DNA of 43,532 nucleotides, taken from IMG/VR virus record IMGVR_UViG_3300012147_000025, positions 1 through 43,532 of that record; one strand, 5' to 3'. The position numbers were made by a program, and so were the translations under genes. The notes beneath the pieces are model-generated. The model was not told the origin of the DNA. It made no database searches and saw only the letters and a program-made list of their open reading frames with translations. How positions within the stretch are numbered: position 1 is the stretch's first letter; the number at the start of each line of letters is the position of its first letter. This DNA is from a virus. Positions 1 through 43,532 of this stretch are shown here, piece after piece.

Positions 1-43
1 GTATTAAATAAGTATTAAATAAGTATTAAATAAGTATTAAATA
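1..43. repeat. Left-end 11-bp tandem repeat array
   Basis: Four head-to-tail copies of GTATTAAATAA, the last one missing its final base. The same 43 bases close the window at 43490-43532, so the two ends are identical over this length. The array runs on into an almost purely A/T stretch to about position 80. This could be a short terminal redundancy or the overlap left when a circular or permuted genome was linearised. A related four-unit array lies at 27123-27166. Confidence 0.9.
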
Positions 44-80
44 TAATTAAATATAATTAAGTTAAATAAAAATAATTAAG

Positions 81-135
81 TATTGTATAAATCTTCCTAG
101 AATGTTCCTAGGATGTTTGTATACAATACCTAGGA
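81..135 (+). promoter_or_regulatory. Long inverted repeat that can mask the first ribosome-binding site
   Basis: TATTGTATA (81-89) pairs perfectly with TATACAATA (120-128). Inside, TCCTAG (95-100) pairs with CTAGGA (108-113) around a 7-nt loop. A second CTAGGA at 130-135 contains the Shine-Dalgarno AGGA of the gene at 142, so TCCTAG could pair with either copy. The outer arm also contains a -10-like TATAAA (86-91, with a poor -35), so the element may be a DNA operator, an RNA hairpin, or both. Pairing is seen in the sequence; function is inferred. Confidence 0.55.
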
Positions 136-141
136 ACTAAA

Positions 142-321
142 ATGAAATTAGATAAATATGAAAATCAATTCGTAAGTATTGATAAGCATCAAGGATTCGT
201 AGAACACATCGAACACGTAGACGATGATTCGGTTGTAGTTGTACTAGATACACTAGACGACCAGTTCGTAACTATCTATCCTGTGTATGAGCAACAAATT
301 AAATTTTCGAGAGTACATTAA
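142..321 (+). CDS. Small acidic protein of unknown function, first gene of the rightward block
   Basis: A 59-residue open frame starts at ATG 142, six bases after AGGA (132-135). Its stop TAA (319-321) shares a base with the ATG of the next gene, the usual coupled spacing in this genome. The product has a charged N-terminal half (DKYENQF, EHIEHVDDD) and a beta-prone stretch SVVVVLDTLDDQFVTIYPV, with no signal peptide or membrane segment. I do not recognise the family. Its position behind the terminal inverted repeat suggests regulated expression. Confidence 0.7.
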   Translation: MKLDKYENQFVSIDKHQGFVEHIEHVDDDSVVVVLDTLDDQFVTIYPVYEQQIKFSRVH

Positions 322-749
322 TGAATCCTTGGACAGCAGTAACAGGCGCTATAGGAAGAATCTTTGAAGGTTGGGTTAAAGTTAAGGTTAGTAAACAAGA
401 AGCTACGTCCGCATACAACCTTAGAGCTTTAACTGGAGAACAAGATTGGGACCTAGAAGCACAACGGGCGGCTAAGTCTTCTTGGAAGGATGAACTGCTT
501 TTAGGTGTATGGTACTCCCCTATGGTTGTGGGTTGGTGGGAGCAAATAGAGCACTTAAACAAAATCACAGGAGTACCAGAAACCTATTGGAGATTTATAG
601 GAGCTAAAGAGTGGGTAAGTTTTATGGATACAATGCCTTATTGGTGGTGGTTCGGAGCCTTTGGTATCCTTTCCGCTACTTATGGTCTAAGATGGTATTT
701 CAACAATCAGCAATTCAATGTAGCAAAACAATTCAAGAAGGGGCCTTAA
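321..749 (+). CDS. Holin-like membrane protein (GTA_holin_3TM-like)
   Basis: A 142-residue protein with the pattern SSWKDE (residues 53-58) just before a hydrophobic segment (59-73, rich in Trp), and a second Trp-rich membrane segment at about 107-121. A charged segment followed by SWKDE and membrane helices is typical of the phage holin family also known from gene transfer agents. Holins open the inner membrane at the end of infection. It sits upstream of the tailspike and terminase genes, whereas in T7 the holin gene lies between the tail fibre and small terminase genes. ATG 321 overlaps the previous stop as TAATG. The family call rests on motif and topology only. Confidence 0.55.
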   Translation: MNPWTAVTGAIGRIFEGWVKVKVSKQEATSAYNLRALTGEQDWDLEAQRAAKSSWKDELLLGVWYSPMVVGWWEQIEHLNKITGVPETYWRFIGAKEWVSFMDTMPYWWWFGAFGILSATYGLRWYFNNQQFNVAKQFKKGP

Positions 750-2617
750 TGCCTAATTACCAAAACCAAACAGTTTCAACAACTCCAGCTATTAATGCAG
801 AACTAGAGAAAATTAAAGTCAGCATTGAGAGCAAGTTAGACCGAGCTCCGATCGACGGACAGCCTAATCAAATGACAGATACGTTAGATATGGACTCTGA
901 ACGTATAATTAATCTGCCTGCCCCTGTATCCTTAACAGAACCCTTACGCCTTCAAGAGTTAAAAACCTTTACCCTCCCTGTAAAGTTAGACGGAACTCCT
1001 GTGTTTGACAACGTAGCTCAAATGAAACTGCAAAACCTTTCTGTAGGGCAAAGGGTATCGCTTACTAGGTATTATGCAGACGGTCCGCTAATTCAAAACC
1101 TAAATTACATAATTACAACAGGCACAGCAGATGGGTTTGTTGACCATACCATTGCAAACGGTAATTTAGCTCAGCTTGTAATATCAGAGTCTTTAAGTAT
1201 TGAGGCGGCAGGTGCAGACCCAACAAACATTAATGACTCATCGCCTAATATTAATGCCGCGATTGTTAAGTATCCAAAAGTAACTGCCGGAGATGGTGTT
1301 TTTAAATGCCTCTCTGACATCAACGGGGTTTCTCGGCACTCCTTAACAGGTTGCCCTTCCACGGAATTTAGAATAGCCGCTTCAGGTATTAACCTTTTTA
1401 ATTTGTTTGAATGTTTGTATTTTGTAGTTTCGGATATTAGCATTGTATTTGATGTTGATAATGCTGTTGCTATTAAGTTGTTTAGTAATGGAGGTACATC
1501 TACCCAACTAAATAAATTCTATAACATAAATGTTGAGGGAGCAGGTAGACCCGGTACAATATCCGTGTTTTTTCAAAGTGTAGCTTTCACTAATCAGTTT
1601 TATTCATGTAACTTTTTTAGAACAGCTTTTGGAATTATATTTGGAGAAGTGGGTGTTGCGGGTAACGCAGTAAACGCTAATCATTTTTATGGATGTGAGG
1701 TTAGGCACAATCAAGCAGACTTAGATTCAAAAAGTCCAGTGATACATAGAGGTGGGGATAATAACGGGTTTATTGGAGGTGTAATTGAAAATTGGAGAGA
1801 GGCCATAACAGTAGACGGTGGGTCTTTCTTTTTAAATAAGGTTTATTTAGAAGGCTTTAACTCTGCAACCGCAATGATTTTAAACGGTGGAAACCTCAGA
1901 CTTGATGGATGCTTCAGGTCTAACAGTGTTTTTGTAAATGGTGGAAAAGAGTTAACAATTATAGACCCTGATTTAATGGCAACGCCTGAATGGAATGAAA
2001 ATTTTCCAATGATACAGTACAGGGCTGACGTTAACACTAGACTAACGCTAATATCAAATTCAAATGTAGCAGACACTGGTTTTTTACACAGAGCTGGGCA
2101 ATGGAGAAATAGTTCAGGTGGATGGGCAAACAGAACCTCAGTAAATGAGCGTGTTTCTTGGCTCCCCTCTATCTTTAATATTCGCTTATCCTCAGATAGA
2201 GAAAATGTTACAGGAGATGGCGAAACCTACACTGTAAATTTTGGAAGTAACAAAGAGTTTGATTACAACCTTGAAACTGACAATAACGGTATCTTTACCG
2301 CAAAGCAATGTGGTATTTGGGAATTAAAAACCAATATTACGCTTGGTGGACTTGAGGCTGGCGATATAGTAAAAGCTTCAATTAAAACTACAGGTAGAGA
2401 CTATTATGTTATAAGACAATCCTTGTCTGCTAACGATTTTTTTACAGGAGGGCAATATACAATAACAGGTACGTGCCTTGCACTTATGAACGTGGGGAAT
2501 ACAGCAAGGGTTACTTTGCAGGTTATAAAGGCAACTCCAGCAACCACTATAGACGTAATAAGAGGAAATGCAGTGGATGCCTTTACTTCCTTTAGCGGCT
2601 CAATAGTTAGGGGTTAA
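749..2617 (+). CDS. Tailspike or tail fibre protein with beta-helix body
   Basis: 622 residues from ATG 749, which overlaps the holin stop (TAATG); an in-frame upstream extension to 611 lies inside the holin gene and is discarded. Residues about 1-80 carry the phage tail-adaptor signature (ESKLDR, pNQMTDTLDMDSERIINLPAPV, TEPLRLQEL in short pieces). The middle is Gly/Asn-rich with short repeated strands (NNGFIGGVIENW, GGSFFLNKVYLEG, GGNLRLDGCF), as in right-handed beta-helix tailspikes. The last about 140 residues resemble a C1q/TNF-like trimer cap (TYTVNFGS, GIWELKTNI, SGSIVRG). It probably binds or cleaves a surface glycan; no catalytic residues could be assigned. Confidence 0.8.
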   Translation: MPNYQNQTVSTTPAINAELEKIKVSIESKLDRAPIDGQPNQMTDTLDMDSERIINLPAPVSLTEPLRLQELKTFTLPVKLDGTPVFDNVAQMKLQNLSVGQRVSLTRYYADGPLIQNLNYIITTGTADGFVDHTIANGNLAQLVISESLSIEAAGADPTNINDSSPNINAAIVKYPKVTAGDGVFKCLSDINGVSRHSLTGCPSTEFRIAASGINLFNLFECLYFVVSDISIVFDVDNAVAIKLFSNGGTSTQLNKFYNINVEGAGRPGTISVFFQSVAFTNQFYSCNFFRTAFGIIFGEVGVAGNAVNANHFYGCEVRHNQADLDSKSPVIHRGGDNNGFIGGVIENWREAITVDGGSFFLNKVYLEGFNSATAMILNGGNLRLDGCFRSNSVFVNGGKELTIIDPDLMATPEWNENFPMIQYRADVNTRLTLISNSNVADTGFLHRAGQWRNSSGGWANRTSVNERVSWLPSIFNIRLSSDRENVTGDGETYTVNFGSNKEFDYNLETDNNGIFTAKQCGIWELKTNITLGGLEAGDIVKASIKTTGRDYYVIRQSLSANDFFTGGQYTITGTCLALMNVGNTARVTLQVIKATPATTIDVIRGNAVDAFTSFSGSIVRG

Positions 2618-2647
2618 GAAAAACATTGTTTAAAAAAGGTTACTACT

Positions 2648-2728
2648 ATGAAAGCACCAAAAAGAAAACCATCACCTAAACCGAACAGCAAAGCGCCTGC
2701 AAAAAAGAAAAGCAAAAAGGGTATGTAA
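2648..2728 (+). CDS. Tiny Lys/Pro-rich basic peptide (26 residues)
   Basis: ATG 2648 follows an AAAAAAGG ribosome site at 2632-2639, and the stop TAA (2726-2728) overlaps the next ATG. The product begins MKAPKRKPSPKPNSKAPA and ends KKKSKKGM. It has no acidic residue and no hydrophobic segment. It could be a DNA-associated or packaged peptide, or a substrate for the ligases in this genome. Support comes from context and translational coupling only; no family is recognised. Confidence 0.55.
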   Translation: MKAPKRKPSPKPNSKAPAKKKSKKGM

Positions 2729-3207
2729 TGGACTACAAAGCAGAAAACGGAATACAACTAACACAAGGGTTGTTTTACGAGTTCAATAACCTAGAGGCTC
2801 CGTTTACTCTTAGGTCAGTTGATTACACATCGAAACGTGGAAATACTTACACCAGTGTTGCTAAGATTTTTATTGAGTCTGTAGACGAGTACGAAGCGGC
2901 TATTACAATTTTAGGTAGTTGGGAACACTGGGAAAAACTTTGCAATCTTTCTTGGTTTACAGAGGGATACACTACATCAACCGGTATGGTATATGGAGGG
3001 CTTAATAACTGGCGTAATCAAATGAAACTGAGAGATGAATCTTTAGCTAAGTCTCAGTTAATAGACCAAGTTAAAACTGGCAATGTAGCCGCAAGCAGAT
3101 ACCTTCACGAAATCAGCACTAAACATAAAGCAGGGAGGCCTAAAAAGGTCTCTGCCCCTGCGGAGGTAGTAGATATTGCAAAATTAATGAAAGGTGTTAG
3201 AAAGTGA
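2728..3207 (+). CDS. Probable terminase small subunit
   Basis: A 159-residue protein placed two genes before the terminase ATPase, as in T7. The N-terminal half is mixed alpha/beta (residues about 1-95). The C-terminal part contains a helical segment (SRYLHEISTKH) followed by KAGRPKK, a basic linker seen near the end of many small-terminase proteins in podoviruses, and a short C-terminal helix. In this role it would recognise phage DNA and load the large subunit. Identification rests mainly on position and the AGRPKK motif, so it is moderate. The start overlaps the previous stop as TAATG. Confidence 0.5.
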   Translation: MDYKAENGIQLTQGLFYEFNNLEAPFTLRSVDYTSKRGNTYTSVAKIFIESVDEYEAAITILGSWEHWEKLCNLSWFTEGYTTSTGMVYGGLNNWRNQMKLRDESLAKSQLIDQVKTGNVAASRYLHEISTKHKAGRPKKVSAPAEVVDIAKLMKGVRK

Positions 3208-3560
3208 ATGAAACCGAATTTGTAACCTTTGTACTTAAGTTCCTCTGGCTTCCCCTTATAGGGGCGGCCAGTTGGATAACCAAGAGTTATTTCGATAAGC
3301 TAGACAAAAGATTAACGCAGGCCGAGCAAAGCGAAAAAACTCTTAGAGATAAAATAGTGAGCTTGGAAATGGAACTAACTAAAAATTATTACGACAAAAT
3401 TGAAATTAAAGAACACATTGTTGAACCTTTTCAGTTAAGTTTAGCTGAAACTAAAGGGGAATTAAAAGCGTTTTCAGCTATTTTAGCCAGCATACACAAA
3501 GACCTTGGAATAATTAAATTTCGCCTTGGCGAGGGAAGAGAGTCAAAGAATGAGCAATAA
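3204..3560 (+). CDS. Membrane-anchored coiled-coil protein, spanin (Rz-like) candidate
   Basis: 118 residues with a GTG start at 3204 that forms GTGA with the previous stop; AAAGG lies 10 bases upstream. One N-terminal membrane segment (residues about 6-27, FVTFVLKFLWLPLIGAASWI) is followed by a long charged coiled coil (30-70) and further helices. In T7 the Rz-type spanin lies exactly between the small and large terminase genes, and an N-anchored coiled coil fits an inner-membrane spanin. I found no embedded or adjacent Rz1-like lipoprotein gene, so other roles are possible. Confidence 0.4.
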   Translation: MNETEFVTFVLKFLWLPLIGAASWITKSYFDKLDKRLTQAEQSEKTLRDKIVSLEMELTKNYYDKIEIKEHIVEPFQLSLAETKGELKAFSAILASIHKDLGIIKFRLGEGRESKNEQ

Positions 3561-5154
3561 GCAATACAGACTAGAGTGTGAAAACGATTTATTTACTTAC
3601 GCTCAAGTTATGTTTCCTAAAAGGTATTTTGGAGATGTACACCAAGATATGTTTATGTTTTTTCAGCGTTCTTTAGAAAAAGCAATCCTTACAGGTGAAG
3701 GAGATAATGCTTCAGCTTTAATTCCTAGAGATCATCAAAAGTCTTTTTGTATAGCTGTAGCCTGTTCTTGGGCTATTACTAAGTTCCCTTGGTTTACTGT
3801 TACTTACGTAAGTAGTAACCCTACACTAGCGGATAGACAACTTACAGTTATCCAAAACATCTTTAAAGGGGAAACACACAGAGCGTTATGGCCTGAGATG
3901 TTGAACTACGAGCTTAGCGCTAGAACAAGAAAAATGGAACACAAGCCTACAGGGACATGGACTAAGAGCGAAATTGCGGTAGACCACCCTGAACGCCCTA
4001 AGTCAGAAAAAGACCCGACAATATCGGCTACCTCTGCTAAAAGTACAAACACTGGTGCTCACTACAAAATGTGCATTTTTGATGACTTAGTTACAAACGA
4101 AAATTATTCATCTGCAACGGAACGTGAGGCTATAAGGGAAGTATACCAAAGTTACGCAAGTATTGCCACAACAGGCAGTATTAAGTGGATGGTAGGCACA
4201 AGATACGGAGACAACGACCTGTATGCAGACCTTCAAGAAAAAACACACACAGTGTACAACGAAGAAGGTACACCTATAGAGGAAAGACCTCTTTGGCAGT
4301 GGTTTGAAAGGGTTGTAGAAAACAGTTTAAAAAAAGATGGTTCTGGAATTTTTACTTGGCCTAGACAAAAAATGCCTGACGGTAACTGGTATGGTTTTAA
4401 TCAAAACGAATTAGCTAAAAAGAAAGCAGAAGCTTTTAACTTAGAACTGTATTACGCTCAGTATTACAACGACCCCAATGCGGCTGACGTAGACAACATC
4501 AGTGCTGAACACTTTATGTATATCAACCAGCAACTCTTAGAAAACAAATCAGGCAAGTGGCATTACGCTGACAAACCTTTAAAACTGAATGCTGGCATGG
4601 ATTTAGCGTTTTCTGAGGGAAGTGGAAACAAAAGAGTTAAAAGAGATTACACGGCTATCGCTGTTACTGCGTTTGACTCTGAGGGGTATTTGTACATATT
4701 GGACCTTAGAAGGTTTCAAACTGCACAGGCTGAAACATACTACACTCACCTTAAGGAGCTTTGGGATTATTGGTCCTTTCCCGAGGTAACAGTGGAAACA
4801 AACGTAGGAGGCAAGGTTATAGCTAACTTTTTAACAGCTTCTCTTAGACAAGATGGTGTACCTCTAATTGTTAACCATCAACATAAAAACCAAATGTCTC
4901 AATCTAAAGAAGAACGTAACTTACAGTTGTTTAACTCCTTGTATAAAACTAAAAGTGTTTACCACACTAAAGGTGGGTACACTAAAGACTTCGAAGAGGA
5001 ACTAAGGTTAACAAGACCGCCTCACGACGATTTAAAAGATGCTGTGTTTATGGCAGTAAGCACTGGTAAAAGGGCTGCAAAGTCTCGCCCCTCAATTAGA
5101 AGCAGTAATGTAGTAAACATAAGTAGATTTGGAAAAGGTAGAAGAAGAGCATGA
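3550..5154 (+). CDS. terL: Terminase large subunit (packaging ATPase and nuclease)
   Basis: 534 residues from ATG 3550, after a purine-rich GAGGGAAGAGAG site; the in-frame extension to 3526 starts before this site. Residues 59-65 (PRDHQKS) are the non-canonical Walker A of T7-type terminases. CIFDDL (175-180) is Walker B with acidic residues. The RNase H-like nuclease shows Asp351 (AGMDLAFSEG), Glu416 (VTVETNVGG) and the acidic set in PPHDDLKDAV (490-499). It pumps genome DNA into the prohead through the portal encoded next door and cuts it. It overlaps the previous gene by 11 bases and the portal gene by ATGA. Confidence 0.93.
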   Translation: MSNKQYRLECENDLFTYAQVMFPKRYFGDVHQDMFMFFQRSLEKAILTGEGDNASALIPRDHQKSFCIAVACSWAITKFPWFTVTYVSSNPTLADRQLTVIQNIFKGETHRALWPEMLNYELSARTRKMEHKPTGTWTKSEIAVDHPERPKSEKDPTISATSAKSTNTGAHYKMCIFDDLVTNENYSSATEREAIREVYQSYASIATTGSIKWMVGTRYGDNDLYADLQEKTHTVYNEEGTPIEERPLWQWFERVVENSLKKDGSGIFTWPRQKMPDGNWYGFNQNELAKKKAEAFNLELYYAQYYNDPNAADVDNISAEHFMYINQQLLENKSGKWHYADKPLKLNAGMDLAFSEGSGNKRVKRDYTAIAVTAFDSEGYLYILDLRRFQTAQAETYYTHLKELWDYWSFPEVTVETNVGGKVIANFLTASLRQDGVPLIVNHQHKNQMSQSKEERNLQLFNSLYKTKSVYHTKGGYTKDFEEELRLTRPPHDDLKDAVFMAVSTGKRAAKSRPSIRSSNVVNISRFGKGRRRA

Positions 5155-6887
5155 CACGACCAGTTAACTTCACAGATTATAGCTCAAGCAAGTTAGTAGC
5201 TACGGCTATTTCAGGCTTTTGGAGCCAATACAATAACTCCAGGGTTAAAGCTTTAGACAATTGGAAAGAGGTAGACCTGTACAGGTTTGCTACAGACACT
5301 CGTGATTTAAAAGGTGGCAATAACTTTGATCACAGTATGCACACCCCGGCTGTTCACATGATTGATGAAAAGCTTGGAAGCATCTTAAACGCTACAGCTT
5401 TTCCACACGAAGATTGGTTAGGGTGGGAGCCACTAGACCGTACAGGTATTTCTAAAGACAAACGGGATAAGGTATTAGCTTACCTTAAAAAGATTCATTC
5501 CTTAACAGGCTTTACTCGTATAGGTAAAAAGTCTTTAGATGATTTACGTGCTTACGGTAACGCTTTTTTACAAACAGCGATGGTTGACGAGAGTAAGGTT
5601 GTAGATGGACAAGTTGTAGCAGGCTACATAGGCCCTAAAACGCACCGTATCAGCCCGTACGACATTATCTTTGATCCGACAGCCCCTAGCTTTGATGACA
5701 GTTTTAAAATCGTTAGACAGCGAATGACGGTCGGTGAGTTCGCAAGGTTTGCTAAGAACTTCCCTGAAAGTGTAGATCAGGAAGTAGTTAAGGGTATTTT
5801 ACTGAGAAGAACAGGAACCGGAGACAGTGTTACAAGCAATGATTACTTCAAAGATGCACAGTTCACTGCTCAAGGCTTTGATTCTTTAACAAGCTACTTT
5901 CGTTCAGGATACGTAGATTTGTTGTTCTTTTACGGCAGTATTTTTGACGAAGCTTCTTTAGAAGTTATAGACGACAGATGTATTATTATAGCCGATTACG
6001 GGGACGTTGTAAGTAACTACAGTTGCCCTGAGTCACGTATACGTAAAGGTGGATGGAAGGAACGTGGCGATAACCTGTGGTCACAAGGACCTCTTGAACC
6101 TATTATTGGTTTGAACTACATGATTAACCACAGACAAAATGCTAAGAACGATGCTATAGATCGAATGATTAATCCTGATGAGCTGTACATAGGCGAACCT
6201 GAGATTATTTATGACGACAGTACAGGCCGTAGAGAGATCTGGGCCCCTGTAGGTGGAGACGCTAGAGACATAGCTCCAGATAGCTCAACGTTATCTTTTA
6301 ACACAGAGATTGAACTTATTCAACAAGATATTGTCCAATCAGTAGGACTGCCTTCAGATGTCCTAGGTTTTAGAAGTCCCGGAGAGAAGACAGCCTTTGA
6401 AGTACAGAATCTTACAGAGGGTGCTTTTAGAGGGTTTATAGATAAAGTAGCTCAGTACGAACAAGACTGTATTGAGAAGGTTATTAAAGACCAAATTGCA
6501 ATAGCTATTCAGAACTTCCAAGCTGTAGCCACTGTCCTTTCAGCCGATAACGATGGCATAAGAACAGTAATGACTGTTACGAAAGAAGACCTTGAAGCTA
6601 ACGCTCAGATACAACCTAGAGGTTCTAGACGTTTTACTCGTATGTTACAACAGTTAGCGGGTATACAAAGTATGTCTCAACTGCATCCAATAATTGCTGG
6701 TCATGTAAACAGTTATAATTTAGCTAAAGCTATATCAGAGTTGTCAGGGCTAGAGGAATACGGTATTATATCTAAGTTCGCGGCAATTGATGAACAAGGT
6801 GAAGCAGAGAAACGTTCTATGTTAGTACAACAAGACTTGGTTCAGAGTATGGAGCAAGAGACACCTACTGAGATGGGAATGGAATAA
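5151..6887 (+). CDS. Portal protein (head-tail connector)
   Basis: 578 residues, near the T7 portal length (about 536). The N-terminal region (FWSQYNNSRVKALDNWKEV), the wing region with GFTRIGKKSLDDLRAYGNAF, and the stem/crown segment with INPDELYIGEP and LGFRSPGEKTAFEVQNL are typical of T7-type podovirus portals. A polar C-terminal tail follows. The protein forms the 12-fold ring through which the terminase packs DNA and to which the tail adaptor binds. Its ATG overlaps the terminase stop (ATGA). Confidence 0.93.
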   Translation: MTRPVNFTDYSSSKLVATAISGFWSQYNNSRVKALDNWKEVDLYRFATDTRDLKGGNNFDHSMHTPAVHMIDEKLGSILNATAFPHEDWLGWEPLDRTGISKDKRDKVLAYLKKIHSLTGFTRIGKKSLDDLRAYGNAFLQTAMVDESKVVDGQVVAGYIGPKTHRISPYDIIFDPTAPSFDDSFKIVRQRMTVGEFARFAKNFPESVDQEVVKGILLRRTGTGDSVTSNDYFKDAQFTAQGFDSLTSYFRSGYVDLLFFYGSIFDEASLEVIDDRCIIIADYGDVVSNYSCPESRIRKGGWKERGDNLWSQGPLEPIIGLNYMINHRQNAKNDAIDRMINPDELYIGEPEIIYDDSTGRREIWAPVGGDARDIAPDSSTLSFNTEIELIQQDIVQSVGLPSDVLGFRSPGEKTAFEVQNLTEGAFRGFIDKVAQYEQDCIEKVIKDQIAIAIQNFQAVATVLSADNDGIRTVMTVTKEDLEANAQIQPRGSRRFTRMLQQLAGIQSMSQLHPIIAGHVNSYNLAKAISELSGLEEYGIISKFAAIDEQGEAEKRSMLVQQDLVQSMEQETPTEMGME

Positions 6888-7168
6888 TGAAAACAAAAAT
6901 ACCTGCAAGCTTAGTTTCTGTTTTTTCAAGAGAGCAGGATGCAAAACAAAAAAGCGATTTAATAAAACAATACAAGGACTGGCAAGAGAGTCGGTTCAGT
7001 AAAGCACATTATGATTACTTATGCAAGGAGCACGATAAATTAATTAACGAATACATTAACATGAGTTGGACTACTAAATTTCTTAGATCAGTCTTCCTTA
7101 CAGAAAACAAAGCTAAGCTTGAAGTAATCAAGAAGCTAAAAGAAACATTCAGATGCGAGACAATGTAA
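6887..7168 (+). CDS. Small helical protein of unknown function between portal and scaffold
   Basis: 93 residues, Lys-rich and predominantly helical (SREQDAKQKSDLIKQYKDW, AKLEVIKKLKETFRCE). There is no membrane segment or known motif. TAATG junctions on both sides show it belongs to the head gene operon. It might be an assembly cofactor, but nothing specific can be claimed. Confidence 0.75.
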   Translation: MKTKIPASLVSVFSREQDAKQKSDLIKQYKDWQESRFSKAHYDYLCKEHDKLINEYINMSWTTKFLRSVFLTENKAKLEVIKKLKETFRCETM

Positions 7169-7419
7169 TGGCGTATACAAAAGACACTACAAAAGTTACT
7201 CAAGCAAGTTTAGACGAAGCACACGTCCCTACTGGTCTTAAAAATAATGGGGCTTTTTTCGAAAAAGATAAAGAGGGTAGAGAAAGAGTAGCTGGAGTAG
7301 ACGGCACTACAGGTGCAGGTCAATCTGCAAGTAGCGCAGAAAAACGAAAAGCCGCTTCTAATAAAAAAGACATGCAAATAAAAGAACGAAGCAGAAAATC
7401 AAAATCTAAAAAGAAATAG
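7168..7419 (+). CDS. Small protein with strongly basic C-terminus
   Basis: 83 residues when started at ATG 7168, which shares a base with the previous stop TAA; an upstream in-frame ATG at 7153 would add five residues but lies inside the previous gene. The first half is neutral (TGLKNNGAFFEKDKEG), the middle is Gly/Ser-rich (TTGAGQSASSAEKR), and the end is Lys/Arg-rich (KERSRKSKSKKK). It sits just before the scaffold gene. Function unknown; a nucleic-acid-binding tail is likely. Confidence 0.7.
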   Translation: MAYTKDTTKVTQASLDEAHVPTGLKNNGAFFEKDKEGRERVAGVDGTTGAGQSASSAEKRKAASNKKDMQIKERSRKSKSKKK

Positions 7420-7427
7420 GAATTTAT

Positions 7428-8183
7428 ATGGCAGACCAAGGCCAAATGTTTGATGAAAAACCAAAAGAAGATCCGAAACCCACGACTGGTATGTTTACTG
7501 CGGGAGGTAGAGAATACACCGCAGAAGACGCCCAAAAGAAAATCGAAAATGCCGATCAGTTCATTGAAACCCTGAAGACAGAGAAGGGCGATTTAGCTGA
7601 TAAGTACAGTAAAATGGAGATACAGTTGCAAGAGCTAACTTCACGCTTGGACACAAGCCTGAAACTAGAGCAAGCGCTAGAGTCTCAAAAGCAGGTTCCG
7701 CCTGTAGTCGAACAACCAAAGCAGACCAGCCAAGGTGTAGACGAAGACGCTATTTTAAACCGTCTTAGACAAAGCATAGCTAATGAAGGTCAACAGGAAG
7801 TACAAAATACTAACCTAAAGACAAGCATAGAGCAAGCTACTAGGGTACACGGTACAGAGTGGCAAAACAAACTGTTAGATCAAGGACAAGAGTTAGGAAT
7901 GGACAGTGCAGGTATTGAAGCCTTAGCTCGTTCTAACCCTAAAGCTTTTCTTAAGCTCTTTCAGTTAGACACTAAATCAAGTGCCTCTCCATCACCTAAC
8001 GGTGGGTCCTACGTAGGGAATCCTCCTCAAACAAAAGAAGCCCCTAAAAGGGTTATGTTTGGGAGTTCTACAGCAGACTTGGTAGCCCAATGGCGGTACT
8101 CAGGAAAACAAGTTGGTGAAGCTAATGGTTTCGAATACGATCCTAGCATTCATTCAATTAAGAAACAATCTTTAAGGAAATAG
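7428..8183 (+). CDS. Capsid scaffolding protein
   Basis: 251 residues, acidic, with a disordered N-terminus (MADQGQMFDEKPKEDPKP), a coiled-coil region at about 38-85 (ADQFIETLKTEKGDLADKY, QLQELTSRLDTSLKLEQ) and a basic C-terminal segment ending SIKKQSLRK, the usual capsid-binding end of scaffolds. It lies directly before the major capsid gene, as T7 gene 9 precedes gene 10. It guides prohead assembly and then leaves. GGAATT at 7420-7425 provides the ribosome site. Confidence 0.85.
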   Translation: MADQGQMFDEKPKEDPKPTTGMFTAGGREYTAEDAQKKIENADQFIETLKTEKGDLADKYSKMEIQLQELTSRLDTSLKLEQALESQKQVPPVVEQPKQTSQGVDEDAILNRLRQSIANEGQQEVQNTNLKTSIEQATRVHGTEWQNKLLDQGQELGMDSAGIEALARSNPKAFLKLFQLDTKSSASPSPNGGSYVGNPPQTKEAPKRVMFGSSTADLVAQWRYSGKQVGEANGFEYDPSIHSIKKQSLRK

Positions 8184-8186
8184 TAA

Positions 8187-9134
8187 ATGATTACTACTCA
8201 AAGCAATACTTCGTTTATCGAAGCTCAGCAGTACTCTGATTTTATTCTTCGTAACATGCACGACGGTCTGCTCCCAACTAACTTTTATCGGGATGTATCT
8301 GACTTTGGCGAAGGTGAAGTTTTAAACATTAAGTCTATCGGTGAAGCGAAAATTCAGGAAGTTAATGAAAACGTTCCATTGGTTTATAACCCTATTGAGT
8401 CAGGTAACGTCCAGTTACAGATTAGTGACTACCCGGGTGATGCGTGGTTTATCACAGATAAGATGCGTCAAGATGGCAGTCAGGTAGAGGCCTTGCTAGG
8501 TGCTCGTGCTCAAGAGAGTACTCGTGCTTTGCAGGAATATTTCGAAACTCGTACACTAGCTACGTTGAATGCAGGACAAACAAATGGTGCGGCTAACCTT
8601 GTGAATAAGTTCGCACATCGTATTGCATCTGCTGAAACCAATAACATTGCAAGTATCCAACACTTCAACAAGATGAAGCTGGCTTTTGATAAGGCTGAAG
8701 TTCCTTATGCAGGTCGTGTAGCGTTTGTTGACCCTGTTGTTGCGGCTACTCTGCAAGATAAGTTCCAAGGTACTTACAACGTAGATTCTAACCCTATGAT
8801 GCAAGAAATTTTGAACTCAGGTCTTATGCGTGACCATGACTTCATTATGAACTTCGCTGGTTGGAATATCTTCTCAAGTAACCGTTTACCTAAAGGTACG
8901 TTCAGTGATGGTACTACCTCAGTAACAGACGGTGTTGCTAATATCTTTATGTCTATCCTTGATGACCAGACAAAGGCATTAATGGTTGCATGGAGACAAA
9001 TGCCTCGAACTGAAACTGAGCGTAACAAAGATCTACAACGTGATGAGTTCATTATGACTTCACGTATGGGCTTTGGATTACAGCGTACAGACACTTTAGG
9101 TGTATTAATTACATCTGCAACTGATTTTGAATAA
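8187..9134 (+). CDS. Major capsid protein
   Basis: 315 residues, position and composition typical of a podovirus HK97-fold capsid protein: an N-terminal arm (TQSNTSFIEAQQYSDFIL), a strand-rich E-loop-like region (GEVLNIKSIGEAKIQEV), a spine-helix-like segment (AQESTRALQEYFETRTLATL), P-domain strands (AFVDPVVAATLQDKF) and a conserved C-terminus (MTSRMGFGLQRTDTLGVLI). No protease or delta domain is visible. Start ATG 8187 follows AAGGAAAT. Codon choice differs slightly from the neighbours (more CGT and GGT), as expected for the most highly expressed gene. Confidence 0.92.
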   Translation: MITTQSNTSFIEAQQYSDFILRNMHDGLLPTNFYRDVSDFGEGEVLNIKSIGEAKIQEVNENVPLVYNPIESGNVQLQISDYPGDAWFITDKMRQDGSQVEALLGARAQESTRALQEYFETRTLATLNAGQTNGAANLVNKFAHRIASAETNNIASIQHFNKMKLAFDKAEVPYAGRVAFVDPVVAATLQDKFQGTYNVDSNPMMQEILNSGLMRDHDFIMNFAGWNIFSSNRLPKGTFSDGTTSVTDGVANIFMSILDDQTKALMVAWRQMPRTETERNKDLQRDEFIMTSRMGFGLQRTDTLGVLITSATDFE

Positions 9135-9144
9135 GGAATAAATT

Positions 9145-9576
9145 ATGAGTTATGAAAGCAACGCGGCTGGTATTGGTGTAGGTAAGACTTACGGAACACG
9201 AGCTTCTGGTGGTATTGACGGTCAAGTAAAAACCTTCGGTAAGGAAGTTCAAGCTACGTTTGAGTTTTCTGCTGGTACAGTTACCGATGTGTACAGTATA
9301 GGTGTTCTGCACCCTTACATCGTTACAGGTTTAACGCTGTATGTATCTGAAGCCTTTGGTACAGGTGCTACAGCAGACCTATCTATTGACGGTGGTAACG
9401 GCCTAACTACAGACCTAAATCTAAATACATTAGGTGTTACCAAGCCAGCTTTAACTGGTTTAACCAAGCTAACAGGCGCAGGGGGTATTCAGATAGTTTT
9501 AGACTTGTCTGATGCACAAACCCAAGCCGCTACAGTAGGTAAAGCTTCGTTAGTAGTTACTTACGAACGCATCTAG
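9145..9576 (+). CDS. Probable capsid decoration or minor head protein
   Basis: 143 residues, rich in Gly, Thr, Ala and Val with alternating beta-strand pattern (VKTFGKEVQATFEFSAGTV, IVLDLSDAQTQAATVGKA, SLVVTYERI). There are no membrane segments. It follows the capsid gene by ten bases with a GGAATAAATT site and is the last gene before a strong terminator, so it is co-expressed with the capsid protein at high level. Small beta-rich proteins in this position usually decorate or cement the capsid. The exact family is not recognised. Confidence 0.65.
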   Translation: MSYESNAAGIGVGKTYGTRASGGIDGQVKTFGKEVQATFEFSAGTVTDVYSIGVLHPYIVTGLTLYVSEAFGTGATADLSIDGGNGLTTDLNLNTLGVTKPALTGLTKLTGAGGIQIVLDLSDAQTQAATVGKASLVVTYERI

Positions 9577-9588
9577 TGTGTAATTGTC

Positions 9589-9611
9589 GGGGCTTCGGCC
9601 CCTTCTTTTTT
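9589..9611 (+). terminator. Rho-independent terminator after the capsid genes
   Basis: GGGGC (9589-9593), TTCG tetraloop, GCCCC (9598-9602), then TTCTTTTTT. The very stable UUCG-capped hairpin with a U-tract is a textbook terminator. It lies in the position of the T7 late terminator after gene 10. Downstream tail genes start 11 bases later, so they depend on read-through or on transcripts with reduced termination. Confidence 0.93.
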
Positions 9612-9621
9612 AAGGATAGAA

Positions 9622-10380
9622 ATGAAATTAACTTTATTAAGCGTAGTTCAGAGCTATCTAAACAAATCCTCAGATTTTTACGTAGACAGCATTTTTAACA
9701 GCGATGTAGCCCAACAAGCGGCTCAGATAGCTGAAGAGTGCTACTACACTTTAATTCAAAAGTTCAGAGACTGGCAGTTCACTACATCCAGTGCAACACT
9801 AGGCAGTGTGTCTGATGTAACAAAACCTAATTATTTAAAGATTCCGGATAACGTGCAACGTATAGATCAGAGCACTTTATCTTATAATAACACAGAGTCG
9901 GATGTTTTAGTTAACTATCGTCCTGTGATTTACTTATCTAACGAAAGCTTTTTAGATATGGTTCAGTCAAGAACCGATAAGCTTGCTAATACAGAAATTG
10001 TAGAAGATTTTGGAGGTACTAAGTTTGTTGTCTACAATAACAGGCATCCTCAGTACTGTACCTCCTTTAATGGTGTTTATATCGTACATGATTCGTACAA
10101 CAAAGAACAAGACACTACTTTACAGTCAAGTAAAAGTCGAGTAGTTTATACACAAGAAAAAGTGTTTTTACAACAGGATGACTTCATAATTCCTATTCCA
10201 GAGCACCTGTCAGAGCTGTACAGAGACTTAGTAATTGTAGAGTGCTACGAGCACCTCCTTCAACAAAATGCTCCACCTAGCACTACTAGGCGCTTAGCTT
10301 CAAGGATGGCCTCTGCTCAACAGCAAGCACGTAAGTCTGGGAGTATGAACAGAAACAAAAGCAAATACGGTAGAAATTAA
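9622..10380 (+). CDS. Tail adaptor (T7 gp11-like tail tubular protein A)
   Basis: 252 residues; T7 gp11 is about 196. Helical ends flank a beta core: N-terminal helices (SVVQSYLNKSSDF, QQAAQIAEECYYTLIQKFRDW), a strand region with RIDQSTLSYNN and NYRPVIYLSNESFLDMV, and C-terminal helices (YRDLVIVECYEHLLQQNAPP). This layout is characteristic of the ring that links portal and nozzle. It follows the capsid terminator directly, as gene 11 follows gene 10 in T7. The C-terminus is basic (RKSGSMNRNKSKYGRN). Confidence 0.8.
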   Translation: MKLTLLSVVQSYLNKSSDFYVDSIFNSDVAQQAAQIAEECYYTLIQKFRDWQFTTSSATLGSVSDVTKPNYLKIPDNVQRIDQSTLSYNNTESDVLVNYRPVIYLSNESFLDMVQSRTDKLANTEIVEDFGGTKFVVYNNRHPQYCTSFNGVYIVHDSYNKEQDTTLQSSKSRVVYTQEKVFLQQDDFIIPIPEHLSELYRDLVIVECYEHLLQQNAPPSTTRRLASRMASAQQQARKSGSMNRNKSKYGRN

Positions 10381-10697
10381 TGAATGACTTTAAAATAGTG
10401 CAATACAAAACTACAAGCCAGTTATGCGTACAGAGGGGATCAGGTAAGGTTCCTATTGAGCTAACTGGTATCTTTACTAAGGCTAGTGTAGCTGAGGAGG
10501 CTATTAGCACTTACATAAGAAATAAACCTGTCAAGGTTGACTACACTCCAGTCAGTACTCCGGCAATAGAGTTAGACAAATTAACAAAGAAAGATGCCCT
10601 GTTAGAGTTTGCAGAAATTATGGGCATTGTAGTTCCGAAAGAACTTAAACAACCTGCTGTTATTAAAAAGTACATCAAGGATTCTTTAAATGCCTAG
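10380..10697 (+). CDS. Small protein with C-terminal HeH/SAP-like helical domain
   Basis: 105 residues in two parts. Residues about 1-60 form a mixed domain (VQYKTTSQLCVQRGSG, ELTGIFTKASVAEEAIS). Residues about 66-105 (LDKLTKKDALLEFAEIMGI ... AVIKKYIKDSL) match the helix-extended loop-helix pattern of HeH/LEM/SAP/Rho-N domains, which usually bind DNA or proteins. It lies between the adaptor and nozzle genes and overlaps both by a few bases. Its role in the virion or in assembly is not known. Confidence 0.7.
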   Translation: MNDFKIVQYKTTSQLCVQRGSGKVPIELTGIFTKASVAEEAISTYIRNKPVKVDYTPVSTPAIELDKLTKKDALLEFAEIMGIVVPKELKQPAVIKKYIKDSLNA

Positions 10698-11679
10698 AGC
10701 TTCTGGTTCTAAAGATTACGTATCCCTAGCTAAAGGTTTAATTACTGAGGCGTCCCCTCTTGCTTTTCCGGAGGGTTGTACCTCTGATGAGCTGAACTTT
10801 ATCTTAGAAAAAGATGGCCTTATCCGTAAAAGACGGGAGGGGTTCGAGTTCCTGTATCCCGTAGCTGAGTTCGACTGTACTGACGCTGAGCTTGAAAATA
10901 TGTTTTACTGGAGAGGTAGTACTTACGTTATAGCTGTACTTACTAACAATGTACCAGAAACATACATCAGAGTACACGCAGTAGATGCAAATTTCACAGC
11001 TTTAATTGATGTTAAGATCGCAGATGCAAAGGTAAGCACTCAGATTGCAGAGTTAACTAATTACCTTGTTATTACTTTATCTAACAACGATAACCCTATA
11101 ATGTTAGAGTACAACGAAGCTGAAGAAAAAATAGATATTTACAAAATTACTTTGTATGTACGAGACTTCGAACTTGTTAATGATAACCTCAGTGCTTCTG
11201 AAAACCCTGCTACCTTAACACAGAACCACAGATACAATTTATTGAATGCAGGGTGGTTTGTAGAAAGAAGAGATCAGAACACCACGGGAAATCCTTTAGA
11301 CAGCGTTATTGACATCTACAACAATGAGTTTTCTTTGTATCCTAGCAACGCGGATATAGTCAGTGTAGGCATGATAAATAACTCTGATGGTAATCTAACC
11401 TTTGACCCTAAGTACGTAAGAGACGCTGGGTTAGGAAACTCTTTAGCGGCAAGGGGTCATTACGTTTATAGTGTAATGGATTTTGACAGGGATTCTAAGT
11501 TAGGTAATCCTACTCTTGATGGTGTTCCTAGCACTACTTTGGAGCTTGTAGGCTCAGTAGACTTTTCCTCTGCCCCTAGCTACGACCCTAATGAGCCTAA
11601 TGATCCGGTTACTCCGCCTTCAACACCTTTTAACCCTTGGCAACCTTCGCCTAGATTTCCGGGACAAATTGAACCATAA
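10690..11679 (+). CDS. Tail nozzle protein, N-terminal part (T7 gp12-like, first half)
   Basis: 329 residues beginning with the nozzle-type N-terminus (SKDYVSLAKGLITEASPLAFPEG, DELNFILEKDGLIRKRREGFEF, given here in pieces). It is beta-rich throughout and ends in a Pro-rich linker (NDPVTPPSTPFNPWQPSP). Alone it is far shorter than T7 gp12 (about 794 residues), but together with the next gene the total is 733. The stop is TAATG with the following start, so the two halves should be made in equal amounts. It forms the tail tube tip below the adaptor ring. Confidence 0.7.
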   Translation: MPRASGSKDYVSLAKGLITEASPLAFPEGCTSDELNFILEKDGLIRKRREGFEFLYPVAEFDCTDAELENMFYWRGSTYVIAVLTNNVPETYIRVHAVDANFTALIDVKIADAKVSTQIAELTNYLVITLSNNDNPIMLEYNEAEEKIDIYKITLYVRDFELVNDNLSASENPATLTQNHRYNLLNAGWFVERRDQNTTGNPLDSVIDIYNNEFSLYPSNADIVSVGMINNSDGNLTFDPKYVRDAGLGNSLAARGHYVYSVMDFDRDSKLGNPTLDGVPSTTLELVGSVDFSSAPSYDPNEPNDPVTPPSTPFNPWQPSPRFPGQIEP

Positions 11680-12893
11680 TGGCAATTAATCAACCAACAA
11701 CAAACATAAAGAACCCTAACTGTTGTGCCAGTGCTTTTGGTAGAATTTTTTACGCTGTAGACAGCACTGTACTTTATTCTCAATTACTTGTTAGCCCTAA
11801 AGAAGCGGGAAGATGTTATCAAGACAATGACCCTACAAGCGAGGCTCTTTCCGATTTACTTGCTACCGATGGAGGGATAATTCCTTTAGAAGAAGCTGTA
11901 GGAATAAAAGCAATTAAACCTTTTAAAAGTGGAGTACTTGTTTTTGCTACAAACGGTGTATGGTACATTTACAATTCAGATGGTGGCTTTAAGGCTACAG
12001 GTTTTAATATAGCTAAGGTAAGCGAAAGAGGTTTAGAAAGCGTAAGAAGTGTAGTTGAAGCAGAAGGGAGTATGTATTACTTCTCTAATAACGGAATAAT
12101 GGAAATAGTAGCAACTGAGTTCGATGTTCTTAACAGCGTAGATATTTCAGCTCAGACTGTTCGTAGTTATTTTTTAACTAGCTTATCAGGAAAGAATGCT
12201 CACGGTGTTTACGACGAAGCTCAAAAACAAATAGTTTGGTTAGTTCCTAATTTTGGTCAATTCCTTATTTATGATTTAGAGGTACAAGCCTTTTATCCTC
12301 AGATGCAGGCTAACGACGATTACGTATCAGTACGTCCGTTTAGAATAAATAACGCTGTTCTGTATCCTTTTTATACTCAAACAGCAACAAAGTTAAATTA
12401 CACAGTAGCTCAGCCTAAGAACGCCAGTTTCGAAGACTTCGGTGAAAACGCTCCTTCTTTTCTTGTCTCAGGATGGGAAACTTTAGGTAAGTTCGCTAAC
12501 AGTAAAAAGATAACAAGAGCTAAATTTTATTTCAACAAAACAGAAACAGAAGTTCTTGGTTACGAAAACGGGCAGTACTCGTACACAAAACCTTCCGCTT
12601 GTTATTTACAGACAAGATGGGATTTTGATAACAGTGATGCTTACAGCAAGTGGGTTGGTATAGTAGATGGTAAAGGACGAGGAAATATAAACAATATATA
12701 TTTACCTAATAAAAGAGGATTTCTTCCTACGTCTTACCCTCACACAATGAACACAGGCGAGTCTTTAGTTTCGTACACTTACGGGATTAGAGGTAAAGGG
12801 GATGCAGTACAGTTTGTATTCCAAACAGAGCCAGAGAAAGATTTACAATTATTAGGGTACAGTGTATCCTTTTCAATGGGAGGTAGAACCTAA
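11679..12893 (+). CDS. Tail nozzle protein, C-terminal part (stabilisation protein)
   Basis: 404 residues starting MAINQPTTNIKNPNCCASAFGRIFYAV (in pieces), followed by repeated beta-propeller-like strands (KSGVLVFATNGVWYIYN, GSMYYFSNNGIMEIV, KQIVWLVPNFGQFLIYDLE). The phrase 'asafGRifYa ... vlySq' and 'FatNGvWyi' occur in the middle of single-chain podovirus nozzle or stabilisation proteins. It continues the previous gene with a TAATG junction rather than a frameshift. A sequencing error is unlikely because a proper new start codon and a finished Pro-rich C-terminus are present. Confidence 0.72.
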   Translation: MAINQPTTNIKNPNCCASAFGRIFYAVDSTVLYSQLLVSPKEAGRCYQDNDPTSEALSDLLATDGGIIPLEEAVGIKAIKPFKSGVLVFATNGVWYIYNSDGGFKATGFNIAKVSERGLESVRSVVEAEGSMYYFSNNGIMEIVATEFDVLNSVDISAQTVRSYFLTSLSGKNAHGVYDEAQKQIVWLVPNFGQFLIYDLEVQAFYPQMQANDDYVSVRPFRINNAVLYPFYTQTATKLNYTVAQPKNASFEDFGENAPSFLVSGWETLGKFANSKKITRAKFYFNKTETEVLGYENGQYSYTKPSACYLQTRWDFDNSDAYSKWVGIVDGKGRGNINNIYLPNKRGFLPTSYPHTMNTGESLVSYTYGIRGKGDAVQFVFQTEPEKDLQLLGYSVSFSMGGRT

Positions 12894-13312
12894 TGGCATT
12901 CTTTTTAGCGGCGGCTGTAGGTCTTTCTTTACTTAGTGCCGGTGCTTCTATTAAAGCAGGCAGAGAACAAAAGAAAGCAAACAGAGCTACAAATAAAATA
13001 CGTGAAAGGCAAGCGTCTAAAGAGCGTTTAAGCGAGATACGTCAAAACAAAATTACTTCAGCTATGTCTATGGCTAACAGCACTAACAGCGGAACAGCAG
13101 GAACAAGCTCAGCACAGGGAGCTCTTGCAAGCATAGGTTCCCAGACAGCGGCTAACTTAGGCTTTATAAACGCTGTTAGTTCCTTACAGTCTAACGTAGC
13201 TAGATTCCAAAACAAAGCTATTACAAATCAAGGTCAAGCTACGGCTTTTGGAACTTTGGGAAATGTTGCTGGACAGCTTAGTGTTTATGCAAATGAAGGA
13301 GAGGAGACTTAA
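12893..13312 (+). CDS. Internal virion protein, T7 gp14-like
   Basis: 139 residues. A hydrophobic N-terminal helix (FFLAAAVGLSLLSAGASI) is followed by a basic helical stretch (KAGREQKKANRATNKIRERQ) and a Ser/Ala/Asn-rich low-complexity region (STNSGTAGTSSAQGALASIGSQ). T7 gp14 and related ejection proteins have this build; gp14 forms the outer-membrane part of the ejectosome. It opens a block of three putative ejection proteins. TAATG junctions lie on both sides. Confidence 0.75.
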   Translation: MAFFLAAAVGLSLLSAGASIKAGREQKKANRATNKIRERQASKERLSEIRQNKITSAMSMANSTNSGTAGTSSAQGALASIGSQTAANLGFINAVSSLQSNVARFQNKAITNQGQATAFGTLGNVAGQLSVYANEGEET

Positions 13313-16300
13313 TGGATACGCAAGGGGTAAAGCCTGACTCTGTTGACATCAACAAGTTAGTTCAAGAGATGAAAGATCAAGGTCTTAGTAAAGCTCAAGC
13401 CTCTGGCATGATTACGTCTGTAATGGGTTCAGTAACTCAGAACTTTCAAGATGCTCCAGTAGCTAGTAAAAGAAAAAGCGACACACCTGTTGATGCAAGC
13501 GTGCCTTCTGATTTTAATCCCGGAAGTGAACTTGTAGCCCGTATGAACGAAGCTTGGGGAGAGGAACCAGCACAGGAAACAGGTCAGGTTGTCGAGGCTG
13601 TACCTAAGCAAGTAGCCCGAAGCCCAGAACAACAGCGTCAAACCTCGTTAGATTTTTCAAGCATAGGCTTCGATGAGTCTATGTTTAGTATACAAGGTGT
13701 ACTAGGTAAAGACACCATCGAGATACCTTATCGTTCTACAGAAAGCGCAAGTGAAGTTGCTACTATATTTCAAGAGGTTGTGTACGCAGGGGACACTGAT
13801 ACCTTTGACCCTACCAGAGAAGCATTAGAGCAAGGCAATGACGGTGTAATTGATGAGCAGTCCTCTATTTCTGAAGGTGCAGAACGTGAACAGGACCTTA
13901 AGTTAGCTGAGGAAAAAATACAGGCAGCCGAGACTAACGAAGAAGTCTTAGCTATTGTTGAAGAACTAAAAGCCTCTAAGGATGGGTTCTACGATCTAGG
14001 GGATTATCGCGAAGAATACATCATTAAGCGTTTACCTAATAACCCTATGTTACCTAGAGCTGATGCAGAGATAGCTTTTAACCAACAGTTAGCTAGAAAT
14101 ATAGACATGCAGACTGCGAGGCTTTTTCAGGAAAGCTCTTGGGGTGAAATACTTGGAGACTTAGGAGAGCTTATAATTCCTTTTGTTGGAACAGGAGAAG
14201 TAGAGTTCGCTAAATTCAAATTAGGAATAGGTAACGCTTTAGATAAGTTAGATACCCTCCCAAAAGAACAGCAGATCACTGTCCTAGAGAACCTAGTAGA
14301 AGAGTGGGCAGGTTATGAGACAACCCTCATGGGCCGTAATAATTCTATGCTTACCTCAATCCAAGTGGATAGGCTAAAGCGCTCTATCCTTGAGGGCGGT
14401 ATCCAGATGGCTGACGGTGAAGTAACTGATTCTCAAAAGGGTCAGTTTGCAGAGACGTTGTTTAACTTAGGTTTTGGTGTTATAGGTTCAATACAGACCA
14501 TAAAAGGTTTATCTAAAGCTATAGCCGCTAAGATGCTACCAGAAACAATAACCACTACAGCACACAGGGATGGCAGTTCTGTACTTGATTCGCTGTACGA
14601 CTTAGAGCCTAAAGAGTTCCTTAAGACCTTAAAGAAAGATCCTATAGCTGAGGCTGTACGTCACGGTTTAACTCAAGAACAGGCTAGTACACGTCACATA
14701 GGCGGACCTAGTGCATCTAACCTCCCGGGATTCCCTAACGTAAGAGAAGACCTTATAGAGGTTAATGAGCTTCTCCTTATAGACGAAAGCGCTGTTAACA
14801 TGGGTATGAAGAGAGCTAGGGTACTAGAGACTCAAACGGGTACAAGCCTGAACGTTATGGATTCAGCAACTGGATTTAGAAGCAACACTGATAATAACTC
14901 TTTAGGGGACTTTTTGTTCACTATGGGTGACGGTAATGCCGGTGGTTTTAAGACAAAGCAAGATGCTTTGAATGCTATGGAATCAGCTGTTCTTCCAGAT
15001 GGGGCTAAGCTTGTATCTAAGGGTGAACTTAAAGAGCGTGCGGCAGAGGAGCTACTCAGTGCACCTAAAGGCACTGCTAAGAAGTTAACTAAGAAGCAAA
15101 GAAAGCAACAGAAAGGTATGAATGCCCAGACACTCAGGGACTCTCAGACCGAAGGAGGGACATTTGTTAATCCTAAGAACTTCGCTGGGCCTGAAGTTGC
15201 TGAAGACCTTATGGCAGAAGGGGCAGAGTGGTTCGTAGAAGTACCTGTTAAGCATATCTTCAGTTCTAAGATGGATGTACTTGACCTCAGCGCTGCGGGT
15301 AAGAAGTCCTACGGTAGATTCTCTGGAATGTTCTTGAACCCTTTACGTATCTTAGGCGGTGAAGTCCTAGAAGGTGTGTTCGCTTTGAACTTCAAACATA
15401 AAGCCTTAGCAGAAGGTTTTGATAAAAAGGTACAGACTGCGTTTTCTGGTATGTCTCCTGGTGTTGCTGATATAGTTGGTCACGCTTTAAAGCTAGGTGA
15501 TGACACAGGCAAACAGTACAACACACTTAGGGAGTTCAGTACAGCTGTAGGTCAGGCAGATTCATCTTCAAACGTAGAGTCAGCTTTTAGAAAGTACGCT
15601 AAAATACGTGCAGTAATGGATGACATCTATGAAGCTAGAAATAAAATATATTACAGCAAGAAAAAGGAAGCAGGTTTCTTTGGTGTTGATGTTGCTGTAG
15701 ATGGCGGAATACATAAGACAGCAGGCAGGCGTGTAGCTTTAAGAGACTTAGAGCTTGATGAGGTGTACGACCCTAAAACTAAAACAATGCTTAAACCTAA
15801 AGAAGATACTATCGTTGTTAGGCTAGATGACCCTATAGAGACTCCTAACGGACTTTATCGTCATGTAGTACTACAGGCATCGGATACAGGAGATCTTTCC
15901 TTACAAGCCCTTACAAAGCGTACAGGGCACATAGATCGCATGTACAGAGATTCTGGTTGGATAGTCAGGTCTGGACAAAGAGCAGTTATAGATGGTGTAG
16001 AGGAAGTTAAAACCGCTACTACTCACATAGTCAAGAACGAGGCACAGGCTGACGCTATAGTTGCCCAGAACAAATTAGACAACCCTGACTACGATGGTGT
16101 TGCATCACGCTCTAGGGAGAACTCTGATTTAGACGACATCTATAGTGATAGCGATAGCGTACAATTCAGCTACGGTGCATCACATACTATGCACAGAGGC
16201 GAAGCTTTAAGAGGAGCTGACGGCTTAACAGCACCCACGGTTGGTGTGTTCGAGAGTATGCAGAGCAGCATCCGTCAGGTAGAGAAAATATACAACGTCC

Positions 16301-18312
16301 AGATGCTAGAGTCCTTGAAGTCTAGGTTTTATAATCAGTTCTCTGGAAGCTTTAACGAAGGCATGAACACTAAGTTCAGCGATAACTTTGATAACATGCT
16401 TAAGAGTAAAGACACTTTAAGTAAATCAGAGGTAGCTAAAGCTAGACAGTGGCATGACTACATATCTTCTTTAAGCCACATGGAAAAGACACAGCTGTAT
16501 ACCTCAGTAGATTCATTTGTGGAGAGTTTAGCATCTAGGTTTGGAGTAAATGTAGAGGCAAATACACAGGGGGCGGCAGGCCATGTATTACGTGCTGTAG
16601 CTCATGCTATTATAACGGCTAGACCTTTGTATCAGATACCTCAGAACCTTATACAGGCTACATACATAGCTTATAAGAATCCTGTAGGTGGAATGAAGGC
16701 TGTAGGTCAGTTACCTTTATTAATGCAGAACATACTAGGTGCATCAGATAATTACTTAGTGGCTTCCAAGGTGCTCGGTGTTTCAGATGAAACAGCTAAG
16801 ATGGTAATAAAAGATTTAAGAGAGTCAGGGATGCTTCAAGGTGTAGGAAGAGCAGATGACTTTCTTTCAATGACAGCAGGAAATGTTAATGTATCTCAGT
16901 TCAAAGGCACAGCTAACCGTGTAGGCAAGGTAGCTGGTGACGTAGCTATGTCTCCTCTTAGGGTGTCACAAGCGTTACAAGAGAACAGTATAAAGGTAGT
17001 TAACGCTTTAGCTTACTTATCCGAGTTCAATGTAGAGATGGCTAAGAAAGGTTCTAAGTTCAACGCTGTAACTAAGCAACGTATAAGCTTTAACGCTCAA
17101 AGATTGACAGCAACACAGAACAGTATAGATAAATTTACGTATCAGAAGGCAGGTAACTTACTAGCGTTTCCTTTACAGTTCGTACAGCACATGCACAAGA
17201 TGTTACTTGATGTAGTTCTTGATCCTTCACTTAGCTTAGCAGGTAAGAAGTTAGGTAACATGCCCGGTGCGTTTTCTGAGACAAAGATCAAAGGTGCTAC
17301 AGCTTTAATAGCTACACTTATGATATTCGGTCCAGAGGGTTTAACAGGTGAGAAGTTCGGTAACAGTATTTCGAATGAAATGAGGAGGTTATTCCCGGAG
17401 GCTACTAAGAACCCGTACATAAAGGGAATTATTGAAGGAGGGTTGTTTAACAATATGTTTAACAGTGTACTAGGTAACTTTGTACCGGAAGGAGAAGTGG
17501 GTAGGGTTGATGCAAGTACAGCCGTGTCTCCTGCAAGTATGTTAGACGTAATTAATGACTTAATACTAGGGACACCCGGTAGCTTAGATTATTTCGGTGC
17601 AAGTTTTGGTGTTGCCAGTGACGCTTGGAAGCGTATAGGTATTGGAGGTACAGCTTGGATAATCGCTTCACATGATAAAATGGATACAGCAGATAAGGTT
17701 CAAGGGTTTTTGTGGGAAGTAGGTGGGATACTGAAAGGTGTACAGGACATGGATAAGGCTATTGTAGCTTATAACATGCAAGTGTTTCCTTATACAACTA
17801 CCTTAAGCTCTAACATGAGAGTATCTATGGGGGAAGGCATTGCTACAGCTATGAACATGAGACCTGCTTTAATGAACGATTACTTCGCTAATGCTAATTT
17901 TAGCAAAAGCAGGAAGTCTGAGGAAGCAGGAGAAAGAATTGTAAATGTTATGTTAAAGCAGATGTCCAGAGAATTAGCAGAAATGCAAAGCAAGGGTGAG
18001 CTTAATATGGCTACAAGTACACTTGCTCACGCTAAGTGGGTATCCCACGCTAAGAACTCGCTAGACCCTAGCTTGTATCAGCTTGCAGAGGATACATTTA
18101 GCATGAAAGCTTTAACCAGTCAAACACCTAACTATAAGTCTTACATAGAACCCTACATAGAAAAAGCAACCCTAGGTGACAGGGCTAATGAGCTCAGAGT
18201 TCTTTTGAACCAAGCACCTACTGCTGAGGCTCAGAAGGAAATAGAAGACGCATTGATCTTTGTAGATACAATGGAGAAAAGTTTAATGAAAATACATGAG
18301 ATTGAAAAATGA
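13312..18312 (+). CDS. Very large internal virion (ejection) protein, T7 gp16-like by position
   Basis: 1,666 residues, the largest gene in the window (T7 gp16 has about 1,318). Residues 1-120 are disordered and polar. Long helical stretches then alternate with a few hydrophobic segments, for example at about 1100-1140 (HVLRAVAHAIITARPLYQIPQN) and 1320-1340 (TALIATLMIFGPEGL). I see no clear transglycosylase motif at the N-terminus, unlike T7 gp16. It is expected to leave the virion and form a channel or motor for DNA entry. Identification is by size, position and composition. Confidence 0.75.
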   Translation: MDTQGVKPDSVDINKLVQEMKDQGLSKAQASGMITSVMGSVTQNFQDAPVASKRKSDTPVDASVPSDFNPGSELVARMNEAWGEEPAQETGQVVEAVPKQVARSPEQQRQTSLDFSSIGFDESMFSIQGVLGKDTIEIPYRSTESASEVATIFQEVVYAGDTDTFDPTREALEQGNDGVIDEQSSISEGAEREQDLKLAEEKIQAAETNEEVLAIVEELKASKDGFYDLGDYREEYIIKRLPNNPMLPRADAEIAFNQQLARNIDMQTARLFQESSWGEILGDLGELIIPFVGTGEVEFAKFKLGIGNALDKLDTLPKEQQITVLENLVEEWAGYETTLMGRNNSMLTSIQVDRLKRSILEGGIQMADGEVTDSQKGQFAETLFNLGFGVIGSIQTIKGLSKAIAAKMLPETITTTAHRDGSSVLDSLYDLEPKEFLKTLKKDPIAEAVRHGLTQEQASTRHIGGPSASNLPGFPNVREDLIEVNELLLIDESAVNMGMKRARVLETQTGTSLNVMDSATGFRSNTDNNSLGDFLFTMGDGNAGGFKTKQDALNAMESAVLPDGAKLVSKGELKERAAEELLSAPKGTAKKLTKKQRKQQKGMNAQTLRDSQTEGGTFVNPKNFAGPEVAEDLMAEGAEWFVEVPVKHIFSSKMDVLDLSAAGKKSYGRFSGMFLNPLRILGGEVLEGVFALNFKHKALAEGFDKKVQTAFSGMSPGVADIVGHALKLGDDTGKQYNTLREFSTAVGQADSSSNVESAFRKYAKIRAVMDDIYEARNKIYYSKKKEAGFFGVDVAVDGGIHKTAGRRVALRDLELDEVYDPKTKTMLKPKEDTIVVRLDDPIETPNGLYRHVVLQASDTGDLSLQALTKRTGHIDRMYRDSGWIVRSGQRAVIDGVEEVKTATTHIVKNEAQADAIVAQNKLDNPDYDGVASRSRENSDLDDIYSDSDSVQFSYGASHTMHRGEALRGADGLTAPTVGVFESMQSSIRQVEKIYNVQMLESLKSRFYNQFSGSFNEGMNTKFSDNFDNMLKSKDTLSKSEVAKARQWHDYISSLSHMEKTQLYTSVDSFVESLASRFGVNVEANTQGAAGHVLRAVAHAIITARPLYQIPQNLIQATYIAYKNPVGGMKAVGQLPLLMQNILGASDNYLVASKVLGVSDETAKMVIKDLRESGMLQGVGRADDFLSMTAGNVNVSQFKGTANRVGKVAGDVAMSPLRVSQALQENSIKVVNALAYLSEFNVEMAKKGSKFNAVTKQRISFNAQRLTATQNSIDKFTYQKAGNLLAFPLQFVQHMHKMLLDVVLDPSLSLAGKKLGNMPGAFSETKIKGATALIATLMIFGPEGLTGEKFGNSISNEMRRLFPEATKNPYIKGIIEGGLFNNMFNSVLGNFVPEGEVGRVDASTAVSPASMLDVINDLILGTPGSLDYFGASFGVASDAWKRIGIGGTAWIIASHDKMDTADKVQGFLWEVGGILKGVQDMDKAIVAYNMQVFPYTTTLSSNMRVSMGEGIATAMNMRPALMNDYFANANFSKSRKSEEAGERIVNVMLKQMSRELAEMQSKGELNMATSTLAHAKWVSHAKNSLDPSLYQLAEDTFSMKALTSQTPNYKSYIEPYIEKATLGDRANELRVLLNQAPTAEAQKEIEDALIFVDTMEKSLMKIHEIEK

Positions 18313-19973
18313 GTGATTTTACTAACCCAATAGCAACAAGAACAGGAACAGTTCAGCAACAGCAGATACGCCCTACAGCAAGCACAGCTCAAGCTGATGT
18401 GGCTCAAGGTCTGTCGAACTTAGTAAACATTTACCAGAAAGACCGTATGCAGAGGGAGTCCAAAAAGACTCAAGAAAGAGCTGTAATGGCGGAAACTCAA
18501 ATATCTGAAGGTGTTCTAGGTTTAAGAGATCTAAGGACTGAGCTTTCTGATCAAAAGGTTTCTGGTGTACGGATAGCTGAGATAGAGAGGGATTACTTAG
18601 GTAAGTACAACGACCCTGTTATGCGTAAAGAAATCATAGGGCAGACTAATAAGCTCACAGGCAACACTCTTTCAGAGTTACAGGATGAGAGTGAAGTATT
18701 TGCTCAGGGACAGATAGATGAACGTGAAGAGCTTGAGTTTCAACTTGCAGGTATGTCGGGGTTTCTTTCAGAGATGCCTAACATAGGTGCTCTGGACAAC
18801 GAGGGTCTCCGTCAAAAAATACTTGAAGCTACAGCTATACAGAGCTATTACCAAGCAGACAGCACTAGGGAGGCGTTAGTGGCCTCCAGAACGAATAACA
18901 AAATTGCTAAACAAGCGGCAGAGTTCAAGGCTGTTAGGGGTGCTGTACACGGTAGCGTTATTACGCCAATACTCCAGCAGATGAATGTTGCCATACAAGA
19001 AGCAGACTTCAGCGATCAAAGTCAGGTTGGAGAGCTGATTTCAAGCATAGAGCTACAGAGGGCAACCCTAGGTCAAAGCATTAACGAGCAGACCTCTGCG
19101 TTAGGTATTAACCTCAACACCTCTCAGATGGAACAGCTTGTAGCTGATGCAGACAAAAGCTTTGAAAGAAACATAAACTTTCTACAACAGACCGCGTCTT
19201 TAAAGGGTATAGAGGGCGTTAACAAAAAAGCTGTCCAAGAGCTAAACAATACAATGATGAACAGTCCAGATCCCGGTATCAGGCTTTCTGGTTACATCAT
19301 AGGGATGAATACAGCCGGTGCTGGTATAAGCATAAACAGCGGAGAAATAGGGGACCTAACTAGGTCTGTACTTAAAATGGTTAAAGGGGACAACACCCCT
19401 GATCCAGAAACAGATCAGAACCTATCTAAGATAGGTAAAGCCTTTAAGTCTAAGGAAGGTACAGTAATTGCTGAAGATGTACAAGAGCAGAACAAGAGAG
19501 CTTATGTAGGAGCCCTTACAGGAGTACAAGCTGACATAGATAACTTTGTACAGAAAGGAGGATTGAGCTCTTTACTCGATGCCGTAGGTAACGGTAACTC
19601 TTTGATGTTTAAAGATCAAGATAAGGAAGAGGTTATTAGCGTTCTGAGTCCTCAAATAGAAAGACTTACTTCTTCGATGGTTTCTAGGTTTGCTACTCAG
19701 AAGTCGAGCCTTTCTGGTAGTACATTAATGAGTACAGCAGACTCTCTTTCTCAGTACGACTTCAACCCCGATACATTGCAGTTCAGGATAAAGGGCAATA
19801 ATCCTTTTATGAGGGACAGAGGAGACATGAGAGCCTTGAATACGTTCTTTACGAATGTATTGAATACTTATGAGAAACTTGGACCAGATATAATGGTAGG
19901 TGATAAGACGCTTGTTGAAGCGTACAAAATATCAGTACAGAACGCAATGGGTATCGTACAGGAGGAAAAGTAA
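18309..19973 (+). CDS. Internal virion (ejection) protein, T7 gp15-like by position
   Basis: 554 residues, predominantly helical and Gln/Glu-rich, with a polar N-terminus (TRTGTVQQQQIRPTASTAQ) and a tetratricopeptide-free helical body. There is no membrane segment. It directly follows the giant ejection protein with an ATGA overlap, so the likely order 14-16-15 is changed compared with T7 (14-15-16). It is a probable partner of the large protein in the ejection tube. Sequence similarity cannot be judged by eye, so the name reflects context. Confidence 0.6.
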   Translation: MSDFTNPIATRTGTVQQQQIRPTASTAQADVAQGLSNLVNIYQKDRMQRESKKTQERAVMAETQISEGVLGLRDLRTELSDQKVSGVRIAEIERDYLGKYNDPVMRKEIIGQTNKLTGNTLSELQDESEVFAQGQIDEREELEFQLAGMSGFLSEMPNIGALDNEGLRQKILEATAIQSYYQADSTREALVASRTNNKIAKQAAEFKAVRGAVHGSVITPILQQMNVAIQEADFSDQSQVGELISSIELQRATLGQSINEQTSALGINLNTSQMEQLVADADKSFERNINFLQQTASLKGIEGVNKKAVQELNNTMMNSPDPGIRLSGYIIGMNTAGAGISINSGEIGDLTRSVLKMVKGDNTPDPETDQNLSKIGKAFKSKEGTVIAEDVQEQNKRAYVGALTGVQADIDNFVQKGGLSSLLDAVGNGNSLMFKDQDKEEVISVLSPQIERLTSSMVSRFATQKSSLSGSTLMSTADSLSQYDFNPDTLQFRIKGNNPFMRDRGDMRALNTFFTNVLNTYEKLGPDIMVGDKTLVEAYKISVQNAMGIVQEEK

Positions 19974-20266
19974 TGCCAAAAAAAGGAGAGATGAAAAGTA
20001 CAGCTAGTGCGCGTTCTAAGAAACAACGTGCTTATAACAGTACACCAAAAGCTAAGAAGGATAGGGCCGCAAGAAATAAAGCTCGTAGAGAAGCTACGAA
20101 GGACGGCAAGGTAAAGAAAGGTGATGGAAAGGACGTAGACCACAAAGATGCTTTACGTAATGGGGGAAGCACAGATAAATCTAACACTAGGGTAAGATCT
20201 AAAACAGCTAATAGATCAGATAACGGGAGTAAAAAGGGAATGAAGCGCGGAGCTAAAAGAAAATGA
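19973..20266 (+). CDS. Very basic small protein with HNH-like DHK...N motif
   Basis: 97 residues, almost a third Lys or Arg. An N-terminal basic helix region (KKDRAARNKARREATKDGK) is followed by KGDGKDVDHKDALRNGG and TRVRSKTANRSDNGSKKG. The order DVDHK ... GG ... N ... ANRSDN matches the core of short HNH-type (beta-beta-alpha metal) phage proteins. Only this minimal core is present and the usual zinc cysteines are absent. It may bind or nick DNA, or be packaged. It lies between ejection and receptor-binding genes, overlapping both neighbours. Confidence 0.6.
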   Translation: MPKKGEMKSTASARSKKQRAYNSTPKAKKDRAARNKARREATKDGKVKKGDGKDVDHKDALRNGGSTDKSNTRVRSKTANRSDNGSKKGMKRGAKRK

Positions 20267-21195
20267 ATATCCCCCTTAATTCGAGAAAAAATCTTACCGC
20301 TGTTGGTAACTTCCTGAAGTCTGAGGGCTTTACTGGCAGCCTTAATGACATCCTGTATAAGTGGTTACGTGGAGAAAGCTTAACAGGAAGCTTACCTGAT
20401 ATGTTTTACAAGTACCTAAGATCTTTGGGACACAGCGGTTCTTTTCCTGACATGCTTTACCAGTGGGGTCTATCTGATCCAACATTCAACCCTCTATCAT
20501 TATTCGCAAATGGTGAGGAAGGCGCGTGGTATGAGCCTTATGATATATCTACACTGTTTCAAGATGCCGCAGGTACAACGCCTGTTACAGCTTCGGGGCA
20601 ACCTGTAGGGCGAATGTTGGATAAGTCGGGTAACGGTAACCATGCAACGCAATCGGTAGCGGCTAATCGTCCAATTTACAGAACAGGTGGTGGGTTAGCT
20701 TGGTTGGAGCTTAATGGCATAAGCACTTCAATGGCTTTTAACCCATTGCCAATTAATTTCACGGCATTTTTCGGTCTTGCTGCTTCTTTGAAATCCTCAG
20801 ACGATGTATTTCTTTCAGAGGACTCCGACAGTACTATTTCTGGTTACTTTGGATACAACGATGGGATAGAAATCAGAGCGCTTAGAATGTTATCAACTAC
20901 GCCTTGGAGTGTGTCAATATCTGGAATATTAAGCAGCTTTGAGAGACACGTACTAACCTTCGGACTTCAAAGCACTGCCTACACTAGGTTAAACGGGGGC
21001 ATTCTTAGATCAGATGTACAAAGTGCATTGTCCAACAGCAGATTTCAGAAGATCGGTGGGTTTAATGTTTCATCTTCTCAAAACCTTGAAGGAAATTTAT
21101 ACTCAGCAATATTTGTAGGTGGAAACCAATACAGCGTTAAGGATGTGGAGAAAGCGGAGCATTACCTAGCAAATAAATCGGGAGTAACACTATGA
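20263..21195 (+). CDS. Receptor-binding / tail fibre protein with LamG (concanavalin A-like) domain
   Basis: 310 residues. Residues 18-68 are three tandem 17-residue repeats (LKSEGFTGSLNDILYKW, LRGESLTGSLPDMFYKY, LRSLGHSGSFPDMLYQW). Then comes the phrase GAWYEPYDISTLFQDAAGTT and LDKSGNGNHATQ, which marks many phage and prophage fibre proteins with a LamG-type jelly roll (about 85-310), ending EKAEHYLANKSGVTL. It probably binds a carbohydrate receptor. The repeats may form the attachment stalk. The ATG overlaps the previous stop. Confidence 0.75.
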   Translation: MNIPLNSRKNLTAVGNFLKSEGFTGSLNDILYKWLRGESLTGSLPDMFYKYLRSLGHSGSFPDMLYQWGLSDPTFNPLSLFANGEEGAWYEPYDISTLFQDAAGTTPVTASGQPVGRMLDKSGNGNHATQSVAANRPIYRTGGGLAWLELNGISTSMAFNPLPINFTAFFGLAASLKSSDDVFLSEDSDSTISGYFGYNDGIEIRALRMLSTTPWSVSISGILSSFERHVLTFGLQSTAYTRLNGGILRSDVQSALSNSRFQKIGGFNVSSSQNLEGNLYSAIFVGGNQYSVKDVEKAEHYLANKSGVTL

Positions 21196-21584
21196 GAATA
21201 ACAGCGGCTTGTCCACAACTATTACAATCAGACGCCAATCAACTTGCAATGTGTTTGGCGCTTGGGCCAGATGACATAAACACATATGCAGGTCTTAACT
21301 GGCAAGACGCATACGGCAAATTATATGCGTGTGCGTCTTGGCTTACTACCCCGAATTGGATAACTGCCGCGCAGCAAACACTTGTTAGACCTGCATGGGA
21401 CACCGACAACATTATTAACATGGAGGCGGCCACAAGAGCGCAGGGTAAGCTTGTTTTTAGTGATACAGCGATAATTGCTACGCCCGATACACTTACGGCT
21501 TGCTTGGGAGATAATGGTTTATTAGTTATTAAAGGGATGGGGTTGACTTCGGTTGAAGCAGAGGATGGGTTTATGGGGGAATAG
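21192..21584 (+). CDS. Small protein following the receptor-binding gene, unknown
   Basis: 130 residues, starting with an ATGA overlap to the fibre gene. It has several Trp and Cys residues (CPQLLQSDANQLAMCLALG, YACASWLTTPNWITAAQQTLVR). There is no membrane span or known motif. As the last gene before the convergent terminator it may be a fibre chaperone, cap or virion component. Function not recognised. Confidence 0.7.
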   Translation: MRITAACPQLLQSDANQLAMCLALGPDDINTYAGLNWQDAYGKLYACASWLTTPNWITAAQQTLVRPAWDTDNIINMEAATRAQGKLVFSDTAIIATPDTLTACLGDNGLLVIKGMGLTSVEAEDGFMGE

Positions 21585-21588
21585 AAGA

Positions 21589-21609
21589 GGGGCGTAAGCC
21601 CCCTTTTTG
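21589..21609 (+). terminator. Terminator between the convergent gene blocks
   Basis: GGGGC (21589-21593), loop GTAA, GCCCC (21598-21602), then CTTTTTG. It follows the last rightward gene by a few bases. On the minus strand the same hairpin is followed by TCTTCTATT, a weaker U-tract, so it may also end the leftward transcript whose last gene stops at 21631. Confidence 0.88.
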
Positions 21610-21630
21610 TTGTTTAAACAGAACCTAGTG

Positions 21631-21897
21631 TTAGGTGAATTTAGCTCCTCTAAGGAACTCAGTTAAAGGATCAGAAACCTCAGCTTTTTCAGGTACAGCC
21701 CTGTTCAAAGCGTCAATACTCTCCTGTATATCTTCTGAGTACCCCTTATGGCCTCTTAGACCTGTACACAAGAGTTTCTTTACTGCATGAGCTACAGCAG
21801 GGTCAGTTACTTCAAATGCTCTTAGAACGTCATACACGTCGCTTAAGCCCTCGTTGTTTTTAGGTATATCTCTTAGATACTTCTTTCCTGAACTCAT
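21631..21897 (-). CDS. Conserved-looking small helical phage protein, last gene of leftward block
   Basis: 88 residues from ATG at 21897, six bases after a strong AGGAGA; a longer frame to 21945 lies inside the upstream gene and lacks such a site. The core NEGLSDVYDVLRAFEVTD, AVAHAVKKLLCTGLRGHKG and ESIDALNRAV reads like the small accessory protein seen in many tailed phages, but I cannot assign a function. No membrane segment. Confidence 0.7.
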   Translation of the reverse strand: MSSGKKYLRDIPKNNEGLSDVYDVLRAFEVTDPAVAHAVKKLLCTGLRGHKGYSEDIQESIDALNRAVPEKAEVSDPLTEFLRGAKFT

Positions 21898-21905
21898 GTA
21901 TTCTC

Positions 21906-22382
21906 CTAAATAAAACGCATGTAATCGTTGTAGTAATCCTGCCAAGTGGCCTTGCCAAGATGTGTGTTGTAGTACTTCTTAGCGTACTTAGCTAGGTTTT
22001 CGTAGTACACGCTAGTGCTGTCCTTCTTAGGTAAAGCTTCAGGGACACGCCAATAGTGTACCCTAGCCATAGCTGTAGCGTAGTACAGGTTGCCTACCAT
22101 TTCAGGAAATAACCCCGAACCTAAAGTCAACACCTGAACAAGGTACTGTAGTTCGTCTCTGGAGTTCAGGAAGTTTGTGTGTATATCACCCTCAGTAGCA
22201 GGTTCCATCTGGTAAATACCCTGAGCTGGGCCGTTAACCTGATGTAAGAACCTACCCATGTGGCTCTCGTGAGCTGAGGTCATTAACAGTAAGTCAACAG
22301 CCTCCTCTGAGTGCGGTATCAAAGGGTCTAAGCTCTTTAGTACAGGGTTAATTATATGTTCACGTAATTGTTCGGATCTCAT
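21906..22382 (-). CDS. Endolysin candidate, lysozyme/transglycosylase-like
   Basis: 158 residues. The motif LLMTSAHESHMG (33-43) with Glu39, followed by GPAQGIYQMEP (51-61), is the catalytic Glu and Gly-rich/QMEP pattern of transglycosylase-like phage lysins. A C-terminal helical part contains WRVPEALPKKDS and YAKKYYNTHLGKAT. There is no signal peptide, so export would need the holin. It would cut peptidoglycan at lysis. Its place at the end of the leftward operon, separate from holin and spanin candidates in the rightward block, is unusual. Confidence 0.7.
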   Translation of the reverse strand: MRSEQLREHIINPVLKSLDPLIPHSEEAVDLLLMTSAHESHMGRFLHQVNGPAQGIYQMEPATEGDIHTNFLNSRDELQYLVQVLTLGSGLFPEMVGNLYYATAMARVHYWRVPEALPKKDSTSVYYENLAKYAKKYYNTHLGKATWQDYYNDYMRFI

Positions 22383-22834
22383 TAATATCTCTCTATAAAC
22401 GGAGGAAGCGAAGGCCTAAGCACAACAACTGCGCTAGGGAATGGTGCGGAGTTAGTTGCCCCTCCAAACTTCAGTCTTCCCTTAACAAAGGATATTTCAC
22501 CTCTTTGACAGGAGTTATACCACCACTTTGTGTCCACTCTTGCGGGAACTAGGCATACGACAGTGCATCCCTTGTTTGCTTCTACACAAGCTTTCTGCAT
22601 CCACTTCCCGATTTCTCTACCGTAAGGGGGGTTCATCCAGATAGTTTTACCGTGAGCGAACCAATCCTTGTTTAGTCCATCGTCCTCTGGTGTAAAAAAC
22701 ACTTCACATTTAGCGCTGGAAGGTAATGCACATACATCTAAGTCGAACTTAAATTTGTTATTAAGCTTATCGTAGAAACTCTGCGGTGTTGACCACTCAT
22801 CTGTTTCGGATGAAAACATTCCTGAATTCATCAT
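22382..22834 (-). CDS. Phage N6-adenine DNA methyltransferase (Dam family)
   Basis: 150 residues if started at ATG 22834; ATG 22831 and a GTG at 22855 are alternatives, and GGGAG just upstream favours the two ATGs. Signatures of the phage Dam family (PF05869 type): DEWSTPQSFYDKL (12-24), FDLDVCALPSSAKC (30-43), IWMNPPYGREIGKW with catalytic NPPY (68-71), and VCLVPARVDTKWWYN. It probably transfers methyl from AdoMet to adenine N6 and could protect phage DNA from restriction. No partner nuclease is nearby, so an orphan protective role is inferred. Confidence 0.88.
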   Translation of the reverse strand: MMNSGMFSSETDEWSTPQSFYDKLNNKFKFDLDVCALPSSAKCEVFFTPEDDGLNKDWFAHGKTIWMNPPYGREIGKWMQKACVEANKGCTVVCLVPARVDTKWWYNSCQRGEISFVKGRLKFGGATNSAPFPSAVVVLRPSLPPFIERY

Positions 22835-22844
22835 ACTCCCTTCA

Positions 22845-23018
22845 CTAGCATTCACTTTTTAAGTCCTCGATGTGTTTTTCTTTTTGGGTTATTCGTTCGG
22901 ATAGGAGGTCACAAGATAACCAATCTTTTTTATCTACGCACGACTGGTACTCTTCCTCTAACCGTTCTAGCTCTTGCTTAGCGTAGCAAAGCTCTCGTAC
23001 ATCATCGTAGTGGCTCAT
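22845..23018 (-). CDS. Small coiled-coil protein (57 residues)
   Basis: ATG at 23018 overlaps the preceding phosphoesterase stop as ATGA, and GGAG lies eight bases upstream. The product starts MSHYDDVRELCYAKQELE and ends KEKHIEDLKSEC. It is highly charged with heptad-like leucines and three cysteines. It runs into the start region of the methylase gene (stop 22845-22847), suggesting translational coupling. Function unknown. Confidence 0.65.
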   Translation of the reverse strand: MSHYDDVRELCYAKQELERLEEEYQSCVDKKDWLSCDLLSERITQKEKHIEDLKSEC

Positions 23019-23782
23019 AGGTAGTTCTCCAACAGGTAATCCATGTTAACTATACACGGGCTGTAGTCTCCGTTATTAACGTTATGCTTCATAACAATTC
23101 CTCTCCAGTGGTCGTTGCCTTGAGGACCTATGTAGTTCTCGAAGTGTTGATAAAAGGAACCTGCAACTAAACCCCACATCTTAGTTCCTGCGTTATTAGT
23201 GGCAGTAGCTATCTGCAAACCTTGCTGATGCCCCATAGTAAAGCTTGTCTTAACCTTAGACATTTTATTCTCTATAGCGCCACCGTAAGGTCTACCTGAC
23301 ATAGGGTTATAGAAGTAATGTGCATACGCTATACCGTCTATTACGATTGGCTGTAGGAAAGGAATAACTTCCCACCCCATAGCCTCAAGACCTAGATCAT
23401 CGAAGCTAAGGCTTCCATCAAGCTCAGGGTTGCTCTCAACATGACGGGCTATACGATTCTCATGGTTGCCTAAACAGAACACCATACGAGGTGTGTATAC
23501 CCTCTTCTTGGCTTCCTTCTGTCTTCGTTGTAAGGCTTTTAAGGGGCCAAGTAAGATTTCCATAGATGCTTTACCTGACTCAATATCAGCTATAACCCTA
23601 CGCCCTTCCATAGCTTTCTTACCTCTGTCGTATGATGATAGCGATGGCATATCCCAATGGTCGCCTATGTGAACAATAACATCAGGTCTTTTACGGACGA
23701 TGTAATTACCACAGGCTAAGAGGTGACTGGTGGGTGCTCCGGGCTTGTCTTGGGTGTCTGGAATTATCAGATGTTTAGTCAA
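23015..23782 (-). CDS. Metallophosphoesterase (calcineurin-like), copy 1
   Basis: 255 residues with a TTG start at 23782 chosen because GGAG lies seven bases upstream; an earlier in-frame TTG at 23797 lacks a site. Motifs: DTQ (9-11), GDHWD (40-44), GNHENR (105-110), and later HYFYNP and MGHQQG. These fit the two-metal phosphoesterase fold, although the first motif has Gln where His is usual. Substrates of phage members are mostly unknown (nucleotides, cyclic nucleotides, phosphoproteins or RNA ends). It overlaps the tyrosine-phosphatase-like gene by eight bases, so the two are probably co-translated. Confidence 0.85.
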   Translation of the reverse strand: MTKHLIIPDTQDKPGAPTSHLLACGNYIVRKRPDVIVHIGDHWDMPSLSSYDRGKKAMEGRRVIADIESGKASMEILLGPLKALQRRQKEAKKRVYTPRMVFCLGNHENRIARHVESNPELDGSLSFDDLGLEAMGWEVIPFLQPIVIDGIAYAHYFYNPMSGRPYGGAIENKMSKVKTSFTMGHQQGLQIATATNNAGTKMWGLVAGSFYQHFENYIGPQGNDHWRGIVMKHNVNNGDYSPCIVNMDYLLENYL

Positions 23783-24158
23783 CGTATTGCTCCTCAATGA
23801 TCCTCATTAGCTCTGGGTCGAAAGTACCGTACATATCTGGAATATTGTAGCTTAGAATACTCGGACGGTCAGGGTGCTGAGGAGGAAAGATCTTATCTAA
23901 GTAACGAACAATCTGAGCTTCCTCTCCTTTCACTACATGGATCTCGTCAGCCCAATTAAGCAATGCTTCGCTTACAGGGATCAATGCGTACTCCTGAGAA
24001 GTCCCACAAGCTCTTGTGTTGTAACCTAGACCTGTTAGGTACTTAGCTATACTTGGAGAGCGTAGCAAGCCTGCTGAGCACACACATAGGGCTTTAATAG
24101 CTTCGCCTTGGTGGGGGTTTTTACAGTTACCTAGTTGGTTCATTGTACTTCTTATCAT
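23775..24158 (-). CDS. Low-molecular-weight tyrosine phosphatase-like protein (COG4551 type)
   Basis: 127 residues. The P-loop CSAGLLRS (27-34) is the CX5R(S) phosphate-binding loop, with Cys27 as nucleophile and Arg33. Further family marks are SPSIAKYL, a short TRACGTS strand, WADEIHVV, and IPDMYGTFDPELM, which carries the candidate general-acid Asp. It starts with an ATGA overlap to endonuclease VII. It could dephosphorylate host proteins, Tyr-phosphorylated polysaccharide regulators, or small phosphate esters. Phage-encoded members are little studied. Confidence 0.78.
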   Translation of the reverse strand: MIRSTMNQLGNCKNPHQGEAIKALCVCSAGLLRSPSIAKYLTGLGYNTRACGTSQEYALIPVSEALLNWADEIHVVKGEEAQIVRYLDKIFPPQHPDRPSILSYNIPDMYGTFDPELMRIIEEQYVD

Positions 24159-24562
24159 AATTTACCTTGCAGTTCATGTATTTTGTTTTTGTATTTTAGC
24201 TTAGTGCTTGCACGTTTAACGCGTCTCATTGCCCTCTTAAGTTTCTGTATTTCTTTTTCTGTGTCACTTAGGTGGGTAGGGTGTAGAGGTAGGGAGGAGT
24301 AATCCTTTTGCCAGTGGTCTCGGATACCTTTAAGTACAACCAAAGGGTGTACACCTTTACCATTCCTTTTACACCAACTAAGGACCCTGCCCTCTATCTG
24401 ATTACAGTTCCTATGCAGTACTGACCTTATGTGGCCTGTCTCGTGGTCGTGGTCTAGGACTGCTTCCTCTGGCTGTATACCGTGTCCACATATCCTACAA
24501 CGGCCGTCCTCCTTAAGCATACGATCCCTGTATGCCTTAAGTTCAGATTGCTTTAAACGCAT
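24155..24562 (-). CDS. Recombination endonuclease VII (Holliday junction / branched DNA nuclease)
   Basis: 135 residues. Zinc and active-site pattern of the endonuclease VII family (PF02945): CRICG (22-26), LDHDHETG (36-43), LHRNCN (49-54), then EGRVLSWCKRN. The C-terminal 45 residues form a very basic helix (QKLKRAMRRVKRASTKLKYK). It resolves branched replication intermediates so that DNA can be packaged, and may help degrade host DNA. It lies in the replication/processing part of the leftward block, coupled on both sides. Confidence 0.92.
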   Translation of the reverse strand: MRLKQSELKAYRDRMLKEDGRCRICGHGIQPEEAVLDHDHETGHIRSVLHRNCNQIEGRVLSWCKRNGKGVHPLVVLKGIRDHWQKDYSSLPLHPTHLSDTEKEIQKLKRAMRRVKRASTKLKYKNKIHELQGKL

Positions 24563-24792
24563 TAGCTAAGGGTGAACTCGTGTACGGGTACTAAGTGAAC
24601 TACAGTCCCATTACCTATCCTGATTGTTCCTAAGTACACAGCTTCTATGTCGTCAGTGTAGTAATGAGTATCTTGATAGTCAGGGTCAAGCTCGTGAGGC
24701 TGTTGAACTGCAACTATGTTTTCTTTACTAACCTTGTATTTGAAGTCTTCTTGAGTAACTTGTACTAGGTCCCATGTCTTTTCTTTCGTCAT
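24562..24792 (-). CDS. Small protein of unknown function
   Basis: 76 residues, ATG 24792 after AGAGGT. Its first 65 bases overlap the end of the upstream gene in another frame. The product is acidic and beta-rich (WDLVQVTQEDFKYKVSKEN, IEAVYLGTIRIGNGTVVHLV). The stop is coupled to endonuclease VII by TAATG. I see no known motif. Confidence 0.65.
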   Translation of the reverse strand: MTKEKTWDLVQVTQEDFKYKVSKENIVAVQQPHELDPDYQDTHYYTDDIEAVYLGTIRIGNGTVVHLVPVHEFTLS

Positions 24793-24961
24793 TTATTACC
24801 TCTAAGTCTGATTCCCAATGAAGGGAGTTATCTTTAAGTACAACTATCGTAGGTCTTTCGTTGTCAAAAATGTATTCCTTAACAACGCCTGTCCAGTGTA
24901 ACTGAAGTACACCACAGCACCCTTCAGGAGTACCTATTATACGTACTTTAGTTCCTTCCAC
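24728..24961 (-). CDS. Small beta-barrel-like protein of unknown function (GTG start)
   Basis: 77 residues. The GTG at 24961 follows GGAGGG, one of the strongest ribosome sites in the block. Residues 3-55 (KVRIIGTPEGCCGVLQ, GVVKEYIF, TIVVLKDNSLHWESDLEVI) have the alternation of a KOW/SH3-like barrel. The last about 20 residues lie in the overlap with the next gene and look less conserved, as expected for read-over into another frame. Confidence 0.6.
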   Translation of the reverse strand: MEGTKVRIIGTPEGCCGVLQLHWTGVVKEYIFDNERPTIVVLKDNSLHWESDLEVINDERKDMGPSTSYSRRLQIQG

Positions 24962-25003
24962 TTGCCCTCCAGAATAGCTCTGTGTACAGGTTTTGCTATA
25001 AAA

Positions 25004-25492
25004 TCACCCATCGAATCCTCCTGTCTGTTGCCTTACTTCTTCGATACTTACAGGCTTGTAGTTAATGTTCTCACAACTAGCGTTGAAGTATCTTTTATCT
25101 TGTATTGTGTTAGAGTGTACATGCCCGTGAATGTTAGGTTTACCCCTTAGCTCCTCAGGATGTATAGGACAGTGACTTAGCCAGAAACCTTTGTATTTCT
25201 GAAACCCCTGTACCTTATCAAATGAGCTTAACATTTCTTTTGCTCCAAGGTCGTGGTTCCCTAAGATCAGGAACTTAGTCCCCAGTAGCCTGTCTATATG
25301 GCACAGGTGTTCTGAGGAAAACACTGCATCGCCTAGAACCCAAACTACGTCCCTTTTACCTACGGTGTTGTTCCAGTTCTCAATAATGAACTCTCGGTGT
25401 TGTTCTTCGTTTTCAAGGTTTAACCCTGAACGAAACTTATGGATATTTTTATGTCCGAAGTGCAAGTCTCCAATAAAAAATACGTTACTCAC
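25004..25492 (-). CDS. Metallophosphoesterase (calcineurin-like), copy 2
   Basis: 162 residues from GTG 25492, which overlaps the exonuclease stop as GTGA and gives the family-typical N-terminus MSNVFFIGDLHFGH; an in-frame ATG at 25507 is the alternative. All metal-site motifs are present: DLH (9-11), GD (54-55), GNHD (78-81), SHCPIH (106-111) and GHVH (123-126). This short form is widespread in phages and resembles YfcE-type phosphodiesterases. It is distinct from the 255-residue copy at 23015-23782, so the phage carries two different enzymes of this fold. Confidence 0.9.
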   Translation of the reverse strand: MSNVFFIGDLHFGHKNIHKFRSGLNLENEEQHREFIIENWNNTVGKRDVVWVLGDAVFSSEHLCHIDRLLGTKFLILGNHDLGAKEMLSSFDKVQGFQKYKGFWLSHCPIHPEELRGKPNIHGHVHSNTIQDKRYFNASCENINYKPVSIEEVRQQTGGFDG

Positions 25493-26331
25493 GATTTCAT
25501 TTCCCACATTACCGGCATTTGATTCTCGTCAAGGTTCCTGACCATCCAAAGGAGCCTAGCGTTCTCCTTGAAGGAATTGTACCCGACCTCTTCATCAATG
25601 AAATGTTCTTGATAAGCTTTAAGCGTTGCTTCATATAACTCTGTTTCATTCTGACACTCCTGTAGTGTTTTGTAAGCATTAACATCACGTACTCTTGGGA
25701 TACCTTGGATGTTATCTGTACTATCTCCCATCATGCACTGAGCATAGAACCATCTTATTCCACCACCTGTTAGCTTGTAGGTGTGCTTCTCTACACCATT
25801 AACCTCTTTAGTTTTCTTAGTAAGAGTAAGGTAGCCTAGCTCGGTGATGTGCTCTAAGGGCTTCTCTGGTTGGTTAGTAACACCCCATGAGTAATGCCAA
25901 CCGGGAACCATACGGAGATCTTTGTCTCTGGAAATAATTACACTACGATCTTGTAACTCTATCTGTCGTATAGCTAAAGCATCATCTGCTTCCATGCCTT
26001 GAACAAGATTAGCCCCGTAAGCCCATTGCAGGTAATTCATCATGTTGCGGTAATGGTAAGCACGATCTGATTTTCTGTTACCTTTGTAAGGAAGGATCTT
26101 AGCTACTTCGTGTCTGAAGTTACCCTTACCTGTTAAGTACAGCTCGAACTGTGTACAACCTGTGGCTTCTCTTATACCTTGTAGCCTGCCTTCTAGCCTA
26201 CGGATACATCGAGAAAAGGGAGCCACCATCAGCTCCCCCGTCTCTTTGTCCTTAGCCTGACAAGCAAAAGGTATATCGTAACAGAACAAATCTGCGTCGA
26301 TAAGACCTATTTCAGGCTTCTGGATTACCAT
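25489..26331 (-). CDS. 5'-3' exonuclease / flap nuclease (T7 gp6-like)
   Basis: 280 residues. FEN-family acidic clusters are clear: IDADLF (11-16), GMEADDALAIR (112-122), ISRDKDL (133-139) and GDSTDNIQGIP (202-212). It would remove RNA primers, process flaps and help break down host DNA, acting with the polymerase and single-strand-binding protein beside it. The start overlaps the upstream gene by seven bases. The family call is robust. Confidence 0.92.
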   Translation of the reverse strand: MVIQKPEIGLIDADLFCYDIPFACQAKDKETGELMVAPFSRCIRRLEGRLQGIREATGCTQFELYLTGKGNFRHEVAKILPYKGNRKSDRAYHYRNMMNYLQWAYGANLVQGMEADDALAIRQIELQDRSVIISRDKDLRMVPGWHYSWGVTNQPEKPLEHITELGYLTLTKKTKEVNGVEKHTYKLTGGGIRWFYAQCMMGDSTDNIQGIPRVRDVNAYKTLQECQNETELYEATLKAYQEHFIDEEVGYNSFKENARLLWMVRNLDENQMPVMWEMKS

Positions 26332-27050
26332 TCGATTTCGTCGTCGTATTCAGTGGCAGGTGAGAACATCGACTCTTTAGTTACCTTAGCTTTTTCTTGA
26401 GGCTCTGCCTTAGGCTCTATCTCATCCACGTCGCTTTCTGAGGACTTAGCTGTGACCCTTGTAGGGATACCCTCGACTAGGCGTTGTAGTCTACTTCCGT
26501 CGTACTCAAGGTTCTCCTTAATGATGTTCTGAATCCAAGAAGGGAAGCTGTTGAACACATCGAGGTTAGGTGAGGTTAGATCGAAAGTAACAGGGTCGTT
26601 CTCAAGTGGTGGAGCAACAAAGCCTTTCATAACTGGGCCTATGTCACTGATCTCATCGAACGTCTTACCTGCGTTCTTACCTTTGCCTAGATTGTGAGTA
26701 ATGAACGCAACAAGGGGAGTCTCAACTAACTCACACCATTCGCCTTTGTACACACCTTTAGGGTCTAGCTTGTTGTACCACTTATAGCAAGTTGAACGGT
26801 CGTCAGAGCTTAGTTTTAAACGCTTAGACTTCCACATAGGTTTAGACTCACCGTCTATCTCTATACGCTGTTCAGGGAATTCTGCTGTGAGGTATACTTC
26901 GTATGCAGGGAGTTTAGCTTCGCCTTTGTAGGGACGCTGGGTTTGTAGACCAAAATCTATTACTTGAACAATACGTGCTATCTGTTGTCCATCTTCGATT
27001 AGTGCTCTTTGCTTTGTTTCTCTTTTTGGTTCATTGTATATACTTGGCAT
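26325..27050 (-). CDS. Single-stranded DNA-binding protein candidate
   Basis: 241 residues. It starts MPSIYNEPKRETKQRALIED and has a beta-rich core (QIARIVQVIDFGLQTQ, AYEVYLTAEFPEQRIEID, CELVETPLVAFITHNLG). The C-terminus is acidic and flexible, ending EYDDEIEW, like the acidic tail with final aromatic residue of T7 gp2.5, which recruits polymerase and helicase. Its place between polymerase and exonuclease supports an SSB role. AGGA lies six bases before the ATG. Confidence 0.75.
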   Translation of the reverse strand: MPSIYNEPKRETKQRALIEDGQQIARIVQVIDFGLQTQRPYKGEAKLPAYEVYLTAEFPEQRIEIDGESKPMWKSKRLKLSSDDRSTCYKWYNKLDPKGVYKGEWCELVETPLVAFITHNLGKGKNAGKTFDEISDIGPVMKGFVAPPLENDPVTFDLTSPNLDVFNSFPSWIQNIIKENLEYDGSRLQRLVEGIPTRVTAKSSESDVDEIEPKAEPQEKAKVTKESMFSPATEYDDEIEW

Positions 27051-27263
27051 ATGATTCCTAATGGTTTGTTGTAAGTATCTGTTGTACAGATGGTGTTTAG
27101 TTATTTAATAAATGTTTAAGTGATATTTAAGAAGTATTTAAGAAGTATTTAAGAAGTATTTAATAACTATATTTGTATGAATGTTCTATTATCTTATAGG
27201 TTAGATATATAAGACTACAGTAATTCAGGTTAGTTCAGATTATTTTAATTTAAGAGTAAAGTA
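27051..27263. promoter_or_regulatory. AT-rich gap with 11-bp repeats between polymerase and SSB genes
   Basis: The 213-base gap between two co-directed genes is unusual in this compact block. It holds four tandem 11-mers at 27123-27166 (ATATTTAAGAA, GTATTTAAGAA twice, GTATTTAATAA). The last differs by one base from the terminal unit GTATTAAATAA. The 12-mer AGTAATTCAGGT (27219-27230) recurs inverted in the gap at 39408-39419. The region could hold a replication origin, a promoter for the leftward genes, or both. No clear -35/-10 pair was found. Confidence 0.55.
27123..27166. repeat. Internal four-unit 11-bp repeat array
   Basis: Units ATATTTAAGAA, GTATTTAAGAA, GTATTTAAGAA and GTATTTAATAA run head to tail in the same orientation as the genome-end array. 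Period and sequence (10 of 11 bases identical for the best pair) suggest a common protein-binding iteron or shared bending/unwinding element. Confidence 0.85.
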
Positions 27264-29171
27264 TTAGTGAGTTTGTGCCCAGTTAGTTCCGACATCTGAT
27301 TCTCCTTTATGCGGACATTGTATTTTAAGGTACTTAGCGGCATGTTCTATACTTTTGTTAGCTAGAGGTACGTAAATATCTACCTTATCTTTATGGACAA
27401 GGGCTTGATACTCGTCATGCACATTAGCTACGAACTTATAGTCTGTACCGTAAACCATACCTGCTTTAGTAAGCCACTGATACAGGAAGCATAAAGCGTA
27501 CTGCATCATAATAGCTTCGTCTGATTGTAAAGCATACACAAGAACATCCTTGCCTAGCTTCACATAGATAGGCCTTCCATCTAGCCCTCTGAACCATCCG
27601 TTAACGTACTCAGCCCTGCCCCAAGCATTGATCCTCTGCTCAGCGTTAGACTCCCACTCCTCGACTAGACGATCCTGTACACCTACTTGAGACGTAAAGA
27701 TATTGTCCAGTGCTGTCCGTATCTCACCTCCTACCTTTGGTCCTGCCTTTGCCATGTCACCTAATTTCTTATCCATTGCATTGAATTTATAAGCATAATT
27801 GAAGTTCTTAGCTTTAGCTCTGGAGATCGTGTGCATCTTGTTACGCTTGAATACCTCGTTTAAAGCACTAGCGGCTCTTGAGTGGCTGTCAGTGCCCTTA
27901 GACTTGTCACCGTTGAGTAACATATCCTCGAACACTGGATCGTTAACACCGTACTCGTTAGCTCGTCCTAGGAGCATCCTGTCTTGACAACCTGCCGAGT
28001 CAGTACCTACTAAAACGAAAGGCTCTGGTGCAATGAAGACCTGCCGCATCTGGACTCCAAAAAAGGACTCGTTGCCGGGGACATTAACAATGCCTGAGTG
28101 CTTGAGTCTGCCTGTTGAAGCGATACCAGTAATTCTCTGTGACACTGTACCGTCCTCTCTAACTGTACGTTGCCAGCCTTCAAGGATTGATTTTCTACTT
28201 CTAGCTTGTACGCGCTTACTAGCGAGACGACCAAGGCCACCATCAATGCCCAGAAAAGGATCATCGTGCTTAATTTTAGCAGAAGTAATAATGGGTTTGC
28301 CTTCATCGTCTTTCATCATCCTCTTTGTTTTAGGGTCTTTTTTGTAGTTCCACTCACGAGGTTGCCACCCCTCGTCAATTAAGAACCTCTTCAGCTCATC
28401 GTTACTATCGAGATTTACCTTACGGTATTGTACCCTACTAAAAGGCCCACCTACCTGAGCTTGCTCCTCTGGAGTTGTAACCCACCTACAAGCGATTGCA
28501 GACAGAGACCTATCCATCAGGAAGGGTTTGTTAACGGGTACAGTGTAGGGCTGTACAAGGACGTTAGGGAGCTTAGGGACGATTACTTTATCAATCCTCC
28601 GTATCCAGTTCTCTAGCATACTTATGCTCTTGACGATGCTGTTAATATCCACAGGCCATCCGTTATCTTCCTGCATCTGTAGTATCTCAAACAAACGAAA
28701 CGTTAGCTTAAGACTACTAGGGGGCCAACCCTCTTTCTTGATTTTACTGACAAATGTACGGTACATCCTTAGTTGTATATGTACATCCTCAGAACACCTG
28801 TGCATCATCTCAGGAGTAAAAGTACTCCAGTCCTCTATCTTAGGCTTAGGTCTACCGAAACGTACACCCCAAGACTCTACAGAGTGCTGCGGGTACTCAG
28901 GGTACAGCAGTCGAGACATCAGCAAGGTATCAACCTTTTTGCCTTTGAACTCGTAGTTATACAATTGTTTCAGAACAGGGTAGTCATAGCCGTAGCCGTA
29001 CTGGAAGATCAGAGTACCGCAAGTGTCCATGAACTTAAGCATCTGAGGTATCTGGTCAGGTGTGAACTGGAACTCTTCCTCAGTATTGACGTCTATGAAG
29101 ACACCACAATGAGCCTTCGTCACTACGTCTCTTAAGCCATTTGCCTCTATATCTGCTACGCAAGTCCTCAT
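27264..29171 (-). CDS. DNA polymerase, family A (T7 gp5-like) with 3'-5' exonuclease
   Basis: 635 residues. Exonuclease domain: ADIE (6-9), YGYGYD (58-63) and the CSEDVH motif (126-131). Polymerase domain: motif A GTDSAGCQDR (389-398), motif B RAKAKNFNYAYKF (451-463), motif C VHDEY (584-588). The residue equivalent to E. coli Pol I Phe762 is Tyr459, as in T7. The Glu of motif A (Pol I Glu710) is replaced by Gln396. It replicates the genome with the primase-helicase encoded upstream. The start ATG follows AGGAGGA. Some T7-like marine phages carry similar motif A variants. Confidence 0.93.
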   Translation of the reverse strand: MRTCVADIEANGLRDVVTKAHCGVFIDVNTEEEFQFTPDQIPQMLKFMDTCGTLIFQYGYGYDYPVLKQLYNYEFKGKKVDTLLMSRLLYPEYPQHSVESWGVRFGRPKPKIEDWSTFTPEMMHRCSEDVHIQLRMYRTFVSKIKKEGWPPSSLKLTFRLFEILQMQEDNGWPVDINSIVKSISMLENWIRRIDKVIVPKLPNVLVQPYTVPVNKPFLMDRSLSAIACRWVTTPEEQAQVGGPFSRVQYRKVNLDSNDELKRFLIDEGWQPREWNYKKDPKTKRMMKDDEGKPIITSAKIKHDDPFLGIDGGLGRLASKRVQARSRKSILEGWQRTVREDGTVSQRITGIASTGRLKHSGIVNVPGNESFFGVQMRQVFIAPEPFVLVGTDSAGCQDRMLLGRANEYGVNDPVFEDMLLNGDKSKGTDSHSRAASALNEVFKRNKMHTISRAKAKNFNYAYKFNAMDKKLGDMAKAGPKVGGEIRTALDNIFTSQVGVQDRLVEEWESNAEQRINAWGRAEYVNGWFRGLDGRPIYVKLGKDVLVYALQSDEAIMMQYALCFLYQWLTKAGMVYGTDYKFVANVHDEYQALVHKDKVDIYVPLANKSIEHAAKYLKIQCPHKGESDVGTNWAQTH

Positions 29172-29182
29172 CTTTCCTCCTG

Positions 29183-29398
29183 TTAACCCTCACCTTTTTT
29201 CTCCAACCAGTTCCATAACTCGTCGTACCAAAATAATGCGGCCCCTGCTGACAGTGTTAGTAACGTCAACACAGAGAACAGAACATCACTGCTAAAGAAT
29301 ACAAACATACCTAGAAGAGACGATAGCTGTATAAACAGGAACCAAAAGGACAGTCGAGAGTAAGTTACATTAAGGAACCAACGGGCTATGTCTTGCAT
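29183..29398 (-). CDS. Small membrane protein with two to three helices
   Basis: 71 residues with hydrophobic segments at about 15-36 (YSRLSFWFLFIQLSSLLGMF) and 37-58 (SDVLFSVLTLLTLSAGAALF), and a charged end NWLEKKGEG. ATG 29398 overlaps the upstream stop (TAATG) with GGAG nine bases before. Role unknown; membrane proteins next to replication genes may act on host functions or superinfection. Confidence 0.65.
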   Translation of the reverse strand: MQDIARWFLNVTYSRLSFWFLFIQLSSLLGMFVFFSSDVLFSVLTLLTLSAGAALFWYDELWNWLEKKGEG

Positions 29399-29598
29399 TA
29401 GAAGTTCTCCGCGTTAACATAAGGAACACCCGGCATGATACGTAAGTATCCCGGAGGTGCTTTACGGTGCGAGGCTGTTACCTTGTTCTTAGGTACATCA
29501 GACTTCATAGCGAACACAGGGACTTGATGCCCCTCTGCTAGGTTAGAGGCTGTTACTGCGTTCATGGTTTGTTTCTTACGTTCGTGCTTAGTTTTCAT
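29398..29598 (-). CDS. Small basic protein of unknown function
   Basis: 66 residues. ATG 29598 overlaps the upstream gene's stop (ATGTATGA context). It is basic at the N-terminus (MKTKHERKKQ) and ends with KAPPGYLRIMPGVPYVNAENF. No motif is recognised. An internal ATG (MNAVTAS) is possible as start but has no better ribosome site. Confidence 0.6.
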   Translation of the reverse strand: MKTKHERKKQTMNAVTASNLAEGHQVPVFAMKSDVPKNKVTASHRKAPPGYLRIMPGVPYVNAENF

Positions 29599-29894
29599 AC
29601 ATATCTCGCCTTCTTGAATCTGAACATATCGTGTTCAGGTGGTTTCTCTTTCTGCCATGTTCCTGTCTGGTCTATCCAGATGTACGGGTTAGTGTACACT
29701 TTCAGGCATTCAGGAATAGGCAGGTTTTGGCCTTCAAACATCTCGTATAGTTCATATGGAGTAGCACTGCTGTGGTCCCCCTCTCCCCGAGCTATTCGTT
29801 CAACCTGCTCCATTGTCTTTACGTCAAAAAACAGGTCGAATACGTACGGTAACTTGTGTTCCTCACCTTCGGCTTGCTGCTCTAAATCACTCAT
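29595..29894 (-). CDS. Small acidic protein of unknown function
   Basis: 99 residues, acidic N-terminus (MSDLEQQAEGEEHKLPY), then FDLFFDVKTMEQVERIARGE, TPYELYEMFEGQNLP and YTNPYIWIDQTGTWQ. It is globular with several Trp and Tyr and no membrane span. It is coupled to both neighbours by 4-base overlaps. Family not recognised. Confidence 0.65.
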   Translation of the reverse strand: MSDLEQQAEGEEHKLPYVFDLFFDVKTMEQVERIARGEGDHSSATPYELYEMFEGQNLPIPECLKVYTNPYIWIDQTGTWQKEKPPEHDMFRFKKARYV

Positions 29895-30208
29895 CGGCTT
29901 TTTTCATCCATCTTAATTAACAGCCTTTGGTACTCTTTAGCTTGTTGAGTTTTAATATCAAGCTCGCGTAAAAAGTTACGGTTTTGCTCAAGAACTTCTT
30001 CAATTCTTGCTTCTGCCTGTGCTAGTTTCTTTTCGAGCTCTACAATGTAGTTTCCTATTATAATCCCCTCCCTTGCAGTAATACAAGGATTTGTAACCCT
30101 GCATTTATAATCATCAAAATCTTGTCCAGCTAAACGAACAAGACGTTCTACAGGACTAGGGTATTTTTTCGTAGCAGGAAACCCGTCAAGTAACATTGAG
30201 TATTTCAT
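29891..30208 (-). CDS. Coiled-coil protein of unknown function
   Basis: 105 residues. The N-terminal half is a small globular part (DGFPATKKYPSPVERLVRL, CRVTNPCITAREGIIIG) and residues about 52-100 form a long coiled coil (IVELEKKLAQAEARIEEV). This build is frequent in phage accessory genes. It is preceded by the 25-residue membrane peptide gene. Function unknown. Confidence 0.65.
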   Translation of the reverse strand: MKYSMLLDGFPATKKYPSPVERLVRLAGQDFDDYKCRVTNPCITAREGIIIGNYIVELEKKLAQAEARIEEVLEQNRNFLRELDIKTQQAKEYQRLLIKMDEKSR

Positions 30209-30211
30209 CTG

Positions 30212-30289
30212 TTAATCCTCGTTGTAATACAGAATAATTATAGCAACAAAAAATATTGCTCCCCATATAAAAAGTCCAGTCATAAACAT
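30212..30289 (-). CDS. 25-residue single-helix membrane peptide
   Basis: ATG 30289 shares a base with the primase-helicase stop (TAATG) and is preceded by GGAGG five bases upstream, a strong site. The peptide MFMTGLFIWGAIFFVAIIIL is followed by YYNED: one membrane helix with a charged end. It is too short for routine gene finders. It could be a small toxin-like or regulatory membrane peptide. Expression is supported by the ribosome site and coupling only. Confidence 0.55.
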   Translation of the reverse strand: MFMTGLFIWGAIFFVAIIILYYNED

Positions 30290-31956
30290 TACTCCTCCTT
30301 GTTTTCTTCGTTGTCGTTCATGTATGACTCAAGTAACCTGCCAGTGTTAGGATTGTACAGTAAAGGTATCTTGCCACTCTCTCCGAAGTTCCTGTCCTCT
30401 AAGAGAACTAACTGCCTTACATTCTTTAGGTTAGGTTGCTCAGGATCTTTGTTACCCTCAAGACCGATCATCATGTAACATGCACGCATCATAGCTCTTG
30501 AGCCAGCGAATTGGTTACTAAGTACATGACCACCTCTCTCGTGAGGAAGTCCACTCTGAGGACTGTTAAGGTGACAAAAGATGTAGTACGTGAATGCTAA
30601 CTCTTTAGCCATAGCCGCTATATCAGATGCGATCTCTACTAATCTCTCGTTAGCTTCACCAGAACCCATGCCTACAGTTAAGCATGTTATAGGGTCAATA
30701 ATTATGTCGTTGACACCCTCTGCCCTGTTAACGTAGCGTATCTCTCTCTTGAGGTCGTCCCAATTAATTTTACCGTACTCTCCATACATGATAGCCTTAT
30801 CGTCTATGAGACGCTTACCACGCTCGAAAGCCTCCATGTTGAACTCACGCTTAGGGTCGTGAAAGATATGACTTGTAGCCACCCCTGCAAGCTTCTGTGC
30901 AGTGATATGGTTCTCTTGTTCAGGCTTACAGAAAAACACAGGGACGTTGTGTTGTGTGATAAGGTGTGTACCTAGCTCATCTACTAAGCATGACTTACCC
31001 ATTTTTACGCCACCACCGAAGTAAGCACCCTCACCCCTACGTATCCCCCTAGTTAAGTCAGTAAGTCCAGCCCAAGGCCAGCTAAGTCCCATCTCTGGAC
31101 GTTTAGATGCTTGATCCCATACATCTGAACTACGTACAAGCTTATCGCTTAACTGTGTCTTAGCGCGGAACATAACAGCCTGAAAAAGCTCTTGCCCTCT
31201 GTCAGCCATAAGCATATCGTGTGAGTCTTTAAGGGGATACTTAGCGACCTTGCACTCAGGATACAGCTTAGCGAAGGTTTTAGTAGCACCCTCTCCTGCC
31301 TTATCCATGTCGAAGCATACAATAACCTCTTTCCACCTATCGAACTGCTTGATGAAAGGAACCATCGAGTCAACTGACTTAACACCATTAGGTAATGATA
31401 TAACAGCAGGAGTCTTCTCGAACTTACCGAACTTCTTAAGGGTCTGTAGCAATGCCATAGCATCCTTCTGACCCTCTGTTATGAATAGCTTAGCACCACC
31501 GTTCTGTACAGCTTGTCTCCACCCGAAGGGTTCTATACTTCTTGTGTTACCTACAAAGAAAAAGATCTTACCTTCGAGAACCTTAACTTGATACGAGGTA
31601 ACAACACCGTCACGTTCGTAGGGATAGTAATGACTGCGTATCTCCTGTGCAGTCTCTCTGTCGAAACCTAGCTTAACACCGAAGTGTTCAAGGGTTTCCT
31701 TATCAAGTTTATCTTTAGGGCAAGCTTCTGTAGGTAGCTTACTGATATTAGCGAGTTCCTTGTTTATATCGTCCTGAGATTTAACTTGTGGTTTAGGTGG
31801 GATGTAGTCTTTGTTATGCGCGTCATAGGGGTTCTTGACGTATGTACTGCAACTGTAACAGTATCCATCGTAGTTCCCATCGTCTTGCATAAAGACTTGT
31901 AGCCCACGCTTAGTGCCGCAACTGTGCGGTAAACGCTCTACATATTTCTTAGTCAA
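30289..31956 (-). CDS. Primase-helicase (T7 gp4-like)
   Basis: 555 residues. An N-terminal zinc motif (His11, Cys13, Cys33, Cys36), a Toprim primase domain with Glu160 (LFITEGQKDAM) and DMD (215-217), and a RecA/DnaB-type helicase domain with Walker A GGGVKMGKS (313-321) and Walker B IIIDPIT. It makes primers and unwinds DNA as a hexamer at the fork. It begins with TTG at 31956, with AGGAG six bases upstream inside the end of the preceding gene. The TTG may limit its level. Confidence 0.93.
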   Translation of the reverse strand: MTKKYVERLPHSCGTKRGLQVFMQDDGNYDGYCYSCSTYVKNPYDAHNKDYIPPKPQVKSQDDINKELANISKLPTEACPKDKLDKETLEHFGVKLGFDRETAQEIRSHYYPYERDGVVTSYQVKVLEGKIFFFVGNTRSIEPFGWRQAVQNGGAKLFITEGQKDAMALLQTLKKFGKFEKTPAVISLPNGVKSVDSMVPFIKQFDRWKEVIVCFDMDKAGEGATKTFAKLYPECKVAKYPLKDSHDMLMADRGQELFQAVMFRAKTQLSDKLVRSSDVWDQASKRPEMGLSWPWAGLTDLTRGIRRGEGAYFGGGVKMGKSCLVDELGTHLITQHNVPVFFCKPEQENHITAQKLAGVATSHIFHDPKREFNMEAFERGKRLIDDKAIMYGEYGKINWDDLKREIRYVNRAEGVNDIIIDPITCLTVGMGSGEANERLVEIASDIAAMAKELAFTYYIFCHLNSPQSGLPHERGGHVLSNQFAGSRAMMRACYMMIGLEGNKDPEQPNLKNVRQLVLLEDRNFGESGKIPLLYNPNTGRLLESYMNDNEENKEE

Positions 31957-32380
31957 TACTTGCTCCTGTTCTATTTGCGTAGTGGATTATAAGCTTTCTT
32001 CGTCTCTGTTTACTTTCTCTGGATACCTTACTTACGGATAGTCCTTGATCGTAGTGCATCAGGAGGGTTGTTTGTTTTTTAGTCAGAATTTTAGGATCAA
32101 ATAGCTGAATACACCTTAGCATCTGTATAACTTTTGAGCTTAACTCCTGTGAATTAAGAACAGCTAAGCAGTACTTGAAGTACTCAGGGTTGTACTCCCA
32201 AGCCCGTCCTGCCCACTCCTCCCAACAAGCGCCAGAATTATCTAAATACAAACCTACTCTGTTGTACACAGGTGAAACCTCTTTCCCGTAATCCTGCCTC
32301 TCTTTAAGAAGTCTTGCATAGAAGTATGATTTCTCTGTCGTTTTAGCTTCGGGATGAGGTAACACCTTCACCTTGTGCAT
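31949..32380 (-). CDS. Probable helix-turn-helix protein
   Basis: 143 residues. The C-terminal about 45 residues (ILTKKQTTLLMHYDQGLSVSK, split here after the helix, then VSRESKQRRRKLIIHY) read like a sigma-region-4-type helix-turn-helix. The N-terminal part contains YARLLKERQDYGKE and a Trp-rich stretch (ACWEEWAGRAWEYNP). It lies directly before primase-helicase, overlapping its start. It may regulate transcription or bind DNA in replication; the assignment is tentative. Confidence 0.55.
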   Translation of the reverse strand: MHKVKVLPHPEAKTTEKSYFYARLLKERQDYGKEVSPVYNRVGLYLDNSGACWEEWAGRAWEYNPEYFKYCLAVLNSQELSSKVIQMLRCIQLFDPKILTKKQTTLLMHYDQGLSVSKVSRESKQRRRKLIIHYANRTGASID

Positions 32381-32382
32381 AC

Positions 32383-32604
32383 TTACTCCAAGATGTACGT
32401 CTTACCATTACTACAGGTAACACGTTTGTGGTCTGTGCTATAGGGCTGTAAACCATGCTCGTTACATACTGTGATTGCGCTTTGTATGTGTGCTATGTCT
32501 TTAGCTACAGGGGTGTCTGTCGTATTTGATACATGTATAGATCCAGCTAGCGCAACAAATGCCCCCACTAAAAAGCCCATAATCGTCAACTCTGCATCGT
32601 TCAT
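32383..32604 (-). CDS. Small exported or membrane-anchored protein
   Basis: 73 residues. Residues 5-25 (ELTIMGFLVGAFVALAGSI) form an N-terminal membrane segment or uncleaved signal. The outside part (residues about 30-73) has two cysteines (ITVCNEHG, RVTCSNGKTY) that could form a disulfide in the periplasm. GGAGA precedes ATG 32604, coupled to the upstream stop. Function unknown. Confidence 0.6.
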   Translation of the reverse strand: MNDAELTIMGFLVGAFVALAGSIHVSNTTDTPVAKDIAHIQSAITVCNEHGLQPYSTDHKRVTCSNGKTYILE

Positions 32605-32768
32605 TAATCTATCTCCAGTATTACGTACTCTTTGTACTCGCTACCTACAACCTCGTAGCCGTAAACCCTATGCCAGTACTCGGTTTGGTCACTCGGTGCT
32701 ATGAAACGTACTTTGTTTTTTGTGCAGTCTTCTGGATGTTCTGCAATCCATATCTTTCTAGCTTTCAT
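32604..32768 (-). CDS. Small protein of unknown function (54 residues)
   Basis: ATG 32768 after GGAGAGTGCAG; the stop TAA (32604-32606) overlaps the next ATG. The product begins MKARKIWIAEHPEDCTKNK and contains EYWHRVYGYEVVGSEYKEY. It is globular, Tyr-rich and has no membrane span. It overlaps the preceding coiled-coil gene by 11 bases, the normal style in this operon. Not recognised. Confidence 0.65.
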   Translation of the reverse strand: MKARKIWIAEHPEDCTKNKVRFIAPSDQTEYWHRVYGYEVVGSEYKEYVILEID

Positions 32769-32898
32769 CTGCACTCTCCAAGAACTCTACACGCCCCTCA
32801 AGCTCAAAGATATAGTTATCCTTATCCTCGATCTCTTCTTGAAGCTCTTGTACTCGTGAGTTCAGTTCGTTTATTAAATCATTCATAGATTTAGCCAT
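32758..32898 (-). CDS. Short coiled-coil protein (46 residues)
   Basis: ATG 32898 lies just inside the end of the upstream helix-turn-helix gene; the stop TAG is at 32758-32760. MAKSMNDLINELNSRVQELQ continues with a Glu/Asp-rich helix and ends EFLESADES: a single acidic coiled coil. The ribosome site is weak (ACAGAAG), so translation probably depends on coupling. Could be a small dimeric modulator. Confidence 0.55.
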   Translation of the reverse strand: MAKSMNDLINELNSRVQELQEEIEDKDNYIFELEGRVEFLESADES

Positions 32899-33142
32899 TC
32901 TTCTGTCCTTTACTGTTGTACCCGAATGAACGGATAACTGTGTACATAGTCGTTACGTGAACACTGTACAGCTTAGATACAGCAAGTACACTGTATCCTT
33001 CCTGAAGTAGCTCAACGATTTCTGCTATTTGTTCTGACCAGACAACCCTCTTAGGTTCGTCTAGTGTATAGTCTGACACACGTACAGGGTTTAAGTTCAA
33101 AAAGTTTAATGTTGGTTGTAACGGATTACTCTTCCCCATCAT
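32891..33142 (-). CDS. Small helix-turn-helix protein
   Basis: 83 residues if started at ATG 33142 (ATG 33139 is next to it); the longer in-frame stretch to 33325 lies within the ATP-grasp gene and lacks a start site. The segment VVWSEQIAEIVELLQEGYSV then LAVSKLYSVHVTTMYTVIRSFG is a helix-turn-helix of the Hin/homeodomain-like type. It could regulate phage genes. It is the last gene of the peptide-ligase cluster and overlaps the ATP-grasp gene by 17 bases. Confidence 0.65.
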   Translation of the reverse strand: MMGKSNPLQPTLNFLNLNPVRVSDYTLDEPKRVVWSEQIAEIVELLQEGYSVLAVSKLYSVHVTTMYTVIRSFGYNSKGQKNG

Positions 33143-34094
33143 AGTACTCTTGCTCCGTATCGTCGTCTTCGTTAGTTTCGTCGACATGTACCCACTGTAG
33201 AGGCTGTGCAACCCACTGAGGGGAATTACTCGTAGGGAGCTGAGGGACGGGTACAGGGGCTGGACCTGTCTCTTCTGGGAAGTCCTGATTAGCGTCAGTG
33301 TTAACGTCAAAAGGTCTCTGTGCATCGTTGTTCATCAACGCTGTTAGACCATTAACATACGTATCTAGTGTAGTGCCCTCTAGTCCCGGAGCTGTGTTAA
33401 CCTCTAACACGTAAGCACGCTTTTGCTTCTCGTTATAGATCACGTCTATAGCACAGAAGTCTAAGTCTAAAGCATCATAAGCTGATAGAGCTTGACCTAT
33501 AACGTCTACAGGAGTGTCTATGTTCTGCCTTGCAAAGATAAATCCCCCTTCTAAGTTACGTACCTTCCAGTTAACAAGAGTGCTGTCTACGTCAAGCTTA
33601 CGTGCCTTACGCTGTACGTCCACTACAACACCGTCAATGATATGTACACGATACTCTTCCTTTTTCTTTACGTACAAGGTGTACAGAGGGCATTGACTTA
33701 ACTGATCTGTGCTGTTAACAATGACGATACCTCGACCAGACGAACCATTAAGGATGTGTCTTTCTACAACCTCTCTGTCGTCCTCTAGCCACATAGATGC
33801 CTGAGCCATATCTGTAGTGAATTCAGGCACAGTTACCCCTGCTCCTGCAAGGCGTTCTAAGCACTCTAATTTGTTAGAGGCTACCCTTAGGTCGTCAGGG
33901 TGGTTCCATACCTTCCCTGTAGCTCCTAGGCCCTCTGGTGGGAGAGATAAGCCTGTGTTACCCCAGTTAATTATGTTCCTAGTAGCCTTTCGGGGTGTAG
34001 AACGGTTAATATTGATACGTTGTATACCTAAAGCGGAAGCTAAGATTTTAGCTGACTTACTTGCAGAATTATATGGCAGTAAAAATGTATTCAT
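33126..34094 (-). CDS. ATP-grasp ligase (RimK / D-Ala-D-Ala ligase fold) with acidic tail
   Basis: 322 residues. ATP-grasp core about 60-255: ERHILNGSSGRGIVIV (111-126), the KKKEEYRVHII strand with Glu147, IDVIYNE (216-222), and the metal-binding VLEVNTAPGLEGTTLD (229-244) with Glu231 and Asn233. Such enzymes join a carboxylate to an amine via acyl phosphate, often adding amino acids to peptides. Residues 260-322 form an extra Pro-rich linker and an acidic tail ending EYYDGEE, absent from the basic fold. It is coupled to an amidoligase gene by TAATG. Its substrate is unknown. Confidence 0.88.
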   Translation of the reverse strand: MNTFLLPYNSASKSAKILASALGIQRININRSTPRKATRNIINWGNTGLSLPPEGLGATGKVWNHPDDLRVASNKLECLERLAGAGVTVPEFTTDMAQASMWLEDDREVVERHILNGSSGRGIVIVNSTDQLSQCPLYTLYVKKKEEYRVHIIDGVVVDVQRKARKLDVDSTLVNWKVRNLEGGFIFARQNIDTPVDVIGQALSAYDALDLDFCAIDVIYNEKQKRAYVLEVNTAPGLEGTTLDTYVNGLTALMNNDAQRPFDVNTDANQDFPEETGPAPVPVPQLPTSNSPQWVAQPLQWVHVDETNEDDDTEQEYYDGEE

Positions 34095-35011
34095 TATATA
34101 CCTCTTTCGATTGTATCTAGTTCATTAGAAAGTACCCTGATCTCTTTATTGATCTTTTTCTCTCGTACTTTAGTGTATTCTGAAAGCTCTGCGATGACCA
34201 GAACATCATTCACAGTCTGAACCCCTCTCTCTACTAGAGCTTCGTAGTCTTCCATGTACGCTTCGTTAGGGAACAGTCTAGTGAACAGGTCGCTTAAGCT
34301 GTGGGCTTTCTTGTAAGTGATTATCTCTTGTGCTGACTCCATACCCATAGACTCTGTCTTTAAGGCGAATAGGAACTCTAGCACTCGGAAGTAAGCCTCG
34401 GATGTAACCATAGGGCAGAACATACGGTACTCGATTGTTCCTAGATCACGTATACGATTCAAGGATATACCTGCGTACTTAGACCATGTAGTGCCCATTA
34501 TGCTTTCAATAGTGGGATTACCGCCTAACCTTGCTATGTTCTGGAAGTTAGTAGTACCTGTATCTACAGGCATACAGAACGTGTTACTTAGTCTTGTGTT
34601 ACCGAACAACCTGAATAACACATGCTCGAACATTGATGATAGCAGAAGCATGTTGTACACTTGCTGACCAGACATATCGCTAACGTCTACATGGATGTGT
34701 GTACTACAGCGTTCGCTTATCGTGTAGTCTTGATTAGCTAAGCATTCGTCAAGGTCTACTATAGCTTTTTCTAGCTTAACACCAGACAAAGCCTTAGCGC
34801 ACTTAATTTCCATACCGTTGCCGCGCAAGGAGCCGTCACCCTCTATCGTCCACAACGTAGAATTTAAGTCTGGAGTACGGGTCACACCCTCTAGCTCTAG
34901 CTCTATACCTACAGCGTAATTACGAGAGAGTCTCTTAGGCTCGAACAGTAAGGGATTACGGAATCGGTTATTAGTCTCTTTTAGATAGCTTTCAATTGTG
35001 TTAAATGGCAT
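34094..35011 (-). CDS. Amidoligase (COOH-NH2 ligase, Amidoligase_2-like, GCS fold)
   Basis: 305 residues. The glutamine-synthetase/gamma-glutamylcysteine-synthetase-like motifs are visible: VGIELELEG (34-42), DGSLRGNGMEI (59-69), CSTHIHVDV (102-110) and GISLNRIRDLGTIEYRMF (181-198). They supply the metal and ATP ligands of the fold. The family links a carboxyl group to an amino group. A helical C-terminal extension (about 240-305) is present. The ATG follows AAAGGAG. It shares the cluster with a second ligase of a different subfamily at 35605-36474. Confidence 0.88.
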   Translation of the reverse strand: MPFNTIESYLKETNNRFRNPLLFEPKRLSRNYAVGIELELEGVTRTPDLNSTLWTIEGDGSLRGNGMEIKCAKALSGVKLEKAIVDLDECLANQDYTISERCSTHIHVDVSDMSGQQVYNMLLLSSMFEHVLFRLFGNTRLSNTFCMPVDTGTTNFQNIARLGGNPTIESIMGTTWSKYAGISLNRIRDLGTIEYRMFCPMVTSEAYFRVLEFLFALKTESMGMESAQEIITYKKAHSLSDLFTRLFPNEAYMEDYEALVERGVQTVNDVLVIAELSEYTKVREKKINKEIRVLSNELDTIERGI

Positions 35012-35595
35012 ACTATATCTCCTTTGTTAAGGTTAGTTCGTTCGATAATTGATCCAAAAGGTGTCTTCAGTTCTCCATCGTAATCGCCTACGGTCTTTCC
35101 GACTAGAGCCATATGTATCTTACCACCTGAACAGCATATACGCTTGGAGATAATAGTCTCAGTAGGGTCACTGCAAGCCGTACTCTGATCTAAAACAGCC
35201 TCTAAATACAATATATGGGATAGAGTACCGCCCCTTGAACTGTGAAATCCACGAGAACCGGACTCGTTGAACCTAACAAAGTCGTAGTTAAGTCCCTTTT
35301 TGTAGGACTTAGAGAACACATAAGTGTACTCCATGAGCTTACCTTTATGGACAAAGAAACCTTGCTCGGGTGTGAACCTGAAAAGATATTCGCTATGTAT
35401 CCGTAGTACGGAGTCCTTACCAGTACGGCAAACGAAAGCATTATCAGAGTCTACCTCCATAGAGATGACTACTTGATCACCGTCTGAACCTCTGTAAAGC
35501 AGAAATGTGTTACTGTAGTACTGGTTCAGATCTCTGTGGCTATAACCCTGAACGGATACAGGGTCTAAGGCTATAGGTATTAAGTTCTTGATCAT
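34981..35595 (-). CDS. Unknown protein inside the amidoligase cluster
   Basis: 204 residues. It is beta-rich (NTFLLYRGSDGDQVVISMEVD, written here in short, and YLFRFTPEQGFFVHKGKLMEY) with a Cys-containing middle part (STACSDP, KRICCSGGKIHM) and C-terminal GDYDGELKTPFGSIIER. It overlaps the following amidoligase by 31 bases, indicating tight coupling. It could be a carrier, substrate or accessory subunit. No family recognised. Confidence 0.65.
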   Translation of the reverse strand: MIKNLIPIALDPVSVQGYSHRDLNQYYSNTFLLYRGSDGDQVVISMEVDSDNAFVCRTGKDSVLRIHSEYLFRFTPEQGFFVHKGKLMEYTYVFSKSYKKGLNYDFVRFNESGSRGFHSSRGGTLSHILYLEAVLDQSTACSDPTETIISKRICCSGGKIHMALVGKTVGDYDGELKTPFGSIIERTNLNKGDIVCHLTQLKAI

Positions 35596-35604
35596 TGTAG
35601 TTCC

Positions 35605-36474
35605 TTAAAAGTCTAAAGGCATTGTGTTCTGGTACTTAGGGTCTAACCTAGAGGTAGTTCTCTTGATTTTAGAGTACTTCGTAGTTAGTTCCCTAGATAG
35701 GGCCTCACCTCGAGCAAAGGCTGAGTAATGTCCACTAACCTTGTAGTCTCTCAGGTGTTGGAATACACCAGAAATAAGGTCAGGTATTGACCTGTCTGCA
35801 AGCCAGTAAGAGCTCATGTTACGGAGTTCAAAACCGTAAGGCTTAGGTCTGATTACAGGATTATGACGTAAGTTCAGGATGTCTTCTCTCATCTGGGCCG
35901 CACCGTTTCCTGTGTCAAAGGTCAGTCTTTGGACTAAGCCCACAGTTGACATCAGGTTTAGTGTCGCTGAGATCGTTCCTAGTAAAGCTGGGTCTGTCAG
36001 TTCAAGATCACAGCCAAATCCAAAATGGATATGACCCCCAACAGGTACACGCTCTCGACTTAGAGTACTGACACGCATAGGAACAACAGCAATAGCCGTC
36101 CTTCCGACCATACTGAACTGAGGGGAGCATCCTACGTCAAATCCTGTATGGTTATCTGATATGTCTTCTGCTGAATACCCAGCCAGTGCTCCACAACGAA
36201 GGTCATAACGACCCTTGAATCTGTTCTCTAGCTTAGTACGTATCTCGTTGATGCTCTCCTGTATAGCATCGGAGAACCTCTCTCCTCCTGTATTCACAGG
36301 CTTAGTACCGAACTCAAGTACTGTACCATCTAGTTGGACCATGCCTCCGCACTTCAGTTTTAAAGGTTTCTGCTTAGATCCTCCTATCTTGCCGATAGCA
36401 GGGACAATTCTCTGTAGCTTGTTATCGAACAAGAACAGCTCTGGGTCACAACCGATTTGTGTTTGAATTTGCAT
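35605..36474 (-). CDS. COOH-NH2 ligase type 2 (phiEco32-like amidoligase)
   Basis: 289 residues. Motifs of the phiEco32-like ligase family (PF14395 type): IGCDPELFLFD (7-17), GGMVQLDGTVLEFGT (43-57), VPVGGHIHFGFG (143-154) and PYGFELRNMSSYW (212-224), which together give the Asp/Glu, His and Arg ligands of the GCS-like active site. It should form an amide bond at the cost of ATP. The ATG follows TAGGAG. It lies between the amidotransferase and the unknown 204-residue protein. Confidence 0.9.
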   Translation of the reverse strand: MQIQTQIGCDPELFLFDNKLQRIVPAIGKIGGSKQKPLKLKCGGMVQLDGTVLEFGTKPVNTGGERFSDAIQESINEIRTKLENRFKGRYDLRCGALAGYSAEDISDNHTGFDVGCSPQFSMVGRTAIAVVPMRVSTLSRERVPVGGHIHFGFGCDLELTDPALLGTISATLNLMSTVGLVQRLTFDTGNGAAQMREDILNLRHNPVIRPKPYGFELRNMSSYWLADRSIPDLISGVFQHLRDYKVSGHYSAFARGEALSRELTTKYSKIKRTTSRLDPKYQNTMPLDF

Positions 36475-36487
36475 TTTGTTCTCCTAG

Positions 36488-37987
36488 TTATTGTAGGTTC
36501 AGCTCACTGTACTCTGATTTGTATTCTGTATCCCATATGTCAACGCACCCGTCACAGACATACTCGGAGCTTGAGACAAAGGTTACTGTTTGTAGCGTAG
36601 ACTCTGCAACTAAATCTATAGGGTCAGCACATACACAGCATCCATTTTTTGTGTTTGCCTTGAACTCCTTGTAGGTAAGATCTCTGCCATCTAAACCCTC
36701 GAACTCACCATAAAAGTCTGGTAACACAGCGTCATGTTCACCTTGAGCTATTTGAAAGTCACAGTAACGCTTAAAGATGGGGCAAGTGTTTGCATCGTCT
36801 TCGCTTCGCATGAGCTTCCAGCTCTCAGGTTTGTTCATCAACACTAAAGCGGGTCTCTCTCCTGTAAACGTAGCAGTCATTATTTCCGCTTCAATGCACC
36901 ATACATCCGAAATATCCGAGATCGAACTGAGGTCACAATAATACGCTTTAACATCAAAGTAAGGGTCACATACCAGAGACATCTCAAAGTCAACACGATT
37001 AGGAACTTTATCGTTCTTACAAACAATCTTGTCAATATAGCAGAACACTTTGTCACCTTTGCGAAAGTTAGTTCCCTTTGAAGCATTAAAACGATCTAGG
37101 TTCTTAACAGTCTGGTCTTCTATCCTAGCGACCTCTCCGCTTGTGGTTGTCCAACCATCTCTGTTGTTAGGAACCCATACACCTCTAACATATGCACCTC
37201 CGCTAAAACCAGAACCCATACCCGTTGAGGTGTAGTGGGTACGTATCACAGGCTTTGGGGCTAATTCGAGTTCTTCTGTAACACACGTAACCTTACGCTT
37301 TTCCATAGCGAATGTGTGTAAACAACCTGCAAGGGGCTGGTACATATTGTACTTAGCATCTAAACCGCTTGCACTTTTTGAACCTGATACTGTTTTGTTG
37401 CTACGGTCTATAAGCCACTCAAGCATCTTAGCTTCTGATGCGTATAACACATGGTCGTCTGTGATAGCAAGAGTAAGGGGTCGCTCATCGTTACGTATGA
37501 AGTTAAAGGTCATGTTGTGAGAGTCCCACCAAGTCAAGGCAAAAGCTCCCTCTAGGTCTTTTATAACGTCCTCTACGTTGTACTTATCTAGTAAGTAGCA
37601 AACCAGTTCCGAGTCTGTACCGAAGGTAGGAGCATCGTACTTCTTTTCTAGGGCGTACTTATTAGATAGCGTACCGTTGTGCATTAATGTTATGTCACCA
37701 TGTACGAAAGGGTGGGCGTTAGCCGCATTCACACCTCCCATAGTTGCGTGGCGGTTATGCCCCATAAGAAGTATCTTATTTTGGGATATGTTATCGTCTA
37801 CAGATTTAATATCTAAGAAGTTAATAGGGTCGATAGCTAACTTCTTGATAAAAGGTACACCCGATGGAGGTATACTTGCTAAACCTGTGCTATGCCTTCC
37901 ACGGAAGTAATCCGCAATCAAGGCTTGTTTAAAGAATGATACGTGTGGGTGAAATAAATCACCGTATACTCCGACTAATCCGCACAT
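36488..37987 (-). CDS. Class-II glutamine amidotransferase with C-terminal zinc-ribbon-like module
   Basis: 499 residues. The start MCGLVGVYG exposes catalytic Cys2 after Met removal. Other Ntn-amidotransferase motifs: GRHSTGLASI (30-39), GHNRHATMGG (76-85), HPF (92-94), MHNGTLSN (102-109) and GTDSELVCYLL (123-133). It releases ammonia or transfers glutamyl groups from glutamine. Residues about 200-450 are not recognised. Near the end, CCVCADP and YVCDGCVD form two CXXC-like pairs, a likely zinc site. It overlaps the cyclotransferase gene as TAATG. Confidence 0.88.
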   Translation of the reverse strand: MCGLVGVYGDLFHPHVSFFKQALIADYFRGRHSTGLASIPPSGVPFIKKLAIDPINFLDIKSVDDNISQNKILLMGHNRHATMGGVNAANAHPFVHGDITLMHNGTLSNKYALEKKYDAPTFGTDSELVCYLLDKYNVEDVIKDLEGAFALTWWDSHNMTFNFIRNDERPLTLAITDDHVLYASEAKMLEWLIDRSNKTVSGSKSASGLDAKYNMYQPLAGCLHTFAMEKRKVTCVTEELELAPKPVIRTHYTSTGMGSGFSGGAYVRGVWVPNNRDGWTTTSGEVARIEDQTVKNLDRFNASKGTNFRKGDKVFCYIDKIVCKNDKVPNRVDFEMSLVCDPYFDVKAYYCDLSSISDISDVWCIEAEIMTATFTGERPALVLMNKPESWKLMRSEDDANTCPIFKRYCDFQIAQGEHDAVLPDFYGEFEGLDGRDLTYKEFKANTKNGCCVCADPIDLVAESTLQTVTFVSSSEYVCDGCVDIWDTEYKSEYSELNLQ

Positions 37988-38364
37988 TAAAATACTCCCG
38001 TTTTAATTAGTCTCTCAGGACGTGCATAAGCCTGATCTTGCATTACATAAATCCAAGCCTTACCGATACTTACATCAATAAGCTCTCGTCTGTACCACCG
38101 AGGATGCCCCTCTAAGCGGTCTAAATCGCCCTGTAAGGTACTTTGTTCCACCATGAATACTTCCACAGAGATCTCGTCTTTGGAGTCCTCTGAGTGGAAT
38201 ACAACAGGAAATCCTCCTGCTGAGAACATCTTGAAACCTTTGATCTGTTCTGCACCCATGAATTCGGATGATGATAGCAGACGGTTATTACCATGCCCTT
38301 GCTTGAGTGTGCCGTAAACGGCTACTAATTCTGTGTTAATGGCTGTGTTAGTGCATGTGCTCAT
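37987..38364 (-). CDS. Gamma-glutamylcyclotransferase family protein (AIG2/GGCT)
   Basis: 125 residues. VAVYGTLKQGHGN (14-26) contains the YGTL substrate loop, and LDRLEGHPRWYRRE (81-94) the candidate catalytic Glu85. The fold cleaves gamma-glutamyl-amine bonds with release of 5-oxoproline. In the amidoligase cluster it may trim or recycle gamma-glutamyl-linked products. It overlaps the 307-residue gene by ATGA and the amidotransferase by TAATG, so all three should be co-translated. Confidence 0.9.
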   Translation of the reverse strand: MSTCTNTAINTELVAVYGTLKQGHGNNRLLSSSEFMGAEQIKGFKMFSAGGFPVVFHSEDSKDEISVEVFMVEQSTLQGDLDRLEGHPRWYRRELIDVSIGKAWIYVMQDQAYARPERLIKTGVF

Positions 38365-39284
38365 TGCATTAAGTCCTCTGTATTGATGTTATGTTCTTTA
38401 GTGTATTTATCGAACACAGTGTCAAAGCACAGTATCCAATCTTCTACAGTCTCGTATACCTGAGCCTCTGTTATGGTGTCACCCCAGAGATCCTCAGTTC
38501 CCTTAACTCCTTTGCATGTTCTAGCCATTTCTCTAGCTATATCATTCCAAAATCTGTCCATACGTTTACTTTGGTGTAGTCGTAAAGGTTTAAGGTACAG
38601 AGATACGTTCTGAGGGTAAGATGATTCTTTAGGTATTTCTTCTTGAAAGGTATCTCCGATGTAATTATCTACAGGTGGCTTACCTGATAGGAAGTCTACG
38701 AATACCTCTAAGCAAGACTGAGAGTAGTCATACAAGTTAGCATCGTTGTTGTACAACCTTGATGCTATGCGTAGTGCATTATTTCCCTCAGTACAGGAAT
38801 ACGCAGGGCTTAAGGCCGTAGGTGTACATGCAAGCATATAAGCCTTCCAGAAAGGTAGATTGTAGTGATCCATGAAGGTATACACTACCCCAGCAAATGA
38901 ACTCAGATGCTTAAGTATTCGGGATGATCCTAAACCAGTAAAGATAGTCCTGTAGTGAAACATAGCGTGCATGACCTCATTTCTTGTGAAGTCTTTTATG
39001 TTAAACACAGGCATGTTGCCCTCTGTACTGACCATAGTACGCATAAAAGGTAACATACCGATTAACCTATCTGCTACCTGTTTTTCTCTATCGTTAAGGA
39101 TTTTGTGATCAATCCCTGTTTTCAGGAAGGTAAGGGTGTCCAGTACGTAGCCATGTTCTAGCTTATTATTACACTGGAAGCGAAGGCTTTCTGCGTAGTT
39201 AGGATTCTTCCCTAGTATACACAAGCATCCTGCTGAAAGGTCTAAAAACTGACCTTGAACAGATGTAATTCTTACAGTTGTCAT
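38361..39284 (-). CDS. Unknown protein heading the amidoligase cluster
   Basis: 307 residues, mostly helical with conserved-looking patches (FTRNEVMHAMFHYRTIFTG, LPFWKAYMLACTPTALSP, EGNNALRIASRLYNND). No known motif or membrane segment. AGAGGA precedes the ATG, and a 145-base AT-rich gap upstream marks it as a likely first gene of a sub-operon. Tight coupling to the cyclotransferase suggests it is part of the pathway, as substrate, carrier or regulator. Confidence 0.7.
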   Translation of the reverse strand: MTTVRITSVQGQFLDLSAGCLCILGKNPNYAESLRFQCNNKLEHGYVLDTLTFLKTGIDHKILNDREKQVADRLIGMLPFMRTMVSTEGNMPVFNIKDFTRNEVMHAMFHYRTIFTGLGSSRILKHLSSFAGVVYTFMDHYNLPFWKAYMLACTPTALSPAYSCTEGNNALRIASRLYNNDANLYDYSQSCLEVFVDFLSGKPPVDNYIGDTFQEEIPKESSYPQNVSLYLKPLRLHQSKRMDRFWNDIAREMARTCKGVKGTEDLWGDTITEAQVYETVEDWILCFDTVFDKYTKEHNINTEDLMQ

Positions 39285-39429
39285 TTTATTTTATCCTCTG
39301 ACTGAACTTATTAAATATGTTGTAGTCCAATCTAGTAAGGGGTAAGGGGATGTAGTTAAGTATTAGATAATTGTTAAATAAATATAACTAATAACTAATA
39401 AATAATTACCTGAATTACTACTTGAATAG
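39285..39429 (-). promoter_or_regulatory. AT-rich gap, probable promoter for the amidoligase cluster
   Basis: The gap precedes the 307-residue gene on the minus strand. It contains TTAACA-N17-TACATC as a weak sigma70-like pair on the minus strand, direct repeats of TAACTAA on the plus strand, and ACCTGAATTACT (39408-39419), which recurs inverted at 27219-27230. The base composition is close to the repeat gap at 27.1 kb. Confidence 0.4.
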
Positions 39430-39657
39430 CTAATCATTACTGTTTAAAGCTTTATATCCTAATAGTATACTTCTGTACTCTTGCGTTAAGTACCTTAACT
39501 GACTCTGTAAGTACTTCATACGGTGGTATGTCATGTTAGGTACTTTAAGTTCAACCTGTACCGCTCTCTTTTCCGCTAAGTTATGCCCACTTAATCTTCT
39601 AAGCTCTGGCTTGTTTAACCCCTTGTGCGGAATACTCTTGATGTAGTTAATGTCCAT
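39430..39657 (-). CDS. Small basic helical protein of unknown function
   Basis: 75 residues from ATG 39657, four bases after AAGGGTTC; a longer frame to 39681 lies in the upstream gene. It begins MDINYIKSIPHKGLNKPELR and contains a basic helix (TYHRMKYLQSQLRYLTQEY). It is early in the leftward operon, so it may act on the host. Not recognised. Confidence 0.65.
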   Translation of the reverse strand: MDINYIKSIPHKGLNKPELRRLSGHNLAEKRAVQVELKVPNMTYHRMKYLQSQLRYLTQEYRSILLGYKALNSND

Positions 39658-39889
39658 AATGAACCCTTCTTGTGAAGCCACAATCGGCTGTTATTATAAC
39701 TGGAGTACACGAATACCTCCAGAGAGAAACCACCTCATTAAGGTCGAAGTTATAAAAGACCCTAATAAGTTTACCAGAATCGTCTCTTACATCTATACGA
39801 TCTCTGTACTGCACATCCTCATTGTAGAACTCATGGTGATACCTTGTAGTTCCATCCTGAAAACGCTCTCTTACCCCTCCTCTTGCCAT
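39647..39889 (-). CDS. Small protein of unknown function
   Basis: 80 residues, ATG 39889 preceded by AGGAG at six bases. It is rich in Arg, Asp and Tyr (MARGGVRERFQDGTTRYHHE, YRDRIDVRDDSGKLIRVFY). No motif. Its stop overlaps the next gene by 11 bases. Confidence 0.65.
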   Translation of the reverse strand: MARGGVRERFQDGTTRYHHEFYNEDVQYRDRIDVRDDSGKLIRVFYNFDLNEVVSLWRYSCTPVIITADCGFTRRVHYGH

Positions 39890-39929
39890 ACATTACTCCT
39901 GTTGCTCCATTGATTGTTTTGTTAATTTG

Positions 39930-40130
39930 TTAGCCTGTTAGCTCTATAACAGAGCCTATGAAGTGAAGCAGTACCCATACAAACAGGAACACAGACGTTA
40001 CAAGTGAAACAGTGTACAACAGGACGTAAAAGTCCTTACTTTTGGAATCGAAGTACTCTATAAGCTCGAACTGTAAGTACATTACTGCCACCAGTAAAAG
40101 AAGTAAACCACCTAAAGTGATTACAGTCAT
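39930..40130 (-). CDS. Small membrane protein with two helices
   Basis: 66 residues: helix one about 3-24 (VITLGGLLLLLVAVMYLQF), a short charged loop (EYFDSKSKD), helix two about 36-60 (VLLYTVSLVTSVFLFVWVLL). AAGGAG stands upstream, and the ATG overlaps the previous stop (ATGA). Early membrane proteins of this size often change the host envelope; no specific evidence here. Confidence 0.65.
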   Translation of the reverse strand: MTVITLGGLLLLLVAVMYLQFELIEYFDSKSKDFYVLLYTVSLVTSVFLFVWVLLHFIGSVIELTG

Positions 40131-40351
40131 AAGCCTTGCTCCTTAAGCATTTTACCTATGCGGGCAGACACGCTATTAAAGCGCTGTTTACGTGATCCCT
40201 TTGTAGTGCCCCTCATTGCAACGCTAAGGCTATCGGTAGGAAATCTAACCCTAGTGCCAGTGGTCTTGTTACAACGTCCACTGTGAGCCTCTCTGGGAGC
40301 TTTACAGGTAGGATCTAAGGTAAAGGTGTACTGTGGTATTATTCTAGGCAT
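40127..40351 (-). CDS. Small basic protein of unknown function
   Basis: 74 residues, strongly basic (KAPREAHSGRCNKTTGTRVR, TTKGSRKQRFNSVSARIGK), with a C-terminal helix GKMLKEQGL. GAGGATACAATC precedes the ATG. It probably binds nucleic acid or an acidic partner. Not recognised. Confidence 0.65.
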   Translation of the reverse strand: MPRIIPQYTFTLDPTCKAPREAHSGRCNKTTGTRVRFPTDSLSVAMRGTTKGSRKQRFNSVSARIGKMLKEQGL

Positions 40352-40449
40352 GATTGTATCCTCGATTGTTGGTTAGGGAGCTTCGGTAAAGCATGGTAAA
40401 ACATATAACGGGTGACACAAACCGCGAAGAAAATGCCACCTGTATACAT
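40339..40449 (-). CDS. Possible 36-residue hydrophobic peptide
   Basis: Open frame from ATG 40449 to TAA 40339-40341, overlapping the next gene's start by 13 bases in the usual style. It begins MYTGGIFFAVCVTRYMFYHA, perhaps a membrane segment. No good ribosome site is visible, so it may be chance. Confidence 0.25.
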   Translation of the reverse strand: MYTGGIFFAVCVTRYMFYHALPKLPNQQSRIQSCLE

Positions 40450-40482
40450 TCTAGTGTTTAATTGTTTATGGTTCTGGCTTGT

Positions 40483-40773
40483 TTAGTCCATAGCGATGCC
40501 CTCCTTGTTAGTTAGTTTGCTGCACTGGTGAAAGTATCCATGCCTTGCCATTACCATACTTGTCATCATGTACAGGGTGTCCTCTTTGTTGTCTTGATTG
40601 ACAATTTTGAAGTCAATATCACTGTAATTTGTGACATCGCCACCGTCCCCGTTGAAATAACATACCGCTAAATGCGGGAGTACTTCAAAGTTTTCATCTG
40701 ATACCTGTACGGATACCTTAGATCTAATCCCCGAGTATGTAGTAACATCAAAATATACCGTTGCTGTGAACAT
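40483..40773 (-). CDS. Small early protein of unknown function
   Basis: 96 residues from ATG 40773, seven bases after AAGGGG; the open frame continues upstream to 40860 but that part lacks a site. It starts MFTATVYFDVTTYSGIRSK and is a beta-rich globular protein (YSDIDFKIVNQDNKEDTLYM). It is the second sizeable gene of the leftward block. Not recognised. Confidence 0.7.
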   Translation of the reverse strand: MFTATVYFDVTTYSGIRSKVSVQVSDENFEVLPHLAVCYFNGDGGDVTNYSDIDFKIVNQDNKEDTLYMMTSMVMARHGYFHQCSKLTNKEGIAMD

Positions 40774-40853
40774 GGCTGTCCCCTTGATTGTCAATTGTAA
40801 AATCGTGATAGCATTATGATAGCGATGCTTGGCTTTTTTAATGGACACAATAA

Positions 40854-40874
40854 AGCGCACCGTATAGATGCGCT
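40854..40874 (-). terminator. Hairpin after the first leftward gene, possible weak terminator
   Basis: On the minus strand AGCGCA (40874-40869), a 9-base loop and TGCGCT (40859-40854) form a stem followed by TTATTG. The U-run is short. It lies about 30 bases after the stop of the 196-residue gene and could attenuate transcription that is not antiterminated. Confidence 0.35.
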
Positions 40875-40906
40875 ATGGTTGTATACACTACGGTATAACG
40901 TATAGG

Positions 40907-41497
40907 TTAAAAAGACGGTTCAGCTTGTACTTTTGGGTTAGATCCTAAGAATGTTTCAAGCTTGCCCATAAGATCTTGACCATCGTCTTTGTTCTTGATG
41001 TTAACCTTGCGAGTATCCGAATCAAGTTCACCGTCGAATGCCTTACCGAATCGTTGATGTAATTGTTCAAGAGCCGCCCGAAAATCCATATCAACGGTAG
41101 CAACGCCCTTTTTGTCGAACAGATACCATGCTTGATCAAGCGTCTCCGGTACTGTTACCACTTTAGACTTTTTAGTCGCTTTACAGAAAACATGTTCTCC
41201 CTTGATCTTCTTGTAAGATAGACTGGTAAGAGTACATATGTATTTCTTAAGTGTTTCACTTCTTAAGCCTGTACCGTATTTACCGGTGGCAAGCTTGAGC
41301 AGATAATTAAACACGTCCGGATTGTTAGAACCGTTTACATTGAAGTGATCAAAACCATAGACAACACAAGCTTGAATGTTATCTTGTATGGTACTGTTTA
41401 CCGTAAATATTGCTTGAATGTTTTCTTGCCAGTTATCAGCATCAAACGTAAGGATACCAGTTGATACAGCAGACAATAATTTTTTAGTTACTTTCAT
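40907..41497 (-). CDS. First large early protein, unknown function
   Basis: 196 residues from ATG 41497, seven bases after TAGGTG; a GTG nine bases upstream is less likely. It begins MKVTKKLLSAVSTGILTFDA and is mixed helical with basic patches (YICTLTSLSYKKIKGEHVF, KATKKSKVV) and a charged C-terminus (DSDTRKVNIKNKDDGQD). Some resemblance of layout to small phage DNA-binding or host-takeover proteins, but no motif. The palindrome CCCAAAATTGGG (41524-41535) lies in its leader. As the first sizeable gene after the control region it should be among the earliest products. Confidence 0.75.
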   Translation of the reverse strand: MKVTKKLLSAVSTGILTFDADNWQENIQAIFTVNSTIQDNIQACVVYGFDHFNVNGSNNPDVFNYLLKLATGKYGTGLRSETLKKYICTLTSLSYKKIKGEHVFCKATKKSKVVTVPETLDQAWYLFDKKGVATVDMDFRAALEQLHQRFGKAFDGELDSDTRKVNIKNKDDGQDLMGKLETFLGSNPKVQAEPSF

Positions 41498-41523
41498 GTT
41501 ATTCACCTATTTAAAGTTAATTA

Positions 41524-41598
41524 CCCAAAATTGGGATGCTATGCTTAACGCATAATGATACGTACTTGCTAGATATTGCAATAAAAAATTTTAGTCAA
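41524..41598 (-). promoter_or_regulatory. Candidate sigma70 promoter and palindrome before the first large early gene
   Basis: Minus strand TTGACT (41598-41593), 17-base A/T-rich spacer, TATCTA (41575-41570). The -35 is near consensus, the -10 is poor. The palindrome CCCAAAATTGGG (41524-41535) lies between the predicted start point and the ATG at 41497 and could be an operator or a leader hairpin. Confidence 0.35.
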
Positions 41599-41742
41599 TT
41601 TATTGCCAAGCAAATACGCATTATATGAATTAATTAGGTGGTATTCTTTCCCGCCACTGCGGTATTTACGGTGTATTTTAGACAAGTCCCGTCCCTTGTG
41701 TTTTCCCTCGTTTATCCTATTCGTACATAATAACTCTTTCAT
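41569..41742 (-). CDS. Possible small basic protein (57 residues) behind a LexA-type box
   Basis: Open frame from ATG 41742 to TAG 41569-41571. The product starts MKELLCTNRINEGKHKGRD and contains KIHRKYRSGGKEYHLI: basic with a short Cys content. The ribosome site is weak (CTAGG, close to the ATG). The LexA-type box ends 14 bases upstream, which would make this the SOS-controlled gene if it is real. No family recognised. Confidence 0.4.
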   Translation of the reverse strand: MKELLCTNRINEGKHKGRDLSKIHRKYRSGGKEYHLINSYNAYLLGNKLTKIFYCNI

Positions 41743-41755
41743 CCTAGCGAATACC

Positions 41756-41775
41756 TACTGTATAAATATACAGTG
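41756..41775. promoter_or_regulatory. LexA (SOS) box, near consensus
   Basis: TACTGTATAAATATACAGTG contains CTGT (41758-41761), eight A/T bases and ACAG (41770-41773), and differs at two positions from the enterobacterial consensus operator. The dyad ACTGTATA-AA-TATACAGT is perfect. LexA of gamma- and betaproteobacteria binds such sites. It lies upstream of the 57-residue frame and inside the long leftward leader, so bound LexA could block local initiation or the passing polymerase. Binding is inferred. Confidence 0.7.
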
Positions 41776-42302
41776 TATACCCTTTCATCAGCTTGTAAGA
41801 CTGACAAAGGTCGCACAATTTACCGTTATATATCGACTTTACGCGCTACCGTTTCACCAATACACTTATAGGCTTTGTACTTGATATAATCACAGAGTAC
41901 TAAAGTGTTCTGTATGCATGCCTAGCACTAAGCATACAAGGGAATGCAATAGCAAGATTGTTAGTCAGCTTATCACATTTTAGGATTGCATTAATTTGGT
42001 TCTATGAAACTTGATAAACACGAGACACCTAATAGTAATTAAAAGTAAAACAGTACATCAAGGAACTAGACCATTGAAAGCGCAAGGCATATCAAGGATA
42101 TATTAATGTAGGTTTTACCGATAATGTTCTTAGTCATTCGCTAAAGGTTGTGAGGGGGCAACACTGATTATCCGTAGTAGCCTAAAATAAGACCTGTTTT
42201 CGCGTACAGTACTCGACTGTAGTGGCGCTACGGTTTATCAACTGGTGTTTTCCTTACAAGCATATATCACTAGCTAGTAAACAAACTAAAACTAATCCAA
42301 AT

Positions 42303-42320
42303 TGTTAAAGAGCAATGCTC
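42303..42320 (-). promoter_or_regulatory. boxA antitermination element 2 with adjoining hairpin
   Basis: Minus strand TGCTCTTTAACA (42314-42303) is identical to the boxA of E. coli rRNA operon leaders and continues ATTTGG, as in many Vibrio and Alteromonadales rRNA regions. A short stem GAGC-ATT-GCTC (42320-42310) precedes and overlaps it. In rRNA operons a boxB-like hairpin also precedes boxA. NusB-S10 binds boxA RNA and suppresses Rho-dependent termination. Confidence 0.85.
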
Positions 42321-42422
42321 ATGACGTACAGGTGACTAACACAAGGTTTAACACTTATCGCAAAGTGATCATCTTACTTCTCAGACTAATAAAGCCCTTG
42401 ATGCATCCGTCATACGTCAAAT

Positions 42423-42444
42423 TGTTAAAGAGCGGCGAAACCGG
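42423..42444 (-). promoter_or_regulatory. boxA antitermination element 1 with adjoining hairpin
   Basis: Minus strand CGCTCTTTAACA (42434-42423) fits the general boxA consensus and is followed by ATTTGACG. A hairpin GCGAA-GCCGGT-TTCGC ends one base before it. The CTCTTTAACAATTTG core is shared with element 2, 120 bases downstream. Both lie in the predicted untranslated leader of the leftward operon. Confidence 0.85.
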
Positions 42445-42710
42445 CTTCGCTATGTGCTAGGCCATGTACACACAATACAGGGATATAATATTAAAGCTAA
42501 TCATTTAAACTAATACACATTTATAACCTGCACCTATTCAACTAATAACCTGGACTGGCTGAACAGATGCCCACAATAACAGTTGCGTATTACAAAGCAA
42601 CCTTTATTTGTTACGTATGGCTGGATCATGATAGCAGTGCAATATTGCTTTTATAGATGGAAACGAGCGCGCGCGCGAAATGCAAAGACCATGCCATGTT
42701 GACATAAATA

Positions 42711-42723
42711 GGGTAAAATACCC
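42711..42723. promoter_or_regulatory. Operator-like palindrome at the leftward start site
   Basis: GGGTA-AAA-TACCC is a perfect 5-bp dyad at about +4 to +16 of the predicted leftward transcript. It could be a repressor site or form a hairpin at the RNA 5' end. Position relative to the promoter is the main support. Confidence 0.5.
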
Positions 42724-42733
42724 GTTTTGTTAC

Positions 42734-42762
42734 ATTATAACACTATGCCTTTAAAACGTCCC
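42734..42762 (-). promoter_or_regulatory. Leftward extended -10 promoter
   Basis: On the minus strand a perfect TATAAT (42739-42734) is preceded by TG at the extended -10 position (TGTTATAAT). Seventeen bases upstream stands GGGACG (42762-42757), which keeps only the GAC core of a -35. Start of transcription is predicted near 42727. This is the best leftward sigma70 promoter before both boxA elements and the early genes. Confidence 0.6.
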
Positions 42763-42992
42763 TAATCGAACCCTAAGCGCTGATCTATTTTTCTTACCCT
42801 GCATAAGGCTTGCATTGAGATCGTTTCACCTTGATACCGTACAGGCCCGAATCGCCTTTTAAAAACCATGAATAAATATGCTAAAAAAGTGCATAACTAT
42901 TCAAACAGGTATAACTTGGCATAGTCATTGCATACCGTATCTTTTGTTTACGCAATACATAGAACGATACAATTAACCAATCATTTAAATGA

Positions 42993-43046
42993 ATACCTAA
43001 ACAGGTATACTATAACCTATGCTTATGTAGTTGCCTATTTATAGGC
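42993..43046. promoter_or_regulatory. Cluster of operator-like dyads
   Basis: ATACCT-AAAC-AGGTAT (42993-43008) and GCCTAT-TT-ATAGGC (43033-43046) are perfect inverted repeats. The half-site AAACAGGTATA occurs here (42999-43009) and again at 42903-42913. They lie 250-300 bases upstream of the leftward promoter. No phage repressor gene was recognised that would bind them; host or phage helix-turn-helix proteins are candidates. Confidence 0.4.
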
Positions 43047-43122
43047 GTATCCCTTAGTAATCAAACACTTAGCCGAGCATGATAGCGATAGGGTGCTAAC
43101 CCACCACCACCTACCCATCCAG

Positions 43123-43205
43123 CCCCCTAGCCGTCTATACGTCCAGACGTTCACACGTACAGACTTCTTAGGGGGGTACAGGGGGTTTTTATTTCGTGCA
43201 GGGGG
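43123..43205 (+). promoter_or_regulatory. C5/G5 structure with alternative pairings, terminator-like
   Basis: CCCCCTA (43123-43129) can pair with TAGGGGG (43169-43175), or with AGGGGG (43180-43185) that is followed by TTTTTATTT; a third AGGGGG stands at 43200-43205. The middle pairing would be terminator-like for rightward transcripts. A small stem CGTCT/AGACG (43132-43149) lies in the loop. Structure is seen, use is uncertain. Confidence 0.4.
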
Positions 43206-43287
43206 TTAGTGCATACCACTCCAGGAATTTTTACAAAAATTAAAGCATCCTACGAGTGAAAAGCTTCTCTACAGTTTTATAGTTCTT

Positions 43288-43299
43288 GACAATATTGTC
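43288..43299. promoter_or_regulatory. Palindrome GACAATATTGTC
   Basis: A perfect 12-bp palindrome that shares its CAATATTG core with GCAATATTGC at 42639-42648. TTGACA, a perfect -35 hexamer, overlaps it, but no matching -10 is present. A possible protein-binding site. Confidence 0.4.
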
Positions 43300-43333
43300 T
43301 AATGTTGGCTGACCATCCTTGGCGTGCTCTTAT

Positions 43334-43384
43334 GTAAACTTGTTTACGTGCCATCTTGATGGCGTTATAGGAAGACGCTATACT
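43334..43384 (+). promoter_or_regulatory. Rightward sigma70 promoter with upstream palindrome
   Basis: TTGATG (43356-43361), exactly 17 bases, TATACT (43379-43384): both hexamers match the consensus at four or five of six positions. The dyad GTAAAC-TT-GTTTAC (43334-43347) lies eight bases before the -35, an activator or operator position. The transcript would run through the right-end repeat, and, if the ends are joined, into the late block at 142. Confidence 0.65.
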
Positions 43385-43451
43385 ACATAAACAAAATAAA
43401 AGTAAAAAAGATTAAAAAACATTGAACTAAACAGCACTTCCTAGGGTCCAA

Positions 43452-43471
43452 CCCTTATAGGGATGTAAGGG
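43452..43471 (+). terminator. Weak hairpin downstream of the rightward promoter
   Basis: CCCTTA (43452-43457) pairs with TAAGGG (43466-43471) around an 8-base loop, followed by GGCTTTTAAAT. The U-run is short, so it may be a leader hairpin or an attenuator instead of a full terminator. Confidence 0.3.
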
Positions 43472-43489
43472 GGCTTTTAAATACAGGAT

Positions 43490-43532
43490 GTATTAAATAA
43501 GTATTAAATAAGTATTAAATAAGTATTAAATA
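43490..43532. repeat. Right-end copy of the 43-base repeat
   Basis: GTATTAAATAA three times plus GTATTAAATA, identical to positions 1-43. Because the repeated stretch is itself a tandem array, the true number of units at the genome ends may be miscounted. Confidence 0.9.

Follow-up and report, generated by a model that had tools for sequence, protein, structure and literature searches.

A seven-gene viral cluster of amide-bond ligases, a glutaminase and a cyclotransferase as a candidate pathway for glutamate-derived amides

What do phages that carry sets of amide-bond-forming enzymes modify in their hosts? The question is raised by a locus of the virus record IMGVR_UViG_3300012147_000025, analyzed over its whole stretch of 43,532 nucleotides (the window); the source virus is a relative of the Zobellviridae. 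The initial annotation described a leftward eight-gene run and read it as a complete make-and-trim pathway for a peptide or amide tag. All eight ORFs are present on the minus strand (Table 1), and seven closely packed genes at 33126–39284 form the conserved unit; the intergenic gaps, from −31 to +13 bases, fit one transcription unit. As in clusters of the phiEco32 type, the genes for the amidotransferase, COOH-NH2 ligase type 2, Amidoligase_2, and ATP-grasp proteins lie on the same strand in one unit; a p5-family gene is found between the genes of ligases resembling gamma-glutamylcysteine synthetase (GCS); and only small ORFs separate the ATP-grasp gene from the primase/helicase gene (30289–31956).

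Table 1. Genes of the cluster and its neighbour, with window coordinates
Product	Coordinates	Strand	Length	Remarks
p1	38361..39284	−	307 aa	first gene of operon
GGCT (GGACT/AIG2/YtfP type)	37987..38364	−	125 aa	Pfam GGACT
Class-II glutamine amidotransferase	36488..37987	−	499 aa	GATase_6
COOH-NH2 ligase type 2, gamma-glutamylcysteine-synthetase-like	35605..36474	−	289 aa	PHROG 3815
p5, adaptor-like core protein between both ligase genes	34981..35595	−	204 aa	family profile
Amidoligase_2 ligase	34094..35011	−	305 aa	Pfam
RimK-like ATP-grasp ligase	33126..34094	−	322 aa	Pfam RimK, PHROG 2599
Small HTH protein	32891..33145	−	~83 aa	from re-read start; neighbour gene

The HTH gene is probably a mere neighbour, outside the conserved system. 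As called, its ORF (32891–33325, 144 aa) overlaps the stop of the ATP-grasp gene by 200 nt; it is likely over-long, with the true start at ATGATG near 33142 and a product of about 83 aa. In the loci searched, no homologue was seen besides the HTH gene itself; on this ground its membership in the system was rejected, and the conserved unit is reduced to seven genes. An origin in anti-phage defence was also rejected, the PADLOC models yielding zero matches among the eight window proteins.

The enzyme families originally assigned are upheld by profile searches. The class-II amidotransferase matches GATase_6 (E = 1e-20) and starts with MCG, Cys2 being the N-terminal nucleophile; Arg79, the oxyanion pair Asn104-Gly105, and Asp125 are invariant in the alignment, as in class-II enzymes. 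Its nearest solved relatives are GlmS and PurF; a fused synthase (acceptor) domain, as in GlmS, PurF, and AsnB, was not found, the matches stopping near residue 190–240. The part beyond is variable and ends in a zinc-ribbon-like CxxC..CxxC tail, with Cys450 and Cys481 nearly invariant. This glutaminase may supply ammonia or glutamate, or it may hydrolyse a gamma-glutamyl amide.

The COOH-NH2 ligase scores below the cut-off of Pfam PF14395, which carries the name "Phage phiEco32-like COOH.NH2 ligase-type 2" (15.6 bits, E = 0.0095; cut-off 25); despite this, the match to PHROG 3815 (E = 1e-26) and conserved motif columns (invariant Asp10, Glu12, Glu54, His148, His150, Arg209, Glu216, and Arg218 in the alignment) support its kinship with type 2 ligases. 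The second ligase is above the Pfam cut-off for Amidoligase_2 (PF12224; E = 7e-7) and has the GCS-type Glu and His motifs, the alignment showing invariant Glu37, Glu39, Glu41, His105, His107, Arg140, Glu194, and Arg196. Neither ligase gave a sequence match to a solved structure, hence their specificity for gamma-glutamyl is extrapolated from what the literature names as their fold family. The ATP-grasp protein matches Pfam RimK (29.2 bits, cut-off 21, E = 9e-7) and PHROG 2599 (E = 2e-79), and its metal-binding residues Asp217, Glu231, and Asn233 are invariant in the alignment. Loss of catalytic residues, named beforehand as evidence against the pathway, is not what we see: motif residues are intact in all five enzyme families of the cluster, and also in Peptidase_C26, a family considered below.

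The two remaining proteins had been regarded as unknown and as a possible substrate or carrier. For p5, neither description is supported. The window protein belongs to a conserved family (profile E = 5e-14 among the window ORFs; hhalign, 97%), whose gene lies between both GCS-like ligase genes in 150 of the 152 full loci, and the family model (mean pLDDT 96.7) has SH3/KOW/Tudor-like barrels. A role as covalent carrier was rejected, and one as substrate finds no support either, since in this family not one Lys, Cys, or Ser is invariant and the C-terminus is not conserved. Likeness to EF-P, KIN17, Spt5, and RapA was not taken as a guide to function, the matches being single-barrel or middling (Z about 5–6.5). 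We describe p5 here for the first time as a core component with predicted SH3/KOW-like barrels. Window p1 matches the p1 profile (PHROG 34254-like) weakly (E = 0.013), yet best of the 153 window ORFs; its invariant Cys and Arg align with the family, unlike the Ser, Glu, and His columns, and it has GGC..G, D, Y, and G columns in common with the Melvirus p1 at the same position. A scan with window p1 as query returned only an identical contig. The protein is thus a probable divergent member of a family with invariant Cys and Arg, found in 77 of 80 loci seeded with Peptidase_C26, mostly immediately upstream of C26; its role as a near-constant partner is also new here. The p1 model (pLDDT 86.6) has no PDB match at E ≤ 0.001 and a best VIA Z of 3.1, which does not imply a new fold.

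Of 197 non-identical loci with the ATP-grasp gene, 152 have the whole five-gene core on a single strand, despite contig truncation, hence the gene set is not due to chance. The co-occurrence assumed at the outset is therefore borne out for the core and, in relatives, for the seven-gene order, although not for the HTH gene; by the same token, intact motifs and strong co-occurrence favor a make-and-trim pathway, but not its description as a complete eight-gene set. The core was already known (Iyer 2009), as the initial annotation stated for phiEco32-like phages; it is, however, more widespread and better annotated than was implied there, being annotated in hundreds of phages.

The loci differ in the enzyme of the removing step, which offers a clue to the purpose of the set. 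The window GGCT matches Pfam GGACT (E = 1e-18; 68.3 bits, cut-off 22.8), the Glu of its LEG motif is invariant in 13 sequences, and its nearest solved relatives are YtfP and human GGACT; by sequence, it is a member of the gamma-glutamylamine cyclotransferase family. The slot after p1 is taken either by GGCT or by an unrelated PuuD-like Peptidase_C26: C26 is the very next gene after p1 in 82 distinct loci (median gap −3), GGCT in eight (median gap −1.5; the window counted). Among solved structures, C26 is nearest to PuuD and to chains whose title reads "probable glutamine amidotransferase", which we take to be SpuA. With C26 as sole bait, 80 loci were retrieved, of which 79 have at least three core genes (all five in 74, four in 3, three in 2), and the last ends 631 bp after C26; core genes are absent from 10 of 80 GGCT-seeded loci, several of these lying close to the end of a contig or belonging to larger phages.

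Among 58 whole records, 29 have only C26, 15 only GGCT, 11 both, and three neither (Fisher p = 1.2e-4), so that at least one removing enzyme is present in 55. The exchange clusters on the ATP-grasp tree, and an independent-pairs test is not significant; given this and the 11 records with both enzymes, strict mutual exclusion was rejected, and the two are perhaps not strict substitutes. The step itself appears almost always to be kept, by either of two unrelated enzymes. Fusions of glutaminase and GGCT are found in 20 loci (13 distinct proteins), and in many of them the fusion gene is overlapped by one for a divergent amidoligase; the six aligned fusions all retain Cys2, Arg, Asn-Gly, and the cyclotransferase Glu. 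Together, slot exchange and fusion reduce the range of likely chemistries to that of gamma-glutamyl amides.

Data on expression come from relatives. In PaP3, ORF32-48, cluster included, are middle genes with a peak at 10–30 min (PMC4707531), the middle-phase placement resting on this one relative; in SU10, the ATP-grasp, amidotransferase, and YtfP proteins were found by mass spectrometry, and the authors put the same genes in the early class (PMC4281155).

We consider it somewhat better than even (about 0.55) that the seven genes specify a pathway, cytosolic and active in the middle phase, in which amide bonds derived from glutamate are first formed and then removed. The class-II glutaminase would cleave glutamine to Glu and NH3; the COOH-NH2 ligase and/or Amidoligase_2, tethered by p5, would spend ATP on linking an amine to a carboxylate, for which the gamma-carboxyl of Glu is the likeliest candidate; the RimK-like ATP-grasp ligase would add or extend with alpha-linked Glu; and the gamma-glutamyl remover (GGCT here, C26 in other phages) would release or reset the product. 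Sequence comparison establishes the families, catalytic-motif residues, co-occurrence, common slot, and fusion; we infer in which order the steps run, that the bond is gamma-glutamyl, and that the acceptor is a protein or small molecule of the cytosol bearing an amine, and not DNA or the completed cell wall. A bolder version, in which the p5-steered GCS-like and RimK-like ligases put gamma-glutamyl on a macromolecule of the host or phage during mid-infection, either remover (GGCT or C26) resets this tag, and p1 is an enzyme of new fold, seems to us improbable as a whole.

In a tentative alternative that we would place clearly behind, the ligases would build a short tail of glutamyl units or peptide on a protein of the host or phage, p5 would be the adaptor for the substrate, and GGCT/C26 would edit the tail; this is a narrower form of the preferred reading, with the target named. 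The ATP-grasp protein most closely resembles RimK, the enzyme that attaches Glu to ribosomal protein S6, and the universal p5 is a barrel protein of a type that often binds peptides or nucleic acid. The ligases could even modify their own acidic C-termini, which are far commoner in Amidoligase_2 (24/199) than in other families (6/1118); the window ATP-grasp also has such a tail (...EDDDTEQEYYDGEE, final residues EYYDGEE). However, only 12% of amidoligases have it, and acidic tails as a general substrate were therefore rejected; moreover, relatives of C26 and GGCT act mostly on small gamma-glutamyl amines, and no gene for a target accompanies the cluster.

Modification of the cell envelope, where an altered peptidoglycan precursor would exclude other phages or redirect host wall synthesis, has gamma-D-Glu amide bonds of peptidoglycan and the nearly always Gram-negative hosts of the named carriers in its favor, and is nevertheless unlikely. 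The gamma-Glu of the wall is the D-isomer, while known relatives of GGCT and C26 work on L-gamma-glutamyl compounds. The glutaminase requires a free N-terminal Cys and hence has no export signal, so that only cytosolic precursors could be wall targets. For phiEco32, the envelope is a published guess, attributed to Iyer et al. (2009) in the quotation given by PMC10580990; against it, the PaP3 cluster is expressed with replication genes, not late genes (PMC4707531). Decoration of phage DNA by the amide-forming enzymes would suit the position of the cluster beside primase and polymerase, the primase/helicase gene adjoining it in nearly all annotated relatives; yet a scan of 20 other window proteins turned up neither a base hydroxymethylase nor a deazaguanine or glycosyl-transfer gene, and phage tf, a carrier of the core and GGCT, has DNA that was cut by HaeIII and sequenced directly (PMC3517423), making hypermodification very improbable.

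Several hundred phages carry the set, Pseudomonas and Escherichia podoviruses among them; if the preferred reading of a gamma-glutamyl pathway is true, the long-standing question of what such phages modify in their hosts is opened up. The phiEco32/LUZ24-type clusters of Escherichia, Pseudomonas, Salmonella, and Aeromonas phages have the five-gene core in common with the window, and GGCT is usual there; however, glutaminase follows amidoligase and GGCT follows ATP-grasp, unlike the window order p1-GGCT-GATase-ligase-p5-amidoligase-ATP-grasp. Melvirus/Zobellviridae genomes (RIO-1; oyster phages PQ867847/849/850/853; Vibrio 1.208.B and 1.293.O) share the seven-gene order and direction, with GGCT right after p1, although PQ867847 has an endonuclease gene between GGCT and GATase, protein identity is only moderate or low, and p8 is not shared. 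The RimK/MptN alpha-L-glutamate ligases, with the same ATP-grasp domain and metal-binding residues, are the best solved and NCBIfam matches of the window ATP-grasp, which stays far under their NCBIfam cut-offs (41.4 bits against 143.4 for the RimK-family alpha-L-glutamate ligase). To our knowledge, none of the butirosin, PuuA/PuuD, and EgtA/EgtC pathways joins two GCS-like ligases, a RimK-like ligase, p5, and p1; in contrast to them, no carrier protein is recognised in the window cluster. In these pathways (for butirosin, the BtrJ ATP-grasp and the BtrG GGCT), a ligase adds gamma-glutamyl and an unrelated enzyme of the GGCT, C26, or class-II amidotransferase fold removes it, and the window cluster has the same put-on/take-off logic.

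The window's 43,532 bp include terminase, portal-type, capsid, DNA polymerase and primase/helicase genes; its nearest named relatives are the Melvirus/Zobellviridae phages RIO-1, oyster-virome phages and Vibrio phages, at about 44–47% (DNA polymerase) and 46–48% (terminase) identity. All eight ORFs of the initial annotation are present where it placed them (see table), and its family assignments are borne out by Pfam: the gamma-glutamylamine cyclotransferase (GGCT) matches GGACT (E = 1e-18), the class-II glutaminase (GATase) matches GATase_6 (E = 1e-20), and the Amidoligase_2 and RimK-like ATP-grasp proteins both exceed the cut-offs, while the COOH-NH2 ligase type 2, sub-threshold in Pfam, matches PHROG 3815 (E = 1e-26). 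The head-gene product p1 (307 aa) and the ATP-grasp protein recur at 100% identity on a second IMG/VR contig. The small helix-turn-helix (HTH) ORF was called over-long, overlapping the ATP-grasp stop by 200 nt; since its protein has no homologue among the loci searched, we count seven genes in the conserved unit. Sigma-70-like promoter matches around the cluster are depleted (3 observed vs. 16.9, sd 3.6, in shuffles), with none on the coding strand; transcription of the operon probably starts further upstream or depends on a phage sigma factor. In a relative, PaP3, ORF32-48, which contain the cluster, are expressed in the middle phase (PMC4707531); cluster proteins of SU10 are produced, although the SU10 authors class the genes as early (PMC4281155).

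Phage-record matches number 322 for GATase, 266 for the COOH-NH2 ligase, 317 for the amidoligase and 312 for ATP-grasp, with much the same host profile for each, and a profile search of IMG/VR finds at least 503 ATP-grasp relatives. Three baits (ATP-grasp, GGCT and the Peptidase_C26 protein C26) were used to retrieve loci, so the locus counts describe relatives of the baits and not phages at large. All five core genes (the two GCS-like ligases, GATase, ATP-grasp and the 204-aa p5) lie on one strand in 152 of the 197 non-identical ATP-grasp loci that the scans gave together, many of them truncated by contig ends; p5 lies between the GCS-like ligases in 150 of the 152. The commonest order is GATase-ligase-p5-amidoligase-ATP-grasp (76 loci), followed by ligase-p5-amidoligase-GATase-ATP-grasp (38 loci). 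Some phages (L029, L042, L043, L045, L073, L096) have a second RimK-like copy upstream of the glutaminase. Only 14 ATP-grasp relatives, all on metagenome-assembled contigs, occur in 84,980 bacterial and archaeal genomes; hence, prophages and chromosomes essentially do not carry close relatives of the set.

Loss of catalytic residues, named initially as an argument against a single pathway, is not seen, so far as sequence tells. In alignments of 19–20 relatives, invariant residues are Asp217, Glu231, and Asn233 of ATP-grasp; Arg79, Asn104-Gly105, and Asp125 of GATase (Cys2 is kept in the window copy); Asp10, Glu12, Glu54, His148, and His150 of the COOH-NH2 ligase; and Glu37/39/41, His105/107, Arg140, Glu194, and Arg196 of the amidoligase. 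GGCT keeps the LEG glutamate. Strongly acidic C-terminal tails are seen in 24/199 amidoligases (e.g., L018, L022, L004, L012) vs. 6/1118 other cluster proteins.

A "glutamine amidotransferase" or "gamma-glutamyl hydrolase" is annotated ahead of the cluster in PA11, CVT22, Klyazma, and GP100, which lack GGCT; in such phages this gene is C26 (18 of 18 members). Its Glu is invariant, its Cys and His nearly so, and among the solved structures closest to it are PuuD and chains with the title "probable glutamine amidotransferase", which we take to be SpuA. As sole bait, C26 retrieves 80 loci with five (74), four (3), or three (2) core genes, the remaining contig ending 631 bp downstream. p1 is immediately followed by C26 in 82 distinct loci and by GGCT in 8, the start of the following gene overlapping or abutting in both cases. 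Among 57 whole records and the window, 29 have C26 only, 15 GGCT only, 11 both, and 3 neither (Fisher p = 1.2e-4). On the ATP-grasp tree, however, the states are clustered; at least five switches between the C26-only and GGCT-only states are required by the best tree, and the independent-pairs test is not significant. Exchange of C26 and GGCT is thus supported by gene position and the near-universal presence of either, not by a tree-corrected statistic. One phage with GGCT has a C26 copy whose nucleophile motif, GIGRGAQ, has Gly in place of Cys, possibly by decay after the other remover was acquired.

The GGCT-seeded scan yielded 80 loci, 33 with five core genes; in 20 of the 80 (13 distinct proteins, examples in the table) a class-II glutaminase and then GGCT form a single polypeptide. 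Most of the cluster is absent from these phages. The six fusions that were aligned retain the glutaminase residues Cys2, Arg, and Asn-Gly as well as the glutamate of GGCT; in two named phages, matches cover about 80% of the fusion and are annotated as GGCT only. In many cases the fusion gene overlaps that of a divergent amidoligase, whose second motif histidine is altered in the one copy readable in full. Glutaminase and gamma-glutamyl removal are thereby physically coupled with an amidoligase that is not part of the canonical cluster.

Coordinates of features in the window and in related loci
Feature	Source	Coordinates	Remark
Eight ORFs	Window, minus strand	32891-39284	
Conserved unit	Window, minus strand	33126-39284	
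Likely HTH start	Window, minus strand	near 33142	ATGATG
Acidic C-terminal tail of ATP-grasp	Window, minus strand	33126-33185	One of two such tails among 213 ATP-grasps
Promoter scan	Window	31900-40500	
DNA methyltransferase and metallophosphoesterase genes	Window	22382-23797	Replication region
C26 with altered nucleophile motif	L051	4596-5201	
Glutaminase-GGCT fusion	L233	7500-8564	
Glutaminase-GGCT fusion	L246	5806-6867	
Glutaminase-GGCT fusion	L232	7536-8615	
Glutaminase-GGCT fusion	MW202828		
Glutaminase-GGCT fusion	OQ984151		

Initially listed as unknown, p5 proves to belong to a core family that is conserved among the relatives (profile E = 5e-14, hhalign probability 97%). The family model (57 sequences, mean pLDDT 96.7), built for a central member and not for the divergent window copy, groups in its first half with SH3-like KOW/Tudor barrels (Foldseek, VIA-align), with a best match of Z 6.5 over 50 residues and the RapA N-terminal region at Z 5.5 over 96; no enzyme is among these matches. 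A carrier role was considered and rejected: because the family has no invariant nucleophile or lysine, Gly and Arg being best conserved, we read p5 as a putative adaptor. The p1-family model (pLDDT 86.6) found no PDB match. One Cys and one Arg are invariant across 67 p1 sequences; the window copy keeps both but departs from the family at the Ser, Glu, and His columns, which is only suggestive of membership.

Gamma-glutamyl groups are attached by GCS-, GS-, or ATP-grasp ligases and removed by GGCT (butirosin), C26 (putrescine), or class-II GATase folds (ergothioneine). Given these precedents and the presence of all three remover folds in the phage system, the cluster may be a pathway of gamma-glutamyl conjugation and then deconjugation, at slightly better than even odds (about 0.55). 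It would operate in the cytosol: with a cysteine nucleophile at its N-terminus, the glutaminase cannot carry an export signal. The nearest solved relatives are glutamate-centred: RimK (ATP-grasp), GlmS/PurF glutaminase domains (GATase), PuuD (C26), and YtfP/GGACT (GGCT); the NCBIfam hits, to MptN, EgtC, PuuD, and gamma-glutamyl-CDP-amidate hydrolase, are weak and below threshold.

As the target of such conjugation and deconjugation, a protein to be tagged and a small molecule to be conjugated are about equally likely, and envelope precursors are a published guess, a prediction as quoted in PMC10580990. Phage DNA is unlikely, since the window proteins scanned include no modification genes, and the DNA of phage tf was cut by HaeIII and directly sequenced (PMC3517423).

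The cluster is real, conserved, and functional-looking. Its kind is already known, and the window contributes a further member; what this analysis adds is the place of p5 and p1 in the system, the alternation between C26 and GGCT, and the fusion of glutaminase with GGCT. RIO-1, PQ867850, PQ867853, PQ867849, PQ867847, and Vibrio phages 1.208.B and 1.293.O share the window's order of the seven genes, in which GGCT immediately follows p1.
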